A DNA stretch of 64,000 bases from Actinomortierella ambigua (Eukaryota > Mortierellomycota > Mortierellomycetes > Mortierellales > Mortierellaceae). The stretch covers positions 1-64,000 of the forward strand of contig JAAAJB010000056.1 of assembly GCA_016098155.1 (NCBI GenBank), in the 5' to 3' direction. The notes under the pieces are model-generated. The model was not told the origin of the DNA, did not search any database, and saw only the letters and a program-made list of their open reading frames with translations. Positions 1-64,000 of this stretch are shown here, in pieces (position 1 is the stretch's first letter; every line of letters starts with the position of its first letter). The position numbers were made by a program, and so were the translations under genes.

Positions 1-358
1 CGTATCCCGCGGTAGTGTCCACAGAGGCCTTGGGCGGAGGCGTGTTCTTTGGGTTTTCTGGCCAGTCTCTGTGGCGGTGGCCTCTCGTCTTTGCGCTGGG
101 TTGGTTGGTTTGCAGTTCACTCTTCTCTCACTCTGTTCTCTCCTAGCTCCACCGTCTATGACCCCTCAACATTCACGCAATACCAAACATGCGTGAATCG
201 GTCCCCTCCACCCGAAGCCTGGCCCACCCTCCGGCGGTGCTTCCACAGCACCGCATATACGCAAAAAGGTATGCATGCTACTTGATGAACATGACAGACT
301 GTTTGATGACAATGAGGTTTGTATTCCTAATGCTCTTGCTTGCTGTCTATATCCCTAG

Positions 359-701
359 ATCCAAGTCTCAAAGAACTCCACCAAATCACCAAAACAACAC
401 CCAAATGCCACCGCCTTCCTCCCTTCCCCCAAATCGAACCACCGCCACTTGACCATATCCACCTCCATTCCTGCCTATCCGGCACTCCATTCCTGACTGC
501 TCGGCACCTCCACTTCTACTCATCCGGCACCCATGACACCCACAATACTCCAAAGAACCAAAGAAAAAGAAAGGGAAAAAAAGAACCCTTCCCACTACAC
601 AAGCTATCCAGCTCCCCCACACACTCAAACACAATCCACATCCTTCCGCGCTATCCTAATGACAATTCGGTCTGGCACTTGACCATTTCAGGCGTGTCAA
701 G
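359..701 (+). repeat. Module A, copy 1 (with A-rich tract)
   Basis: This block contains a segment reading C-TTCTAC-CATCCGG-ACCC followed by CACCCACAA-ACTCCAAA and then an A/G tract. The same order recurs at 3598-3690 inside block 3515-3888. The A/G tract is a diagnostic feature of all four A blocks (about 560-590, 1564-1592, 2743-2955 and 3640-3690). Confidence 0.55.
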
Positions 702-805
702 GTATGTACTCGAGGAAGAGTGGCAGGCGGATGAAATTGTGAAATGTCCAAACGGAAAGAACGTATGACTGACTCTCCTCATATTCTCCTTGACCATGTG
801 TGTAG

Positions 806-996
806 CCCATTAGCCTGCTCCTCGGCAAGGGCCAGCACTGGACGCACTTCAAAGCCTGGATGACCCAAGACCGCCGGGTCAAGTGGCAGGGGTGAAGAAC
901 CTGGGCCTGCCTGCATCATATGTATTGGCGCCCAGTCTTCCATGACCTCCAGCCACGCGACCGGGGACCACTCTCGCTGAACCTCTAAGATTTAAG
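806..996 (+). repeat. Module B, copy 1
   Basis: This block is clearly related to 1825-2017. Both share a central GGTCAAGTGG-type segment, then GAAGA, CTGCCTGC, TGGCGCCCAGTCTT and CACGCGACC-GGGACCA in the same order, and both end at an AAG|GTATG donor. Between the shared anchors the copies differ by small indels (4 nt between GTCAAG and GGCGCCCAG), so no single reading frame is kept across the block. In the frame reading V-K-W both copies stop at the same aligned TGA. Confidence 0.65.
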
Positions 997-1117
997 GTAT
1001 GGATCTTGATATTTGCTTGCTCTGTAATGAGTAGAATGAGTGGGAGCGAAGCGACATGTCGAAAGCGTTCTTTGCCAACATTTCTTTCCTTGCCAAACGT
1101 CTTCAATATCTGACTAG

Positions 1118-1228
1118 AACAATCTCATGTGCCTCACAAACAAGAGCCAACAACATCAACAGCGCATGAAGAGGAAGTTGGTCCCCAAGAACCAACTTGG
1201 TGGCAGCCACAGCCATAGAGGTTCCAAG
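1118..1228 (+). repeat. Module C, copy 1 (with its downstream intron)
   Basis: The end of this block (GGTGGC..CCACA..GAGG.GTTC.AAG) matches 2159-2268. The match continues into the following intervening sequence: both copies have GATGATGCACA-like and GTGAAA segments 60-80 nt after the donor. Similarity across exon and intron means the duplication happened at DNA level and carried splice sites with it. Confidence 0.55.
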
Positions 1229-1335
1229 GTACATTACATGCCCATGATGGACTTGGATGGTCAAGTGGATGATGCACAAGTGAAAAGTTTGATAGCTAAT
1301 CATATCTTCTATTTTTCTCCTCTGCCTTCTCGAAT

Positions 1336-1720
1336 AGCTCCTATTCGGCCCATCCAAAGGCCTTCACTGGACCTCCCGCCACCTAGCGGTCCCAAGCCTC
1401 GGTCATGCCCCTATACCACTCGCTCACAGCCCATCATGGTCACCACGGCCATCACTGCAACGCATATTGCGTCAAGGGGCATGGTCAGCATCCTCTACCA
1501 CACCAATCCCTACACAACACAACATACCACGACTCCCCATCACACAACACACTTCACACAACACAAAGAAAAGAAAAGAAAAAAAAACACCGCCCACACA
1601 CACACCAGTCAGTCTCTCCTCCTCTACACTACACCACAAACACATCATATGCAGCCGCATCCATCTCCCCTTCGTACCCTACAACCCAATTTCCAACACA
1701 GCCATCCAAGGTGTTCAAAG
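1336..1720 (+). repeat. Module A, copy 2
   Basis: It begins at the AATAG acceptor and shares CAAGGGGCATGGTC and neighbouring CAC-rich sequence with 2590-2630, then an AAAGAAAAG tract. Two donors are possible at the end, CCAAG|GTGTTC (1711) or CAAAG|GTACTT (1721). Confidence 0.5.
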
Positions 1721-1824
1721 GTACTTGTGCCAGAAGGACTTGCAGGTAGATGGAGCTGAACTGGACGTGAAGATGAAGAATGTTCATGGCTAACGGTCTC
1801 TTCTTGTTCTCCCTTATCCTCTAG

Positions 1825-2017
1825 CCCACTCTTCTCCTCATCCAGGGCTACTACCACTCCGTCTTTCTCACCTGGATGGCTCAAGGCTGCCAGGTCAAGT
1901 GGTGGGAATGAAGACTGTGGATCTGCCTGCCTGCTTCCTTGGCACTGGCGCCCAGTCTTCGGCGGCCTCCCAACACGCGACCAGGGACCAATACCACCAA
2001 GCCTCGGACACTCAAAG
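1825..2017 (+). repeat. Module B, copy 2
   Basis: Partner of 806-996. It begins after a CTCTAG acceptor and ends at CAAAG|GTATGA. The similarity covers most of the block at an estimated 60-70 percent by eye, which suggests an old duplication. Confidence 0.65.
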
Positions 2018-2158
2018 GTATGAATGGCATGTGATGTTCTATGAGGATGACCGGGCTGAATGCGCGGAGTTGTAGTATTGCGAAGCGGCCTTTGACTGAT
2101 GCCGACACTGCCTTCGTTTCTCAATGTCCCCTCTTGGATTCGATCATACTCTGGTTAG

Positions 2159-2268
2159 TTGCAATCCTCATACACCAAGAGAAGAAACAAGCATCAATAT
2201 CCACGCTCCAGTCCGAGGAATGGTCCTCAGCACCAAAGGTGGCTACCACAACCCGAGGGGGTTCAAAG
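2159..2268 (+). repeat. Module C, copy 2 (with its downstream intron)
   Basis: Partner of 1118-1228. It starts after a GGTTAG acceptor, ends at TTCAAAG|GTATGG, and is followed by the related intron ending in CGCTTAG at 2406. Confidence 0.55.
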
Positions 2269-2406
2269 GTATGGTACATTTCCACGAGAAGCATGCAGCG
2301 GATTGACTTTGTCACACAGATGACACATGCACAGGTGAAAGGCGTCTCATACTGACATTATCTTCTCGCTCTGGCCCACCTTGGACATATTTACCACCTC
2401 GCTTAG

Positions 2407-3186
2407 ATCAAGAGCTGGCTTCTGACCTGGTCCGATACCAGTCTACGAGTAACTCTACTCTCGTATACGAAGGTCTATGCCAAACCCCCCTCGAACCACC
2501 ATTCGGTCCTCAAGTCACGGCCATGCCCTGACGCCTCACGCCAATATTTGCGAAGGCCAAAATCCATCCTTCCCGCGGTTGATTCTGCGGCCAAGGGGCA
2601 TGGTCTATGCACTGTGCAGCACCTCAATTCTCACCTCACCTTCCCATCAAAGACAATCCACGCGAAGCCACTACCACACTACTCTTTGCCTTCTTCGCAC
2701 CTGCACAGTGCATGAAAAACCAACTCCACGACCAACCATCCAAAAAAAGAAAGAAAAGAAAAAGAAACAAAAGAAACAAAAGAAACAAAAGAAAAAAAGA
2801 AAAAAAGAAAAAAAGAAGAAGGAAGAAAAGAAAAAGAAGAAAAAGAAGAAAAAGAAGAAAAAAAGAAAAGAAAAGAAGAGAAGAAGAAAAGAAGAAAGAA
2901 ATAAGAAAAGAAAAGAAAAAGGAAGAAAGGAAGAAAGAAAAGAAAAGAAAAAGAACAAGAGCTACCACCACAACAACCATAACTACCACTCTACTATCAT
3001 CACCATCTATATCAACCATCCTCCTTCTCAAACCATACTCTTGCCCGTCGGGCACCTCCACTACACCAACAGCACTTCAAACAATCAAAAAAAAAACAAT
3101 AACCAACAGCGCTAGCTACCAGTAGGCGCAGCCCGTTCATGCGGGCTTTCTTCAAGCAAGGCATATGCTGTCTTGAGCTTCAAAAG
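2407..3186 (+). repeat. Module A, copy 3, with expanded purine tract
   Basis: This is the longest block of the array. Its length is explained by about 210 nt of AAAGAAAAAGAAG-type sequence at 2743-2955, a local expansion of the short A/G tract found in the other A blocks. The block ends at TTCAAAAG|GTATGT. An internal weak donor (GAAG|GTCTAT at 2471) could split it. Confidence 0.45.
2743..2955 (+). repeat. Polypurine (A/G) tract
   Basis: About 210 nt made almost only of A and G in units such as AAAGAAA and AAGAAG, with pyrimidines nearly absent on the + strand. Such a tract could form triplex or affect nucleosomes. It sits inside module A copy 3. Confidence 0.9.
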
Positions 3187-3514
3187 GTATGTGCTAGAAG
3201 CGCCAGTGTATGGAACATGTAATCCTGTTAATTAGATGACAAGTTCATGACTAAACAGCTTACTTTGCTTCCTTGTGTTGTTGCCTAGGCCACATCTACC
3301 GCCTCGATTCCAGTCATTAAGACACTCGCGGGTCGGCTTCGCTGAAACAAGACAGCTGGGGGACCATTCTTTCTCATGCTTGATCACACAAAGGTATGGT
3401 GTTTGGTGAATGAGGTTAGGAGTGAGTCTGGTGGACTGGATGATACATTTGTGTGCTGAATGACCCTCGACTGACATGATGCCTTTTGATATACTCCATC
3501 TTCTTCCTGAATAG

Positions 3515-3888
3515 AACATTACACACGATGCACAAAGCATGACACAAGAACAACCCCACTTCAACAAACCACCACCACATTGCTATCCCCATGTCCGCTT
3601 CTACCCATCCGGTACCCCACTGCACCCACAACACTCCAAAAAATCAAAGCAAAAGAAAAAAAGAAAAAAAGAACAGGAGCCACGGTCACGAATACCACCG
3701 TCATTACTCCACCTATGCCAACCACTCTCCTCTTCAAAACGAAACCACCACTACAATACTATCTCCCTCTCTACTCCAACACTCCAACAAACAAACAAAG
3801 CAGAACACAAACACGGACATAAGCAAAAAATAAAAAATAATATATTAAAACAAAGAAATAAGACCAACTAACAGCGCCAGCAAATTAT
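3515..3888 (+). repeat. Module A, copy 4 (last recognisable block)
   Basis: It follows an AATAG acceptor and matches module A copy 1 over the CATCCGG..ACCC..CACAA.ACTCCAAA segment and the A/G tract. It ends near a GTATGTG donor at 3889. No further block was recognised to the right, where RAD54B upstream sequence begins. Confidence 0.5.
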
Positions 3889-4677
3889 GTATGTGTTTGT
3901 GAGAAGGAGAGAAAGAGAGAGGACAAGATGGATAGAGGAATGCTACTCATTGTATCGACTAGGCTGTGGGTCGGCTCTGTATGGGACAACCTTGTTAGAG
4001 GCAACGAATAAGTTTGCAGAGAAGCACCTTTCTGGCAACGAATAAGAGAATTCGAGCTCCGATGGCGAAAGAGGGGTGGCAACAAATACAGCCTGTCCAC
4101 GTTAACGTCAACGTCGATCTTGGACGCCTGCAGCCACTCGCTTGGTCTCGCCCCACCCTGTGGGCGAGAACTGTGTCTTTTGCGGCTTGAGAGAGAGCAA
4201 GAAATAGGAAAGACTAAGCTGTCTGGCTACAGAAGCAAGGAATGCTGGAGCCCGACCTAGAAACGATGTGATATGACCTTGGAGTACAGGATCCGCACCA
4301 CAGCTACACACTGCAGAAATCAACAAGTGAACCAATGCAGCGGCAGCGGCAAGTCCAACAGCATCTTGCAGGCGCACCCAGATATTAAGCGACGTCCAGG
4401 CGGGTAGCGGCAGCCATGCTCTACCCTTTCGTCGACGTCGTCGTCGTCGCTCAACTTGAGGTCTGGCGGTTTCAGCTCTTCAGGCCCCGTCGACAACAAC
4501 TGAGGGACGACCGTCGATGATCATGACTCCTTCCAGCCAGGGGCTCAATCTGTACCAGGAGTCCCTGGGAAATAATCTTGTAGTGGCGCAGCGCCATAAG
4601 ACAGTTCGTATGAGAGAGAGAGCGAAAGTCCCTGGGTGATCACTGTTCTTTCCCCACACCCTTCATGAACATTCAGA
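3889..4677. promoter_or_regulatory. Upstream region of the RAD54B gene
   Basis: No supported gene. It holds mixed sequence including a (GTC)n-like run near 4427-4449 (cgtcgacgtcgtcgtcgtcg). Short frames on either strand lack splice or protein-family support. It should contain the RAD54B promoter and 5' leader. Confidence 0.45.
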
Positions 4678-7600
4678 ATGCGTAAGGCCCTTGCACCTTC
4701 GCAGATGAAAAGGAAATCGAGATTGCCAGCCGAGGATGTCATTGAGGCATCGTTGGCCGTTTCTCCGAATGGCACCAACACCAATTGTGTTTCCACAGGG
4801 TTGGTGGCAAAAAAGTCCATTCAGGTGCCGCGTGGCATTCACAGACCAGCCCCATTCAAGGCTCCATTCAAGGCTCCATTCAAGTCACCTCTCAAAGCAC
4901 CAATGCCGTCGTCTGCTTCAGCCGCTTCCTCTAGCAATGGCCAAATGGTACACACTGTGCCAGCTGTAGAGGCAGCTGCAGCTAAAGGGAACTCGGTTCC
5001 TTCCGTCACACCAGCGCCCAAAGATAAAGACAGGGGCCAAGACGTGAGCATGTCGGCAGAGCCAGCTCCAACCTTTAAGCGCATCAAACTATCCACATCG
5101 ACAATCCACCCGACCAACACGTTTCGATCGCCCTTGCTGGGAGCCAAGTCCCCCTCAGGCTTAGTGGAGGCCATTCCGAAGGAACCAATGGATCTCTCAA
5201 CTGATGCCCCGAGCACGTCAGGATTTGATAATTGCTTCAGTGTGATGTGGTACGGACGTTTACAACTGTTCTTCAATGAAAAAAAAACTCGAACCTCTCT
5301 ACATTATACTAAGAACACGTGTCTTTATCAATACAGGAGAAAAAAGACGAACAAGAAGCATCACACATGGGATGATGATGGTATGTCTATTTGGTTTTCT
5401 TCGACAAACCTGCATTTTACAACGGGTGCCTTTGATTGTGGTCGCTAACTTGTCGCCATTCTTTCAAGGTGTGCTACTCATTCGAGGGACAACCGGAGTA
5501 CTCAAGGACATGCAAGGCAAAGAGTAAGGAGCCTTGTGCAGAAGTGTAGGTGCAACATAGCTGTAAGGTCGTATGACTTACATGATCGCTTTTCCTCAAT
5601 AGTGTCGCAAAGGGAATGATCGGAACACCCAACGACGTACAACCTGGCAACGAAATCTCATTTTGTGGTCGTGTCGTGGAGGTAAGCTTTCTAATAACTT
5701 TCGATGTGGTACACCTCTTTTTGGGTGACGATCAACAACTGACCTGTTGTTCTAGATCGTGTCCATAGTGCCCATGGAGGACTTTAGGCGTGGTCGTTGC
5801 TTCATGGCATCAATGTCTTCAGTAGCCTCGACACCGACTCCTCAATCGATAGCCACGCCAAAATTTAACAAGAAGCATACTCTTGCGGTCACGCAACAGC
5901 ATACAGAAGAAGTTCCGAAGACTTTCAGCCCACAGCCTCGACACAGCCCTGATACCCCTAATGCTATTGTAATGCCTCGCCCTTCTGCAGACCACCCGCG
6001 TCAAAAGGGCCGAAACAGTACCAAAAGAGTGCCTGGATCGAGTGGTATTGTTGATGTGGTGGTTGATCCGGTCCTTGGCCAGCACCTGCGCCCACACCAA
6101 AAGGAGGGAGTCAGGTTTCTCTACGAGTGTATGATGCAGCTTAAGGAGAACGTTCATGGCCAAGGGGCCATCCTTGCGGACGAGATGGGCCTTGGCAAAA
6201 CACTGCAAACCATCACACTGCTTTGGACGCTGCTCAAGCAAAGCCCATTCTACGAAGAGGAAAAGGCTGTCATCAAGCGGGCCTTGATCGTATGTCCAGC
6301 ATCGCTGATCTTGGTAGGTTTTGACTGCGAGACTACTCAATGGATAGTTAATTCTGACAGCGAGGCTTTTTCCAGTCCTAATTTAAGCTTATTCATTATG
6401 TTTTGCCTGACGACTTTACTGAAATATGTACCATGACTAGAATTGGAAGCGAGAATTTAAGAAATGGCTCGGGGATGAGCGCTTAAAAGTGTTTGCTGTA
6501 GACGCGAAATCGACGCTGACAGACTTTACCTTGGGGCGTGTGTACCCTGTTATGATCATCGGCTATGAGAAAGTAAGTTTATAGGACCGTCTTCCATGTT
6601 TTTTCTTTTTTTGTTTGAGAGTGGAACACTCTACTTACCACATCGTTGTACGCCCATAGCTTCGCATGGTGCAGGAGGAGCTTAAGAGTGCAGCATTTGA
6701 TATTGTTATTTGTGATGAAGGCCATCGTCTGAAGACCTCGAATATTAAGACAGCACAGGCAATCCGGTCGCTTCCGACACGTCGTCGGATCATTCTCAGT
6801 GGTACCCCTATCCAGAATGATCTGGGCGAGTTTTTCAGTATGATTGATTTTGTCAATCCAGGGCTCTTTGAGAGCTACAGTGCGTTTAAGCGGCTTTTCG
6901 AGGATCCAATTGTTCGATCGCGCCAGCCCGGTTGCTCTATTGCCGAAGCGGATCTGGGGAAAGAGCGGTCTCTCGAGGTTAGTACCTCTATCTCTCTCAC
7001 TTGAAACCTGATGCAAGTTCTGAATACCTTACTCACTCATCCTATTCCCTTTTGCTGTTTTTTTTTTTTAGCTCACAAATATTACAAGGCAGTTCATTCT
7101 TCGACGATCTGCCAACGTCAATTATGAATATCTCCCAGCAAGAAGTATGACAGATAGCCCATCTTTCACGGAATGTGTGGATGCATCGCAATGGAAACCT
7201 ACAGCTTACCAAGCAAACGTATCGATTGTTCTGTCGAATAGCTGACTTGGTGGTGTTCTGTCCACCCTCAAATCTACAAGCAAAGTTGTATCGCCGTATA
7301 ATAAGCTCGTCTTTCTTGAAAAGCTGTTTTTCGTCAGACAGCAGCCGTCATCTCACTTGCATCACAGCTCTACGCCAGCTCTGCAATTCCTCGCTATTAA
7401 TCAAGGAGCAAATTGAGGTATGTGATACACACCCACAGTGTGGGGGACAGGCAGCATGTTGAATTCTATGAATCATTTCCTAACGGCATCTCGCCTAACT
7501 TTTGCTGATGTTGCTCAGGCGCGAGAAAATATGACATCCGAAAGCTTGTTCGACGGGCTTGCAGATCTCTTGCCTGAAATCGAGGAAGAGCAGATCAGCC

Positions 7601-9121
7601 CTTTCCAAGGGGGAAAGCTCCGGTTCGTGAGTCAGTTTCTAGAAGTGATCAAGTCGCAAACTACGGAAAGAGTTGTCTTGGTCTCGAGCTTCACACAAAC
7701 ATTAGACATTCTCCAGAAGCTTTGCGAGTCGTGTGGCTACGGGTTTTATCGGTTGGATGGGTAAGTACAAGTCGATGCAGTGCTACGGGGTTACTCTGCA
7801 TTTCTTTTTGTTGGTTCCGTGGATTGGCAATCCATCTGATATATTACTTCCATCCGCCTCTATTCAGCTCTACTCCAACTGCAAAGAGACAAGAGTATGT
7901 CGAAAAGTTCAACGCTAAAACCCGCGACAAGTGTAAGTATATATATATATATATATATATATTTGTATGTTGAATGGTAATGAGAGATCAAGCTCAAGTC
8001 TGACGCCTTTTAAACCTTGTCGTCTTAGTCGTGTTCCTTCTGAGCGCCAAGTCAGGTGGGGTTGGCCTGAATCTCGTGGGTGCCTCCAGGCTAGTTCTCT
8101 TTGACGTTGACTGGAACCCAAGCGTAGATCAGCAAGCCATGGCTAGAATCCATCGCGATGGCCAAGACCGCAATGTTTTTGTATATCGACTTTTGTCGTA
8201 CGTTATTCCTTGCATTGCCGAAACAGAGGGGGGGGGGCGAAGCAGGTGCCAAGGAGGTGTCGATGAGTTGCTAACCGTTCCCGATTTTGCCATCCTATGA
8301 TAGGACTGGTACGATTGAAGAAAAGATTTTTCAGCGGCAGTTGACCAAAATTGGCTTGAGCGATGCTCTGATGGTACGTGGTTTTCTTGACACTGTAATG
8401 AAGGCGTTTGATGATATGCGAGTGTTTTTTTTTTCTCTTTAAAGCCCTTACTCAGCTGCATTGTTACTATTTGAACACACATATCTCTGTTACACAGGAC
8501 GACAAGGCTGAGGAGGTCAACAAGTTTACAACTGAGCAACTGAAGGATCTTTTCACGTTCCACGAGCATGACAATTGCCAGACACACTCCCTGCTCGGCT
8601 GCGACTGCGTCGACTCGCTCTCGGCAGGAGAATCGTTGTCTCACCAGTCGCTATCAAGGAGGTCCAGCAGTGCCTTGAGTGACCGTGCAGCGGCAGAGCG
8701 CGCTCAGAAGGAGCTGCGAGAATGGGCACACTATAATGTCCAGGATTGGGCAGCTTCTCCTACGCAGGCTCAAGTTGACGCTGTGGACCAGGACGAACGT
8801 GCAAAGGCAGCGGCGACGGAGTTTGCAAGCAAGGATCGAGTGCTCTGGAAGGTCATCGAGCGTGATCACCAGCTTCAGCGGCAGCAGCAGCAGCAGGAGC
8901 AGTCGCTTGTTTTGCCCAAGGACACGTGCGGTCCTGACGACTCTGGCGAAGAAGAGGGCCCAAGGGAGAGCTCTTCTGTGTCTCGCTCAATGTCGGCATC
9001 GGGATCAGCAACAACGGCAACAACATCATCATCGGTATCCTCGTTGTCTATGTGTCCGGCAGCTCTTCCTGTCAACTATCGCGGAATCACGACCTTTCTG
9101 TTTGTCAAGCAGTTGAAATAA
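4678..9121 (+). CDS. RAD54B: RAD54B/Rdh54-type SNF2 DNA translocase
   Basis: Swi2/Snf2 ATPase that acts with Rad51/Dmc1 in homologous recombination, in the nucleus. Fourteen exons: 4678-5249, 5337-5380, 5469-5523, 5603-5681, 5756-6313, 6441-6572, 6660-6977, 7072-7144, 7242-7417, 7519-7760, 7868-7932, 8029-8197, 8304-8373, 8498-9121; every phase closes, giving about 1058 aa. The start MRKALAPSQ resembles that of vertebrate RAD54B. The RAD54B-specific N-terminal module (FSVMW, then [10 protein letters not shown], ending RRGRCF) lies at residues 180-265. Walker A DEMGLGKT is near 391-399, the Walker B equivalent DEGH near 499, followed by SGTPIQN. Helicase half two has [13 protein letters not shown] and ARIHRDGQ, then a His/Cys-rich end ([14 protein letters not shown]) typical of Rad54 proteins. 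The last 150 residues are Q/S-rich. Three FKAP/FKSP repeats lie near residues 60-75. The alternative is RAD54 itself, but the N-terminal module favours RAD54B. Confidence 0.93.
7938..7962. repeat. (TA)n microsatellite at an intron donor
   Basis: A run of alternating TA directly after GTAAG of RAD54B intron 11 (intron 7933-8028). The repeat begins at about intron position +6. Confidence 0.9.
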
Positions 9122-9510
9122 AGTAATTGTCAAGTCCCCGGCCAAAAAGAAAACTGGGGATCTGGGAAAGGTAAGAGAGAGAGGGAGGGGGGTGGGGAAA
9201 GGGAGGGCACACACGCAAAAAAAAAGGGTGTCTGGGCAAAGAATGAGAAAAGGGCTGTGTGTGTGTGGTCAAAGTTTTTTTTTTGTCCCTCAGTGCTTCT
9301 CTCCTCTCTCACTCTCTCTTGTGTGCGTCCCCCTCTGCCCATTGTTTCTCCCCTCTTCCCCCCTCTCCCTCATTCCCCGTCCGTCGTCTCCGTCTACTTC
9401 TTCCTGTTGTCGTTGTTCTACCTCTCTCTCTCTTCTTTCTTCCTCTGCCATCTCATCTTGCCAGCAACCAAAGTCTGGGAACAGTTCTCCCACACCCCTC
9501 CACACATACA
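9122..9510 (+). promoter_or_regulatory. RAD54B/Furry intergenic leader, pyrimidine-rich
   Basis: No gene. 9170-9200 is GA-rich, and 9290-9460 is a long CT tract leading to the Furry start. A donor-like GGTAAGAGAG at 9171 and an acceptor TTGCCAG at 9464 could frame a 294-nt 5' UTR intron, which is inference only. Frames read through the CT tract give Leu/Ser/Phe/Pro runs that are composition artefacts. Confidence 0.45.
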
Positions 9511-12500
9511 ATGGAGCCTCAAGGACACCACATTCATTCCAACTCCGGAGGCGGAGACGCCGATGCCATTGGAACAGGAACTACTCTTGCTTCACTGAAG
9601 AATGAACAGCCACCACAAGAGTCATTCAATGCCTCTGCCAACAGCTCGACCGTCACCACGCAAGAGACGAACAGGCAGCAGCCGCATAGACCTCGCCCAC
9701 TGGACCTCCATCAATCGCGCGACAGTACCTCAGCGGACGACCAGCGGCCAGGGCAGCAGGGACAGGGACAAGGGGGCGGGCGCGAGAACATTGCGGCCAC
9801 AAAGGCCGCGCTCAGTGCCTGGAAGTTCCCATCCACCCCGAGAGTAGCGACGCCGACGTCCTTTGACCGAACGTTGTCAGGCATCGGTCTTCCTGCATCA
9901 GCAGACCTCGTGGCGGATGCCAGGGCTGGGAGCCCCATGCCCCTTGGCATGCCAGGCAGGACGCTAGATGGGGGCTCGGACATTTATCATTCCACGGCTG
10001 CACATGGACACCTCCCAACTCAAGGCTACACCTCGGTGCCGCCACAATCATATACCCGGGACGGTGCCATGTCGCCCAGAATTGTCTTTCCACCCTCCAG
10101 CATCTCAGAGCCAATACGAGTTGGCGACCAGGGCAGCGACTTTTCTTCCTCCTACCAGGCACATAGCAAGCACAACAGTAGCCAGGCGAGCAGTGCACAC
10201 GAATCCACGACGGATTATCAGCCACGGCGGGACATTCCCCTTGTTCTTCAGCAGCATGTACGACAGCACGATGTGGCTCAGCCGGGGCATGTCCCTATTC
10301 ACTCACCCGCAACGGAGTACGGCGTCGCATTTGAGCACGGCAACGCTCCACCACAGCAGCTTCAGACACCTTCCGAATTTGCACTCAAGATGCTGTTCAC
10401 GCAGTTTGTCAAGATGGCAGAGGCAAAATTGAACGCCATGATCCATTTACCCTTGGTAACTGAGAAAAAAAAAGAGGCGCGCTTATCGCCCGTCCCTGAT
10501 TTGTTCTTTGGCCACCTCAGTTTTTTGTGTTACCTTGTAATATTTCCCGATGACTGACTCTTGGCCGGTGCTACCTGTCCTCCTTTCCCCCTTCTCCCCT
10601 GCTACGGGGGGTTGAGGAGAAGGAGGTGTGTATGCATTCTCCCTTTGTGTATCCTGTAAATAGCAAGACTCTGAACCCGACATTCTCTCACCGCTGAAGC
10701 AGGGCGTGGACCCCAAGTTTGACAAATTGTTGGCATCCCTAGGATCCGTCGCCCGACATCGTCCCAAGCCAGTAATAGACTGTGTCATGCTGTGGCGCAA
10801 GAGCAGGATAGAGGCAGTGGATGATCATGCTCCAAAGGCAACATCGTAAGTGAAGTGCGCAATAAGTTTTTTTTTTTTTTTTTTTTTTGGTTGATTTCTT
10901 TATCTTACTGCTGTACAAAAGTAGTCATTTCCATCGCAACCGGGGACCGTTGAGGGCTTTTATCTGTGCACATTTTGCTTTAGGATGCGAAATATTTAAT
11001 CTTTCGATTTTACTCTTTCTATATCTCGAATTTAGGAGCGAGTGGTCATACAAGTACCGCGATCCAAAAACCGTTATTCGGGAGCGGAAATCAGTAAGGA
11101 ACACTGTTAATGCAGCATGCAGGCATTGATCACGCTTACATTCTATTAAAACTTCCAAGTGAGGGGAGAAAATTATCGATAGCTTTCTGACCTTCGACTT
11201 TGTGTCTTTAGGTTGTTTCTCTGTACATCATGTCTAGATCGCTGATTGAGATTGTTCGACAGGTGGATACGCTCCCCGATGAACTGGGATTCAGGCTTGA
11301 GGAGACAGTGTTCAACCAACTGGAAAATGTGGACCCGTATGTTGGTTGATTTTCGTCCACTGCTTTGTTGGTATGCAGGCAAGAGCGATAATAGCACTAG
11401 ATGAACTTACTTGGATTGCTCTTCTGAATTTCGTCATACTGCAGGGAATTTATTCAGCGATCGATGAACCGGACAGCCAACATGAATGTGCTTGTCGAAC
11501 TAATGGGATCCTTGTCGAACGTCAGGTTTGCCACAGTCAGCGACCGGTTCATTGCCGAACTGGAGAAGTACAACAAACTTGGCGCTCAAGGCAAGGACAA
11601 GGACCGAGAGAACCGCATGGAGATGCTCATCCGCGGCATGCGATACCTTACGCTGAAGGTGAGCATATCTTGCAACTATATTTGAAAAAAAAAAGACACT
11701 GAAGCGATAGAGAAGCCACAGAGCCTGGTTTCTTTCTCATCTGATTGACTGGAGCGATTCCGTGGCAACAAATTAGATATACCCAATGGACTCTCTGGAA
11801 GAGTCTGCAGATTTTTTGCAGAGCTGTGCTCGCTTTTTCAAGACATCCAGAGGCATCCGAATTAAGCATGCCTATGCCGAACTTTTCGTTCAGCTTTTGA
11901 CACCCGTGGCAAAGGTAACAACCAGTATCTTCGTGTACATATCGGTTCAGAGCGTACCACAACAATGCATGATCCTGACCAACCGTTGCTTCTCGAAATA
12001 ATAATACTAATAAAAATAGGTCGCGGTTGCGGAGGTGAATCACCCCGGATGGTCAAAGACAGTCGAGATATTATACCCTAAGGCGCGCAAGATGAGTTAC
12101 AAGCCCCGACACAGCCAAGTCGCATTCCCACTTTTGACAATTCTCTTGTGCGTCAGCAAGAAGGACTTTTTCTTCAAGCATTTCACTTCTGTTTTTGACT
12201 TTTTCCGGGAGAAATTCAAGGAAAAGGGCACGAGAGCCATCTCTGCGAGCTGCATGGTCCAGCTCATGTGGGTGTTCCTCTTTCGGTATTCAGACGGCAC
12301 CAACAGTACTTTCCGAACACTCGACATTATCATCAAGACCGTCTTCCCCAGTAACCGCAAGGCTGCCTCGTTGATGGATGGCTATCTGTGGCAGTTTGTC
12401 CGCATCGTGCACTTTATAGGCATCAAGCATACCGACTATGCCACAGGATCGATCATCTTTCCGTTGCTGAGCCTCGAGCAATTGTCGAATGTCATCTTCA

Positions 12501-15500
12501 CCAATCTGACGTTGGATATGATATCCCCCGAACGGATGACGGTTGCCCTCCGGGCTTTTATGCTCATTCTTGCAGATGTTGAGAAGGGTGGATCGACACC
12601 AAAGTTCCCGGCGATGGCGGATGTTGGTTTGAGTGCTGCGGACCAATTTTCGTCGGATCTTTTGGAGCCCAGGATCATCAACAGGGCCGGCATGAAGGAT
12701 ACGTACGAGCAAGTGACGGCCGTTCTGGGCAAGATTGCCATTGCTTGCGACCGCAACTATGGACATACGCTCATCTTGGATGAAAAATACACCACGACAA
12801 GGAGCATGTTTTCAGCTGCGGCGATTATGGCGACGGCGACGGGCGATAGTGCGTCGTTGGTGGTCCACCAATACTCGACGTTTGCAGTGTCGTACTCTAA
12901 GGAGAAGCAGACGTACTTTGATCTGATGAGCTCGTGTGTGAACTGCTTCCCTCGCTGCATGCCGTCTGGAATTCCCCTCATGAAGTTGGTGGAGATGTTA
13001 TCACGATACACAGCCCATGTCGATCCCGATGTTCGGAAGGCGTCGTGTGCTGCACTGGTCCGGATCGCAAAGCAGTGCAACTCACAGGTGGTGCTCACAG
13101 GCTATGCAACCTTCCTTTCTACCATCGAAGACCGACTTTCTGAGCTGCTTGCTGGGCTGATCGCTTCAGGCACCAGCACCTCCTCGTCCTCGTCGTCGTC
13201 ACATCAGGAAGAGGGCCTCTTGTCGATCTACATCCAGATTCTAGAGGCCTGCATTAAGGAGAAGTGCAGCAAGAGACAGCAGGCTGGTGAAGCAGATTAC
13301 CCTCGGATGAATGCTGCTACGACGAACACACCGGTGGCAAGCGAGGCCTTCCGTTTTGCCCATGCCTCACTCACCCCCGAGGTGAGTCTTGAGACGCAAG
13401 TGCGAGAGACGGAGGAGATTGGGCTTTTGTTCCTATGCAACCAACAGCCTGGCATCCGGAAGGAGGCCATTCGCATCCTCAAGCTCGCCGCTTCTGCGGA
13501 GCTGATGATGGAGCAGGCCAATGGCTCCTCAAACGGGGGCCATGGCGAAGGAAACAAGGATTTGGTGCTTCCAGCCAGTGTTTCCGTTCGTCCACGGACC
13601 GAGATCACCCGGGTGTACCACCTGCTCCAGGCGGCCGCGCCAGAACTCTTGCATATCGACGAGTACGGAAACGCGCTGCCTGAATGCACGCTGGCCACGC
13701 ACGAGTTGATCCGTCTTCAGATTCACCACCAAAAGGGCCAGAGTGAGGTGTTCTCTCAGCTGGCGGAGAGCGAGCACGACATCGACGTTGGGATCTGGCA
13801 GTACTGCTTCCCACGACTGATCAGCAAGATCTTTAAGCATTTTCCAGAGATCTGCGAGCCATGCCTCGAGATGGTCAGCAAGAGGCTCATGCAAATCTAC
13901 CCGGCCATTGTGACCACCACGGACGTGGCGCCCAACACCACACTGGCATCAAAGTTCTCCATCAAGACGACCCAGGTGGCGACAGATGAGCTTGTGGAGC
14001 AATGGCGACTTTACCTGATCTTTGTCTGTTCGACGATGACAAAGATCGACCACCAGTCCTCGGCCCACCAAGGCCACGGTCGCAAAAAATCTGCACCGTC
14101 CGAAAAGATTTCTTGTGCTCGCGACCTCTTCCGACTGATTCTGCCGTTGCTTCACAGCGACCGAACGATCATCCGCGAGTCGGTCGTGGACGCCCTGGGC
14201 CGGATCAACACCCACCTGTACAAGGCGCTTCTCGAGGATCTGCAGCCTTTCCTCTTTATGGTCCACGAAGAGTTCCGGTCCAAGAATGGGATCAAGCCAC
14301 CGTACCAGGGCAAGCGCAACAAGAAGCTCGATCGCCTGCGTGCCGAGGTTGCTCGCATTCTTGCCTTCACGGCCCCGTTGCTCAAGAATGCGTCGCTCGT
14401 GCATGACGAGCACATCTTGTCATCGCTCATCAGCTACGTGAAGGAGACGTTGCTGTTCCTGCTCGACTCGGAGGTGCAGCACGAGTGGGAGTATGTGCGA
14501 CTTCGTACGCACTTTTGCGGGTTCGTTTCTCATCTCCACAACGGCATCTCTGTGATTGGTGGGCCGGAGACGACCATGCCCTTTGATCTGCGCCTGGCCC
14601 TCTTCCGGTTGTTTGAGGACTGGTGCGGGCATGGGCCCAATAGCTTTGCTGGTGACAACCGATCGTATTGGTTTGGCCTGGACCTGGTCAAAGATGATGA
14701 GGCTCAGCGGTCTGAAAAGTCTGCTCTCGAGTTTGCTGCCCTGAGCGCAATGGCTTCTCTTTGTGTAAGTTTTTCTTTATTGGCAGGGTGGAAGCAAAAG
14801 CGGGGGGGGGGGCTGAAAGGCTGGCGAGAAGGTACAGAGCCGTTGTCTGACGATTGTTCAATCATACCGAGTATTAATGTTCTTGGAGGGGTTTTTTCCT
14901 GGTCTTTTCTTTTCTGCATGCGAAATAGCAAGGACCTATCAGTAATCCATCTCCTCCGGTGCGGGTAGAGCGTTCGCGTTCAACATTCAACATTGTCGAT
15001 GTCTTCAAGTGGATCGATAGTGTCTTTAGTAGCCCTGACCCGAAGCTACATCCAGTTGCACAGTAAGTTGGCGCTTAGCGGGGTGACCTAAAGAGTAATA
15101 TGAACAAAGCGTTGGGAGCAGAGGGCTAAACTATTTTGGGCTGGTTGATACATTTCAATTTCACACTCGCCTCCAATTTTTTTTCTATTAGGCGGGCGCT
15201 CGAGGCCTTGCTGGTGTACAATCAAGATCAGGAGCGGTTGCTGGAAGATGCGATTCACCAGTGCTATACAGGCGATCAGAACCAAAAGTTCACGCAAGGC
15301 CACTTCTCAGCCCTCGTTGACATTGTTGTCCGTATCGAGTCTTACCCGTGCCATGTGCACCAGATGCTGAGTCTGGCACTGTTCAAATGTGGCGACACCA
15401 GCGTCCACATTCGGTCGCTGGCCATCAAGCTGCTCAAGGTCATCGAGGCACGGTACTTTGCGGATCCATGTGCCGGTGAGTACGAGATTGGTATCATCAA

Positions 15501-18500
15501 CCGTCTCCCGACGATCTACCGGCAAGCCCAGTTTGTTCTGTCGGCCCGGCTGGCGCAAGATTGTGCCGAGCAGACGTACTACCTTCTTTCCGAGACGATG
15601 ATGCGGTTCAACTCGGTCAGCTTGGCGTGGCAGGGCGAGATGCTTCGTTATGTCACTCCCTGGCTGGGCAATGTGGAGCTGCTGGTCGACGACGACGACG
15701 AGCTGAGCGTAACCTCGTTGATGGTGCTGACCAATCTCTTCTACCTGACCATCAAGTATGGTGACGAGCACGTCAAGGAGATTGAGAATCTGTGGGTGCA
15801 ACTGGTTGCGGGCGACAACTACTCCAACATCCGACCCATTATCGTGTTTTTGCTGGACCTGGGCCTGGAGAAGCGGACACCCGGGTTTGTACACCCGGCG
15901 AAGAAGGTGATTGTGTTTTTGGGCAGGACGTCTGTCTGTTCGCAGATGGTGCGCGTGCTCGTGAACGAGATCTCACCCAAGGCCATGATCCCAAAGCTCA
16001 AGCAGGAGCGCAATGGCCAGCCGCCGCAGGCATCGACTTTTTACCTGGCCAACCTCGACGAGGTGCTTGATGGTGTCGGGAACCGGCCGGCGTTCTCGCG
16101 AGGCCAGCTCGCGACGGTGCTGTTGGTGGATCTAGCGGTGGAGGCCGGGGCGGAGCTGCGAAGCCACCTTCCGTTGCTCTTGCAAGCGCTCTTTGTACAG
16201 CTGGATCACTACACGGCTCTGATCTGTGATCAGACACGGTCGCTCTTGGTGCACCTGATCCACTCCATCATCATCCGCGAGTCGCGTAGCCTCGAGATCA
16301 TCGACAGCTCGACGGAGCTGGTGGAGTTTTTGAGCTCCAAGGAGGGCAAGCCGCTCTGGGCGTACGACGACATTATCACGTACAACATGCGAGACTCGCC
16401 CGAGCTACAGTCGCTGGTCCTGCGCACTGTCCAGCTGTTTGAGTCGTCCGAGGAGGATATTCGCCAGCAGTGGGGCGAGACGGCCCTGCAGTGGGCGACG
16501 GCCTGTCCGGTGCGGCATATCGCGTGTCGGTCGTTCCAGATCTTCCGGACGATTGCACCTGGGTTCAACCAGCACATGTTGGCGGACATGCTTGCACGTC
16601 TGTCAAACACTGTTGCCGACAAGAGTCAGGAGATCCAGGCGTTTGCGATGGAGATCCTGGTGTCGCTCGAGTCCATCATTGAGCGGTTCGATGCCTCGGC
16701 GATGATGCAGTTCCCCCAGATCTTTTGGGCGGCCATCGCCTGTCTGTACACGGGACATGACCATGAGTACAATGAAGGGCTCAAGATTGTCGAGATGGTG
16801 CTCAATCGGCTGGATGTGATGGATCCAGTGACGCTCGAGTTTCTCTTGTCGTACTTTCCGGCACAGTGGGATAGTGCCTTTGCCGGACTCCAACCGCTGT
16901 TGTTGAAGGGTCTGCGGTCGTCCTTGACGGAGCAAGGGTCTCTCCAGCTTTTGCGACGGTTGTTGTTTGTCTCTGAAAAGACGTTTATCGACCTGTCCGA
17001 GAGCCGAGTCGTGTTTCTGTTCCTGGGCGTTTTGCCGACGCTGGCCCATTGTCTCGAGACTGGGCATGTGACGGAGGATTGTTATCAATGGGCGCGCGAT
17101 ATTGGTGCTCTGGCGGAGCGCGATGGGTTCCAGGGAGTGGTGCACCTGCTGAATATGTATGCCAAGAAGCTGTTCCGGAACAAGGACGAGTTCTGGCGGC
17201 AGGTATCGAACCTGTTGCGGGATCTGTTTGTGCCAGAGCTGCAGACGGAGATGATGGTGTTTTTGTTGCGGCTGCTGTACCACAGTCCGGACATTTACAA
17301 GCATGCTTCGTTGCGATGTCTCAAGGAACTGATCCCTAACGTGGACGTGAGCCGGGCAGAGTGCTACGAGATTGGGCCTGAGCTGGTGTTGCCATTGCTG
17401 CGGCTGTTGCAGACGGATTTTTCCAAGGATGCACTGGAGGTGTTGGATGTGGCGATGAATCTGTCGGAGCAGTCCGGGCATGGGTTCAAGATCAATATCC
17501 CAAACGAGGTGCATGGGCAAGGGATCCAGTTTGAAGATTCGTCCAAGGGGGTCTTGGGCAGCGGCATCGGGCTCGAGCGGCGGTCGACGGCGCTGATGGC
17601 GGGCGAGCCTTGGTCGGCCCCGTCGGCGATGCCGTCGTCCTCGTTGTCGTCCGGCGCGATGTCGTCGTCGTCCAACAGCAACGAGGCAGCGACGAAGCGA
17701 GGCGAGCAGCAGTTTTCTCAAATGGCGCGCGCGAACCTGAATGCCGTTGTGATGACTTGTGCCGGCACCGGATACTGGGGTACAGATGTCGAGCTTTTGG
17801 CCGAGCATGAGGGGCTGCTGGACTACAACCTGGGCATCGTACCACCGCATCAGTTGATGGACTTTGCTGATGCATCTGTGGACGGCATGTCGACTAGTGT
17901 AGCGAGCCAGATTTATGGTCGTAGCTTGTATGGGGTCGATGTCGATGAGATGGAGGGGCATGATCAGTATGGTCATTTGATGTCGGCCCTCGATGACTTG
18001 ACCGAGCACTTTGCCGAGTCGGCACGGCAGGGCGATCACCCTCGCAAACGCGACAGTTTGCTGGTCCCGTCTGGCCAGCAACAGCACCTGGTGAGCGATC
18101 AGAGAGGTCTGGGTCTAGGTCTGGACCTTTCTCGCTCGACAGGTGGGGAGGATGGTCAGGGCATTGCTGGGGGATCGACAGCGACTGCCGCCACCGCCGC
18201 CGCCGCCGCCGCAGGTCCATCGGCAGTCCATGACTCTACAACCTTGGAAGCAGCGGCAGCAAGTAGTCGTCTAGATGGTCATGCAGGCCTACTACCAAAC
18301 CGGAGCTTCCGTCGAGGTCATCATCGGGGGCGATCGCATGGCAGCAAGGGCAGTCGGGAGGAGTTTGGTCAGTCGTTGTACTCACTTGCACACCATGATC
18401 GGATTACCGAGGACGAGGAGGAGGATACGGCACTGATGGCAGCAGAGATCCTCAACAAGAGTCTGTCGATCAACCGGTCATTCTCGTCGATCCGGTCGTC

Positions 18501-19638
18501 GTTTTTGATGGATCCTTTGAACAGTGGCAGTGACCCTGTGGCAGGACTTGGCGGCGGATCGCCGGGACTGACGGCCGAAAAGAGGGAGAAGCACGAACGT
18601 TCCAATGGCGCTCTCAGCCTGCCCGCGACACCTACTGCTCCTTTGCGACCGAGTGGTGGTGGTGGTGGAGGAGGAGGAGGAGGAGGCGGTGGCGGTCGGG
18701 GAGCACTGACAAGCTCGAGATCCGCTGTTTCATTGTCGAGACTGGGCGCCCGGCCCAAGATCCCCAAGCGCGTGAGCTCAATGTCGTCCATGACGCTTGA
18801 CAGCATTGGCCGGGAGCCAAGGAGGGCACACACCTCCGGAGGAGGTGCACAGTCGACGCTATCGTCTGTCACTGTAGGGGGTGGCAACATTTCCCGCCAT
18901 CGTGCAAGCAACAGCACGGGCAGCACCACCACATATGCAGGGGCAGTTGCAGGAGGAGGAGGGGTCATGGGTAGTGGAGTAAGCCCTACCGTCCCATCGT
19001 CTGCAGGGCTCAGAGGAGGAGGAGGAGGAGGAGCGCCATGGGTTGGTACCAGCATCGACGATCTGTTGTTGTCGTCGTCTGATGACGAGGAGGATGATGA
19101 CGAGACGACGGAGAGCGAGTATAGCGAGGAAGAAGAGGAGGAGGACGACGATGACGATGTTGAGCAGTACCGTTCTAGGCGATACGAAGATCGTCGGATG
19201 CGCCAGCTCAGTCTCGGTGGTGGTAGTAGTGTTGGCGTTGTTGGTGGAGGTGGTAGTGGCAGCACGACGACGGCAAGTAGTAGTGGGAGTGAGATGTTTG
19301 GGCGTCTGAGCATGGACAGTAGTGTCAGTCAACGTACATCAGCAGGGCGCGCGCGCGGAGGGACTGGAAGCAGTGGTTACAGCCACAGCAGTGGGCAGCG
19401 TCCGCGTGTGAGCTCGTCTGGATCCGGGTCAGCTGGATCTGGGATGCGGTTTGGCGGCAGTGGTGGTAGCCACTCATCACCCAACTCTCGGCCAGGATCA
19501 CAGCTGTCGTCGCGTGCGGGGTCTGTACAGGGGTCTCCGGGCCATTTACAGCAACAGCAGCAGCAGCAGCAACAGCAGCAACAGCAGCAACAGCAACAGC
19601 AGCAGCAGCAGCAACAACAGCAACAGCAACAACAGTAG
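9511..19638 (+). CDS. TAO3: Furry/Tao3 (Pag1, Mor2) cell-morphogenesis scaffold
   Basis: Very large HEAT/ARM-like scaffold of the NDR-kinase (RAM/MOR) pathway, controlling polarised growth and cell separation at cortex and tips. Nine exons: 9511-10455, 10703-10845, 11036-11093, 11212-11336, 11445-11658, 11777-11914, 12020-14764, 14929-15062, 15192-19638; phases close, giving 2982 aa. Residues 1-290 are disordered. The family N-terminal domain begins at FALKMLFTQFVKMAEAKL (about residue 290) and continues through GVDPKFDKLLASLGSVARHR, HPGWSKTVEILYPKA and DVFKWIDSVFSS. Conserved helical repeats run to about residue 2260. The C-terminal 700 residues are low complexity: poly-Gly, an acidic cluster (EEEEEEDDDDDVEQ) and a final Gln tract. 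I chose ATG 9511 over upstream frames because these only read the CT-rich leader. The stop is a TAG inside the Gln tract (see findings). Fungal relatives are about 2200-2500 aa, so this copy is enlarged by disordered ends. Confidence 0.93.
10867..10888. repeat. Poly-T tract in Furry intron 2
   Basis: An uninterrupted run of more than 20 T on the + strand, inside the intron at 10846-11035. Confidence 0.85.
18655..18698 (+). repeat. Poly-Gly coding (GGT/GGA)n run
   Basis: Glycine codons GGT, GGA and GGC repeat in frame within the Furry C-terminal region. The mixed codons show the tract is kept at protein level or is old. Confidence 0.85.
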
Positions 19639-19704
19639 CAGCAGCAGCAACCACAACAGCAGCATCGATCTTCTCCACAGCACTATGCTCATTTACAACA
19701 GCTT
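19549..19704 (+). repeat. CAG/CAA glutamine tract at the Furry C-terminus
   Basis: Nearly uninterrupted CAG and CAA codons (about 29 Gln) run into TAG at 19636-19638. After the TAG the frame continues with four further Gln codons, then mixed residues ending QHYAHLQQL and a second TAG at 19705-19707. The surrounding pattern suggests the first TAG arose by C to T change of a CAG codon. Confidence 0.85.
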
Positions 19705-20130
19705 TAGGCCAGGTACAAATGCCCATAGTTGAAGTAAATCTTTTTGCAGCGATCCTGGGACTTCCTTTTTTTACACTTTTGGGGGGAGAGGGAGAGTACC
19801 TTCCTCAGGTTTTTTTTTCTTCGGGTGCGCCTGCTGGGGTTCTCTCTTTGTGTGTGTGTGTGTGTCTCTTTCTTCTCTTACTCTCTCACACGCATTCGAT
19901 TCATTCAGGTCGCTGCATTCATCCTCTTCTCTCTCCTCTGCTTCCTCTTTCTCCTCTTCGTCCACTTCCTCCTCCTCTTCTTCTGCGTCCAGTTGTCCAC
20001 TGTCCTCTTTCCTTGTGCACCCACAACTGCCTTGCCAGTCGTGAATGCGTTATACGTAAAGTAAGTAACGGACACAAACGTGTCTGCAAGGTCTCCTCCA
20101 TGCAAGTGCCAATGCGTGCATGCCAGCATG

Positions 20131-20170
20131 CTGACTGACTGACTGACTGACTGACTGACTGACTGACTGA
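20131..20170. repeat. (CTGA)n tetranucleotide microsatellite
   Basis: Ten perfect CTGA units, followed by a degenerate CCGA. It lies inside the proposed 5' UTR intron 20061-20204. Confidence 0.95.
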
Positions 20171-20261
20171 CCGACTTTTCATTGTCTCTTCATTTTGTCT
20201 CCAGGCAACCACACTTCCCTCCCCCCCCACTAACCTTGCTGTTGTGTTGTTGCAAGGCCTC

Positions 20262-20291
20262 CTCCTCCTCCTCCTCCTCCTCCTCCTCCTC
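20262..20291. repeat. (CTC)n run
   Basis: About ten CTC units in the pyrimidine-rich leader of the PHD gene. Confidence 0.9.
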
Positions 20292-20818
20292 TTCTACTCC
20301 TCCCTTCGTCCTTTCCTTGCTCTTCTTGCTCTCCTTGCTCTCCCTCGCCTCGTCCTCTCCCCCCCCCTCCTTTGTTGGTCCTTTTCCCGCTCGTTCGCCC
20401 ACTCACCCTTTCACCCATCCTCGGCCCTTCTTCTCTTCTCGCGTGGGAATGACCATTCACCCGAACACTGCTCGGACCTCTCCACGACTCGCTAATTGAT
20501 CTTGCCTCTTTTTTTTTGTCCTTCTTGTAGTCAAGGTAAGAAACCACCTCCCGCGTTTGTTGCTGTTTTCCACCTCACCACCACCACCACTACCACATGG
20601 CTGACAGTCTTGTCTTCATTTCCTCCGTCTTCCATCCACCTAGAATCCGCCTTGCTACCCGCAAACCACTCATCACCACACGCATTCTGCATTGAAACCT
20701 TGGTGCCTGAGAGCTAGCATCTCGTTCGTTCCCCTCCCCTCCACCACTCCACCATTCGCCATACCCCTGCCCCACCCCGTTTCAATTGTCGTGCCTTTTC
20801 ACTTTGGAGGGGAGAGTA

Positions 20819-23800
20819 ATGGCAGCACTGGCTAGCAGCAAGTCTGTAGACACCACCATCGCTTTGCATGAGGAAAAAGCCCAACCAGGCGACAGCGGAG
20901 CGGACCAAAACGCTCCGAATGCCGAGGCGGCATCTGAGGGCTCTGAGCATCAGGCAGCCTCTGTTGTGCTGGCGATCCCCAAGAGTGGTGATCATCTCTA
21001 CCAACGGCGATCTATGACTCTGGACAGGAATGCAGACAGAGGCCCCACAGAAGTCGCAATGGTCAATGGCAAGCCTCGTCGCTCCATTCCCAGCGAATTG
21101 CATCTTTCTTCCCAGACAGGCCAGGCCTCCACCGCCCATGTAGACGGACATATTCCACTTCCACTAGCCAGTCCAGTGACTATCACTGCCGCCTCGCTCA
21201 CAGCACTGAGTCTGTCGAGCCATTCAGAGCCACCATCGCCCAGGACACCTACAGCAGGCGGGTTTGGCAGCACTGCTTCTTCGTCTTCGCCCTTTTCGAC
21301 GTCGACTTCTCGACCGTTGTCGTTAATCTCATCTGTGTCGGTGTCGACGTTGTCGGTGCCTCGGAACAACTTTCAACTGCCATCATCATCATCATCATCG
21401 ACATCGACAACAGCACTGGGCTTTTCAGCAGCAGCAGCAGCAGCAGCAACGATCGCCTCTTCCTCTTCCTCTTCCTCGTCCACGTTTTCGCCTTCTTCGT
21501 CGTCTTCTTCGTCCTCCAAGGGAGCTGTTGTCCCTTCAGCAACGGATACCCTGCCAACAGCTGCAAGCACAGACGAGCAAAAGTCAGTCACATCGCCACG
21601 CGAGCAAAACAGTCCACGACCTTATTCATCCATGTCCCCTCCCGAGGCTCTCTTGTCCCACCACACCTACCAACAACAACCCCACCCTTCACAAAAGACT
21701 GCAGCAGGCACGCGTCCTTCTCGCCGCCAGACCATCCAGTCAGATTACCGTCAATTGCATGGTCATGCTGCAGCGAGTGCAGCTGGTAAAATTGGTGGTG
21801 CTGGGAGTGGTGTTCGAAGGGCTCGTGGCCATGCACGTCAGGCCGGCCCTGAGGCTGGTCTCGGAGGAGGGGGAGGACGAAGCACTGGTGCCCTCTCCGA
21901 CTCTGAGACACTGGGGGCTACATGTGCTGCTGGGGAGGGCAGTGGCTCGGACCTAAGAATCGGTTCAGAGGTACAGCAGGATCACACTAGTGGCACCACC
22001 ACCACCACCACCACCACCAGCAGCAGCAGCCATCACAGCAACATCAACACCAACACCAACAATACTACTACGACCAAGACGGGTACGTCTGCCCAACTTC
22101 GCGTTAATCTTTACAGTCTTGTCACTCGCGGTTACCTGCCTGCTAATATCACAGTGGCGTTCCGTGAACACTGCGCCACAATCACTCCCCACGGCACTCT
22201 GGTACCGATTGTCCCTCCTCATATCCAACACCACCTCCAGGACGAGGAAAACAAAGAAGGGGCTGCTGCTTCCGGATCAGTCACTTTATACCCATGGTTG
22301 CAGCAAGAATACGAGACTCCGAGTGCATGGGCGACAGCCATGGTGAAGGGTGCACGGACAGGCAAGGTAGCCGTCAATGGCTGGTCGGCCATCAAGGTTC
22401 CGCTCCACCAGGACCCCAGCCTGGTCAAGATGTATGGGGGCCAAGGTATCCACGAGGTCTCACTCGATGTGCTGCGAAAGAAGTTCCTTGCCGATCTAGC
22501 TGGAAGTGTCGGCGAAGAGATAGGTGAACAGACTGGTGCTACAGCATCAGGGTCAGCAGCATCACCGACGTCTTCTTCCAAGTCAGCCTCTGGGTCACTC
22601 TCCAAGGCCAGTGCACGGCAGATTGCCAAGGAGCTGGCGATAGATGGTAGGAAACGCAAGCGACAGATTGGAAAGGGAGGAGGAGCAGGTAGTAGCGGGG
22701 CAGCGGATGCAAGTGGTCTCTGGATTTTGACAAGCAAGCTGGACACATTGGCAGGACAACGTCAGAGCCAAAGCCATCATCATCAGCCACATCAGCAACA
22801 TCAGGGCCAACATCAGGGCCAACATCAGAATCATCCACGGGGTCAGGGAGCGCGAGTTCGTGGGGGCGGTTCACGACGACCAATTAAGCGTTCGATGCCA
22901 GACTATGTATTGCAAGGCGAGGACTCGGTGGAGGATCGGCAATCGCGGCTTGAGGCTGCCGGTACTTTGTTTGCTATGCAGGACCACTACGTGTCCCATC
23001 GAGGAGGTGAAGCAGGATACAGCCTCAAAGGCCATTCAGCTCATCGATCATCCGATAAGGCAGGAGGTCTTGGATCGCGGACCATGTCCCATCGTCGCAT
23101 CGAACTACAGTCTGTCACAAAGTACCTGCAAGCTCGCGAAGCCAGGAGAGCAGTCTCGGCGCATCCGATCATATCGGTTCGTCGAGTAACACCGTTGACG
23201 ATTGCACAACGGCGTTCTCGAGATATTTGTCTTGTCTGCAAGAAGACATGCCAGCCTTCCATCAGCACCGAGGCACCAACAGACACAGGCGCCACGAGTG
23301 GCGCTGATTCGGCATCGATGGATATCTGCAAGTCAGAAACACCACCACTGGCCTCTGCGAATGACATCAAGCTATGTACCAAATGTAACAGCCCTGCCCA
23401 CGAGGAGTGCATCACGACTTTACCCGCACTCTGCGATCAGGAGAACTGGGTATGTCCTCGGTGTATTCACTGTACAGCGTGCGAGCGTGGCTTACTAGAG
23501 CGACCTCCCAACAAAGCCAGCCACTGCGACCTAAAGATGACGATCCTAAACTGCAGTGAATGTCGGGAGGGCGTCCATCTTGAGTGCCAGCTGGAACTGG
23601 AACCGTCACTCAAGGCCTTTGTGACTGCAGGATCGACCTGTGAAACTCTTCCCGAGGACTTTGATTGGAAGTGCATGGCGTGTCGGGCATGTGTCGAGTG
23701 TGGCTATTCGTGCAAGCATGGGGCGCCATCTACAGGATTCAAGCTGGAGCAGCAACAGGAAGGAACGCCGAGTTCACCAGAGCCTGTCCAACAGGTAGAC

Positions 23801-26245
23801 GGCACTATGGAGGACACAGAAATGGCAGAAGTCGATTCCGTGGATGACAAGGAGGGATCTAGAGGAAGAGGAAGAGGCCCAAAACAGGTCCAGGTAGACG
23901 GATGGACGAATGCGTACACAATCTGTCCAGGATGTACCCGACTCTATGAGATGGGCAACATTTGTCCGCTCTGCTGTCGACTGTACCCCGAGGATGACTA
24001 TGATACCCCGATGGTCTTTTGTGACGGCTGTTCATTTTGGGTGCACGTTGCATGCGATTCAGGACTTGCAGGCAACGATTACGAGGAGCTGGGTAAAGAT
24101 TCGAAGCAATATTTCTGTCCTTCGTGCAACCCAACACCCATGCCGTCACCGGCACTCTCGACATCATCGTCATCCTCGTCATCGGCGTACCAGCACCCCG
24201 GCAACAGCAGCAGCAGCGGTGGAGGCGGACGCTATGGCGGCGGCCCCCCTTCATCGGGCAACCACCCTCAGCTGCCTTCCAGGATACCTCAGGATTGGAA
24301 CCGACCTTCCAGGTATGGCGTGCAGCAGGCAGCCAACAAACGGGACGATATTTTCGATCTCATCATGGCGGCCAAGGAGATTTCCGATTCGGAATCGCGA
24401 GCTCAGTCGCCGTCTCTGATGGAGGTTGATGGTTCTGAAGCGGCAGCCGCGGTAGCTGCTGCTGCGGCGGCTGGGACGGATTCTCTAGCAGAGGTGCAAG
24501 CAGCCGAGGCGTTGTTGACCATCTTTAGTGGGTCCAACACTCCGGTATGCTCGACGCCGTATGCATCCTATCCACCCTCGCCTTATGAGCCGCATTTTAA
24601 CCCGTTCGGGTCAAGACCATCAGGATACCCTACTCTGCTGGAGAGCCCTGCGCCACCGTCGTCGTCGTCGTCGTCGTCATCGCCGTACCACCAGGATGTC
24701 TCGAGCGGGCCAATGTCAGGCTTCAAGTGTGGAGATTGTACGGAGGGCATGGCTTGCAGCCACTACCACCCATATCGCCAGCAACAACAGCAANNNNNNN
24801 NNNACGACAGTCACAGCAACAGCAACAGCAACAACAGCAGCAAGTGTTTGCTTCACCTCGATCATCGTACAGCAACCATGGGAGCGATGATTATTTCAGT
24901 GGACAGCATCGACCTTCGAAACGCATCTCCTATCAGCATATTGGACAGGAGCTGAACCATGGTACGTTGCTCGAGACTCCTTCTTCGGCCACGTCGTCAT
25001 CATCGCCGTCTATCCAGTATTACCCGCATGCAGGTGTGAAGCGGGAGGATGCCGAATATGAGCATTCTCAACATCACACCCACCCACATCACAACCAACA
25101 CCAACACCATCACAACCATAACCACAACCTCAGCCAGCATCATCATCACCACCACACCCACCCACAACACCAACATGGATACTCGGCAGGCTACCATCAT
25201 ACTGGTCACCACCAGCAGCACCCACAGCAACCACAGCACCCACAGCACCATGGGTATGTATCGAGCTCGAGCCGGGTGGGTTCATCCGCTGCGACCACGC
25301 CCACAACGGCTTATAGCACCACAACGCCGGTGGGAGGATCATTTCAGTCCATGGCCAACATGTACCGACCTATCCAGCCCAATGGTAGTCCTAGTGGGGT
25401 CACGAGCCTTGACTTGGAGTCGCAGAGTAGCCGAATAGAAGCACCTGCTAAGAAGGGTATTCGAGGAGGAGGAAGCGTTCCCGAGGAACAACAGCCAAGG
25501 ACCGAGACAGGGACGGCGACCAAAGGCATAGGACTTGAGGAGAAGAGCGACATGTGTTGTGCCCTTTGCCGGACAAAGCGGACACCGGGAGCTTTGGGTG
25601 GGTCGTGGATCACGGTGGAGCAAGCAATGGCCACGCAGCCACAGGACAAGGACAAAGTCATGGGTGGAGACGAGGAGGTTGAAGGATCCCAAGACCGCTT
25701 ACCATGGAGAGTTCATCGTGAGTGTGCGTTGTGGGCGACCGGTGTTACCCATGAAAAGGACAGTGACCGTTATGATCATGCAGCATCGGTGATCAAGCTC
25801 AGCCAAGCAGCGGTAAGAGACTTGAATTTTTATTGTGATGTTTTCCTCAAACCCATTGTTCATAGGACTCTTTTTTTTTTATGCTTCGGTTTGGTCTGAC
25901 TGTCCTTCTTCTTTTCCATCGCTTTTCGCTTTGATGTTTGAAAAATAGACTTGCAGCTCGTGCGGCCAGGCAGGGGCCTCGATCCGCTGCAAGGCGTCGA
26001 CGACTTCACACAAGGGAGGTCGATCGTATGCGTGCGCGGCCATTTTCCACTATCCATGTGTGGTACGGACGGCGACGCTGGTGAATAGCGTGTCGACGCA
26101 TGCGGTGGTGGTTGACGAGCAGGAGCGATCGATTTTGTGCCGCATGCATTACCGCGAGGTATCGACTTTGAATGACCTGCGCGCGGCCGCGGCTGCTCTT
26201 GGGTCCTCCACGACGGGGGGTGTCGAGCACAATCGTTTGAAGTGA
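20819..26245 (+). CDS. RAMA, PHD and extended-PHD chromatin protein (interrupted by assembly gap)
   Basis: Likely nuclear histone reader. Exons 20819-25812 (with ten N at 24794-24803) and 25949-26245, about 1760 aa. Residues about 430-545 fit a RAMA module (VTRGYLPANITVAF, then TPHGTLVP, ETPSAWATAMV, AVNGWSAIKV). A run of Cys/His fingers follows: DICLVCKK..LCTKCNSPAHEECI..WVCPRC (about 800-885), HCTACERG..LNCSECREGVHLEC..WKCMAC (about 890-970) and ICPLCCRLYPEDDYDTPMVFCDGC..WVHVAC..FCPSC (about 1050-1105). The C-terminus is an extended PHD (CCALCRTKRTPGALGG, HRECALWATGV, then CSSCG, FHYPCV, LCRMH), related to those in animal KMT2-type proteins. No SET domain is visible. The frame before the gap differs by one from the frame after it, which I attribute to the arbitrary gap length in a CAG/CAA tract. 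ATG 20819 is the first ATG of the frame. Confidence 0.85.
24794..24803. other. Assembly gap (10 N) in a coding Gln tract
   Basis: Ten N sit inside a CAA/CAG run. The reading frame before the gap (through HPYRQQQQQ) soon meets unlike sequence and a stop, while the frame one register off continues as a Q-run and then the rest of the PHD protein. The true gap length is therefore not 10 nt, and its difference from 10 shifts the frame by one. Confidence 0.95.
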
Positions 26246-26679
26246 GGTGGGAGGGGGTCGTCTCCTATTTCCCTTTCCTATGCCTTTCACCTCCCCGCCC
26301 CACCTCCCATCCTAGAAACCCCACTCCTTACAAAGTTATCATTCACCAAATTCACTTACCATCACTGCTAGCACTTTATTTGCGTACTATATACCCTTTT
26401 TTGAATGAACCTGCAACAAGCACTTCCGCTGTTTAGTGTGGTGTAATAGTTTGGTTCGCGCTTTGGCCTCAAGGATTTGTCATCAGACCAACATCACCGA
26501 TGCATCATATTAACTCCTCGCCATAACTAGCCACGAATTTTGATAAAATCATTGCGCTTGAAATCACAATTCCTTTTTTTCCAACTGCCCTCAAGTTCAC
26601 ATAAACATCCACCACCTTTTATTTTTTTTCCATAACACAATTTCACTAGGCCTACAAGACGCACGATCGTTGGACCATC
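26246..26679. other. Intergenic, PHD gene 3' flank
   Basis: AT-rich compared with the genes. It holds the PHD 3' UTR and the left flank of the transposase relic. I looked for terminal inverted repeats of the Tc1-like element here and in 27345-27640 and saw none. Confidence 0.5.
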
Positions 26680-27478
26680 ATGCCACGGTTTACTAGCCAG
26701 CAAAAGCACCGTGCCTTATCCCTTCTTGCTGAGGGCAACTCTATCGAGAACGTCCGGAAGCAGGTCAGAATGTCTCATACAACGGTGCACAGGATCAGGG
26801 CGACAAGCAAGGAAAACATCCCACCATGCAAGCCAGGCCCACCAGCAGCAGCCTCGGAGAGAACGAAGAAGCTGTTGGCGCGCAAGTTTGCTACTGGCCA
26901 ATTCACCAGACTCGAGCAGGGTCAGCAGCTCATCCATGACGTGGAGGGCAAGGACGTCGGCAAAGCCTGCATTAAGAAGTACCTCAGACAACAAGGCGTC
27001 AAGGCGTACGTCAAACAGAAGAAAAGCCCTGAGCTTAAGAGATAAAAAAAATACCATCGCACCCTCAAAGAATGCGAATTTGCTCTGTCTCCACAACGAG
27101 TGAACAGTAGAGCAGTAGGCAGTAGGGGGTTTGTCTTCTCTGTATGAGTGCCATTTCGGTCGGACGGGAGAGGGTGGGAGGGCGGTCCTATGGTCGCCAG
27201 CACTGCCAAAAGAAGCCAACTCGCAAGCGTCTAGAGTCTCATCACATGACGAGAATCCATGGCCCAGTCAATGTGTGGGGCTGTGTCACCTATCAAGGTC
27301 CGATGAGGCTCGTTGTCTTCGATGGCGCTATGACCACTGAACGGTAGATGGCCGTGCTAGGTGACGAGGCCAGAGATAGAGAGAGCACAGTAGCAGGTGC
27401 GATCGAAGACTCTTGTTGTCGCCTTCCTTTTGGACTCTTATCGGGTACGATCATTGATATACCCATGAAAGAGCCCTG
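26680..27478 (+). pseudogene. Tc1/mariner-type transposase relic
   Basis: 26680-27045 keeps an open 121-codon N-terminal part with helix-turn-helix features (FTSQQKHRALSLLAEGNSIENVRKQ, MSHTTVHRI), as in Tc1-type DNA-binding regions. The frame then breaks. Around 27135-27165 the remains of the catalytic segment (family form FSDE.HF) read FS then ECHFGR in two frames, so a small frameshift lies at the first catalytic Asp. A third piece reads HGPVNVWGCVTYQGPMRLVVFDGAM (27255-27335) and is followed by an in-frame TAG before MAVLGDEARD. No terminal repeats were found. It is a dead copy. The N-terminal frame being open is probably chance, although co-option of a DNA-binding fragment cannot be excluded. 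Confidence 0.8.
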
Positions 27479-27643
27479 AATCTGTTCAACGTTGGACGCA
27501 CAAGTGTCGGGTCACTATATTTTTTTCTTTGTTTAGTAGCATCGAATGGACGACTCATGCGATATCTCAACAATCCTCTAATCATTTTTTTTAAAAGAAG
27601 ACATATATAATACCATGGTTTAATGTGTTACATTTTCATAAAT

Positions 27644-30281
<2,638 letters not shown>

Positions 30282-30422
30282 TGGGATGTAGGTGTTGGGG
30301 CGACAGAGGGTGAGTTTCAACGAGATTCGCCATTCTTGTTTCGTCCCTTTTTTTGCCCCTTCAGATGCACCAACTGAAAGAAAAAAAATAAAAAGTCACG
30401 CTATCTTCAAAGCGAATTTATT

Positions 30423-31832
30423 TTAGAAGGAAGAAAATGGATCAAGCCTGTCTCTTTGGAGCCCACGGCCGTTGTAGTTGGTCAACACCTCTACTTGAGA
30501 TGTGTACGACAGGGCAATCTCTTCTTCCTGCACAACAAAGTCCACGAACCAAAGCTTCTCTAGTTGGCGAAGTCGCTCCATAAACAACAGCTCTGCCACT
30601 GCAGGCTCAAATTGTCGCTTAGGACGAATCTGAATCATGGCCAGGGCGTCATCCAGTATGGGTGGGGTGGAAGTGAAATTGCCCCGGAAAAGGCCAATCG
30701 GTACCGACAGCACCTCGAGGCTCCTGCATACCCACGGCCCGTACAGGAACGCGCGCACATCTGCGTGCGTGTCGTCGTGGACGCCTTGCCCGGATCCAAA
30801 TACCTTGAGCCTTGGGCACCTGTACATGACCTGCGCCAACTCTGGACAGCCATGCATGCCCGGAAGAAGCAGTGTCTCGAGGGTTGGACCGTGTCTTTGG
30901 AGAATCGCTGAAAGACATAGGATGCTAGAAGTACGGACCTTGAGCATTCGGAGCTGCCCATCTGGAATGGCATTGATCAGGTTAATGTAGTCGTCCTCCT
31001 TGTCGAGTGAGAGGTTGACGAGGTGCCTCAATCGACCTTCCTGGAACAGTCGGATCAAGCTGCTGCGACATGCACCGATCGAGTCCTGGAAAGAGAGAGT
31101 CTCGAGATGTCGAGTGCACGCGATTAGGTGGTTTAGCGCTGGACGGCCGTCAAGTCGCGCCAGATCGAGGTGTTGGAGCACACACGTCGTTGATGCCATC
31201 TCTGTCGTCGTCCTTGTCGTCGCCGTTGTACTCCCTTCCGTTTGTACATGCTCATCGCTCGGCTTGTCTAGCTCGTCTGTCAGATGAACACCAAAGAGCT
31301 TGAGGAGCCTTGGGGACGCTTGCAAGATTCGGGTCAGGTACGATATGGAGAACGGACTCGATAGCCTGAGCTCACGCAATTGGCTATGGCTCTTTAGAAT
31401 CGCTAGTACGTGTGGGTCATTCACGATTCGATCGAGACCAGAAGGAAGACCGAGTTTTCGCAATCCCGAATTGGACCTGATCAACCGGTTCCATCGCTGG
31501 AGGTCGTCTCTGTGATAGACGTCAAAGCGGATCGTCAGCAAAGATTTACAGCGCTCCAGCCATGTGTCCGGAAGCGAGTGTAAGACGCCAATGCCGCCAG
31601 TGACATGAAAGTGTCGGATCCAGTGAGCGTTGTTTTGTATGCTGTCTTTCAGCGCGATTTGTCTCGTCGTGTCGTCGGCATCCATATGGGACGGTGTACT
31701 GAATGTGTGCCAGACGAGCGGCTGGAAATACCAATACCAGGACCGGCACACAAGAGCGCACGTCTTTACGTCCTCGAAACCGAGGTAGTTGGCAACATAC
31801 AATCGTAGCTCGGCAATGTCGAGAGGATTCAT
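30423..31832 (-). CDS. F-box and leucine-rich-repeat-like protein
   Basis: Single-exon frame of 469 codons. The N-terminus (IAELRLYVANYLGFEDVKTCALVCRSW) is an F-box, the Skp1-binding module of SCF ubiquitin ligases. The remainder shows irregular Leu-rich repeats (for example LRKLGLPSGL, LRELRLSSPF, LEVLSVPIGL). This is the layout of the large lineage-expanded F-box families of early-diverging filamentous fungi. The substrate is unknown. It lies head-to-tail with Chk1, ending 141 bp from the Chk1 start. The start ATG at 31832 is the first in the frame and fits the F-box position. Confidence 0.88.
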   Translation of the reverse strand: MNPLDIAELRLYVANYLGFEDVKTCALVCRSWYWYFQPLVWHTFSTPSHMDADDTTRQIALKDSIQNNAHWIRHFHVTGGIGVLHSLPDTWLERCKSLLTIRFDVYHRDDLQRWNRLIRSNSGLRKLGLPSGLDRIVNDPHVLAILKSHSQLRELRLSSPFSISYLTRILQASPRLLKLFGVHLTDELDKPSDEHVQTEGSTTATTRTTTEMASTTCVLQHLDLARLDGRPALNHLIACTRHLETLSFQDSIGACRSSLIRLFQEGRLRHLVNLSLDKEDDYINLINAIPDGQLRMLKVRTSSILCLSAILQRHGPTLETLLLPGMHGCPELAQVMYRCPRLKVFGSGQGVHDDTHADVRAFLYGPWVCRSLEVLSVPIGLFRGNFTSTPPILDDALAMIQIRPKRQFEPAVAELLFMERLRQLEKLWFVDFVVQEEEIALSYTSQVEVLTNYNGRGLQRDRLDPFSSF

Positions 31833-32403
31833 TTCAGAATAGGAGGACGGGGGGAAAGTGAGGCGTGCGCAGGTATGAAAGTAGGAAGAAGATGCAATGG
31901 CGAGAAGGTGAGAGGAGGGTAGACAAGTGCACAGGAGAGTCTTTTATTCCTACAACCAACAACATGAGGTGCAAACATGGTAGCCTCTTTGATCTCCGAC
32001 GATATTTGATTCAATGCCAAAACACGTACCATCCAACTATCCACAATGTGGATTGGACTGAAAGAGTCTACAGGCAAAATTAGGTAGATCACGTGCAGAA
32101 CTTTTTTTTTTTTGACTTTCTCACATTTTTTTTTTTTTTTTTTTTTTTTGGGCGCACTTCTCCACACTCTCTTCTTTCACTGCATCGTCGGAAACAACCC
32201 TCTTTGCCTTTTGCTTCCTCTCACTCCCACTCATTCTCTCACATAAACACAAACACACTCTCTTTCTCTCTCTAGCATACACACACTCACTCTCTCATAC
32301 GCTCTCGCTGTTCTTCTGCTACTTCCAAAAGTACAAAGGCAGCAGCCACCTGTCTCCGTCCCACGTACTCGACTTGTATGACGACTGAACTCTGTCAACA
32401 ACC
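31833..32403. promoter_or_regulatory. Divergent intergenic region (F-box left, orphan right)
   Basis: No gene. It holds two long poly-T runs (about 32101-32112 and 32127-32150) followed by a CT-rich, CACA-containing leader (32160-32330) typical of the + strand gene starts in this window. This is probably a shared divergent promoter. Confidence 0.55.
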
Positions 32404-35207
32404 ATGGAAACTATCTACGGCATTCAGGCAAGCCTCTGCTTTCACTCACTCTCGCTCTATCCACCTCATCAACTATGGAGGCAATGGACAGGATGCACTC
32501 AGAACGGTCCAAAAAGGGGGGAGGGGGGACAGAAAGAGAGAGAGGAAGAGAGAGGAAGGGCTTGGAGACTGCTGCCATGTGTCTACCTTTGGCATGCTCT
32601 CATTCTTTCCCAACTCCAACACGAGACAGTCCAGAGCACCGTGTCACTCTTTGGAGTGAGCATCCCGATCGGTCACTCTGGTTTTTGTTGGCCATGGGAG
32701 GAATTGGCAGCAATATCGGGTGTAGTGTGCTTCCTCATCTCCTCTCTCTATCGTCGTTTTGAATGACCGGTGTCAGTGAAAGGTCTCCCCACCCCTCCCT
32801 CCTTCCTTCCCGCCCCTAACCATTGCGTTGCCTCCTCTTTCCTCCCCCCCCCCCTTCTTCACCCATCCCTTCTCCCCCGGAATGTTTGCAACCACTCATT
32901 ACCTAAACAAACACGTCAACCCTTTCCCTCTCTTTTCAGGCCGATACCGATACACTTCGTGAGGAGCACCAAAGGAAACTGCAACGTCTTCGAGACGTCC
33001 AGTCCGAACCATCCAAGGCAGGGACGATCACAACGACAAGGATAGCAAGTTCAAGTTTACAAGACCACCATGACACCACCACCCCCACTACCTCCACTAC
33101 CCCTGCCACGGCGTCAGCATCGGGAGGGTTCCGACCAGGATTAATGGCCCGTTCCACCTCCACGTCAGCGTTGGCCTCGACCGTGGTGTCGACCAGCAAG
33201 ACCTCACACCCAGACGGAGCCCAGAAACATCCACCACTACCGACCACCTCCACCAAACTGAGCACGGGCCGTGTGAACAAAAGCCTGGCGAATTCGCCGA
33301 CGCTTCGACCCACAACAGTACCACAGGGAGGAGGCGGTGCTGGCGGCGTCGGATTGGATCATGCTTTTGCACTGGCGTCGTTGGACACATCGACGGCTGC
33401 TTCCACCGCCAACGCCACCCCTGTCGACTCGCCCGCCATACGCCCTCTGTTGGCGGCGGCCGCGGCTGCTGGAGGCCATGGACACACTGCTCACCATCCC
33501 CACCACCCTTCCTCCTCCTCCTCTACTACTACTGCCGCCACCACCAACTTGCTGAACGCCACAGCAGCAGCCCACTCGCCAGCCTTGCTGGGCAAGCATC
33601 TGTATGACGTTGAGCATCGTCTACCGGGGTCAGTGCCTTGGCTATCACTCCCTGGTGCCCTCGGCACCCCGACGTCCTCGACCGGGGCTGGTCCCCCAAC
33701 GCCCATCATCATCACGACCACGTCCGAGTCTGCAGGGCCCTCTGGAGCAGGGGGCGCAGGTGCTGCTAATACAGGAGCAAGTACAGGCGTATCAGGAAAG
33801 GCGTTCAGCAATAACAGCAACAGCAACAGTAGCAATAGCAGCATCGGACCAGGTATGGGCGCCGGCGGAAGGCGACGATCCGACGGCCACCTATCTTCCG
33901 TCATGGGCGGCTTTGCCAGCAGTCCCAACCAGCCAGCACCCAATCAAAGTGCGCAGCAGCGCCCGGACCACTATCACCACCACTTTCACCAACAGCATCC
34001 CGTGCCGCCAACACCGACGCCGACGCCGACGCCACGCCACCACCACCACGCCAACCTTGCTCCTCCCGCCTCATCGACTGCCTCAACAGGTCTTTTGGCG
34101 ACCGCTCATGCCGGGGCCGTAGCGGCAGCCGCTGCAGCCGCTGCGGCTGCATCAGGACGTCCATCGACGGCGATGACAAAGAAATCGACACCGCTTTCTC
34201 AGCACCATCACTTGCTGCACCACCAGGATCTTGCCATCCTAAGCCCTAGCGGCGGGCTCCCTATTGTTGGTGGTGGTGGTGTTGGCAGCGGCAGCAGCAG
34301 CAGCAGCGGAGCCATAGTGGCCTCGCGGACAGGGTCGCCGATGACCACGGCATTTACCGAAGGGGTCAGCTTCCCGCCCTTCCTACGAGCGCCACGGTCC
34401 AGCACCACCGGTGCCCTGCATACGATGGAGCGGTCGTTCTCGAATCCCGGGCACAGCGGAGGGCGGGGCTTTGGCGGTGTTGGTATGGGTGTTGGCATTG
34501 GAGGAGGAAGTGCAAGTAGTGGAGTGGTGAGTGGTACTGGTGCTGGCAGCAGCGGAGGTCAGATCCACACGGCCCCCGTCTCGCCGTTCCTGCTCCCAAA
34601 GGGATCGTCTCCGAGCGATATCCCGCACTTTGACCGCGCATCCCACTCGTTCACGTCTTCGACCTCCTCCTCCTCCTCGTCCTCGTCGTCGAGCCCTCAC
34701 CTCCACCACCATCACCTACCGCTCCACCATGGGTCCAGCAAACTCGCCGCTGGCGCCACCAGTGGTACTAGTAGTAGTAGTAGTAGTGGTCTAGGAGCCA
34801 CTACCACTACTACTACCACCACCAATGCGGACGGCGGAACTCACCTAGGAACTACCAGCTCCAGCGGCGCTTCCACAGCCACCGCGGCCGCCGTTGCAGC
34901 TGCAGCCACAGCCGGCCAGAGACCGTCGGCATTCTTCAGGACCGGGACGCCGTTGACGAGTCTGTCGCTGCCGCACTTGACATCGCCTCCAAAGCCCCAT
35001 CCCTCCTTTGCCTCGGCCACGCCTTCGCCTTCGCATGCCGGGTCGTCCTTCAACCCGTATTTTGACTTGCACCACCTAGGCTCGGCCGCGATGGGTAGTA
35101 CTGGTAGTGGTAGTAGTGGTAGTGGTACCGGTGGTGGTGGTGGCGTCCACGCCGATGCATCATCACACGTACACCCGCATCCTGCTTCTGGGGCCTCCAA
35201 AGCTTGA
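32404..35207 (+). CDS. Low-complexity orphan protein (Ser/Thr/Ala/Gly/His-rich)
   Basis: No family recognised. The main exon 32940-35207 follows a strong acceptor (CTCTTTTCAG) and opens ADTDTLREEHQRKLQRLRDV, a short charged helix. It continues with poly-Ser, poly-Thr, poly-Ala, poly-Gly and His-rich stretches and a few conserved-looking segments (GKHLYDVEHRLPGSVPWLSLPG, near residue 160; FPPFLRAPRSSTTGALHTMERS). My first-exon model is 32404-32427 (METIYGIQ) joined through an intron with a GC donor (CAG|GCAAGC) ending at 32939; phase is zero and the total is 763 aa. If that is wrong the start could be another upstream exon or the in-frame ATG at 33144. The protein is predicted mostly disordered and may be regulatory. 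Confidence 0.6.
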
Positions 35208-35558
35208 GAAAAAAAAAGAGGGTTATGAAGAGGGAGGGGGGGACCCCAACACAAAAAAAAACAACTTTTCTCGCTTCGCCCCTTCCTCTCTCCTCCTGAC
35301 CACATGTATAGTTCCCCTACTCCCATTTCTCCTTGTTCAATATATGTTTTTATACGTATGTATATTTGCGTTGTCAAAACACCTGATATACACGCGTTTG
35401 TTTTTTGGTTTGGGTAGGGTTTAGGTTTGGGTGTGTAAGCCAAAGACAAAAGAGCGAGAGAGTGAGAGTGTATTTTTTTTTTAATTTTTATTTTTGGGGG
35501 ATCAAGGAATTCTCAAGGAATGTGAGCCAGCGCCTCCCCCCCTCCCTCCCTTCCTCCC
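35208..35558. other. Tail-to-tail intergenic region
   Basis: No gene. It should hold the 3' UTRs of the orphan (+) and the RhoGAP gene (-). AT-rich segments near 35340-35410 and 35470-35500 are plausible polyadenylation regions. Confidence 0.5.
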
Positions 35559-38500
35559 TCACACCGCAATCGTGAGCCCTTCAATAGGAGGGAGCTGAGG
35601 AGCCGCTGTCGGCGAAACAGGTGACTGTGTCGAGGAAGAAGGAGACGGTGCCGCCGTCTTGTTCATCTTGGACAAAGAACTCATCCGTGTGATGATCTTT
35701 GGTCGGGCAGAAGTCGTTGCCGTTGCCGTTGCCGTTGCGTTCGTCGTCGTCGTGAGTTTCTTGGCACTCGTGCGACGTTCCACCATCGGTGTCTTGCCTC
35801 CACTCACCGGCGGAGATGCAGGTGCACCGGCCCCGCCAACGCCCTTGTGTTCCGTCTCAAAGAAAAACTCACCCAGCAGCAACGGCTTGTTGCTGTTGAG
35901 CTTGTCCTGGCTTGCCCGCCTATTCATCGCCGTCGTGCCACCGCTGGCACCACCAGCACCAACAACACCTCGAAGGCTCCGCTTGCTCTCTGTTGACGTC
36001 CTTGCCGATCCCGGTCTCGAGCTTGGTCTAGGCCCTGCCCCTGTTGCTGTGGTGGTTGCTGTTGTGGTAGCTGCTGCTGCTGCTGCTGTCTTTGACCCTG
36101 CAGATACTGGCTTGGACCCTACTGGCGTCTTGAAGGACGCTGTGGTGGTCATCGTTGGCTTGGCCTTTGTGGGTGACCCTGTTTTTGAAGCCGCTGCCGA
36201 GGTTGTCGTGGTGGTGGTCTTTGACGAGGAAACAATAGGTATAATCGGCTCGGCGGCCGCAACCGATACCGTGGCCGTTGTTGTTGTTGTTGTTCCTGCT
36301 ACTGCTGATGCTGATGCTGCCGCAAAAGCCTGGGTGAGTCCACTGATCGACGTCGAAGGTGCTGTCGTCGTGGTTGTCACCACCGTCGCCATCGACCCGC
36401 TACTGACCACTGGGACGGCCGCCGTTGCCGTGCTCATGGTGGCCATCGTCGTCAGGTCCTCATCGTCGCATCGTCCTTCTGTTCCCACCTCACCATTCTG
36501 GCTACTTCCGCTGCTGTTATAGCTGGTAGCAACCGCGGCCGCAGCCGCCTCCGCCAACATCATCGACCGCATGAGCCGTGCCTCTTCATCCTCAGCCGAG
36601 CCCAGTGTGATCCCTCCTCCTCCTCCTCCTGCTGCTGCTACCGCTGCTACTGCTACTTCTGGCAAGTTGGTCGTGGTGGTGGTAGTGGTTGCGGTGGTGG
36701 CGATCGAGATGGCACTACCGCCCAACGGTCCCATGCTGGCGAAGGATGCTGAATGCTGGATCGAGGACGGTGGTGATGGTCCTCCTGCTGTTGCTGCTGC
36801 CGTAGCAGCCGCCATATCCGCGTGGGTATACAGTTCCCGTGCAGAGGGGGCGAGTAATGGCGGCTGTACTGGCAAGGATGAAGAAGATGTGACAATTCCT
36901 CCTGCTCCTAGTGGTACTGCTGCTCCTCCCATGATAAACAGCGGATGTGCACGAACGCGACCGCCATTCTTCTCCTCGTCATCGCCGCCGTCGCCATCCT
37001 CCATCAGCTCCTGCTTACTGCCGGCCGCTGCCTGTGCATTGGCAATCTCGGTCGCATAGGCCTCTGCAGGCGACGTGATTGAAGAGGAAGAGATACCACC
37101 ACCACCTGCAGCAGCAATATGAACACTCGACGCAGAGGGCGACGCGGTCGTACTAGTGCTGGTGCTACCATCGTCGCCATAGGTATAATCAAAGTCCTGC
37201 AACAGACCTCCCCAAACAATCTTGAGCCCCTTCTCTCGGCTCTCGGCCGTCTCGGCCGCATCGTAGAAGCCGCCGAGCAGGGCCTTGAAGAGGACGCTAC
37301 CGATCGACAGCGTCGGTGCAAAGACCACGCCCAGGTTCGAGATCGACATCTTGGTCTTGTGTGCATGGTTGGCGATCCTCGACAGGTGGTGGCACAGAAA
37401 GCTTAGCACCACATAGTTGTTACGGGGTAGCCGGATCAAGATGCCGCGTAGCGTGTGACAGATGTGGCGGTCGGTTGTCAGTATCGATTGGATTTGCTCC
37501 AGAATCACGGCCGGTAACAGTGGTGATGGCACTATTTTTTTTTTTTGTTGTTGTTGTTAGAGAGACAAAATAAAAGGGTCAAGTTCAGTATGCAACAAGA
37601 ACAAAAAAAAAAATGGACCGGGGCACCTCCTCCCCCACACACACAGAAAGGAGAGAGAGGGAGAGAGGGAGAGGGTAGGCGAGGGTGTAAGAGAGGTATG
37701 CATTTGCTAATACGACTAGGAGAGGGTAGAGATACCCAGGTAAGATGAGCAAACTAGCCAAGTTGTATGTCTGTGGGAACAAATACAGCAGCGGGCTATT
37801 GTTCGTATCCCCAATTTGGCCTATCAATCGAGTCTTTGCATTTCGATGGCGAAACAAATGTTCGCAGAGTTTTGATACGGCAGGAGAGGGGGGCGGGGGC
37901 AGGAGGTGAGGAGGTGACAGGAGAGAAAAGTAGAAGCACGCAAGAAAAGAAAGAAAAAAAAGGAGGTTGTGTGTGTGTGTGTATGTGTGAATGCTGCGCA
38001 TTCGACGACCCTCATCTAGCACGCGAGGTCTGATCGGGTAGGCACACTTACGTTCACGAAGGTAGAGCTTCAGAAGAGTCGCAATGTCGTTTGGATCGAG
38101 GTGGTCCATTGTCAGCAGGTTATGATCAGCCCCTGTGTCAAACTGTCTCTTGAGCTTTTGCACGCTGGCATGGCTCCCGGGCACTCTAGAAAAGACAATG
38201 AAGATGTGGCGTCAATATATAAATTTTACATATGAGCCAATGCCGTGGGATGCGAAGAGGCAGTGCATTTTTTTTTTTGGGTCCTTGCACGGTCAGTCTA
38301 GTCCAGCCCAGTCCAGTCCAGTCGACCATGTTGCTGTTGTTTTTTGTTCTACCACATTGACTCTCTCTCTCCAAGGCAACACAAGCAATAATGCACATTA
38401 TTTTTGCATGATGCGGTGTGTTTACTCTCTCTCTCTGTATGATCCTTTTTGTCTTACCGATACAGGCCCACCTCATCGACGCCCTTGGCTTCCAGGAACT

Positions 38501-40809
38501 CTGCACAGCGAAAGAGGATGGCAGGCACCATAGGCGTGCCGGGTATATGGGATCGCCGGATGGCATCTTCGAGACTGGCGCCAAAGATGGGCAGACCTGC
38601 GTCTGCAGCTGCGCCTTTGCCCAAAGAAGGCTCTGAGTCTAAGGAACCACACAAGGGTGTGAGGGTAAGCAACGGAATGTTAGAGACTGCGGGTGATTAC
38701 GTGCAAGAGATGCCGAGCGTCGTTGAACGCGGTGCCGAAGTATTGCCGGAGTTGAGGCAAGGGGGGAGGGGGATGCCGAGAAGAAGGAGGACTCGTAGTA
38801 GTAGTAGAAGTAGTATAGTAGTAGTAATGTGGGAGGAGGTCAGGGCTGGGTAGTAGGGTGGGAAGGTAGGCATGGGGGGGTGTGAGGGCGGGAGAATTGT
38901 CTCTCTTTCTTTTTCATCCATTCATTCATTCCCCCCCTTCTGTTATCCCCCCCCTGCTTCCTGCTTCTACTATCGACTCTATATTTCTGCATTTCGCATG
39001 GCATGGTGGCCCTTTGTTTGTTGCTGTAACAAATTGGGCTTGTGTTCAATGGCTCTCTGATAGCAAAGCATGAAGCCCATACACAACAAGTGTCTTTACA
39101 AGAGAGACACTGGGGAGAGACAGAGCGAGCGAGAGAGCTTGGATGTGGGCTTGTCCTTCCTCCCTCTCTCACTCCCCTCCTCCCCCTTCTCCTTTCCCCT
39201 CTTTGCCGGGCTTAGCAAGAGCACCCGGTATTGCGTGTCAACCGTCCGTCCTCTGAGCAGCTATTGTTGCACATTATATTTATCCACTCTCCTCGCCCAA
39301 AAAAGTTGATATAAAAAAAAGTGTGATGTGGCGCCGAGAAGAGAGAGCAAAAGACAAAGGAACGACGAAGCAAAACGATCGAGCAAGTGGCATCTCCATG
39401 TTAAAGTATGTATCTCTCGTTGCACCCTCATTCATTCTCCATCTCACTCAACTCACTCACTCACCCACTTTCCCTCACTCACTTTCCCTCTCTCTCTCGT
39501 TGTATATATCTGGCCCGCTCTCAGACTCTGGAGCTCTGCAAAGCACTGCAGCTGTTCAATCAAGCTTTTATCGCAAGAACCAGATAAATAAAAAATAAAA
39601 ACAAGCGCAATGAAAATGTTGGCCCTGTCTTGTGCGTGTTGGTCCATGGGGTACGGACAAAAGGGAAAAAAAAAAGGCAATGCAGGCCAAAGGGGAGAGA
39701 GAAAGAAGGAAAGAAAGAGAGTGGACGGTGGAGGGCATGGATGCTGCAGTGTATGCACAGCGCGCGTTCAACCTTTTTCCATTGTTGAACTCTTTTTTTT
39801 TTTTTTCCTCCGCCCTCGTTTTCTCTGGCTAGCTCTCGCTTTCCCCCACCTCCCTCCTCTCCCTCGTACGATAAGACCCCTTTCATTCATTCTAAAGACA
39901 CTTACTCTTTCGAGCTCGGCCCCAAGGCTTCTTGGATAGCATCTCGGCGCCTTTGGATCGCCATGAAATCATTGAGCTAGCAGAGGATGCCGAGGACAAG
40001 ACGCGTTCGCGTTCTTGTTGTTGTTGCTGTTGTTGTTGCTGCTGTTGTTGCTGTTGTTGTTGTTGTTGTTGTTGTTGCTGCTGTTGTTGTTGTCCTTGCC
40101 CACTGTTGCTATTGGTACTAGAGGTCGAGTTGGTGCTCTGTGATGTAGGAGGAGAAGAAGATGCTCCAAATTCCATGCTCTTCTTGTTGCCGAGCTGGAG
40201 GCTCGACTGCAGCTTCCGGAACGGATTGGAAAAGGCACTGGTGCCTCCACGAGGTGGTGGCATGATGGAGGCGCGTGAGGGAAAGGTGTGGAAGTGGTGG
40301 TTGTTCTGACTAGTCGTGTTCTGGAGGCCAGGCGCGTTGCTGATGCTGTTACTGTGATTGTTGCCGTTGTTCGTGATGCCGTTGTGGTGGTGATGGTGGT
40401 GGTGGTGGTGGTTGCTGCTACCCAAAGCGTTGAGGTTACTGGTATCAACGTCGTGTGCTGCGGGTGAGCCTTGCACAGGAGCAGAGGAGGAAAGGAGATG
40501 GAGGGTGTTGGTCGAGCGCGAGGCAAAGTTAATCAGATGAGTTGCAATTGAACTTCGCCGCGGACTTTGCTGGACTGATTCAAAGTGCTTGTTGTGGAGG
40601 ATCGAAATGTTGAATGGCCGCGACTTTTTGTTGGAGGAGAAGGATGCGATGGTGGGTGGGGGTAATGGCGGGGGGGATGAGCTGGTGATGCTGCAGGTGG
40701 TGTTGGTGCTGCCGACCGTGCTGGTGCTGCTAGTACTCAGAGGAGGAGGAGAAGAAGGTGCCTCTGTTGGCAACGGAGGAAGCGGAGGAGAGGAAGGAGA
40801 AGATGACAT
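35559..40809 (-). CDS. RhoGAP-domain protein
   Basis: Rho/Cdc42-family GTPase-activating protein. Exons in transcript order: 40809-39906, 38638-38458, 38185-38052, 37531-35559; phases close, giving 1063 aa. The N-terminal 300 residues are disordered (Pro/Ser-rich, His run, Gln tract) and contain FRKLQSSLQLGNKKSMEF. The RhoGAP domain is about residues 315-500: FGASLEDAIRR, FLEAKGVDEVGLYRVPGS with the arginine finger in GLYR, LKRQFDTGADHNL, DIATLLKLYLRELPSPLLP, and HKTKMSISNLGVVFAPTL. The C-terminal half is Thr/Ser/Ala-rich with no domain seen. Intron 1 is 1267 nt, among the longest in the window. The start at 40809 (GAAATGTC context) is preferred; a longer in-frame start at 40929 is possible. 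The exact target GTPase cannot be told. Confidence 0.88.
40011..40095 (-). repeat. CAG/CAA glutamine tract in RhoGAP exon 1
   Basis: TTG and CTG triplets on the + strand encode about 27 Gln on the minus strand. CAA and CAG are mixed. Confidence 0.9.
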
Positions 40810-41502
40810 TTCTCTTTCTGTCTTTATGTGGGGTGAATGGAGGAGGAGGAGGAGGGGGGGAGATGGTGTTTTTTTTCTTCTGTATTGTTCTTTGTATTGT
40901 ATTCTTGTGTAAGGACACACACACAGCACGGTGTTGGGAATGAGTGTATGTTGTGTTCAGGAGAGAGAGAAAGAGTATAGAGCGGTTCCTGAATGGCACA
41001 CACACACGCTGTGTTCCACCAGATAGCCTACTATGCCGTTAAAAAAACACAACGGTCGGGAAAAAGGGGTGGCAAAGGGATAACGACTGATAAAAAAAAA
41101 AGTAGTCGCTGCTGATGAGGCTCGGGGCAGAATGTGGGAGCTGAATTGGGTGAATGCGTATGGTCGTGAAAGTGGGAATGTGGAATTGCGTCTCGAGGGG
41201 AGAGAGAAAGAAAGAGAGAAAGAGAAAGAGAGAGAGAGTGAGAGAGTGAATATACCCTGGGTAAAACGACTACTAAAAAGGGAGTGTGTGAAAAGAGAGT
41301 AGAAGAGGGTGTTTCAGTCTTTAGCTTCTTGTAAAGAGCTTTCTCTATGTCTCGGCTTGCAATGAATGGAATGATGGTGAATTCACATTCAGAAGAGGAA
41401 GAAGAGAAGGGGAAGAGAGAGAGATGACTTGTCTGTTTTCCAGGTGAGAAAAAGAAAAAAAGAAAAAAACCCTCAGCATCAGAACCAACAGACACTTGCA
41501 CA

Positions 41503-41525
41503 CACACACACACACACACAGACAC
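41503..41525. repeat. (CA)n microsatellite
   Basis: About ten CA units upstream of the RhoGAP gene. Confidence 0.9.
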
Positions 41526-41961
41526 GCACGCAGTACACAACACACGCCTCGCCGAGCCTAGCCTAGCTTTGTGGTGGTGGTGGTGGTGGTGGTGGTGCTT
41601 GTGTATGTGGAGTGACTGGGGAGGTGCGTGTCTCCGTGCCCCTAACCTTGCGCACTACACTAATGCTTGTCTCTTGTTGTACGTACCTATTGAATTATTT
41701 GGGTGAGGCCCAAAGACGAATTGAATTGAACGAATTGGGGTAGTCCATTGATGTGTCGGCCAATCAGAGTGCTTCACCGATATTGCCTTCAGTGGTTTGG
41801 CTGATGATTCTGACACAGGACAAGGGAACTGTGCGCATGAACAATCACCACTGATCATCAGTACCCTTTTTTGCCTTCCTTTGCGTTCCTTTGCCTTCTT
41901 TTGAGAAGAGATACGCCCCTATACAGTAACCTTTTTGTCTTTTTCTTTCTTTTTCCTTCTT

Positions 41962-41967
<6 letters not shown>

Positions 41968-42006
<39 letters not shown>

Positions 42007-42030
42007 TTTTCTCTCTCTCTCTCACTCTAA
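41968..42030. repeat. (CT)n-rich run
   Basis: CTCTCT repeats, lightly interrupted by T and G. Confidence 0.85.
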
Positions 42031-42765
42031 TGCAGCAATCCCATCCTATAGATGCAAGAAAGGAAAAAAAAAAAAGATGCTATCAAGTGGGTTCGCCCTA
42101 TTCGCCGGGAAGAGGGGGGGGGATGGAGAGAAAAGAGCAGAGAGTAAACACGACGACGACAACGACGACAATGACAACGACGAGGACGAGGACGAGGAGG
42201 AGGAAGGAAGGAAAGCAAAGCAATCGGGCTGCAAAAAAAAGAAGGGGTGGTTTGTGTACGTAGATAGGTCCATTGACGGTAAAACAAGTTGAAGCCTTCT
42301 TGGATTCGTCGGGTTCAAAAGGCCCAGTTGGTCGGGAATGTCTCCACAAAAAGCACAGGAGAGGCTCTTTTTTTTATTTAGGAATGTGGTCATGTACCAT
42401 GTAAGGGATTAAAATAAAAAATAGCAGCATAGACAGATACGCAAGTGGGATCCGTTGCCGATGAGTTTGCTAGTGTTTGACCTCCTCTTAGTCTAGCTGC
42501 CTTCTCTCTCTATCTTTATTATTGTTTTTTCTTTCTTTCTTTCTTTCTCTCTCTCAGCTGTCATTGTGCGGGTCCAAACGGGCTCGAAATTCAGATGGAG
42601 GGGGCCTCACCACATTGCATCGCAGTGTAGATATGAGCAGGTTTGTCCGAAGAGTGCCAAAAATGATTGTTTCTTACCACAACGGCGATCAGCCGTAGCA
42701 GAGTAACACGGATACGTGTAACGAACAAAGAGAGTGATGTTTATTGTGGTTTCTTTTCTGTTTTA

Positions 42766-45760
42766 TCATGGTGTAGACTCCTTCTCTTTCTTCTCTTTCC
42801 GCTTTTCTTTCTTCTCCTTCTTCTCCTTCTTGTCCTTCTTCTCTTTCTTGCGTTCTGTCTCTTCATCGCTGGTCTCCTCTGCCTTGCGCTTCTTGCTGTC
42901 GCTGTCGTTCTTCGAGTCTTTGTCGTCGCCGCTAGCGCTCTTGGCCAGTCTCTTCTTCTCCTTCTTCTTGTCCTGCTTCTTCTTGTTCTTCAGCTTCTTC
43001 TTCTCTTCTTCTTCCTCGTGTGCCATACGGGCTTGCTCCTCTTCTTCCCGGAGCTTCTTCTCCTGTTCTCGCCGTCTCCAACGAGCTGGGTCCCACAGCT
43101 TATCGACAGGCTGCTTCGTCAGCTGTGTCTTGAGCTTGTTTCGGAACTGCTGCAGTCGCTTCTTCTTGGACATGCGTTGAATGTCATGCTCCTCCTCTTC
43201 TGGACGGCGGTATGGTGCAAACTTCTTCAGCGACACAAACTCGTTCAGGTCCTTGTCGTCCGCCAACAGGATTTCAACCGGTGTCAGGCCATACGCCGTC
43301 GACTTGACCTTTGAGTACTTGAACCGTGTTGGTGTATCTCCAATCTAACATTAAGATAAAAAAAAAAGTACCAACGGCCATGTAGTGAGTTAACTGGGGG
43401 GCATTAGAACATCATTCCGTTTCCTTTTCCTTCTCTCCCCTAGTTTTTCCTCTTCTCTCTCTCTCTCACACACACTCTCTTTTTTTTTTTTTTTTTGCCG
43501 CCCCAGCCCAAATGAAAGCATTGGAAAAAAAGGGAACGTCCCAACGGACATGTACATGCATGTCCACCCAAAAAAAATGTCTCGGGTCCTCCCCCCTCCG
43601 CCCTCCGCCCTCACCACTCCCCACCCCTTCCTTGTATTTTTTTTTGCTTACCATATCCTCATAGTCCAGTTGGTAGTACTCGTCCAAGTACTCATTAAAG
43701 GCCTTCTTGCCCTTATCGGCATCCAGCGTACTCCTTGAAGCGGCAATGGCTTCAACGGCCGTCTTGTAAGGTGTGCCCTTCTTGGACAACTTCTTGGCCT
43801 CCTTCTCGACCAACTCGCGCTCCTTCTTACTCAGCTTCTTACTCTTGTCGTTCGTCGCGCCGTAGTTCTCGCCGCCGGGCATATAGTCCGCATCCATCAT
43901 GATGTCCTCGTCTTCTCCGCCATAGCCATAATCCTCCTCGCCATCATAGCCATAGTCCTCCTCGCCTTCATAGCCTTCATACTGCTCGTCGTAGCCTTCC
44001 TCGCCCTCGGGATACGCGTCGGCGTCCTCGCCCTGTGCATCGGCGTCCTCGTCCTCATCGTCACCGCCTTGGAGCGCAGCCTCTTCTCCATCCTCGTACA
44101 TGCCGGTATCGATATCGTCGTCATCAAAGACGGGCTTCACATTCTCATCGGCCTCATAGTACTGATCGCTAAACATGTCATGCATCTTCTTGTCGTACTC
44201 GTCGGGGTTGAAGTCGGCCTCGAGATCAATCTCGTCAAAGCCGACAGTGGCATTGCCCGTGATCTCCTGGATCTTCTTGAGCTTCTCAAAGATCTCTTGC
44301 TTCTTTTCGTTCTTGAGACGCTTGAGCTCCTCTTGCTTCCGCAGCGCCTGCTCCGCCTTGCGCTCCTTCTTGCGTTCACGCTGCTTCTTGCGTCGGTCGT
44401 CCTTGTTACGCACCGAGTCGTCGATGGTGCGCGCGTAGCCCATCAAGTTCTCGGCATTGCTAGGGTTGGGGAAGGGGGGGGGGAAAGAAGAGGGCAAAAT
44501 TTCGGTGCAAGGTTAGAACCGTGGCATAGCGTACGTGTTGTTGTCGGTGATGCGGATGTGTATACACCCTATTCCTTTTCTTTTGTGAGAGGAAGAAAGA
44601 AGAAAGAAGAAAGAAAAAATCACTTACGCATCTTCATATCGGAAGTTGTACTTGGACTCCCATTCCTCGGCAGCATCGAGCTCGTCCTCCGACTTTTCGA
44701 GATTGTCCAGCTCATCCTCACGCACAATCTCCTTGTAATGCGGCGTCTTCTTTTGGTTCTTATCGATCCAGCCGCGGTTGAGGATATAGTCCATCAGGAA
44801 AGCCTCGTCCTGGTCCATCTTGGGGTTGTTCTTGTAGGCTTGCCAGTCCTGGAAGGCCTCGGCGCCGCCCTTCTTGGAGCCCATGCTCTCCATCAGGAAA
44901 CGCTTGTAGTCGTCCTCCTCCGCATCCTCGTCCTCCTTGGTCTTGGCCTTTTGCGTGAAGAACGAGTCGGCGTCCTCATCACCCTCATCATCCTCGTCAT
45001 CCTCATCGCCAAAGGCATTGCGCATCTCCTTCTTCAGGTGCTCCTGTTGTTCGACATAGGTCATCTCCGACTCTTGCTTGTTCTTTGTCGTCTTCTTGTC
45101 CTTTTGACCCGCAGCGGCCGCCGTTGTCGCCTTCTTCACTTCCTCCTCCTCATCGACCATGCCGCCGTCCTCCAACAGGACCTTACGGTGGTAGTCCTTG
45201 AGGGTGACGGGCTTGTTGGCCTTGGCCTGCTCCTGCTTCTCCTTCCATTCCTTGCGCGCGTTCTCCATCTCCTCTGGAATGAAGAAATAGTTGGCGGCCT
45301 CGTAGATCTTGGGGTCCTTGGACCGGATCAAGCCAATGGTGCGCATGATCTGGCCATCGAGCTCTGGCGTGATCAGCTCGCCCGTCTCGTCCTCCTCCTC
45401 GTCCTCTTCCGAGTCGTCGTCCAGGTCATAGTCGAGATCGGCCTTCTTGCTGAAGCCGTATTTGTGTTGACGCTGCGCAATCTTTTCCAAGTCTTCTTCA
45501 TCTAGGTCTGCGCCATATTTGTCGCGAACTGAAAGAAGGAAAAAAAAAATATAAAGAGAAATGGGGGGGGGGGGGTGGGGTCAGTATTGGAAAAGAGCGG
45601 GATTATCAGATATGAATTTCATCAAGGAACAAAAAAAGGTAAGGGAGAGGGGAGGAGTTGACATACTATGCGATAGTTCTTGTGACTTTTTGGAGTGCTG
45701 ATAACGGTCAGCATACTCCTTGTTGATGGTGAACTTGATTTCCTCGCCGTCAGAGTCCAT
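42766..45760 (-). CDS. KRI1: Kri1 ribosome-biogenesis factor
   Basis: Nucleolar protein needed for 40S subunit assembly, a partner of Krr1 in yeast. Exons in transcript order: 45760-45667, 45528-44628, 44459-43652, 43344-42766; phases close, giving 793 aa. The N-terminus KFTINKEYADRYQ followed by DKYG is characteristic. Kri1 hallmarks include FFTQK, EAFLMDYILNRGWID, ESKYNFRYEDANAENLMGYARTIDDSVR across the exon 2-3 junction, RKERKAEQALRKQEELKRLKN, and the Kri1 C-terminal segment LDEYYQLDYEDMIGDTPTRFKYSKV across the exon 3-4 junction. Acidic runs and a Lys/Glu-rich tail (KKEKKDKKEKK) are usual for nucleolar proteins. It is slightly longer than yeast Kri1 because of acidic insertions (about residues 480-560). 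Confidence 0.94.
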
Positions 45761-45782
45761 TGTGTCCTGAATGGTGTAATGT

Positions 45783-45802
45783 CTAAAAAAAAAAAAAAAA
45801 AA
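45783..45802. repeat. Poly-A tract upstream of the KRI1 start
   Basis: About 20 A on the + strand, equal to poly-T on the KRI1 sense strand 20-40 nt before the ATG. It may be a poly(dA:dT) promoter element. Confidence 0.8.
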
Positions 45803-46030
45803 AGCGACATCTCTCACCTTTCCCAAATGCAAACAAAAAACATTGTAGCAGTCACTTTTTTCTTTTTTTTCTTTTTTTTTCTATTCTTCTTTTTTGGCCC
45901 TGAGCGGGGTGGCGGCTGCTGTCCAAAAGCCCCGTTCGGTCCCTGTTCGAACAATAGCAAGAGGCAACACGATCATCGTTTTTCGTGAGAGTTTATTTTA
46001 TCTTATTTTATTTTGTTTTGTTGTTACATT

Positions 46031-49000
46031 TTATCGAGATGCAAGTCGAGCTCGGAGCGATGCTGGCTTGGCTGGCACCATCGGAGGCAGTCCCAACCCG
46101 CCAGCCCTGACGCGGAGGCCGCCCTCCCGTTTGTCCACCGTCTCTCCCACTGGAGCGACTGGGCTGGATCCTACGACAAAGCTAGGGATAGCCCTGGTGG
46201 TCGTCGTCGTTGTGGTCGTCATCGTGGTCCAGGTCGTCTTCTTGATCGACGCTGGTCCCTCGGAGCTGCTGCTGGTGCTCTCCTCACTGTCTGCGCGAAC
46301 CAAAGTGCTCCGGCTTGTGCTCGACGATGACAGTGGCTTTTGATCCTCCTTCTCCTCCTCCTCCTCCTCCTCCTCCTCCTCCTTCTCCTCCTTTCCTTCT
46401 TCCTCCTCTTCCTCCTGGACTGTCTCGACTGCTATCACCGATGCCTGCTCAGACGTCTCCTTGTCAGGTGAGGCCGACGGCGTGCTCGTGGCAGTGGCGG
46501 CAGCGCCCCCATCGAAATGCACCACAATCTCCTCCAGCGACACCGGGTGGATGATCACCTTGGTGTGGCCCAAGACTCCAAACGTCGACATGGGCCGCGC
46601 CGCTGGCCGCGGGGCCGGGCGAAGAGGTCCCGGTCGTGGTGTGATCTTGGGTGGGGTTGCAAGCTTTGGTGCTGTAGGCGTTTCGGTGCGTGCTGGAGAA
46701 GGCGCTCGTTCGAATCCTCGAGATGTAGTGATCACCGATGCGGATTCCTTCTTCTCCTCGTCTTGCTCCTTCTCCTTGAGTGGCTGCTTCGCTGCTCTTC
46801 CTGTTGTTGTTGTTGTTGTCGTTGCCGCGCCTGCCACACCGATCATCCTCAGGTTCCGGGTGCGCCTATGGAGAGTTTCCTCCTCCTCCTCCTCTTCTTC
46901 CTCTCCCTCTTCGCCGTCGTCTTCCCGTTTCTTCTTCTCTTCCTCCTCCTCCACTGGATGTCGGTGGTCGTCAACCGTGATTTGGCGCGCTTTAGAGCTT
47001 GAAGAATTACCGCTGACAGGTCTTGGCCTAGGCATCATCGCCGCTGCTGTTCGTCCTTTCGACGCAGGCGCAGGTGCTACATCTTCCAGTCTCTCGGCCT
47101 CTGCCTCCTCTGCATCAGCTTCCTGCTCTTCCTTGTTCTTCTTCTTCTTCATCATCTTCTTATCCACCTCCTCCTGTTCCTCAGTATCGCTCTCCCGATT
47201 GTCACAGAGTGCAGCGCTGGCAGCGGCCTGCTCCTCCGGTGTCAGGATCGCCTGAGGTCCCCGAAGCTTCAGCTCCTTACTGGGGCTTGCACGGATCTGA
47301 GGCAAGTTTAGTCCTGCTGCTGCTGACGACGAAGACGACGACAAAGAGGAGGAAGAGGTGGGTGGTAGTGGCAAAGTCAAAGGAGGAGCGCTTCCAGCCG
47401 TGGATACACTGACTCCAGCTACAGCTGCAGCTGTAGTGCAGACGGTAGTAGCGCCGCCACTCAAAGGCGGAGCCGAAGAAGAAGAGGTCTCGGATCCCTG
47501 AGAGACATGGCCTGGTCCAAAACCATACTCGTGGCCCATGTTGGAATGGGAGTAGACCACATAGTTCTGGTGTTGCTGTTGATAGTGCTGTTGATGATGC
47601 TGTTGCTGTTGTTGTTGTTGTTGTTGCTGTTGGCCTTGGAACGGTGGAACATGATGAGTCTGGGTTGGATATGACCCTTGGTGATGTTGAGGTGGATACA
47701 TGGCAGGTACGTTTTGCTGGTAAGGGGCAGCAGCAGCGGACGTGTTCATCTCCGGTCCTCCTCCTCCTTGGAAGTAGTGCTGTTGTTGCTGTTGCTGTCC
47801 TGGATGCCACCCAGCCACGCCATTTGGGGTTCCCTGCTGATGCTGTTGCTGTGGATAAGAACCATCCGGGCTTGCCACCATACCACCAAAACCACCAGGG
47901 CCATTCGCGGGTCCGTACATTTGGGAGGGGTAGCCTTGCTGCTGGTGGTGGTATCCAAAGTGTTGCTGTTGTTGCTGTTGGTCCTGTTGTTGGGGTGGGT
48001 ATCCTCCTTGCATCGACCCAACATCCTGCTGGAAGTATGGCTGTTGCTGCTGCTGCTCGTGTTGCTGATGGTATAGGTGTTGCTGCTGGAGATAAAGTTG
48101 TTGCTGTTGCTGTTGCTGTATCATCAGCTCGCGCTCCATCTCCTCGTTCTGACGTCGTAGTCGTTCCAGTTCCTCTTGTTGCGCACGGTGAGCCAGTAGA
48201 TCCTGCTCTGTCACAAGCTTGGGTGGATACAGAGCTGGAACTGCTTGCTCAGGCCCATCTTTAGTCGGATCGTCCCCATGATATAGGATCGGGACTGGCA
48301 TCTGTATCGCGTGCATTGCTCCATGGCCTGGATGAAGTGAAGGTGGTGGCGCCAGTGGCGGCATTGGCGCACTATGTGGGTACATGGCTGGAGGGTGGGC
48401 CATATCGGGAGGCTGAGATCGGCCTTGTGAGTGTGGTGGTGCTGGTAATGCCGGTAACGTTGGTGGTATTGGTACAGAAGCTTGAGGTTTGTGTGAGGTA
48501 TGTGGTGGAGCGGGTGGCTCGATCGCGCTATCCTCCGTGCCAGGAGCAAGGGGCCGTCGTCGAATCAGGGGGGTGGAAGGAGCATCCGCGTCCTGGTGGT
48601 AATGATGATGAGGAGGAGGAAGGTGTGCTGCCCCTTCAGTGGTATTGTCATCGTCGACTACGGTTTCCTCCTCCTGTACTGCGACTTGAAAGGCGGCAGG
48701 CGACTCTGCATGTATTCTCTTCACGTACAACTCTGCATAAGTTGGTGGCACAGCCGTGATGGGTGCTATTGGTTGGAAAAAAAAGGAGAATATTAATAAC
48801 TCGTTTAACCTTGACAGGGGTCAGAAACACAAACCACATAATTCAAAGTTTTCCCTCTTACCTGATTGAAATGTGCGTCTGTTCGAGCGAGAGCTTCCAG
48901 GCTGGTGGGATGAAGATGCTAAGGCTGCTGCGGTGGCGGTGGTTTGCTGTTGTTGCTGCTGTTGCTGCTGGCGAAGCTCCTCAGCTTTGCGAGCTTGTTC

Positions 49001-50455
49001 TTCTTCCTCTTGCTTCCGCTGCCTCTCCATGGCCAGCTGCCGCTGACGTTCTTCAATAGCCTTTTTCCTCTTCTCCTCCTTCTCCTTTTCTTCCTGTTCA
49101 CGCCGTAGGCGTTCCTTCTCCTGCTGCTGCCGACGCTCCTCCTCTTCCTTCTTACGCTGCTCCTCTGCAGCCGCGGCAGCCTCACGCTGTTGTCGGGCGA
49201 CGCGGATCTCCTGCTCACGCCGCGACTCGTCCTCCAATTGCTGCTGGAGCTCCAGGACGGAGGATGGGACCACGCCGCGCGCAGCAAGGGTCAATTGACA
49301 ATCCTGAAAGGAATTGCGCATCTCCTCCAGCGAAGCGCGTGCGGTCTCGAGCTCCGTCTGCGCTACCAAGATCAAGTTTTCGATCAGCTTCTCGGGGGGT
49401 AGCCTCGAGCCGACAATGACGTCTGCGTGCGAGATCACATCCTGGACAATCGAGTCAAACAGAGTTGCTTCGAAATCAGTCACTAGCCCTCGGCCGCCTC
49501 CTCCGCCTCCTCCTCCTCCACCGGCGCTTCCTCTACCACCGCCACTGCCGCTGCTGCTGCCGTTGCTGTTGCCGCCATCGCCTCTGTTGTTGTCCTGCAA
49601 GAACGAGGCCCGAACCGGTTTCCAAGCCTCAAGTGCATCTCGACGCAGGTCGTTCACTTGATGTTTTTTATAGTCACCCGGGGAGAACGACAGAAACCAT
49701 GCAAGCATAAGAGTGGAGAAGATTTGATGTGATTGGAACGTGTCGAGTTCCTCGCGTAGTTCGCGCACCCGCGACTCTGTCGTAGCAATGTTGACTAGCA
49801 TCGACTCCATCTGTTCCTGCAGCACCACGGTTGGGATCTCGTCTTCGGTTGGGTATGTGTGGTGGTTGCTATTGCTGTTGCTGCTGCCGCTACGATCACG
49901 ACGTGATGACGACGATCCACCAGACCTCTGCTGCGGCTGCGGTGGTGGCTGCCGGCGACCTTGACTGCCTCCCGATGGTGGAGCGGCTGCGGCCGGACGA
50001 ACAGGTGGTGTGGGAGGAGGCAAACGCTGCTGGTGTTGGAGTTGCTGGTGTTGAGGCATCGGCGAGCGATATTGTTGTTGTTGTAGTTGCTGTTGTTGCG
50101 AGGTCTGCTGCTGGACAGGTCTTGGGGTGGCAGAGGGAAAGGGCGTTGGACCAAAGTTGTATTGTTGGTGTGGGAGAGGTACAGGGGTTGGATGCGGTGG
50201 TGGTCGTGCCTGAGAAGGATGGATGGGGACGTTGGAATGGGCGCCTAATGTGGCATGGGCGGGAGCAGGTGACGCTGTTGGGGCACCTTTTGAGACTGTC
50301 TTGCTGCTATTGCTGTTGCTGTTGCTGTTGCTGCCACCATTGCTGCTGGTATTGTTGCTGTTGTTGTTCTTGCTGTTGCCTTTGCTAGGTTGGGCTGTTG
50401 TCTTGGCTGGCGTGGAGGAAGCGTGGTCGCCTTCTTTAGAATTGCTGGTGCCCAT
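46031..50455 (-). CDS. Large Gln-rich coiled-coil protein with N-myristoylation-type start
   Basis: Two exons, 50455-48862 and 48765-46031, 1442 aa; the join reads FQS-API with correct phase. I do not recognise the family. The start MGTSNSKEGD fits the N-myristoylation consensus (Gly2, Ser6, Lys7), suggesting membrane attachment. Residues about 200-370 include an ordered segment (IPTVVLQEQMESMLVNIATTES, then YKKHQVNDLRRDALEAWKPV). A long charged coiled coil follows at about 385-500 (EEQRKKEEEERRQQQEKERL). After the intron there is a PPTYAELYVKRIHAES segment, long Gln/His/Pro/Tyr-rich stretches, Glu-rich runs, and near residue 1290 a conserved-looking patch (GHTKVIIHPVSLEEIVVHFDGG). It could be a cortical or eisosome-like scaffold; that is inference from the lipid motif and coiled coil only. 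Confidence 0.75.
46340..46394 (-). repeat. Poly-Glu coding (CTC)n run
   Basis: CTC/CTT triplets on the + strand encode an uninterrupted Glu-rich stretch in the C-terminal part of the Gln-rich protein. Confidence 0.85.
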
Positions 50456-52455
50456 GAGGCTGCTGTTCTCGACTAGACTATACTACCAGCTGGATGGGGG
50501 GGGGGAGAAGGAGGAGGGGGGAAGAGACAGACAGGCAGACGGAGAGAGAGAGAGAGAGTGGAGTGCAGAGTGAGCGTGTGTGCGAGTGTGTGATTGAATT
50601 GAGAAGAAGCAAGGGTAGGTAGGGTGTTAATGATGAATGCACTAGCAAATGAGCGGCGAGGGTGAAAAAGAGCGTGAAATGACGGTGAGTGGCAAGCGCA
50701 GACCCAGAGAGCAACAGTCAGACAGGGCTGGGAGAGGGAAAGTAGAGTCAAAATTTAGGTAGGCTGTTGCCCGTTACACCACCCACCCCCACAGGAGCGA
50801 CTTTTTTTTTATTTTCTGAATGATATGATGTTCTTTGCTATTATTGTTTGGATGATGTCAAAGGGAACCCTCTCTCTCTCTCTCATACTCACTCACTCAC
50901 TTGCTCACTCACTCACTTGCTCAGTCTCTCTTGTTGGCCTTGGCAGGTCTTTTTTATGCGTAGATCACCCATACTCACACTCTGTTCTTTCTTGCACAGC
51001 TCGTTGTCTGGTGAAGGGGGAGCTTGACCCTCAAACAGAAGGGTGATTGTGGTTGAGCTGATGTGGTGATGTGAGACCGCCGCGTTATTATTGACCTGCT
51101 GTGCACAGCAGCTTCCTTTTTTCTTTTCGCAAGTACCTTCAAGGCGAACATCAACCTACCTCCACCAAGTGCAGATTTGTGCACAGCCCTCTTTTTGTTT
51201 TTGGGTTTGGTCTATTCCATCTCTAACCCAACAGCCCATGCTACCTTGAAGCATGTTTGGTGGACCCCTTCTTAATCTCGTTTCTTGGCATTTTCGTACA
51301 ATCTGTTTTTGGACCTCCGACAAAAAGACCGATCCAACTCAATCTCGCTGGTGGATCAGGCACTATAGTCGCCGAGAAGGAAGGAAAGTCTACAGACGAA
51401 CAAACAGTTTACATGACAAACAAAATATGGATGGCAGGGAAGGGGGCCAAACGCCTCCTCTTCTTCTTTTTTTTATTGACAGGGCTTGATGGAGCAAACG
51501 AAACGACGACGGAAAACGAACACAGAAACGAAGCGCAGACTTTGGAAGCATTTAGGAGGATAGGATAGGATGGCTCTTTCTTTCTTTCTTTCCTTCTTTT
51601 CTTTTGGACAGCTTTTTGTATGAGGGCATCACCATCCGCCACGGCAGGATGTGGAGAAAAAAGCGAATAGAGAAAAAAAGTATACAGGAGAGAAAGGAAA
51701 GGCAACGCGATCGATGAATGCGACATGCGTTGTATGCCTTCTTCCCCTCGTCATCAACATCATTTTACCCACACCTGCCCATTGTCTTTGCCTATTTCTG
51801 GAGGAGAGGGAGTAGGAGGTTGTGTGTGTAGGTAGGGCAAGGGGTGGAGGGAGGAGGATTGAATTCCAATTCACAGGGTGTTTAACATAGACGACCTTAC
51901 CTGAAGGAGAGGTTAAAATACAAGGGCAATTGGCGTCGTCGTCTAGAAAGAGTCCTCAGTCGTTGTAGGACACTCATCCCCGCTCAACATTGGAGTTGCA
52001 ATCAGCCTAAAGAAGGAAGAGTGGTGGTTCAAATGGATGAAAAGTAGGCCAGATGGAAGAAGAAGAGGGAGGAAAAAAAAAGGGGGGGGGGATAGCAAGG
52101 AAGAACATGAAGAATGAAGAGGAAGAAAAAGGGCGAAACGATGTCGAAAAGGCGAGAAAAATTTGGATAGACAGAGTGACCCATGCCGAGCACCAAGATC
52201 CTCACTTCGACAACGAGAAAAAAAAATAAGAAAGGGGAAGAGTGGAAAAAAGATTTGTTCTTTTTTTTTTTGTTCTTGTTCTTTTCAAGTCTTTTTGGTC
52301 TTTTTGATTTAACAAGCGAAGAAATGAAGAAGGAAAGCGAGGATGGGTGGAGATGTGCCAAAAGAGACGAGATTAGGAAAAAAAAAAAAGAGTCTCTCTA
52401 ATACGAGTTTCCGTCCTCTTTCTCGCACATGCACACTCTTTCCATCACTCGGCTT
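50456..52455. promoter_or_regulatory. 2-kb intergenic region, mostly without genes
   Basis: 50495-50560 is GA-rich (a CT leader for the minus-strand gene starting at 50455). 50870-50935 holds CTCTCT and CACTCACT repeats. One small spliced minus-strand candidate (51629-51977) is listed separately. Other short frames (for example 50975-51184 minus) lack supporting splice sites or family resemblance. Confidence 0.45.
51629..51977 (-). CDS. Candidate small spliced gene (81 aa), weak
   Basis: On the minus strand an acceptor-like CTTCTTTAG (near 52013) is followed by sequence containing ATG at 51977 and the frame MSVLQRLRTLSRRRRQLPLY. A strong donor (TTCAG|GTAAGG) lies at 51900. An acceptor CTCCTCCAG joins at 51797 in the right phase, and the frame continues to a stop at 51629, 81 aa in all. 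The start is basic and Leu-rich, resembling a mitochondrial targeting sequence; the end is hydrophobic (SPVYFFSLFAFF), perhaps membrane-spanning. No family recognised. Alternatively these exons belong to the 5' UTR of the gene starting at 50455. Confidence 0.25.
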
Positions 52456-55400
52456 CTAATAGTCTCGGCCGCCGGCCCCCGACCGGCGGGGACTGTAGCC
52501 AGCCTTGTGGTCGGCCCGTCGCTTGCCTCGGCCATAGGACTCTTCTTCGTCCTCGGCGTCTTCCACATAGGGAGGCTCGCGCTTGACTGGGACATGCCCT
52601 CCGCCGCCACCGCTATAGGCTGCGCCATAGTGACCCTCTCGGACGCCATCCCCAGCATGGCCACTACCGTCAAAGCCAGATCGTGGCCGCAGGCGTGGCG
52701 ATGGTGATGCATTCATGCCAAAGGGCGCGTAGCCTGATCCGGGTGAGCTGGACGGGCCTGAAAAGTTGCTGCCGTGACCATTGCTCAGGTTGTGGGTTGT
52801 AATGTTCAATGGGAGCGACGATGCCAGGCGTGGGCCAGGCTGGGCAATTCCTCCGTACGGATGTGAAGACGGGTGCTGTTGCGCTGGGTGCGCTCCGAGA
52901 TAGCCATGCAGGGGATGGTGTGAAGATGGCGGTGGGACTGATTGTGAATGCTGGACGTGATACGGAGAAGGCGATGGATGACCACCACCACCACTGCTAC
53001 TGCCGCTTCCTCCTTGGCGGGGCTGGCTCTGTTGCAGTTGGGCTTGCATCACCTCGGACAACTTTGTGAACATGTCGCTCAGCATCGCCCCTACATGATT
53101 CGTCACTTGGGTCCGTCCATCTTGATGTGCGCTTTCGGTCTCGACTACGGCGCGTCCGACGCCCTCCACTTGGTTTGAAAGCGACGTGAACGCGACTTGG
53201 AGCGACGCATAGATCTCATCCCTAAAGAGGTTGAGCTGGTTCGTGTTCTCTTCCCTCGTGTTCTTGATTTCGGCTAGAATATTGGTTTGAGTGGCATTTA
53301 GGGCTGATAGCAAGACTGGTGTCTTGCCAACCAATTCTTCGTCTTCCTCGTTCAATACACGTGCTTTCCCTTTCCGGTCAGCGTAGGGTTCGAAGCGGCT
53401 TGCGCGGAGAGCGGCGCGACCTGGCCGAGATGTCGATCCTTGTGGCAGCGCTGTTTGCCGCTGAGCATTGTGGAGGTGTTGTAGCTGTTGCTGCGATGGT
53501 TGTTGTTGGTGCCGAGAGCTTGAGACGGTCTGGATAAAAGGCCGTGGGGTGGTCTGGCGCCGCTCTAGCTCATCCTGATCGTCATCTCCGTTGAAGGAGA
53601 GTGATTTTTCAAGGGACGCTCCTAGATCGTTCAGTCGCGGATCGTCCTTCCAAAGGCGGGGCGGCGGTCGCATGGGCTCATCATGCTCCTGTGATGCATC
53701 ACGACGGCGATAGCGGCCTTCGACCCGGGGAGTAGGCGGCCTTGACTGCATCGAGACTGATTGTGACCGACGGCGTTCCAACAGAGCCTCTGTCGAACGG
53801 CCTGACGAGGCAGGCAGGCGCGGTGCAGATCCGGATCGATGAATGTTGTTGGGTTGCACTGCAGGTGGGTTTTGCAATGGAGATGGTTGGCCACTCGCAA
53901 AGTCGTAGTGGGGGTGCACTCGAGGTGATGGGTTGATGGTCGACTGTGGTGAAGGAAAGCCAGAATGAATGTCGTCATGGGCCTGTACCTGCGACTGCGC
54001 CTGAAGAAGCAGTTGTTGCTGATCAAAGTCGTGCATCTCTGGCGACTTTTTTGGGCCGGCCATGGCCATACCGCCCGAGTAGCGCTTGGTGGAGTTTTGA
54101 GGTCTTGATCCCATCATAGACCGGTCAACAGAGCCCATGCTGGGCATGTTGCGATGCGCACTCGGTACAAACTGGTCTCCAGTGCCATCATCCTCACTGG
54201 GCCGCTTGATTCTGGCCAGATTCGATCGCGACGTCGGAGAGGACAGACGGCGTGGCAGCTGGGTGGGGGGAGGCATGATGGTGCTCGAGCTGGACTGCAG
54301 ATGGTTGTAGTAGCTGTCGTCCGTATGAATGGGGATCTGCGGAAACTGCAGATGAGCCAAAGTGGGCGTGATTTCGATACCACGAAGCATCGAGCCGCCT
54401 TGGCTGGATGACTCGCGTGAGGCTTGCGAGGGGAAGGAGTGGTAGCCATAGGAGTAGCGGTTCGAGTTTAGGTCAAGCGAGGCCTCCTCGTCTGAATCAT
54501 CACCGGCACGCCAGGTGGAGACCTTTTGCATGAGGCCAGTGGTAAGAGAGCTGCCAGCGTAGGAGGAAATAAAAGACAGGGACGAAGAGCTCTGGGTGGG
54601 AGTGGCGTTGGTGGTGGTGGCAGTGGTGGTACTGCCCAGGTCGGTAAAAGTCTGACTTGATTGGAAAGAGGGCATCTTGTTGGGTGTAGAGGGGCCGGCA
54701 GGGCTCGAGTTCTTTGCGTTGTTATGCCAAGCATTCGAGTGCGAATCATAGATGAATAGCTTGCGGTTGGTATGCAGCACCTTTTGAACTTTCTATTTGA
54801 GGCAAATGAACACAAACAGAGACACATACATCGGAGGTTAGCCTACCCATGTCTGGGGAATGCACACATGTTTTTTTCCCCCGAGTGCTGTGCCTGCAAG
54901 GGCCAACGACTGTGCAAGGGAAGGAGGGGGGGGGAGAAGTGTCATCGGCAGCAGGTTGTGTGCACAAGGGACTCTAAAGTCTTTTTCAGGGAACACGAAC
55001 GGAAGGGCAGGGAAAAAGAAGGGAAGGGGGAAGTTAAAGGAAGGGGGTGAACCAGCCATCACGATACGCGCGCTGTGTTGTGTGATATTGTGATGTGTGA
55101 GGGATATATATAGAGTGCAAGGGGGGCAAGTGAAGAGAGAGAAAGAGAGAGATAGAGGGAGAGGAGGGAGAGAGGGCATTTCCCCGGTTGATTGGGAGAG
55201 GAGGAGTGAAAGGGGGGGGGGGAAGGTCATATGATGGATTGAGGCGAAGATCACCATGTCAATCCCTCTCTCTCTCTATCTGTCTCTCTTGTTGCCTCGC
55301 TGTCACTCTTGTTCGTCGGGCTGACCCCTCTCTCTTTCTCTCCCTCTCTTTCTCTCGCTGTTCTCTCCCTCTCCCTTTTTTTCGCTCTCTCTCTCTCTCT

Positions 55401-56562
55401 CTCTCTCTCTAGTTCTCGTTGACGTGTCCTCATTCTATCCAGATCATCAACCATGGAGGGGTGCACAATTCCTCGCCCCTTTGTCCTCCCTTCCAATAAT
55501 CCAACCCAAAGAAAGAGAGACAGAGAGGGAAATGACCAAAGACAGAGGGGAGGAGGGGTTCGAAGAGAAGAGGGGGAAAGGGAGAGAGAGAACGGATGGT
55601 TGTGTTCAATACCCGTAGAACCAACATTGCTCATCGCCAGCACCACCAACACCATCATCATCATCATCATCAGGCATTTTCCCAACAGTGATATCATTCG
55701 GAGGGCCATGTAGTAACAGAATAATAAATTCAGCAGGCCACAGGACGGAAGGATGGATGATAGGCGCGTCCGAAAACGAGAGAGAGGGAGTGGGGGAGGG
55801 GAGAGGACAGAGGACACCAAAGTAAAAAAGGAGGGGGGGGGACCGAGCTCACTTTTTTTTTTTTTTTTTTTTCTTCTTTCTCTCTCTCTCTCCCCCCCTC
55901 TCCCTCTCTCCTTCCCCCCCCTCCCCTCCCCCCTCCCCCCTCCGATCTCTTTCTCTCTCTTACTCTCTCACACCCCTGAGAGAACGACCATGTAAGCCAC
56001 GGCACCCTTGTCGACAATTTCATAGAGGGGGAGAGGAGAGGGGGGGTGTGCTGCAAAGAAAATGCTGTGGGCCACTGTGTACAAATTGGTGTGCTTAGTG
56101 CGCTAACTTGCCTTGTTGAAGTTGGAGGACTTGCTATACGGCACACTTGAGTTGGAGAGGAGTTTGGTGAGGGCACCTAAGCTCAGGCCATCTGGTTCGG
56201 CGTAAAGAGCGTCTTGGATGGCCGCCACTATTTTTTTTTTACAGGTCAGACACAGGTCCACAAGGAGAACAGAGCACGGGAGAGAGAATGACATACAGTT
56301 AGTTCGTCAAGTTCAGGCACACAAAGTTGAGATGTCGTAAATGAGCAAAGGGTATTGCGAAGGGGAGGAGGAGGGGAGGAGGAGGATAGACAAGGACGGG
56401 GGGAGAGGGGGAAGGGTGACTGACAAGGGCACGGTAGGACAACATTCACATCACATAGAGCATCGAACCAAACTGGTGGCAAAAAAAAAAAAAAAAAAAA
56501 AGGAAGCGGCGACACTTACAGAGCTGAGCCGATTTCACCGAAGAGGTGGATATTGTCGACAT
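52456..56562 (-). CDS. Orphan protein with short N-terminal helical module and central coiled coil
   Basis: Model in transcript order: 56562-56520, 56227-56108, 56050-55974, 54792-52456, 858 aa with closing phases. The N-terminus (MSTISTSSVKSAQLLAAIQDALYAEP, then LSLGALTKLLSNSSVPYSKS, LYEIVDKGAVAYMVVLSG, KVQKVLHTNRKLFIYDSHS) is the only well-ordered part and looks like a small helical or winged-helix module; I could not name it. The large last exon is Ser/Pro/Gln-rich, with a coiled coil at about 550-640 (TQTNILAEIKNTREENTNQL) and a basic end (GRGKRRADHK). Exon 2 uses a GTTAGC donor, chosen because a nearby GC donor would put exon 3 in an unlikely frame. The donor of exon 3 (GGG|GTGTGA) is weak and intron 3 is 1181 nt, so an extra small exon may be missing. 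Confidence 0.6.
55851..55872. repeat. Poly-T followed by CT-rich run in intron 3
   Basis: About 20 T followed by over 100 nt of C and T (to about 55975), within the intron of the orphan gene on the opposite strand. Confidence 0.85.
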
Positions 56563-57449
56563 TACTTGAAGAAAAAGTTGAAGAGGGCGAGTCCCTCAGG
56601 ATGGATGGTCTGGACAGTCGAAAGGGCGAGAGAGAGAGAGTTGGCGAGGATTTTTTGCAGAGAAAAAAAAAGAAGGGGCTAGGGATGGTCGGGTAGCTGG
56701 TAGCGGGTACCAAAGTGCCCGTTCGTGGTGGAAAAGCGTGTGTGGTTGTGACTGAGGGATACAGTTGACTGGAGGGGTGGAGACTGTCAGTATCGGCGAT
56801 GTGGGAAAGAGTAGAGAGGGCTGGGATGGAATATGGGTTGGGAACAGCTAGGATGAATGGATGGGTGGGTGTGCTGCCTGTACTCTTTGCTGCGTCGGCT
56901 ATGAAGGCTGCGGTTGTTTCTATGGTTGCTGTAGAAAAGGTCAGGCACAGGCTTTTGGGTTGATGCGGAAAAGGTGCGATACAACACTTTGCAGGGTTGG
57001 AGAGGATGCTCGGTGGTCAAAGTCAAGCAGAGTCAGGAAGAGGAAGAGGAGGAGGAGGAGGAACGACTTGGGCGAGTGTTGGCACAAGCGTGAATGGTGA
57101 ATGAATGCCTTGCTTCCGTTCGCGGAAACACGTCGTCGGCACAGAGTCGATTCTGCCAAGACAGTGGCAAGGAGAGCAGGAAGAGACAGGGAATGCAGAG
57201 AACGAGTGAAGGGGGGGAGGTAGCAGACAGGTGAGTGAACGAGTGAGTGGCGAAGCGAAGAAACGAGGTGATGTGAGAAAAAAAAAAGAGAAAGTGAGAG
57301 AGAATGAAAGAGGGGTCAGAAAGACCAAAGGTTCAACCTGAGAGTGACTGCTCTTTCGACCATGGCACGTCGAGAGCAACCAAGGTTAAGAAGTGAAGAC
57401 TTGCCAAAGTACAGTTGTCGGAAGAAGAAAAGGGGCACTCACACACATG

Positions 57450-57464
<15 letters not shown>

Positions 57465-57514
<50 letters not shown>
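57465..57514. repeat. (GA)n microsatellite
   Basis: About 24 perfect GA units following a (CA)n run at 57447-57464. Confidence 0.95.
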
Positions 57515-57517
<3 letters not shown>

Positions 57518-57941
57518 GAGAGAGAAGGGATGAGAGGGACCGAGAAAGCAAGAGGATACGATGGCGAGACAGAGGGGCAGAGATGATCTGGGAAATGTGG
57601 GGCAGGAAGAAAGAAAGAAAGAAAGAAAGCGCGTGCAGAGGGATCAGTGGCGCGAGAGCAAGAAGGATAGAGAGGGGGGGGGAGGAGCACAAAAGAGGCA
57701 GTTTTTATGTCTTTCCGAAATGGGAAAAAAAAAGTGCGCTGCACTTAAGAGAGAGAGAGGGAGAGAGAGCGAGTCAAGGGACGATCTGCGAGTCTCTCAG
57801 TGGAATGTGTGTGTAGGTGGTGGTGTGTGTGTAGTTCAGGGGCAAAAAGATGGGATGTGCGAATCGGTTGAGCGTTCGTTGGAGAAGAGAAGAGAAGAGG
57901 GAAGAGGGGGGGGGGGGCGGGGTTCCTGTTACCATCAACAG

Positions 57942-57951
57942 NNNNNNNNNN
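57942..57951. other. Assembly gap (10 N) in GA repeat
   Basis: Ten N flanked on the right by a GA-repeat, in the divergent intergenic region. The true length is unknown. Confidence 0.95.
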
Positions 57952-58712
57952 GAGAGAGAGAGAAACAGAGACAAAGAGAGAGAGAGAGAGAAAGAGAAAG
58001 AGAGAGAAAGAGGGAGGGGGGGGGGGGGGCTGGGTTCCATCTCACATCAACAGCTAACAGCTAACAGCAATCAGCAGCAATCAGCAATCAGGTCAGTGCC
58101 ACGCTGATTTTTTATGATTTGAAATTGGCAGTGCCTCAGAGGACAAATTAGAGCATTTCCTTGACCCAAATTGCCATTCTTCCTCTGCAGCCCGCCCTTT
58201 TTCTCCTCTCCAGCCCCAAAAGGAGTGAGCATAGGCTACAAAGAGAGAGAGAGAGAAAGAGGGGAGTTTGTTCTCCCCTGCAGTATTGTACAGTCAGTCC
58301 CTCTCAACCGCCCAACCTTACTGACAGTCGAACCCTCTCTCTCTCTCTGTCTTTCTGCATTGCCCCGTTGTGTTATCCTCGGTAGGCTCGCGCCCACCCT
58401 CTCCCTCCACAAACACATGTGCTCTCCTAGCCCGTGCTGGTGTGTCAATTGCCATGTTTCTCCTCAATTTGGGGCCGGTTCAGCCAACCAACCGTTTGTG
58501 ATAGTACACTACATACACAAATGTCACTAGACATATTATTGTGTCCAACAATCTTGGAAACCACTTGAATCTCCACTTCTCTTCATCCCATCCAACTACC
58601 TTTTTTTTTTCTTCCTCATCACATCCACCTACCTTCCGCCCCTTCCCCTTCTACTTTCTCTCCTCTCCTCTCTCTCTCTCTCTCCTATCATATTACCTAT
58701 CCCTCCCATACC

Positions 58713-60923
58713 ATGTATCACCACAGCAATGAATCCTCTACTCGGTTAGATGCAATCTCGAAAGACTCATCATCCCGGTCACATTCATCATCCAGGAACA
58801 GAAGCAGGGATCGAGACCGAGACCGCGACCGCGACCGCGACCGAGACCACCGTGACCGTGACCGCGACCGAGAGAGGGATCGAGATAAGGACAGACACCG
58901 GGACCGACCGCGAGATCGAGAGCGTGAACGTGAGCGTGAGCGTGAGCACAGAGAACATCACCAGGACAAGAGTCGAGAAAGGGACCGCAGCCGCGATAGG
59001 AGTACCCGAGAGCGGGATCGTGACCGAGACCGGGGTCGTGAGAGAGAACAGGACAAGAGTCGCGAACGTCCTGAAAGAGAGCGAGAACTAGGACGAGACC
59101 GAGACAGGGACAAAGACAGAGACAGGGACAGAGACAGGGACAGAGACAAAAGCCACGACGACAAGGATCGCGAGCATGAACGAGGGCGAGATAGAGAGAA
59201 GGACCGTGAGCGAAGGCGGGAACGAGAAAAGGCACGCGAGCGTGAGCGCAGCAAGGGTCAGTCGGATGCTAAGAGCAGCCTGGAGAAGAGCCTCTTGGAC
59301 ATATCGCTCGCACTGGAATCGTTCAGTCTTGACATTGGAGCTGCCATATCGGACCGACAACCCCGAGACCGCTCTCAGAGAAGCGACCGCCATCAGCAAT
59401 TAGCATCGCCACTCTCATCACTCTCAGCTAATGCATCTGCGCCATCGCTGCTCAATGCTTCTCATCGCCTCGACTCGGCCGTTGATCTTCCTGAGCAGGC
59501 GGCAGCGTCGTCGACGTCGCTCTCTCGACCAGCCAGCAAGGTAGCCAACCGCATGTATCGTATCGTGGTCGAGGACGCTGCTGGCCCCGACGATGAAGCC
59601 AACCTTCGAAACGGTCTTCTTCCCCTGGATGCTCTCAACACCGGTAGCGACAATTCAAAGGACAAAGCACAGGACCAGCCCCTCCCCCTACCCACACGTA
59701 GTGAGCAGCGCCTGCGAAGGGACAGAGAACGGCGAGAACGAGAGCCATTTGCCAACGGTGACACGGGCAGTGAGAGAGCACGCGATTTAGATTGGGGCTA
59801 TAACAACCTTGCTGTAAGGGAGTGGGACAAGGATCGAAATCATGAGAGGCGGCACCGCCCTGCCGACCGACCACAGGCTGGAGACAGGCAACACCAACAG
59901 TCCCCCACCCTCTTGGTTGGGCTGGAGGAGAGTGCTTCAAGCAGCATGTTTGGAGACATTCTTGACAAGTACGGGTCAACACCTACCTCATCCCAGACCA
60001 CCTCACCAACCACGCCGGCTCGTGGTTCACCAGATGCGAGCTCAATAACATCCAGCCTGAGACATCACCGTTCCAGAGAAGGTCGAGATGCTTCGACTGA
60101 CATGCTCACGCCCCCGCCACGTCGACAGGCTGCTTCGTCTCCCTCCAGGGCTTCAGTAGGGGAGGCCAAGGACAACAACCACATCAGCAGCCGGGCTCAG
60201 ACAGCATCGCCTATGGCGGCGGCGGCTTCGGCTAAATTCAATGGATACTTGCACTCGAGTATCAATAGCAGGGATCCTCCCAATCCTTTGTCGGCAGTGT
60301 CTTCAACGTCAGCAACATCGTCCAGTGTACCTCCTTCTGCGCGGGCCTACAACAAACGACCTCCACCTGTGCCAACAAACGATAGTTTTGTCCTCTATCC
60401 CAGATCAGCCAATCGCACCAGCGCATCATCACAGAATCGTCCACCACCTACCACACCTTCACCCTCTGCCTCCTCGATTTCCTCGTTTGAGTCTGAAGCA
60501 CGACCAGAGCCACCACCCAAGGATGTCGGCCGGAGAGCACCGCCACCGCCGCCACAGGCCAACTCCCAACACAGTCTGAGTGCGACTCATCTGCCACTGC
60601 TCACGCTAGATACCCACAGGCCCACAGAGCCTATTTCCTCCTTTGCGGAAGCAGTCGAAGCGACCATGAGTTCCCGCTACCGTTCTGGGTCGACCTCTTC
60701 TTCGGCACCCTCTGTCTCGTCGCGAGCAAGAAGCGATTCGAACCAGAGCCATCATCAGTACCATGATCACCACCATGAGCCACCAGCGCGCTCTCTGGGG
60801 CGGTCTCTGACCCAGACCAGTGTCTCCAGTCTGTCGTCCCACACGTCCAAGACCAGCGCGGCGGTAGGCGATCATTCCTCTTCGTCTCACTATCGGTCAC
60901 GTCACCACGATTCTCGTCCTCAA

Positions 60924-60960
<37 letters not shown>

Positions 60961-61215
60961 CGTCCAGCCACCATACATCACCTTCAAGTCGATCCAGCCA
61001 TGGAGCGAACGGCCACAGTCAGCACCCTTCATCATCATCACAATCTGGTACCACGCCACCCATCTCGCCCTACCATGAGGATCAACCACTCGCCTTCCCC
61101 TCCCGCTCGAGTTCTTCTAATGGGTTCAGCAGTCAGACTAATCTACATAAGCAACAGCCACCGCAGCAACAGCCACCGCAGCAACAGCAGCAACAGCAAC
61201 AACAGCAGCAACAGC

Positions 61216-61246
<31 letters not shown>

Positions 61247-62060
61247 GCAGCAGCAGAATGGCCACTATCACCCGCGCCAATCGCATCAACAGCAACATCA
61301 TCAAAGTCGGGCGGAGCAGCCTTATCGGAATGCATCGCCAATGCCAGGTCATGGATCACACTCGACGACGTCGCTCAACAAGTACAATGTCTCTGCCAGG
61401 ACGTCGTCGGCTCCGGCTGCAAGGGGGGCTGGACGAAACGGGTATCCTAAAAAGTCAGCGTTGGTCAAGACGCCGATTGCACGGGCACGGGCGCGGGAGG
61501 CAGGACCACCGCGCAAGGTGTTTTGGGGGGATAAGATGACGATTGTGACGATCGAGCGACCGGACACACCACCGCCACCGCCACCACCAGACAAGAAGAA
61601 GAAGAAGAAGAAGGTCAAGAAGAACGGGAACCCGACGGGGGTGAACCAAGACCCGGAGTACGATTCGGATTATTACAGGCAACCGTACACACCTACGCCG
61701 GCGGAGGTGGTGGTGACGGTGGCGCCTTGGATCGGCAACCCGAACTTTGACGAGGAGCAGGCCAATAGTCGGTATACGTTTGAGGATGACTACGAGGACG
61801 ACTATGACGACTATGACGAGTACGACGATCATGGTGGTGGCGGTATGAACCATTATGATCTGCGGATGGGGCCGGATGACTATGACGACGATGACTATGA
61901 CGATGATGACGACGACGATGAGGAGGATGAGGAGGAGGAAGACGGGCCCGGTAGCGTGGTCTGGGGCAAGGGCATTGGTGGGGGCAAAGGCTTCCAGAAG
62001 AAGAAGAGCGGAGGCATGTTTAAATTCAAGCGCGCTGTCAATCGTCTTTTGCGCAACTAG
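58713..62060 (+). CDS. Arg-Asp/Arg-Glu-rich, charge-segregated orphan protein
   Basis: Single exon, 1115 aa. Residues about 30-190 are alternating Arg-Asp and Arg-Glu dipeptides with Ser (SRDRDRDRDRDRD-type), like the RD/RS domains of RNA-processing proteins. A short hydrophobic helix (LEKSLLDISLALESFSLDIG) follows. The middle is Ser/Pro/Gln-rich with two Gln tracts (60926-60960, 61153-61257). The last 180 residues look most conserved: PRKVFWGDKMTIVTIERPDTPP, a Pro run, KKKKKKK, AEVVVTVAPWIGNPNFDEE, a long Asp/Tyr/Glu stretch, then VVWGKGIGGGKGFQKKK and a basic end (FKFKRAVNRLLRN). No family name is offered. An RNA- or chromatin-associated role is a guess. The leader is CT-rich up to ATG 58713. 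Confidence 0.75.
61153..61257 (+). repeat. CAA/CAG glutamine tract
   Basis: About 30 Gln codons with a CAA-rich middle, in the charge-segregated protein. A shorter CAG-rich tract lies at 60926-60960. Confidence 0.9.
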
Positions 62061-62405
62061 ATCAACCATTACTCTACTACACACAATATACCAGTTCTTT
62101 TTTTTTTCTTTGGCCGCTTCCTCTAAACAGTGATTCAACCGTCGTTGTTGTTGTGTGTGTGTGTGTGTGTTTTTTTTATTGCAAGGGAGCAAGTTTATGG
62201 ATTGCAAACAAAAAAGAGTGGATAATCAAAAGAAGAAATATCAATTCAAAAGGGAAACCAAAGTGAAGAGACGGGGTATTCGAGTGTGTGAGAGAGAAAG
62301 AAAAAAAAAGAACACAGGCAAAGAGAAACAATACAAGCACTTTCCCCACATATCCTTTTTTTTTCCTTTTTTTTTTTGCCCTTTCTAAAAAGGGAAGAAG
62401 AGTCT
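62061..62405. other. Tail-to-tail intergenic region
   Basis: No gene. (GT)n at 62149-62168 and several poly-A/poly-T runs lie between the two stop codons. It holds the 3' UTRs of both neighbours. Confidence 0.5.
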
Positions 62406-63375
62406 TCAGTCTTCTCCAGTGCCGCTCTCCTTTCCATCTAAAGGGTCCATTGTTTTCGCGTCATCACCACCCACGGCGCCCGTCAACCCTCCGAGCAGCT
62501 TGTTGAGTGATCTCTCGTTGGCCTGCTTGAGCTTTGCCTTCTCCAGGTCTTGAATCCGTTGCAGCTCCTGCAGCGCCGCTTGCTGTTGTGCATGGCGGAT
62601 TGCGGCCAGGTCCGCAGACTTGCTCGAAATCTTGGACAGTCGGTACTGGATCTCGGCCGACGGTGTCAGAGGGTTCGAGCCCGAGACAGCCACGGTGGTG
62701 GCGGCGGCAGCGGTGGTGTTGGTGGTGGCCGGAGACAGCGTCAGCGATTCGCAGTGATGGTCCTTGGGTGACTGCGCCGTCTGTACTGGAGCTGCATTCG
62801 TGTCGGCCACAAAAGACGGTGCTGCCGTGATGGATGGTGCAGAAGCGTATAGTCCAGACGCCCTTCCTGCTCCTGTTGCTCGAAATGTCGTAGAAGAAGC
62901 GGAGGCAGAGGAGGCGGATCCTCCTGGTAATGTGAATGGATGCTCGCTGTCATAATCGTCGTCGCAGCGACATATTTGATCCATTGTAAGCCCGGCTAGC
63001 GCCTCTGCGATATGTAGACCACATCCTATGGTAGTAGAGTTGAAAGAAAACAACAAAAGAAATAAAAAGTGATGAGTATCCTTTAAATGCATAACTGCTG
63101 CGGGAATGGCTATATGCGTCGGGGAAAAGCTTCTAAGTAAGGATCTGCTACATTGGTGAATCTTTTGTTCTGCTTCTTTTCATGCGGTGAAAAAGAAGGA
63201 GCGAGTAAGGACCATCGCGTGTCGTTGGTGAGTAGGGTTCGACAATTAATAAAAAAAAAAAAAAGTGTCGCGGCCATATTTTTCATTCTTTTCTTTTTTG
63301 GACTAGAGTCGAGAAGGGGAGCCTACCTTCCCAGTTGTACTTTCCGCAAGTTTCGCAAATGACTCTGTGGCACAT
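62406..63375 (-). CDS. Small protein with N-terminal Cys-rich module
   Basis: Two exons, 63375-63327 and 63025-62406, 222 aa with correct phase. The first 40 residues (MCHRVICETCGKYNWEGCGLH, then IAEALAGLTMDQICRC) match a short conserved module known from many small fungal and plant proteins of unknown function: C-x2-C-G-K, W-x-G-C-G-x-H and a final C-x-C. The Cys and His pattern suggests metal binding. The rest is Ser/Thr/Ala-rich with a helical segment near the end (EIQYRLSKISSKSADLAAIRHAQQQAALQEL) that may form a coiled coil. The module is split by the intron exactly at the first Gly of GCG, which explains why only the C-terminal part appears as a long open frame. Confidence 0.82.
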
Positions 63376-64000
63376 AATTGAAGGTACGATACAGAGGATA
63401 AATGGAGACGTGAGTGTTGGGGCTGATGGCAGATGGATTGCAATGGAGAATGACCCGGACAGGGATTCGCAAACTTCGGTCGAAAGTTGCCATTTTGGGA
63501 CAAGACGCAACCCCCCTCAAACAAAAATTCTTCTCTACTCTCATCCACTCCCCATCCACTCTCTCTCCCCCCTCCCCTTCCCTTCACTCCCCTGCACCTG
63601 CAGAAGTGGTAGTGAGTGCGATCAAAAGCACGGCAGATCTAGCAACCACATGCTGGTTGTTTTGTGTTTGACACCCTAAAAGAGGATCGGTAGAGACAGA
63701 GACAGAGAACGAGGAAGAGCGATAGCCCGGACGAGGAGGATAGGATATGGCTACTAGGAAACAGCTCTGCACGATATCGATATTGCTGCAAAGAGAGCAG
63801 ACTGTTTCCTCGCGGTCAAAAAAAAAAAAGTGTTTGTTTTTGTTCTTTTAGCGTTTAGCCGGGTCTATCGGATATGTGCAACGTAACAAAGAGGGACATC
63901 TGATTGGAACCCCGATAAGCATCTGATAACTCAATAGTCGCCCGCCTCGGCCCCATGTGGCAAGTCCATGCGGTGAACATATATGATCCCGTCTCTCGCT
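63376..64000. promoter_or_regulatory. Right-edge upstream region
   Basis: No supported gene. It should contain the promoter of the small Cys-rich gene. A CT/CCCT-rich stretch lies at 63530-63600 and a poly-A run at 63820-63830. Confidence 0.4.

Follow-up and report, generated by a model that had tools for sequence, protein, structure and literature searches.

What kind of gene would consist of short, splice-bounded modules that recur in order but yield no recognisable protein? The question is raised by positions 147-3888 of a 64,000-nucleotide stretch of Actinomortierella ambigua DNA from contig JAAAJB010000056.1, the whole of which we refer to as the window. With a probability of roughly 0.55, we read this array as a member of a multi-exon non-coding RNA gene family that is built of repeated modules, probably lies beside chromosome ends and is read away from them. 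This is a reading of sequence features: a module family and its spread, introns with complete signals, modules B and C that do not evolve in a codon-like way, and contig ends at which inward-reading copies are in excess. The original prediction had left two options open, selection for the splicing of a repetitive non-coding RNA or a gene family that had lost its coding function and kept its splice sites, and it appears to be partly supported.

The array lies on the forward strand and comprises ten exon-like blocks and nine introns in the order E1-A-B-C-A-B-C-A-X-A. The ten splice-bounded blocks of the original prediction are thus present, all with GT-AG boundaries, three boundaries being shifted by 1-2 bases relative to their first delineation. 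The first recognisable exon, E1 (147..268, bounds CCTAG/CTCC ... AAAAG/GTATG), has 146 bases between it and the start of the contig and a relative at positions 107580-107890 of contig C57. Intron 1 (269..358), part of which is also matched in contigs C25, C177 and C57, leads to the C/A-rich exon A1 (359..701), and the first A-B-C unit continues with the A-B intron (702..805), B1 (806..996), the B-C intron (997..1117), C1 (1118..1228) and the C-A intron (1229..1337). The second unit consists of A2 (1338..1720), which contains a TGCCC...GGGCA inverted pair, B2 (1825..2017) and C2 (2159..2268), with introns at 1721..1824, 2018..2158 and 2269..2406. It is followed by A3 (2407..3186), with a long purine run at about 2742-2955, an intron (3187..3288), the 105-nt exon X of the 3' part (3289..3393), a further intron (3394..3514) and A4, the last recognisable exon, which extends from 3515 to about 3888; its end is approximate, and the family similarity stops at about 3884.

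Several details of the original prediction had to be adjusted. The A starts at 359, 2407 and 3515 stand and that of A2 moves from 1336 to 1338; AAG/GTATG donors are found in most introns, two of the nine (at 1229 and 1721) having GTAC; and the order A-B-C holds for two units, after which the third A is followed by X and the fourth A comes last. The B and C copies are alignable, as had been claimed; the two A-B-C units align with each other (530-1247 versus 1536-2287, 61% identity, E 3e-35), and the likeness continues across the introns.

A genome-wide search with the modules located related sequences at 38 places in the fungus's own genome, 28 of them at most 2.5 kb from a contig end and ten internal. 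Counting the queries themselves, there were 17 matches for B (the window's second B among them), 10 for the C region (1100-1330) and 21, spread over 12 contigs, for the X region (3100-3540); the count for B by itself already puts the repetition beyond chance. The B motif was not found in the viral_contigs set, and one bacterial match in the genome_contigs set was judged to be due to chance and set aside. Besides A, B and C, the family has alternative modules on its 5' side (E1 or D) and on its 3' side (X or T). Two well-supported clades mix copies from several contigs, and both C96 and C845 are represented once in either clade, as the copying of entire arrays from locus to locus would lead one to expect. 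Of the 28 places at contig ends, 24 read inward, that is, away from the end, and 4 outward (p=1.8e-4; with the cut at 3 kb there are five outward ends and p=5e-4), where the 2.5-kb cut was set after inspection of the data and the p-values overstate independence, the copies being related to each other.

The introns of these copies bear on what might be maintained in the family. From 28 B-C segments matched by a profile, an alignment of 18 rows was made that includes the B1, B2, C1 and C2 exons of the window (8 partial segments were left out and two rows each merge two segments), and in it conservation is higher in exon columns than in intron columns (0.765 versus 0.653, one-sided p=4e-11). All columns of donor positions +1 to +3 are invariant (6/6), as compared with 11/233 among the remaining columns of the introns (Fisher test, one-sided, p=5e-8), and exon C has its donor GT in 18/18 copies and its acceptor AG in 17/18. 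A CTRAY branch motif, sought 13-65 nt upstream of the exon, occurs in 15, 12 and 13 of the 18 copies in the A-B, B-C and C-A introns, where mononucleotide shuffles give expectations of 3.9, 3.8 and 3.7; this is an over-representation of 3-4 times in all three introns, the first B-C intron of the window itself being a copy from which the motif is absent.

Splice sites were also compared between inward contig-end copies and six other copies, a contrast that was spotted after the data had been seen. In the B-C alignment and the 12-row alignment of X and its two flanking introns, 95/95 sites are kept in the inward contig-end copies versus 13/19 in the others (p=1e-5), where any AG in the first 9 nt was accepted for the B acceptor; with that acceptor accepted at its exact column only, the counts are 92/95 and 11/19 (p=2e-5). 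Addition of modules D and T gives 132/135 versus 15/21 (p=2e-4), or 124/135 versus 13/21 at strict position (p=8e-4); in module T, 16/24 sites are at the exact column and five more were read as kept with an AG 1-3 nt off it. The counts cover copies outside C67, C57 and C177, take C52 through module T and not through its B-C part, and include acceptors other than the C-A ones and, in C25, that of A4. Inward contig-end copies show three losses, all in module T: two in C69, through replacement of the intron, and one, a deletion, in C82. Six losses fall outside the inward contig ends, one of them (C220) with another AG nearby. An AG also lies 8-9 nt inside exon B in 15/18 copies, so that its presence in five copies lacking the first AG is not special in itself. 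Apart from module T of C69 and C82, donor-branch-acceptor sets are conserved between copies.

Could these motifs be incidental features of a mobile or satellite-like repeat? The dispersal of the copies, the tandem A-B-C units and the microsatellites would fit such an origin, but no inverted-repeat pair of at least 25 nt occurs in positions 1-6000, orientation is skewed at the contig ends, and complete signal sets are conserved in three introns; we regard this explanation as very improbable.

The coding potential of the modules bears on the second option of the original prediction. Coding-like evolution was assessed for B, C and D. Between copies, the B and C exons exhibit no codon or triplet periodicity and no third-position excess; their lengths modulo 3 are mixed, and neither has a frame that is open in all 18 copies. 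The original statement that indels break every frame was too strong, since the B2 exon is open in two frames and spliced A2-B2-C2 would have two open frames, of 268 aa and 247 aa, an open length matched by 4% of composition-matched controls. For the stretches searched, recognisable protein homology was not found in any frame: ten of the 46 listed open stretches gave no Pfam match at E 0.01, and the 268-aa query no match in a protein database at E 1e-3. Module D was considered as a coding candidate on the strength of a block common to nine copies, indel-free over about 114 nt and with one plus frame open in 9/9; a minus frame is also open over that stretch, periodicity is absent and there is no Pfam or PDB match, and these observations do not establish the module as coding.

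These results make it quite doubtful that the array is the remnant of a decayed protein gene family in which tandem exon units were duplicated and the frame was lost while splice sites lingered. Such a history could account for exons that are conserved above introns, for the 268-aa frame and for those splice sites that module T and the internal copies have lost. The lost-coding option is disfavoured, however, because the copies differ by ~25-30% in their exons without a third-position excess; the failure of any B or C frame to stay open throughout and the absence of Pfam matches for ten open stretches and of a protein database match for the 268-aa query speak against it as well, two overlapping frames open at once are what a low stop density predicts, and the complete retention of B-C and X sites at inward contig ends is hard to square with decay. 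The conserved donors, branch motifs and acceptors (within 9 nt), together with the exon conservation and the lack of codon periodicity in B and C, instead favour the first option, and our best reading is that the family consists of spliced modular lncRNA genes under selection to be spliced.

A different possibility is that the modules belong, as non-coding exons, to a larger protein gene, with the coding exons further upstream in unassembled DNA. Most copies are truncated on their 5' side by a contig end, and first exons would be missing from them; in the window, 146 bases precede E1. The 400 bases around the start of similarity in C57, where the 5' flank is assembled, are nevertheless without another match in the genome. 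In view of nonsense-mediated decay, many introns downstream of a stop codon would be unusual in an mRNA. We consider this arrangement distinctly unlikely.

Tests for known or conserved RNA structure covered the window and modules A, B and C. Rfam covariance models had 0 matches in the window at the gathering score. Folds of single sequences gave z values of -1.6 to -3.1 for four A regions, -1.4 and -0.2 for two B parts and -1.9 for one C. In an 18-row alignment of A, RNAalifold predicted five pairs, of which four are invariant and the fifth is broken in a single row, with no compensatory change in the hairpin; against column-shuffled controls, z was -3.3 for B (16 rows) and -9.8 for C (18 rows), the latter with a baseline near zero and a small structure.

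The inward excess at contig ends suggests a subtelomeric family, in which the genes probably adjoin chromosome ends and are directed away from them; the four outward ends and the ten internal places count against this reading. The telomere repeat TTAGGGTTAGGGT / TTAGGG, the only telomere motif searched for, occurs at no contig end and at one internal spot in the genome. Runs of the (GGAGGTGAA)n type at some contig ends are G-rich when read inward, which is the wrong strand by the usual telomere convention, and were rejected as telomere repeats. The same spliced non-coding genes might lie beside some other long repeat that the assembly did not cross, a placement favoured by the lack of TTAGGG at contig ends and by the 28-kb contig C410, which has inward modules at both ends and would require a 28-kb chromosome if both were telomeric. 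This placement seems somewhat unlikely, as the contig ends cut within different modules (D, A, B, C, X) and not at one shared border, and few copies show an assembled 5' flank (C57 and C766).

To our knowledge, the known chromosome-end non-coding RNAs are mostly not spliced from repeated exons. TERRA, a chromosome-end non-coding RNA, contains telomere repeats and reads towards the end, whereas here the telomere repeat searched for was seen at no contig end, and the copies read mostly inward at contig ends. TERRA is also mentioned in PMC3218844 and PMC5932542. As far as the description in PMC3218844 extends, lncRNA-TARE of Plasmodium falciparum is a multi-copy non-coding family at 22/28 chromosome ends, homologous between ends, in which two transcripts, 1.5 and 3.1 kb long, dominate and read towards the telomere. 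The present family would resemble it as a multi-copy non-coding family with homologous copies on many ends if the 24 contig ends with inward copies are chromosome ends. It differs in that it reads mostly away from the contig end and that the predicted gene has ten exons, while that description mentions no repeated exon modules; the comparison is one of descriptions and not of sequences. In Saccharomyces cerevisiae, subTERRA and ARRET are subtelomeric non-coding RNAs, some of which read towards the centromere, and subTERRA RNAs arise within Y' elements and are unstable (PMC5932542, in the parts available). They share their non-coding nature and, in part, their direction with the mostly inward family described here, which differs in its predicted introns, the stem "splic" being absent from the main text of that paper. 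Among the literature matches listed, there was no report of subtelomeric RNA in this fungal lineage and none that we recognised as describing chromosome-end arrays of spliced exon modules.

The retained signals suggest that the cell benefits from the spliced RNA or from splicing as such. If the copies are transcribed and spliced, and if the contig ends correspond to chromosome ends, then the RNA might act locally on chromosome-end chromatin or exchange, and a speculative route would be spliceosome engagement that feeds RNAi. In Cryptococcus, the RNAi targets of stalled spliceosomes are transposon transcripts with different splicing kinetics, according to a review (PMC6232588). Splicing of a repeated transcript could likewise feed RNAi here; in this family the splice signals look complete. 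A stronger version, which we think unlikely, would make splicing itself the function: transcripts running towards the centromere would be loaded with spliceosomes by the repeated introns of the exon arrays, and RNAi or chromatin factors would thereby be drawn in to silence the ends or direct their exchange, while modules would come and go as interchangeable parts. If the preferred reading of spliced non-coding genes at chromosome ends is true, junction reads should come from contig-end copies and few or none from decayed internal copies. With its many retained introns and no protein, such a dispersed family would amount to a natural experiment on the retention of splice sites in non-coding RNA.

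The ten splice-bounded blocks of the original prediction were confirmed in the window, whose 64,000 positions form the first part of the 92,307-base contig C512 (genome 33.83 Mb, 846 contigs). They comprise E1 (147-268), A1 (359-701), B1 (806-996), C1 (1118-1228), A2 (1338-1720), B2 (1825-2017), C2 (2159-2268), A3 (2407-3186), X (3289-3393) and A4 (3515 to about 3888), and are separated by nine introns of 90 to 141 bases, all GT-AG. A conserved gene at 12035-14965 shares 65% identity with a Mortierella sp. GBA30 protein named cell morphogenesis protein PAG1, which marks the host as a Mortierella-like fungus. The intron lengths of the array are host-like, since three introns of this gene, their positions taken from protein alignment, are ~115 to 193 bases long. 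The next gene after the array, from 4678 onward, may be RAD54-like. The A exons are A- and C-rich (G 0.09-0.17, T 0.15-0.18). An inverted pair TGCCC...GGGCA, its arms spaced by roughly 65-80 nt, occurs at 1338-1494 and 2407-2613 and in 16 more A copies; four pairs of this stem are unchanged in 18/18 and the fifth in 17/18, and no compensatory changes were found among the 18.

Genome-wide searches, which the original prediction had proposed as a check, found the B, C, A2 and X regions all to be multi-copy. As lower bounds that include the query itself, there are at least 17 matches to B in the same genome, 10 to C with flanking intron, 4 to A2, 4 to the 5' part of the array and 21 to the 3' part with X, as well as at least 10 to a 5' module, D (first noticed in contig C69), and 12 to a 3' module, T (first noticed in C96). 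Two layouts recur. The window type runs from E1 through A-B-C units to A, X and A again; the C96 type has D and A, then B-C units, then A' and T exons. When stretches were compared all against all, the main shared block stopped between 1.7 and 3.9 kb in from the contig end at the eleven ends taken as long stretches (C512, C69, C240, C845, C575, C96 right, C334, C426, C25, C82 and C52), with small shared patches beyond it in five; C560 shares 0.26 kb only. An internal relative in C57 (fetched stretch L048:7581-7981) consists of E1, its intron and a few further bases before unshared sequence, and is a truncated or minimal family member with its 5' flank assembled; the gene downstream may be kinase-like. 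In C177 (L052:4600-5260), an A-type exon is followed by a degenerate CATCAC/AACC repeat of ~600 bases that stops near AATAAATA and may be the 3' end of a related transcript.

The 38 module places, gathered by hand from these searches, are distributed unevenly in direction. Modules read inward, away from the contig end, at 24 ends (the eleven above, C560, C631, C72, C7, C58, C48, C89, C114, C410 left, C410 right, C19, C176 and C702) and outward, within 2.5 kb of the end, at four (C96 left, C766, C220 and C758; two-sided binomial p=1.8e-4), and ten places are internal (C67, C57, C423, C177, C263, C140, C358, C229, C784 and C664). A 3-kb cut adds C784 to the outward class (24 vs 5, p=5e-4). Restricting the count to query matches within 1 kb of an end gives 24 vs 0, which is flattering because family sequence reaches the last base in C766 and comes to within 410 bases of the end in C96 left. 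Breakage within a dispersed gene would leave both halves; the scarcity of 5' halves suggests that the arrays have little unique DNA upstream of them, a situation expected at a chromosome end. What speaks against that reading is that the TTAGGG repeat was found at no contig end. Contig C410 (28,216 bases) carries inward 3' modules at both ends, 1-1200 (L066) and 26500-27900 (L067), and represents a very small chromosome, a linear element or evidence against the telomere reading. We put the probability that the arrays lie at chromosome ends at about two in three.

In an alignment of 18 B-C copies, GT is present at the B and C donors in 18/18 each and AG at the C acceptor in 17/18. The B acceptor AG occupies the same column in 13/18, the remaining five having an AG 8 or 9 bases downstream, as do 15/18 copies overall. 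At the donors, columns +1 to +3 never vary (6/6 invariant, vs 11/233 of the remaining intronic columns), and column conservation is 0.765 in exons vs 0.653 in introns. A CTRAY branch-type motif lies 13-65 bases upstream of the exon in 15/18 (A-B), 12/18 (B-C) and 13/18 (C-A) introns, against 3.9, 3.8 and 3.7 of 18 expected from mononucleotide shuffles; the C-A acceptor was chosen by a pyrimidine rule, doubtfully in C334.

Retention of these sites differs between inward ends and other copies. In the B-C and X alignments, sites are kept in 95/95 cases in 24 inward-end rows vs 13/19 in six others (C96 left, C423, C263, C140, C220 and C358; p=1e-5), or 92/95 vs 11/19 with exact-column B acceptors only (p=2e-5). 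Module D keeps donor and acceptor in 9/9 rows (eight inward, and C766 outward), a tenth match, C48, being too short. Module T, in six inward rows with sequence, keeps 16/24 at the exact column and 21/24 allowing AG 1-3 nt off, the three losses being a deleted acceptor in C82 and the first donor and acceptor in C69, whose intron there is replaced. Over all modules the counts are 132/135 vs 15/21 (p=2e-4), or strictly 124/135 vs 13/21 (p=8e-4). The contrast holds, though it is not absolute; the copies compared are related, and the pattern was spotted post hoc.

Exons B and C bear no coding signature. Lengths modulo 3 (classes 0/1/2) number 4, 4 and 10 for B and 7, 3 and 8 for C, most exon indels are not multiples of three, no frame is open across all 18 copies of B or of C, and no three-base periodicity of differences was found between copies. 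The earlier statement that indels break every frame goes too far: spliced A2-B2-C2 in the window has one open frame of 268 aa and a second of 247 aa, which counts against a non-coding reading. Of composition-matched controls, 4% match that length, and two overlapping open frames suggest low stop density. The 268-aa translation had no protein match at E 1e-3, ten open stretches scanned of 46 listed gave none in Pfam, and Rfam gave none in the window at gathering score. A module D block of ~114 nt (L056-L064, e.g. L018:20-330), indel-free and ~89% identical in nine copies, adjoins a (GGAGGTGAA)n-type run; one plus frame is open in 9/9 and one minus frame across the same stretch, with no Pfam or PDB match and no codon periodicity.

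The tree of 18 copies fits whole-array copying between loci, with exceptions: C96-right and C845 each place one copy with C69 (support 0.999) and the other with C426, C82 and C334 (0.990). The two copies of C240 fall close together, and one of those in the window clusters with C575. Among known chromosome-end RNAs, lncRNA-TARE of Plasmodium is a multi-end family (22/28 ends), but reads towards the telomere (PMC3218844), unlike the arrays here, which read mostly inward from the contig end; yeast subTERRA, from Y' elements, includes centromere-ward RNAs (PMC5932542). The passages describing both mention no repeated-exon array (PMC3218844, PMC5932542). Telomere repeats, searched as the TTAGGG motif, do not support membership in TERRA, and no layout of spliced repeated-exon arrays at chromosome ends was recognized among the matches listed from the open-licence literature.

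We propose that contig-end copies would be transcribed away from the end to give a spliced non-coding RNA, their introns being kept working by selection or by steady copying from active donors. Such an RNA would act near chromosome ends, though transcription, splicing or the RNA itself may be what matters, one possible route, by analogy with the splicing-coupled RNAi reported for Cryptococcus transposons (PMC6232588), being a similar coupling of splicing to RNAi.
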